Of a DNA stretch of 5,723 nucleotides, positions 1 to 5,723 are shown in pieces; positions within the stretch are counted from its first letter, which is position 1; each line of letters opens with the position of its first letter. Source of the DNA: Bacillota bacterium (GTDB lineage: Bacteria > Bacillota_E > Sulfobacillia > Sulfobacillales > Sulfobacillaceae); NCBI GenBank assembly GCA_021820645.1, contig JAKADJ010000171.1, forward strand, positions 1-5,723. The letters run 5' to 3'. The notes beneath the pieces were generated by a model that saw only the letters and a program-made list of their open reading frames with translations, was not told the origin of the DNA and made no database searches. The translations under genes were made by a program, and so were the position numbers.

Positions 1-138
1 ATCCGCCATAGAGGATGGGTCACGGTGGGGATTCTCATCCTCTTGTGGGCTTGGCTCATGTTCTTCGCTAACGGCCTTCTACTGCTCATGTTACCCGCGG
101 GATTTTCCACCGCATGGCTCATAAAGGGGATCCGTTAG
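1..138 (+). CDS. C-terminal fragment of an unidentified membrane protein (5' end outside window)
   Basis: The plus-strand frame is open from the first base and ends with TAG at 136-138, giving the last 45 residues of a protein. Residues about 8-37 are almost entirely hydrophobic (Ile, Leu, Trp, Phe, Met), with Asn-Gly and Pro-Ala-Gly breaks, which suggests one long or two short membrane helices. The tail is short and basic (ending KGIR). It is the only visible gene on the plus strand and converges on the reductase gene, with the two stop codons sharing bases 135-138. I do not recognise the family and too little is visible to assign a function. The fragment is short enough that chance openness cannot be excluded, but its coherent hydrophobic composition and clean end against the neighbouring gene favour a real coding end. 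Confidence 0.5.
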   Translation: MRHRGWVTVGILILLWAWLMFFANGLLLLMLPAGFSTAWLIKGIR

Positions 139-938
139 CCACGAATCGAAATGAGCCCCCCATTGAGCGGCCGTTTTGCTGCAAGATGCAAGGATTCCGT
201 TGTAATCGGCTCGACCAAGGACGCGGGATACCCCTTTTCTCGTGCAATCTTCACGGTTAAGTCATAACGACTAAGCCGATCGGGTCCCACGATGTGCAAG
301 ATCCCTTCAAGGTCAGACTCTACCGCCCTCAACGAGCGGGTGACGAGGTCTTGGCTATTGGTCGGGGTGTTAATCTGATCCGTGGCCGCACGCACCGGTT
401 TTCCCGACTCTAGTTGTTGCATAATCCGATACACGAAGTTGCGCGGATTGGGCTCGTCACTGTAGATCCAGGCCGGTCGGATGATCAAGACGTGAGGGAT
501 GTGGGCAAGGAGATATTCTTCAGTCTTTACTTTATGCTGACCATAGACTTGTAGCGGATTTGTCGCATCCGTTTCCCGATACGGACCGTTCTTGCCATCA
601 AAGACATAATCGGTGGAAAAAAACACTACCTTCATGCCGAAGGTGTGGGCGACATCAGCCACCTCCGAGGGCGCCGCCACGTTGAGCCGCTGGCTTAATT
701 CCGGTTCCCGCTCACAGCGATCGACATCCGGCAACGCGGCGGGGAGCCACACCACATCGGGCTGATTTTGGCCGAGGGTTTTACGTACCGCTTCTTGGTT
801 CGTGAAATCCAGTGGGATTTGACCCGACACCGGCGTCGCAAAATAGGTACCGATGGCCTCGTGATCGGGATCCGCTTTGAGTGCCCGCCAAAGATATCCT
901 CCCACCTGCCCCGATGCTCCAATAATAAGATGCCGCAT
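135..938 (-). CDS. RmlD-like NAD(P)-dependent sugar-nucleotide reductase (extended SDR family)
   Basis: A 267-residue cytoplasmic oxidoreductase resembling dTDP-4-dehydrorhamnose reductase (RmlD), which reduces the 4-keto group of a dTDP-sugar with NAD(P)H. The N-terminal Rossmann nucleotide loop GASGQVGG is at residues 7-14. The family segment STDYVFDG is at 108-115, and the catalytic triad reads Thr109, Tyr132 and Lys136 (YGQHK). A PDVDRCE stretch at 70-76 and Asn86 also match the family. It is somewhat shorter than typical RmlD (about 290-300 residues), mainly at the C-terminus. The ATG is preceded by AGGAGG at 947-952 with 8 bases of spacing. It follows the SCO/thioredoxin gene after 22 bp, so it is probably co-transcribed. 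No other dTDP-rhamnose genes (rmlA, B, C) are present, so the true substrate is uncertain; related SDR proteins act on other nucleotide sugars or are regulatory, like the MAT2B subunit. Fold and cofactor use are well supported; substrate is not. Confidence 0.85.
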   Translation of the reverse strand: MRHLIIGASGQVGGYLWRALKADPDHEAIGTYFATPVSGQIPLDFTNQEAVRKTLGQNQPDVVWLPAALPDVDRCEREPELSQRLNVAAPSEVADVAHTFGMKVVFFSTDYVFDGKNGPYRETDATNPLQVYGQHKVKTEEYLLAHIPHVLIIRPAWIYSDEPNPRNFVYRIMQQLESGKPVRAATDQINTPTNSQDLVTRSLRAVESDLEGILHIVGPDRLSRYDLTVKIAREKGYPASLVEPITTESLHLAAKRPLNGGLISIRG

Positions 939-960
939 AACGATGTCCTCCTGGCTTTTT

Positions 961-2145
961 TTAGCTCCCTGTCGATGAGACCTTGCCTTTTAGGGATTGG
1001 ATTAATGCGGTCCGCCCAATTAGCCCCTGGTGGTACCACAGGATGCGACCCATCGCAGACACCAGCACTTCGGTGGGGAGTCCGACCACCCCATAGGCAT
1101 CAGAAATATCCCCCGTGGCGTCCAGCGCCACGGGATAGGGAATGTGGGACTCGGCCACATAATGGACCACGTGAGCGGTGGACGTTTCCGATAGTCTTAA
1201 ATCCACCCCGACCACGGTGGGTAGATGATGCGTCTTCGCATAACCTTGATACGACTTCAATACGGGTATTTCTTCTTGGCAGTCGGGGCACCACGAGGCA
1301 AAAAAGTCTAACAATACCGGTTTCCCACCTTGTCCCACTTTCAAAGAAGCCAAGTGTCCTCCCGGATAAATGGTTTGTGCGGTAAATGGGTGGCGATGTT
1401 GGGTAGGTCCTAGGTTTCCGGCCAAGTAAGTCAACTCGCGTGCTGCAGGAAAGCGCGTGAGTGGCGGATGGCCTGGTAAGAGCGGCGTCACATGCACCAA
1501 CAAATTATGCACTTCCGCAGACAGCACCGGTTGATTACCTACTGCCGCATTGATGTAAAGCCAGCGTTCTTGCCCCGTGGGACTAATCACCACCACGGCC
1601 GGAATATGCTGGACTAAATCTCCCTTAAGAACCTGGGTGGCTACGTAGTACGAGGACCAGACCTTTTTGAGAGCCGTTGCTGATCCCGTGACATATTGCC
1701 AACGGTTCAACATGGCGTGGCTCTTAGACCAAGCATAGACGTCCGCCACACTGGTAGCCACCGGGTTAGCATTGACGGCCACGAGCTCAAGGTTCTTTTT
1801 ATAGGAACCCAGGTCGTGCTGCAGATTCTTTAAGACCACCGCCGTCAAGGGACACACGGTCGTGCACTTGCTATCGATGAACGTGAGGACCACGACTTTG
1901 CCTCGGAACTGCCTTAAACTGACTGTCTGGTTAAACTGATTGGTCAAGGTAAAGTTTGGAGCGACGCGCTTCAAGGTCACGCCCGGGTCCACATTGGCGG
2001 CCACTGACGACAGTTGGCTTATCGACGTCGGCAGATGGTTCGCCTGGGGATGCCACCCGCTCACCACGCGATAGGTCCCGATCACCACCCCGGCCAACAA
2101 CACCATGAGGCTCCCGAGTATCATGAGATTACGCAATTTAGGCAT
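961..2145 (-). CDS. Membrane-anchored SCO1/SenC-like and TlpA-like thioredoxin fusion protein
   Basis: A 394-residue two-domain extracytoplasmic redox protein. Basic residues Lys3 and Arg5 precede a membrane anchor at about 7-25, placing the rest outside the cytoplasm. The first domain (about 60-205) is SCO1/SenC-like: APNF near its start, a Cys-x3-Cys-Pro motif (Cys94, Cys98) where SCO proteins bind Cu, and His180 in a QHIPAVVVISPTG segment matching the third SCO copper ligand. A His/Pro-containing linker follows (about 220-262). The second domain (about 263-390) is TlpA/ResA-like: active site WCPDC (Cys286, Cys289) and the cis-Pro loop GLPTEV (Pro357). SCO proteins load copper into the CuA site of cytochrome oxidase; TlpA proteins reduce cysteines of SCO and CuA. 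One chain holding both may reduce and metallate a client. The gene lies 15 bp after ccdA, the likely electron donor. The frame extends to a GTG at 2154, but the ribosome site fits only the ATG at 2145. No lipoprotein Cys is seen. Confidence 0.9.
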   Translation of the reverse strand: MPKLRNLMILGSLMVLLAGVVIGTYRVVSGWHPQANHLPTSISQLSSVAANVDPGVTLKRVAPNFTLTNQFNQTVSLRQFRGKVVVLTFIDSKCTTVCPLTAVVLKNLQHDLGSYKKNLELVAVNANPVATSVADVYAWSKSHAMLNRWQYVTGSATALKKVWSSYYVATQVLKGDLVQHIPAVVVISPTGQERWLYINAAVGNQPVLSAEVHNLLVHVTPLLPGHPPLTRFPAARELTYLAGNLGPTQHRHPFTAQTIYPGGHLASLKVGQGGKPVLLDFFASWCPDCQEEIPVLKSYQGYAKTHHLPTVVGVDLRLSETSTAHVVHYVAESHIPYPVALDATGDISDAYGVVGLPTEVLVSAMGRILWYHQGLIGRTALIQSLKGKVSSTGS

Positions 2146-2150
2146 GCTAT

Positions 2151-2158
2151 TCACCTCT
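2151..2158 (-). promoter_or_regulatory. Ribosome binding site for the SCO/thioredoxin fusion gene
   Basis: The minus strand reads AGAGGTGA, with GAGGTG ending 6 bases before the ATG at 2145. The alternative GTG start at 2154-2152 lies inside this site and has no usable Shine-Dalgarno of its own, so the site decides the start in favour of 2145. Confidence 0.75.
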
Positions 2159-2160
2159 AA

Positions 2161-2844
2161 TCAAATGAGGCCCACATGGAGTCCCGGCCCGCCAATCCAG
2201 TACCATAAAAGATAAAAACTCGCCGCAACCATCACCACGGCACTTAACTTGTGGATGCTCGGAATCACGGCCTCAATCAGTCGCTCGGCCAGAGCCCGCG
2301 CCTCGACCGTGATTAGAGAAAGCCCCGTCACGATGATGCCCATGCCGAAGGCAAAGACGACATAACGGATGAGGCCCACCAGGATCCCCTGATGAAATCC
2401 CACAGCGTCAACGGCCAAGAACACGGGAAGACTACAGGTTAAAGACACCAGTCCGTAACTTAACCCATAAAGAAAAAAGGGCCATCGTCCCCCTGGTCCA
2501 CTCCACCGCTGAACGCGAGCCGGAAGGCCCCAAAAGCCCGGGCCAACCCCTTTCCCCCGCCATAGAGCTACCGCCATGCCTAATAACAAAAGCGCCATCA
2601 ACATCGAGGTGACCGGGGCTAGAATAAATAAAATCCGCCCCAGGCTCGCCACGATGATACCAGCCAGTCCAAACAATACCACGAACCCTGCCGTCATCGC
2701 TAGACCCGCGCTTAACCCCTTGAACCAGGTGGCTTCTTGGCCCTGGCGGGATAATAGCAAAGCCAAGTAACTTGGCAAAAGGCCCACTCCACATGGATTA
2801 AAGGCGACCACCATGCCAGAAGATAACGCCAACAATACTCCCAT
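2161..2844 (-). CDS. ccdA: CcdA-type transmembrane thiol-disulfide electron carrier
   Basis: A 227-residue polytopic membrane protein of the CcdA/DsbD transmembrane family. These proteins pass electrons from cytoplasmic thioredoxin through two membrane-embedded cysteines to extracytoplasmic thioredoxin-like proteins. The diagnostic NPCG motif is in the first helix (Cys18), with a Pro at 24. The partner cysteine is Cys137 in a TCSLP segment, starting the symmetrical second half. About six hydrophobic segments are visible (roughly 3-31, 43-67, 70-95, 123-145, 152-180 and 195-217), with a basic loop near 96-121. The length is typical of CcdA, without the extra domains of DsbD. The frame reaches back to a GTG at 2883, but the ATG at 2844 has a near-perfect Shine-Dalgarno sequence and places the NPCG helix at the N-terminus as in the family. 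It lies 41 bp after the NifX-like gene and 15 bp before the SCO/thioredoxin gene, whose thioredoxin domain is its likely partner. Confidence 0.88.
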   Translation of the reverse strand: MGVLLALSSGMVVAFNPCGVGLLPSYLALLLSRQGQEATWFKGLSAGLAMTAGFVVLFGLAGIIVASLGRILFILAPVTSMLMALLLLGMAVALWRGKGVGPGFWGLPARVQRWSGPGGRWPFFLYGLSYGLVSLTCSLPVFLAVDAVGFHQGILVGLIRYVVFAFGMGIIVTGLSLITVEARALAERLIEAVIPSIHKLSAVVMVAASFYLLWYWIGGPGLHVGLI

Positions 2845-2850
2845 CGTGTG

Positions 2851-2857
2851 CTCCTCC
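2851..2857 (-). promoter_or_regulatory. Ribosome binding site for ccdA
   Basis: The minus strand reads GGAGGAG, 6 bases before the ATG at 2844. The in-frame GTG at 2883, two bases after the upstream stop codon, has no such site, so 2844 is the preferred start. Confidence 0.8.
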
Positions 2858-2885
2858 GGCGTAAAAGTATCTTGAGGTACCACAT

Positions 2886-3209
2886 TTATAGGGCGGCCAC
2901 AACTGTCTTGGCCATCCCCTGGACCCCCAGATGCAGTTCCAAATGCATGCTGTGCAGCATATGTTCCATGCCATGACCCATGTGCTGAGCCGCCACATCG
3001 GTGACCTGATGATCCATCAAAAACTTAGCGACTCGGGCATGATGTTGTCCTTCACCGCTCTGCCCGTGCAGTACATCCCATCCTACCGGGTATTCCTCCC
3101 AGGATTCTATTCTCCCCTCGTCCACTGTCGCAATCGCGACTTTGGGTGCCTTGCCCCAGCGCGGTTCGACCGCTCCTTTGTCATCAATCGGAATACAAAT
3201 CGTGCGCAT
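2886..3209 (-). CDS. NifX/NafY-type (dinitrogenase Fe-Mo cofactor family) protein with a His/Met-rich helix
   Basis: A 107-residue soluble protein with the small alpha/beta fold of the NifX/NafY/NifB C-terminal family (Nitro_FeMo-Co domain). Family features are the N-terminal strand RTICIPID, the loop VEPRWGKAPKVAI (residues 14-26), HHARVAKFL (56-64), a VTDVAA strand (69-74) and a final LHLGVQG turn (about 92-98). Nitrogenase members bind iron-sulfur or Fe-Mo clusters. Many stand-alone members occur in organisms without nitrogenase and are uncharacterised, and no nif gene is seen here. The oddity is residues 76-93, which hold six His (76, 79, 83, 86, 89, 93) and four Met (77, 81, 84, 88), suggesting metal or heme binding. 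The only cysteine is Cys5. AGGGAGG precedes the ATG with 7 bases of spacing. The gene sits between the hydrolase (46 bp upstream) and ccdA (41 bp downstream), probably in one transcript. Domain assignment is firm; function is unknown. Confidence 0.85.
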   Translation of the reverse strand: MRTICIPIDDKGAVEPRWGKAPKVAIATVDEGRIESWEEYPVGWDVLHGQSGEGQHHARVAKFLMDHQVTDVAAQHMGHGMEHMLHSMHLELHLGVQGMAKTVVAAL

Positions 3210-3255
3210 GATGTTGCCTCCCTCTGATCTCAGCTAGCCCTTAACGGGCATTCGG

Positions 3256-4197
3256 TTATAGCTTTCCGGCTTTCTTTTTTTGCATGTACACAATCATGCC
3301 TTGAGAATCGAGGTTAATATCGAGCGCCAAAGGATCCAACGAAGGGACTCGATGCCCTCCCTCGATCATGTCGTGGATCAGATATGCCCTTAACATGATG
3401 GCGGCGGTTTCAGGGGTCGCATCGTCGGACAGTCGAGCGATCATGGCCTGAATGGCACGAATGCCTTTACGTGAAAATAAAAATGCATCGGCGGCGGGCC
3501 GTGTCGGCCCAAAATGGGTGTGATACACCACTTCCGGCTCCAAGGCTTCCAAACGATCCAGGGTCTTCAGCATCACGTCGGGATCAAAGTCGGAGGGAGA
3601 GGTGGTGGGAAACCCATAATCAAAGTCCCAGCCGGTTCCCGCCTGCCGATAGTGAATGCCAATGGTGTCTCCCGAAAAGATGCCACGCGTCACGTTATCC
3701 CAGACACAAAAATGGTGCTTGGCATGTCCGGGGCTATCGTAAAACGTGAGTACCCGGCCCTCCCCAAGATCCAAGGTGGACAAGTCCTCTTGAATGCGGA
3801 CCCGGTGCGAGGGCACTGCGATGATGGCCCCGTAGAGGGTGTCCATGACATCGCCATAGACGGCTCGCACGCCCTCCTCTAGACGGCCGGGGTCAATCAG
3901 ATGCCGAGCTCCCTTGGGGTGGGCGTGCAAGATGGCGTGAGGAGCCACCTCCATAAACATCCCCGCCCCTCCTGCATGGTCCAGATGAACATGGGTCACG
4001 ATGACATGCCGAATGTCATCGGGCTCATAACCAAGGGCCTGGAGCCCCCCGAGTAAAGACGCGTGACTGGCACTCGATCCCGTCTCAATCAAGGTCGGTT
4101 CGGGTCCCCGAATCACGTACGCCGAGGTTCTAAAAGGATGGCCGTCTTCGAATAAATCGAGTGCAAAAAGATTGTCACCGACTTCAAGTACTGACAC
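3256..4197 (-). CDS. Metallo-beta-lactamase-fold hydrolase
   Basis: A 313-residue cytoplasmic enzyme of the MBL-fold superfamily, glyoxalase II-like in layout. The full two-metal ligand set is visible: HxHxDH at 69-74 (His69, His71, Asp73, His74), His158 in SPGHAKHH, Asp177 in FSGDTIG, and His228 in YHTHFGP. After Asp177, a DYGFPTTSPSDFDP stretch (193-206) is a substrate-side loop I associate with ST1585-like MBL proteins, though I recall that only loosely. A mostly helical tail (about 240-313) ends in a basic KKKAGK. There is no signal peptide. Family members cleave thioesters, lactones, phosphodiesters or persulfide substrates; the sequence alone does not choose between them. The frame stays open to 4335, but that extension is Arg/Ser/Pro-rich, overlaps the upstream gene end and crosses a hairpin region. 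The GTG at 4197 has an excellent ribosome site and begins at the first family strand. The NifX-like gene follows after 46 bp. Confidence 0.88.
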   Translation of the reverse strand: MSVLEVGDNLFALDLFEDGHPFRTSAYVIRGPEPTLIETGSSASHASLLGGLQALGYEPDDIRHVIVTHVHLDHAGGAGMFMEVAPHAILHAHPKGARHLIDPGRLEEGVRAVYGDVMDTLYGAIIAVPSHRVRIQEDLSTLDLGEGRVLTFYDSPGHAKHHFCVWDNVTRGIFSGDTIGIHYRQAGTGWDFDYGFPTTSPSDFDPDVMLKTLDRLEALEPEVVYHTHFGPTRPAADAFLFSRKGIRAIQAMIARLSDDATPETAAIMLRAYLIHDMIEGGHRVPSLDPLALDINLDSQGMIVYMQKKKAGKL

Positions 4198-4203
4198 GCA
4201 CTT

Positions 4204-4210
4204 CACCTCC
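4204..4210 (-). promoter_or_regulatory. Ribosome binding site for the MBL-fold hydrolase gene
   Basis: The minus strand reads GGAGGTG, a near-complete match to the 16S rRNA tail, 6 bases before the GTG at 4197. It decides the start over the open frame reaching 4335. Confidence 0.8.
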
Positions 4211-4236
4211 TCATAATATTTTGGCCCCGATCGGTC

Positions 4237-4254
4237 GACTTGGCAAGCCAAGTC
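4237..4254 (-). other. Second leader hairpin with a CUUG tetraloop
   Basis: On the minus strand a 7-bp perfect stem (GACTTGG with CCAAGTC) closes a CTTG loop. G(CUUG)C is a known extra-stable RNA tetraloop in which the loop C and G also pair. The first three bases (4254-4252) are also the end of the larger hairpin's stem, so the two cannot both form completely. It lies about 40 bases before the hydrolase start. A role in attenuation or mRNA stability is possible but not shown. Confidence 0.4.
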
Positions 4255-4278
4255 GGCACGGGAACGACCCGTGCCGAC
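4252..4278 (-). terminator. Strong hairpin after the transporter gene (possible terminator or attenuator)
   Basis: A perfect 11-bp inverted repeat, GTCGGCACGGG at 4252-4262 and CCCGTGCCGAC at 4268-4278, with a 5-base loop. It lies 26 bases beyond the stop codon of the ABC/EcfT gene and about 55 bases before the hydrolase start. The stem is GC-rich enough to act as a terminator, but neither strand shows the run of T expected after an intrinsic terminator. It may be a weak or factor-dependent terminator, an mRNA-stabilising structure, or a protein-binding palindrome. Confidence 0.4.
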
Positions 4279-4304
4279 GCTATGCATCCCTATGCTAAGC
4301 AGCG

Positions 4305-5723
4305 TCACCGGACAAAAATCAGGATGGCGAGGCACGCTAAGACCACGGCCCCCAGGTAAAACCCGTCTTTGGGCTTGACCGGAGTGTCCAAATAATAGGT
4401 GCGGCCTTTGGGGTCATGCGCCACTCGGCCCCGAAAGCCGCGACTCTCCATGGCCACCGCCACCCTCTCCCCAATACGGATGGCCTGGGTCAATAAGGGT
4501 AGGGCATAGGTGACCACCCGGGTAATGGGAGAGCGCTTGCCGTCTTTACCACGCAAGTGACGAGCCTGCCTAAGCTTATTCCACTCTTCCTCGAACAACG
4601 GAAACACCCGGATTCCCGCCAGACTGCCATAGCTAAATTTCGGCACCACTTTAAAGTTACGAGTCAGACTCACCACGAGCCCGGTCACGTCGGTCGTGGA
4701 CACATACACCACGCCAAAGGCCACGGACGCCAACATGCGGAATGCGAGCACCAGGCCGTTATGAAGCCCGACCCAGCTCAGACGAAACCACAGGAACCAC
4801 ACGGTGGGAGTGTGGGGACCCACCCGGGAATAGGCGGTGAGAGTCCAGGTGTATAAGGCGAAAAAAAGCACAAAGGGCGCCATGCGTTTGACAATCTGCC
4901 ACGGCGTCATCCGAGCCCCGAAGCCCATTAATAGCACCGGAATCACGCCTAACAGCACCCCTTGCCAGATGTGGGTCGCAAAGATCGACAGCATCATGAC
5001 TAAGATGGTGGCGACCAATTTAATGCCGGGGTTGAGCCGGCCTAAAAACGATTCGGATTGGCGACGGTCGACTTGAATAAATCGTGGCTTGGGTGCCGCC
5101 GCCATCGATTCTGGGGTCCGGGAATCGGCCCCGACTAAAAGCTTCGCTTGGCGCATGAGATCCGGCTGACGGTATAAGTGCTGAGGACTTCCATCAAAGA
5201 GAATTTTGCCATCGACCAGCACAATGACCCGGGTAGCGTGCCCCCACACCAGGTCCATATCGTGGGTGGTCAAGACGACGGCGCGGCCTTCTGTCTGAAG
5301 CCGCTCGAGCCGTTCGACAATTTTCTTCTGCGTGCCGGCATCCTGACCAAATGTCGGTTCATCGAGTAAGTAGGCGGCATGAGGATCTCTCACCATCACC
5401 GCCACCGAGAGCCGACGCTTTTGACCTTGACTTAACGCAAAAGGGCTCATCTCCGCATGCCCCGTTAAGTAAAATTCCTCCAAGAGATCCGTCACCTCAT
5501 GCGGAACCTCTCCCCCAACGTAGCGATTGGCTAATTCATCAATGACGCGTTCATAGATGAACTGATGTTCGGGGTTTTGAAACCCAAAGGCGATGGGGAT
5601 CGGCATTTCGGGTGACGGAGGTGGGATCTTGACCGTACCCTGGGTCGGCTTCTTAATCCCGGCTAAAAGACTTAGCAACGTAGATTTTCCCGATCCATTG
5701 GGCCCCACAATCGCGACAAATTC
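4305..5723 (-). CDS. ECF transporter fusion: ABC ATPase plus EcfT membrane domain (N-terminus outside window)
   Basis: The visible 472 residues hold most of an ABC ATPase followed by an EcfT-type transmembrane coupling protein, the energising module of energy-coupling-factor vitamin/metal importers. Numbered from the window edge, the ATPase shows Walker A GPNGSGKST (7-15), Q-loop FQNPEHQ (48-54, typical of EcfA), signature LSQGQ (97-101), Walker B YLLDEP (118-123) and the switch His154. A linker (about 195-222) leads to the EcfT domain, opening RLNPGIKL, with about five membrane segments and both coupling motifs, ARHLRG (387-392) and AMESRG (424-429). A last helix ends the protein. The GTG at 5708 is not the start: the frame continues to the edge with EFVAIV, the normal strand before Walker A, so at least 25-30 residues, or a whole extra ATPase domain, are missing. 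ABC and T subunits are usually separate proteins. No substrate-binding S component is in view, so the cargo is unknown. Confidence 0.92.
   Translation of the reverse strand, partial: EFVAIVGPNGSGKSTLLSLLAGIKKPTQGTVKIPPPSPEMPIPIAFGFQNPEHQFIYERVIDELANRYVGGEVPHEVTDLLEEFYLTGHAEMSPFALSQGQKRRLSVAVMVRDPHAAYLLDEPTFGQDAGTQKKIVERLERLQTEGRAVVLTTHDMDLVWGHATRVIVLVDGKILFDGSPQHLYRQPDLMRQAKLLVGADSRTPESMAAAPKPRFIQVDRRQSESFLGRLNPGIKLVATILVMMLSIFATHIWQGVLLGVIPVLLMGFGARMTPWQIVKRMAPFVLFFALYTWTLTAYSRVGPHTPTVWFLWFRLSWVGLHNGLVLAFRMLASVAFGVVYVSTTDVTGLVVSLTRNFKVVPKFSYGSLAGIRVFPLFEEEWNKLRQARHLRGKDGKRSPITRVVTYALPLLTQAIRIGERVAVAMESRGFRGRVAHDPKGRTYYLDTPVKPKDGFYLGAVVLACLAILIFVR

Follow-up and report, generated by a model that had tools for sequence, protein, structure and literature searches.

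A 5,723-nucleotide stretch of DNA, hereafter the window, encodes on its minus strand a polypeptide in which a SCO domain is joined to a TlpA/ResA-type thioredoxin domain, and directly upstream of it a CcdA-like membrane protein. The pair would most simply act as a CcdA-fed disulfide reductase of the cell envelope with a tethered SCO copper site, serving CuA assembly, copper stress, or both, a reading to which we assign a probability of roughly 0.55. Judged by gene order across the family, the partner of CcdA is the reductase half of the fusion, and the copper site is optional.

Domain architecture of the fusion

The open reading frame spans positions 961 to 2154 of the minus strand (397 amino acids) when read from an in-frame GTG. 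Of the two candidate starts, the ATG at 2145 (394 amino acids) is likelier than the GTG at 2154, because AGAGGTG lies just 5' of the ATG, and the GTG itself lies inside AGAGGTG. Counted from the ATG, the residue numbers of a first-pass annotation of this DNA (Cys94, Cys98, His180, Cys286, and Cys289) are exact; from the GTG, the same residues are 97, 101, 183, 289, and 292. That annotation had placed a membrane anchor, a SCO domain, and a TlpA domain on one chain, and profile, fold, and alignment evidence agree with it (Table 1). The WCPDC motif and cis-proline that it had read in the TlpA domain correspond to the aligned Cys286 and Cys289 and to Pro357, a cis-Pro candidate.

Table 1. Features of the fusion gene and its upstream neighbors (positions in the window)
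Feature	Position	Strand	Basis
SCO-TlpA fusion gene	961..2145	-	394 aa from ATG; single intact ORF
N-terminal membrane anchor helix, residues 2-30	2056..2142	-	Model helix 2-30; hydrophobic sequence
SCO domain, residues 56-222	1480..1980	-	PF02630, 53.2 bits; Foldseek ScoI 4wbj, TMt 0.79
Cys94, candidate SCO copper ligand	1864..1866	-	Alignments
Cys98, candidate SCO copper ligand	1852..1854	-	Alignments
His180, candidate SCO copper ligand	1606..1608	-	Alignments
Linker, residues 223-253 (pLDDT <50 at 242-248)	1387..1479	-	Model
TlpA/ResA-type thioredoxin domain, residues 254-392	970..1386	-	Redoxin/Thioredoxin_8; StoA and ResA, TMt ~0.85
Cys286 of WCPDC	1288..1290	-	Alignment
Cys289 of WCPDC	1279..1281	-	Alignment
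Pro357, cis-Pro candidate (GLPTE)	1075..1077	-	Alignment
CcdA-like membrane protein, 227 aa, sequence-divergent	2161..2844	-	Homologues, invariant cysteines, locus surveys
CcdA-like Cys18 (FNPCG)	2791..2793	-	Invariant in 16 aligned sequences
CcdA-like Cys137 (LTCSLP)	2434..2436	-	Invariant in 16 aligned sequences
NifX-like (Nitro_FeMo-Co) protein, encoded immediately upstream of the CcdA-like protein	2886..3209	-	PF02579, 31.9 bits

Taken alone, the SCO half scores 53.2 bits against SCO1/SenC (PF02630), above the curated cutoff of 22.8 bits, and 45.8 bits against AhpC-TSA; the CxxxC motif and distal histidine that mark SCO1/SenC proteins are aligned at Cys94, Cys98, and His180. The second half matches the Pfam families Redoxin, AhpC-TSA, and Thioredoxin_8, and combines a thioredoxin fold with CxxC and the cis-Pro candidate, as TlpA/ResA/StoA-type proteins do. 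Over the whole fusion, AhpC-TSA reaches 86.1 bits versus 52.9 for SCO1/SenC because it matches both halves. The NCBIfam scores lie below the cutoffs for ResA (78.4 versus 170 bits) and StoA (68.3 versus 210 bits), and by these profiles the second domain is related to ResA and StoA without being classed as either protein proper.

An AlphaFold2 model built from 81 sequences (mean pLDDT, 87.6; pTM, 0.60) consists of an anchor helix (residues 2 to 30) and two thioredoxin-type domains, at about residues 56 to 222 and 254 to 392, joined by a linker that is in part modeled with low confidence; the relative placement of the two domains is unsure at this pTM. Foldseek searches of the PDB returned SCO proteins as the best matches (ScoI, 4wbj; BsSco, 1xzo), followed by ResA and StoA. 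Query-normalized TM-scores among the best 50 rows range from 0.27 to 0.34, so each structural match spans about one domain.

The first-pass annotation would have fallen if the first domain were a plain peroxiredoxin. Such a domain, fed by the TlpA domain, would make the fusion an envelope peroxide scavenger comparable to the ScsB-TlpA-PprX chain of Caulobacter, a design described in PMC5403849, and AhpC-TSA does match this half. However, SCO1/SenC outscores AhpC-TSA on the isolated domain, the ten best structural matches are all SCO proteins or the SCO-like Aquifex protein aq_2194, and the CxxxC motif with His180 is of the SCO type; we reject a plain peroxiredoxin and regard peroxide scavenging as very improbable. 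A frameshift or false join of two genes near positions 1350 to 1500, the other way in which the fusion might have been an artifact, is ruled out by numerous fused relatives of the same length and by low dN/dS in both domains. Compared with two near relatives, dN/dS is 0.03 to 0.06 for the SCO domain and 0.06 to 0.11 for the TlpA domain, with dS near saturation for one of the two relatives. Both modules are intact and slowly evolving in the lineage of the window.

The CcdA-like gene and its neighbors

The stop codon of the CcdA-like gene lies 15 bp from the ATG of the fusion, and its product carries the two membrane cysteines near prolines that are typical of CcdA/DsbD proteins (Cys18 and Cys137). 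An earlier claim of a CcdA gene at this distance with both cysteines thus holds for spacing and residues; what the window protein lacks is a CcdA profile match of its own. It has no Pfam match at E values up to 1, PF02683 included, and no NCBIfam match at E values up to 0.01; its predicted fold, a weak model with a pLDDT of 76.5, has no Foldseek match at E values up to 0.001, and a profile search of PDB sequences recovered no CcdA. We call the protein CcdA-like because it matches no CcdA profile and is placed through its relatives. The copy at locus L001 matches DsbD_TM (PF02683) at 34.1 bits (cutoff, 27.1), PF02683 is found in 31 of 111 homologues, and several homologues are named CcdA; among the 16 aligned members, one matches PF02683 and two match DsbD_2. 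One CcdA homologue (P0202) carries a heavy-metal-associated domain (PF00403).

The gene order of the window, including the NifX-like gene, is retained on short contigs of 5.4 and 10.2 kb in two near relatives, genomes G137 (84.5% DNA identity over 5.4 kb) and G014 (73 to 74%). The NifX-like protein may be a member of the operon and a metal binder; its C-terminal part contains a His/Met-rich patch, AAQHMGHGMEHMLHSMH, that is mostly retained in the two relatives. Farther along the minus strand, a single open reading frame at 4305 to 5723 combines an ABC-type ATPase with a CbiQ-like component of an ECF-type transporter. The window contains no copper-export gene and no oxidase gene.

CcdA accompanies the reductase site

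Of 24 loci encoding fusions of the WCPDC type, 22 have a CcdA-like gene as the immediate upstream neighbor in the same orientation, at nearly the same rate whether the SCO site is intact (14/15) or damaged (8/9). The two exceptions are L136, which is at a contig edge, and L152; at L148 the CcdA-like gene is split over two frames. Ten other CxxC-bearing fusions have no such gene upstream, and one of them (L109) has it directly downstream. None of 41 CxxC-less fusions has its own CcdA-like gene within flanks of up to about 1.5 kb; the divergent CcdA-like gene near one of them, L166, belongs to the adjoining WCPDC fusion L150. Repeating the survey with two canonical, Pfam-confirmed CcdA queries and five others left the result unchanged, and canonical queries found no CcdA in 16 wider CxxC-less regions of 10 to 18 kb. 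CcdA therefore follows the reductase site, being present in 22/24 WCPDC loci irrespective of the state of their SCO site versus 0/41 CxxC-less loci. The proposed two-gene unit survives as a pairing of CcdA with a TlpA domain of the WCPDC type; neither fusion in itself nor the copper site predicts the gene. Whether ccdA always adjoins the fusion has a divided answer: in 22 of 24 WCPDC-type loci it does, and none of the 41 CxxC-less loci has one of its own.

This linkage is also what a general CcdA-dependent thiol reductase would leave behind, one resembling ResA or StoA and active, for example, in cytochrome c maturation, with the SCO domain mostly a structural or docking part. The CxxC motif and CcdA-like gene stay when SCO ligands are lost, and in 11 SCO-damaged WCPDC proteins the SCO domain retains a mean identity of 52% to that of the window (66% in 37 SCO-intact ones). 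However, separate pairs of a thioredoxin-like protein and a canonical CcdA (clusters 8 and 9) occur in five regions, and thus in some, if not all, of these genomes; Pfam matches confirm two of the pairs, in G195 and G211. As the SCO site of the window lineage is intact and its domain slowly evolving, we consider this general role quite unlikely.

Family distribution and separate absence of the two sites

The fusion is found repeatedly among Firmicutes of the Sulfobacillus, Ferroacidibacillus, and Alicyclobacillus types. Full or partial relatives were found in 24 of 121 genomes sampled from the class of G001 (E value, 1e-60), in 25 of 42 from the order of G003, Sulfobacillus benefaciens (1e-50), and in 17 of 59 from the order of G002, Ferroacidibacillus organovorans (1e-50), the three samples overlapping. 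The fusion had been called unusual, and within its own group it is not rare. Among 296 genomes sampled from a different phylum, that of G008, a search with an alignment of mostly CxxC-less fusions gave one match at 1e-60, to the SCO half and with an internal stop. A scan of genome contigs (the best 80 of 246 relatives, in 585 stretches) gave mostly TlpA-half matches and served only to find starting genomes. In G006 to G008, a SCO match and a TlpA match adjoin as separate matches, plausibly representing the unfused state.

A protein search recovered 527 relatives at an E value of 1e-10 or better, and we examined 120 of these together with the window protein. Among these 121 proteins, both sites occur in 42 (including that of the window), the SCO site without the TlpA CxxC motif in 64, and CxxC with a damaged SCO site in 15; no protein is devoid of both. 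A count of 77 locus open reading frames of at least 350 amino acids, which leaves out shorter frames and the duplicate loci L001 to L003 and L005, gave 22 with both sites, 12 with CxxC only, 41 with the SCO site only (including the longer and distant L091 and the identical L112 and L113), and 2 with neither, namely, the divergent L168 and a partial frame at L107. The CxxC-less SCO fusions (type B, e.g., L089) share the two-fold architecture and an intact SCO site with the window protein but have neither the TlpA cysteines nor a CcdA-like gene of their own, and they often occur in genomes that also encode the WCPDC type. A fusion-like fragment in G210 (L163, C3:44318-44833) with an internal stop and damaged SCO cysteines adjoins a CcdA-like gene with both cysteines and is apparently a decaying copy. 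Four SCO-like proteins of 562 to 570 amino acids (L272 to L275, in G003, G079, G143, and G057) carry the motif DPVCW(W/L)DCP.

Across a 116-row tree, the state of the TlpA CxxC site changes once and that of the SCO site 10 times, one of the latter being L168, which like L091 sits on a very long branch. Two rows scored as damaged are a gap at the histidine column (L126) and the loss of one cysteine only (L150). The tree was built by a quick method with the active-site columns excluded and is unrooted, so that it does not distinguish gain from loss. Loss is the simpler reading, since the residues found in place of the active-site residues in the alignment are mostly Gly, Ser, and Asp.

Because the active sites of the two modules have been lost separately among relatives, the modules probably have separable jobs in copper handling. 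The first-pass annotation had instead supposed that the fusion lets one domain reduce the other, or a client of both, and in its strict form this would make reduction of Cys94 and Cys98 by Cys286 and Cys289 of the same polypeptide the reason for the fusion. Such a relay has a precedent in the crystallized TlpA-ScoI mixed disulfide (4txo), and both of its sites are intact in the 42 proteins counted above. The family does not require it, however: one site is missing in 79 of the 121 proteins, and the two domain matches stand side by side in G006 to G008. An obligate relay in cis is disfavored because either site is separately absent in most of the family, and we regard it as unlikely.

Copper genes and oxidases around the fusion

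In regions of 5 to 18 kb with Pfam-verified seeds, CsoR, CopA, or both were found at 10 of the 15 WCPDC loci whose SCO site is intact, at 1 of the 9 with a damaged site (L185, CsoR), and in none of 16 CxxC-less regions; in the last group, CtaG is near four and COX2 near two (one weak). The 10 regions around other CxxC-bearing fusions have CtaG near two, CsoR and CopA near one, and COX2 near one. The five SCO-intact WCPDC loci without copper genes comprise four contigs of 5.4 to 10.2 kb, including the near relatives of the window, and one 15-kb region (L175). The association of copper genes with SCO state has a Fisher P value of 0.013 over all 24 WCPDC loci with relatedness ignored; a value of 0.0009 is biased by the post hoc removal of the four short contigs without copper genes. 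Allowing for relatedness leaves three to four independent pairs, which tend in one direction but are not significant. Of the 24 WCPDC regions, 8 (L172, L173, L176 to L179, L183, and L186) encode a DUF4396 membrane protein close to the fusion, and all eight also have CopA.

These neighborhoods bring a second setting into view, in which the CcdA-like protein and the fusion would form a copper-stress device of the Scs kind, chiefly repairing or preventing wrong disulfides driven by copper in the envelope, while the SCO site would act as a copper sensor or buffer and oxidase assembly would be secondary or absent. Besides the contrast between 10 of 15 SCO-intact WCPDC loci and none of the CxxC-less regions, csoR, copA, ccdA, the fusion, and DUF4396 follow one another on one strand at L172, L177, L178, and L179, and thiol oxidoreductases including DsbC and ScsC are described as protecting against copper (PMC5403849). 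However, there are no copper genes in the window or, within the reach of their contigs, in its two near relatives, and none in the 15-kb region of SCO-intact L175. We give this reading a minority share, less than the favored one but not a negligible one. The copper link proposed earlier is thus supported by the neighborhoods of relatives (CsoR/CopA) and not by that of the window itself.

Oxidase genes speak for CuA assembly in part of the family. At least one COX2 with CxxxCxxxH was found in 23 of 24 genomes searched, and G141 had no COX2 match. WCPDC fusions are the only SCO-family matches in 3 of 14 SCO-intact genomes (G014, G137, and G141), a weak absence given that genome completeness is not stated, and G014 and G137 both encode CuA-type oxidase subunits. 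It is in these two genomes that the fusion most likely takes part in CuA assembly, because the fusions are the sole SCO proteins found there and CuA-type subunits are present. Among nine genomes with an SCO-damaged fusion, seven hold another intact SCO. The other two, G116 and G211, whose completeness is likewise not given, have no other SCO found although CuA-type COX2 is present, which suggests that CuA does not necessarily depend on an SCO site.

Relation to known systems and proposed role

The separate functions are established elsewhere: copper binding by SCO proteins and electron transfer from CcdA to ResA and StoA (PMC9145763, PMC6696091). As described in PMC9145763, CcdA reduces ResA and StoA and might reduce Sco, and TlpA is a reductant of Sco that also holds apo-subunit II in the reduced state. 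One of the closest likenesses is to Bradyrhizobium TlpA and ScoI, a thioredoxin reducing a SCO protein and apo-subunit II (PMC9145763), which are separate proteins, whereas the window encodes one chain with an adjoining CcdA-like gene. In Bacillus, CcdA supplies electrons to ResA and StoA, whose TlpA-type domains lie on the outer side of the membrane, and StoA and ResA are the top fold matches of the second domain; these systems have no SCO domain, and their reported clients are cytochrome c (ResA) and spore cortex synthesis (StoA). Bacillus subtilis Sco (YpmQ) and other SCO1/SenC proteins share the CxxxC...H SCO domain and membrane attachment but have no second reductase domain. The Scs proteins ScsB and ScsC pair a DsbD/CcdA-type transporter with a thioredoxin fold in copper defense (PMC5403849), and the fusion pair may work alike; they have another domain set without SCO, and we do not assign the pair to Scs. 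We found no description of a SCO-TlpA fusion in the titles and abstracts of the open-licence literature searched, and by term counts SCO1, SenC, and TlpA are absent from the main text of two Sulfobacillus genome papers.

In the favored reading of a CcdA-fed reductase with a tethered copper site, electrons would pass from cytosolic thioredoxin to Cys18 and Cys137 of the CcdA-like protein and on to the WCPDC motif of the TlpA domain, by analogy with CcdA and ResA/StoA. The TlpA domain would then reduce thiols that need to be free for copper binding outside the membrane. Candidate clients, modeled on TlpA with ScoI and CoxB, are the CxxxC motif of the fusion's own SCO domain, in cis or between copies, and the CuA cysteines of oxidase subunit II. 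Copper stress would be an additional or alternative setting in relatives with copper-export neighbors, since in these the ccdA-fusion pair sits among copper-export genes. These Firmicutes are acidophiles that live with much dissolved copper. More tentatively, the pair may constitute a distinct Gram-positive copper-redox module, uniting electrons from CcdA with an extracytoplasmic copper site on a single anchored protein and placed in many relatives within CsoR/CopA clusters. In such a module the copper site would have been repeatedly and independently dropped while the reductase was kept, and the family would alternate between a metallochaperone-reductase and a plain reductase.

It is debated whether SCO proteins of bacteria carry copper, reduce thiols, or do both, and the one from Streptomyces lividans is reported to act as a copper chaperone and to have no thiol reductase activity (PMC3603459), in keeping with the two domains of the fusion sharing the work between them. 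Within one family, nature has separated the sites into proteins with both, with the copper site only, or with the reductase site only, sometimes in one genome. Because one scaffold occurs in all three states, and with a CcdA-like gene that follows the reductase site, the question of carrier versus reductase would become testable within a single family.
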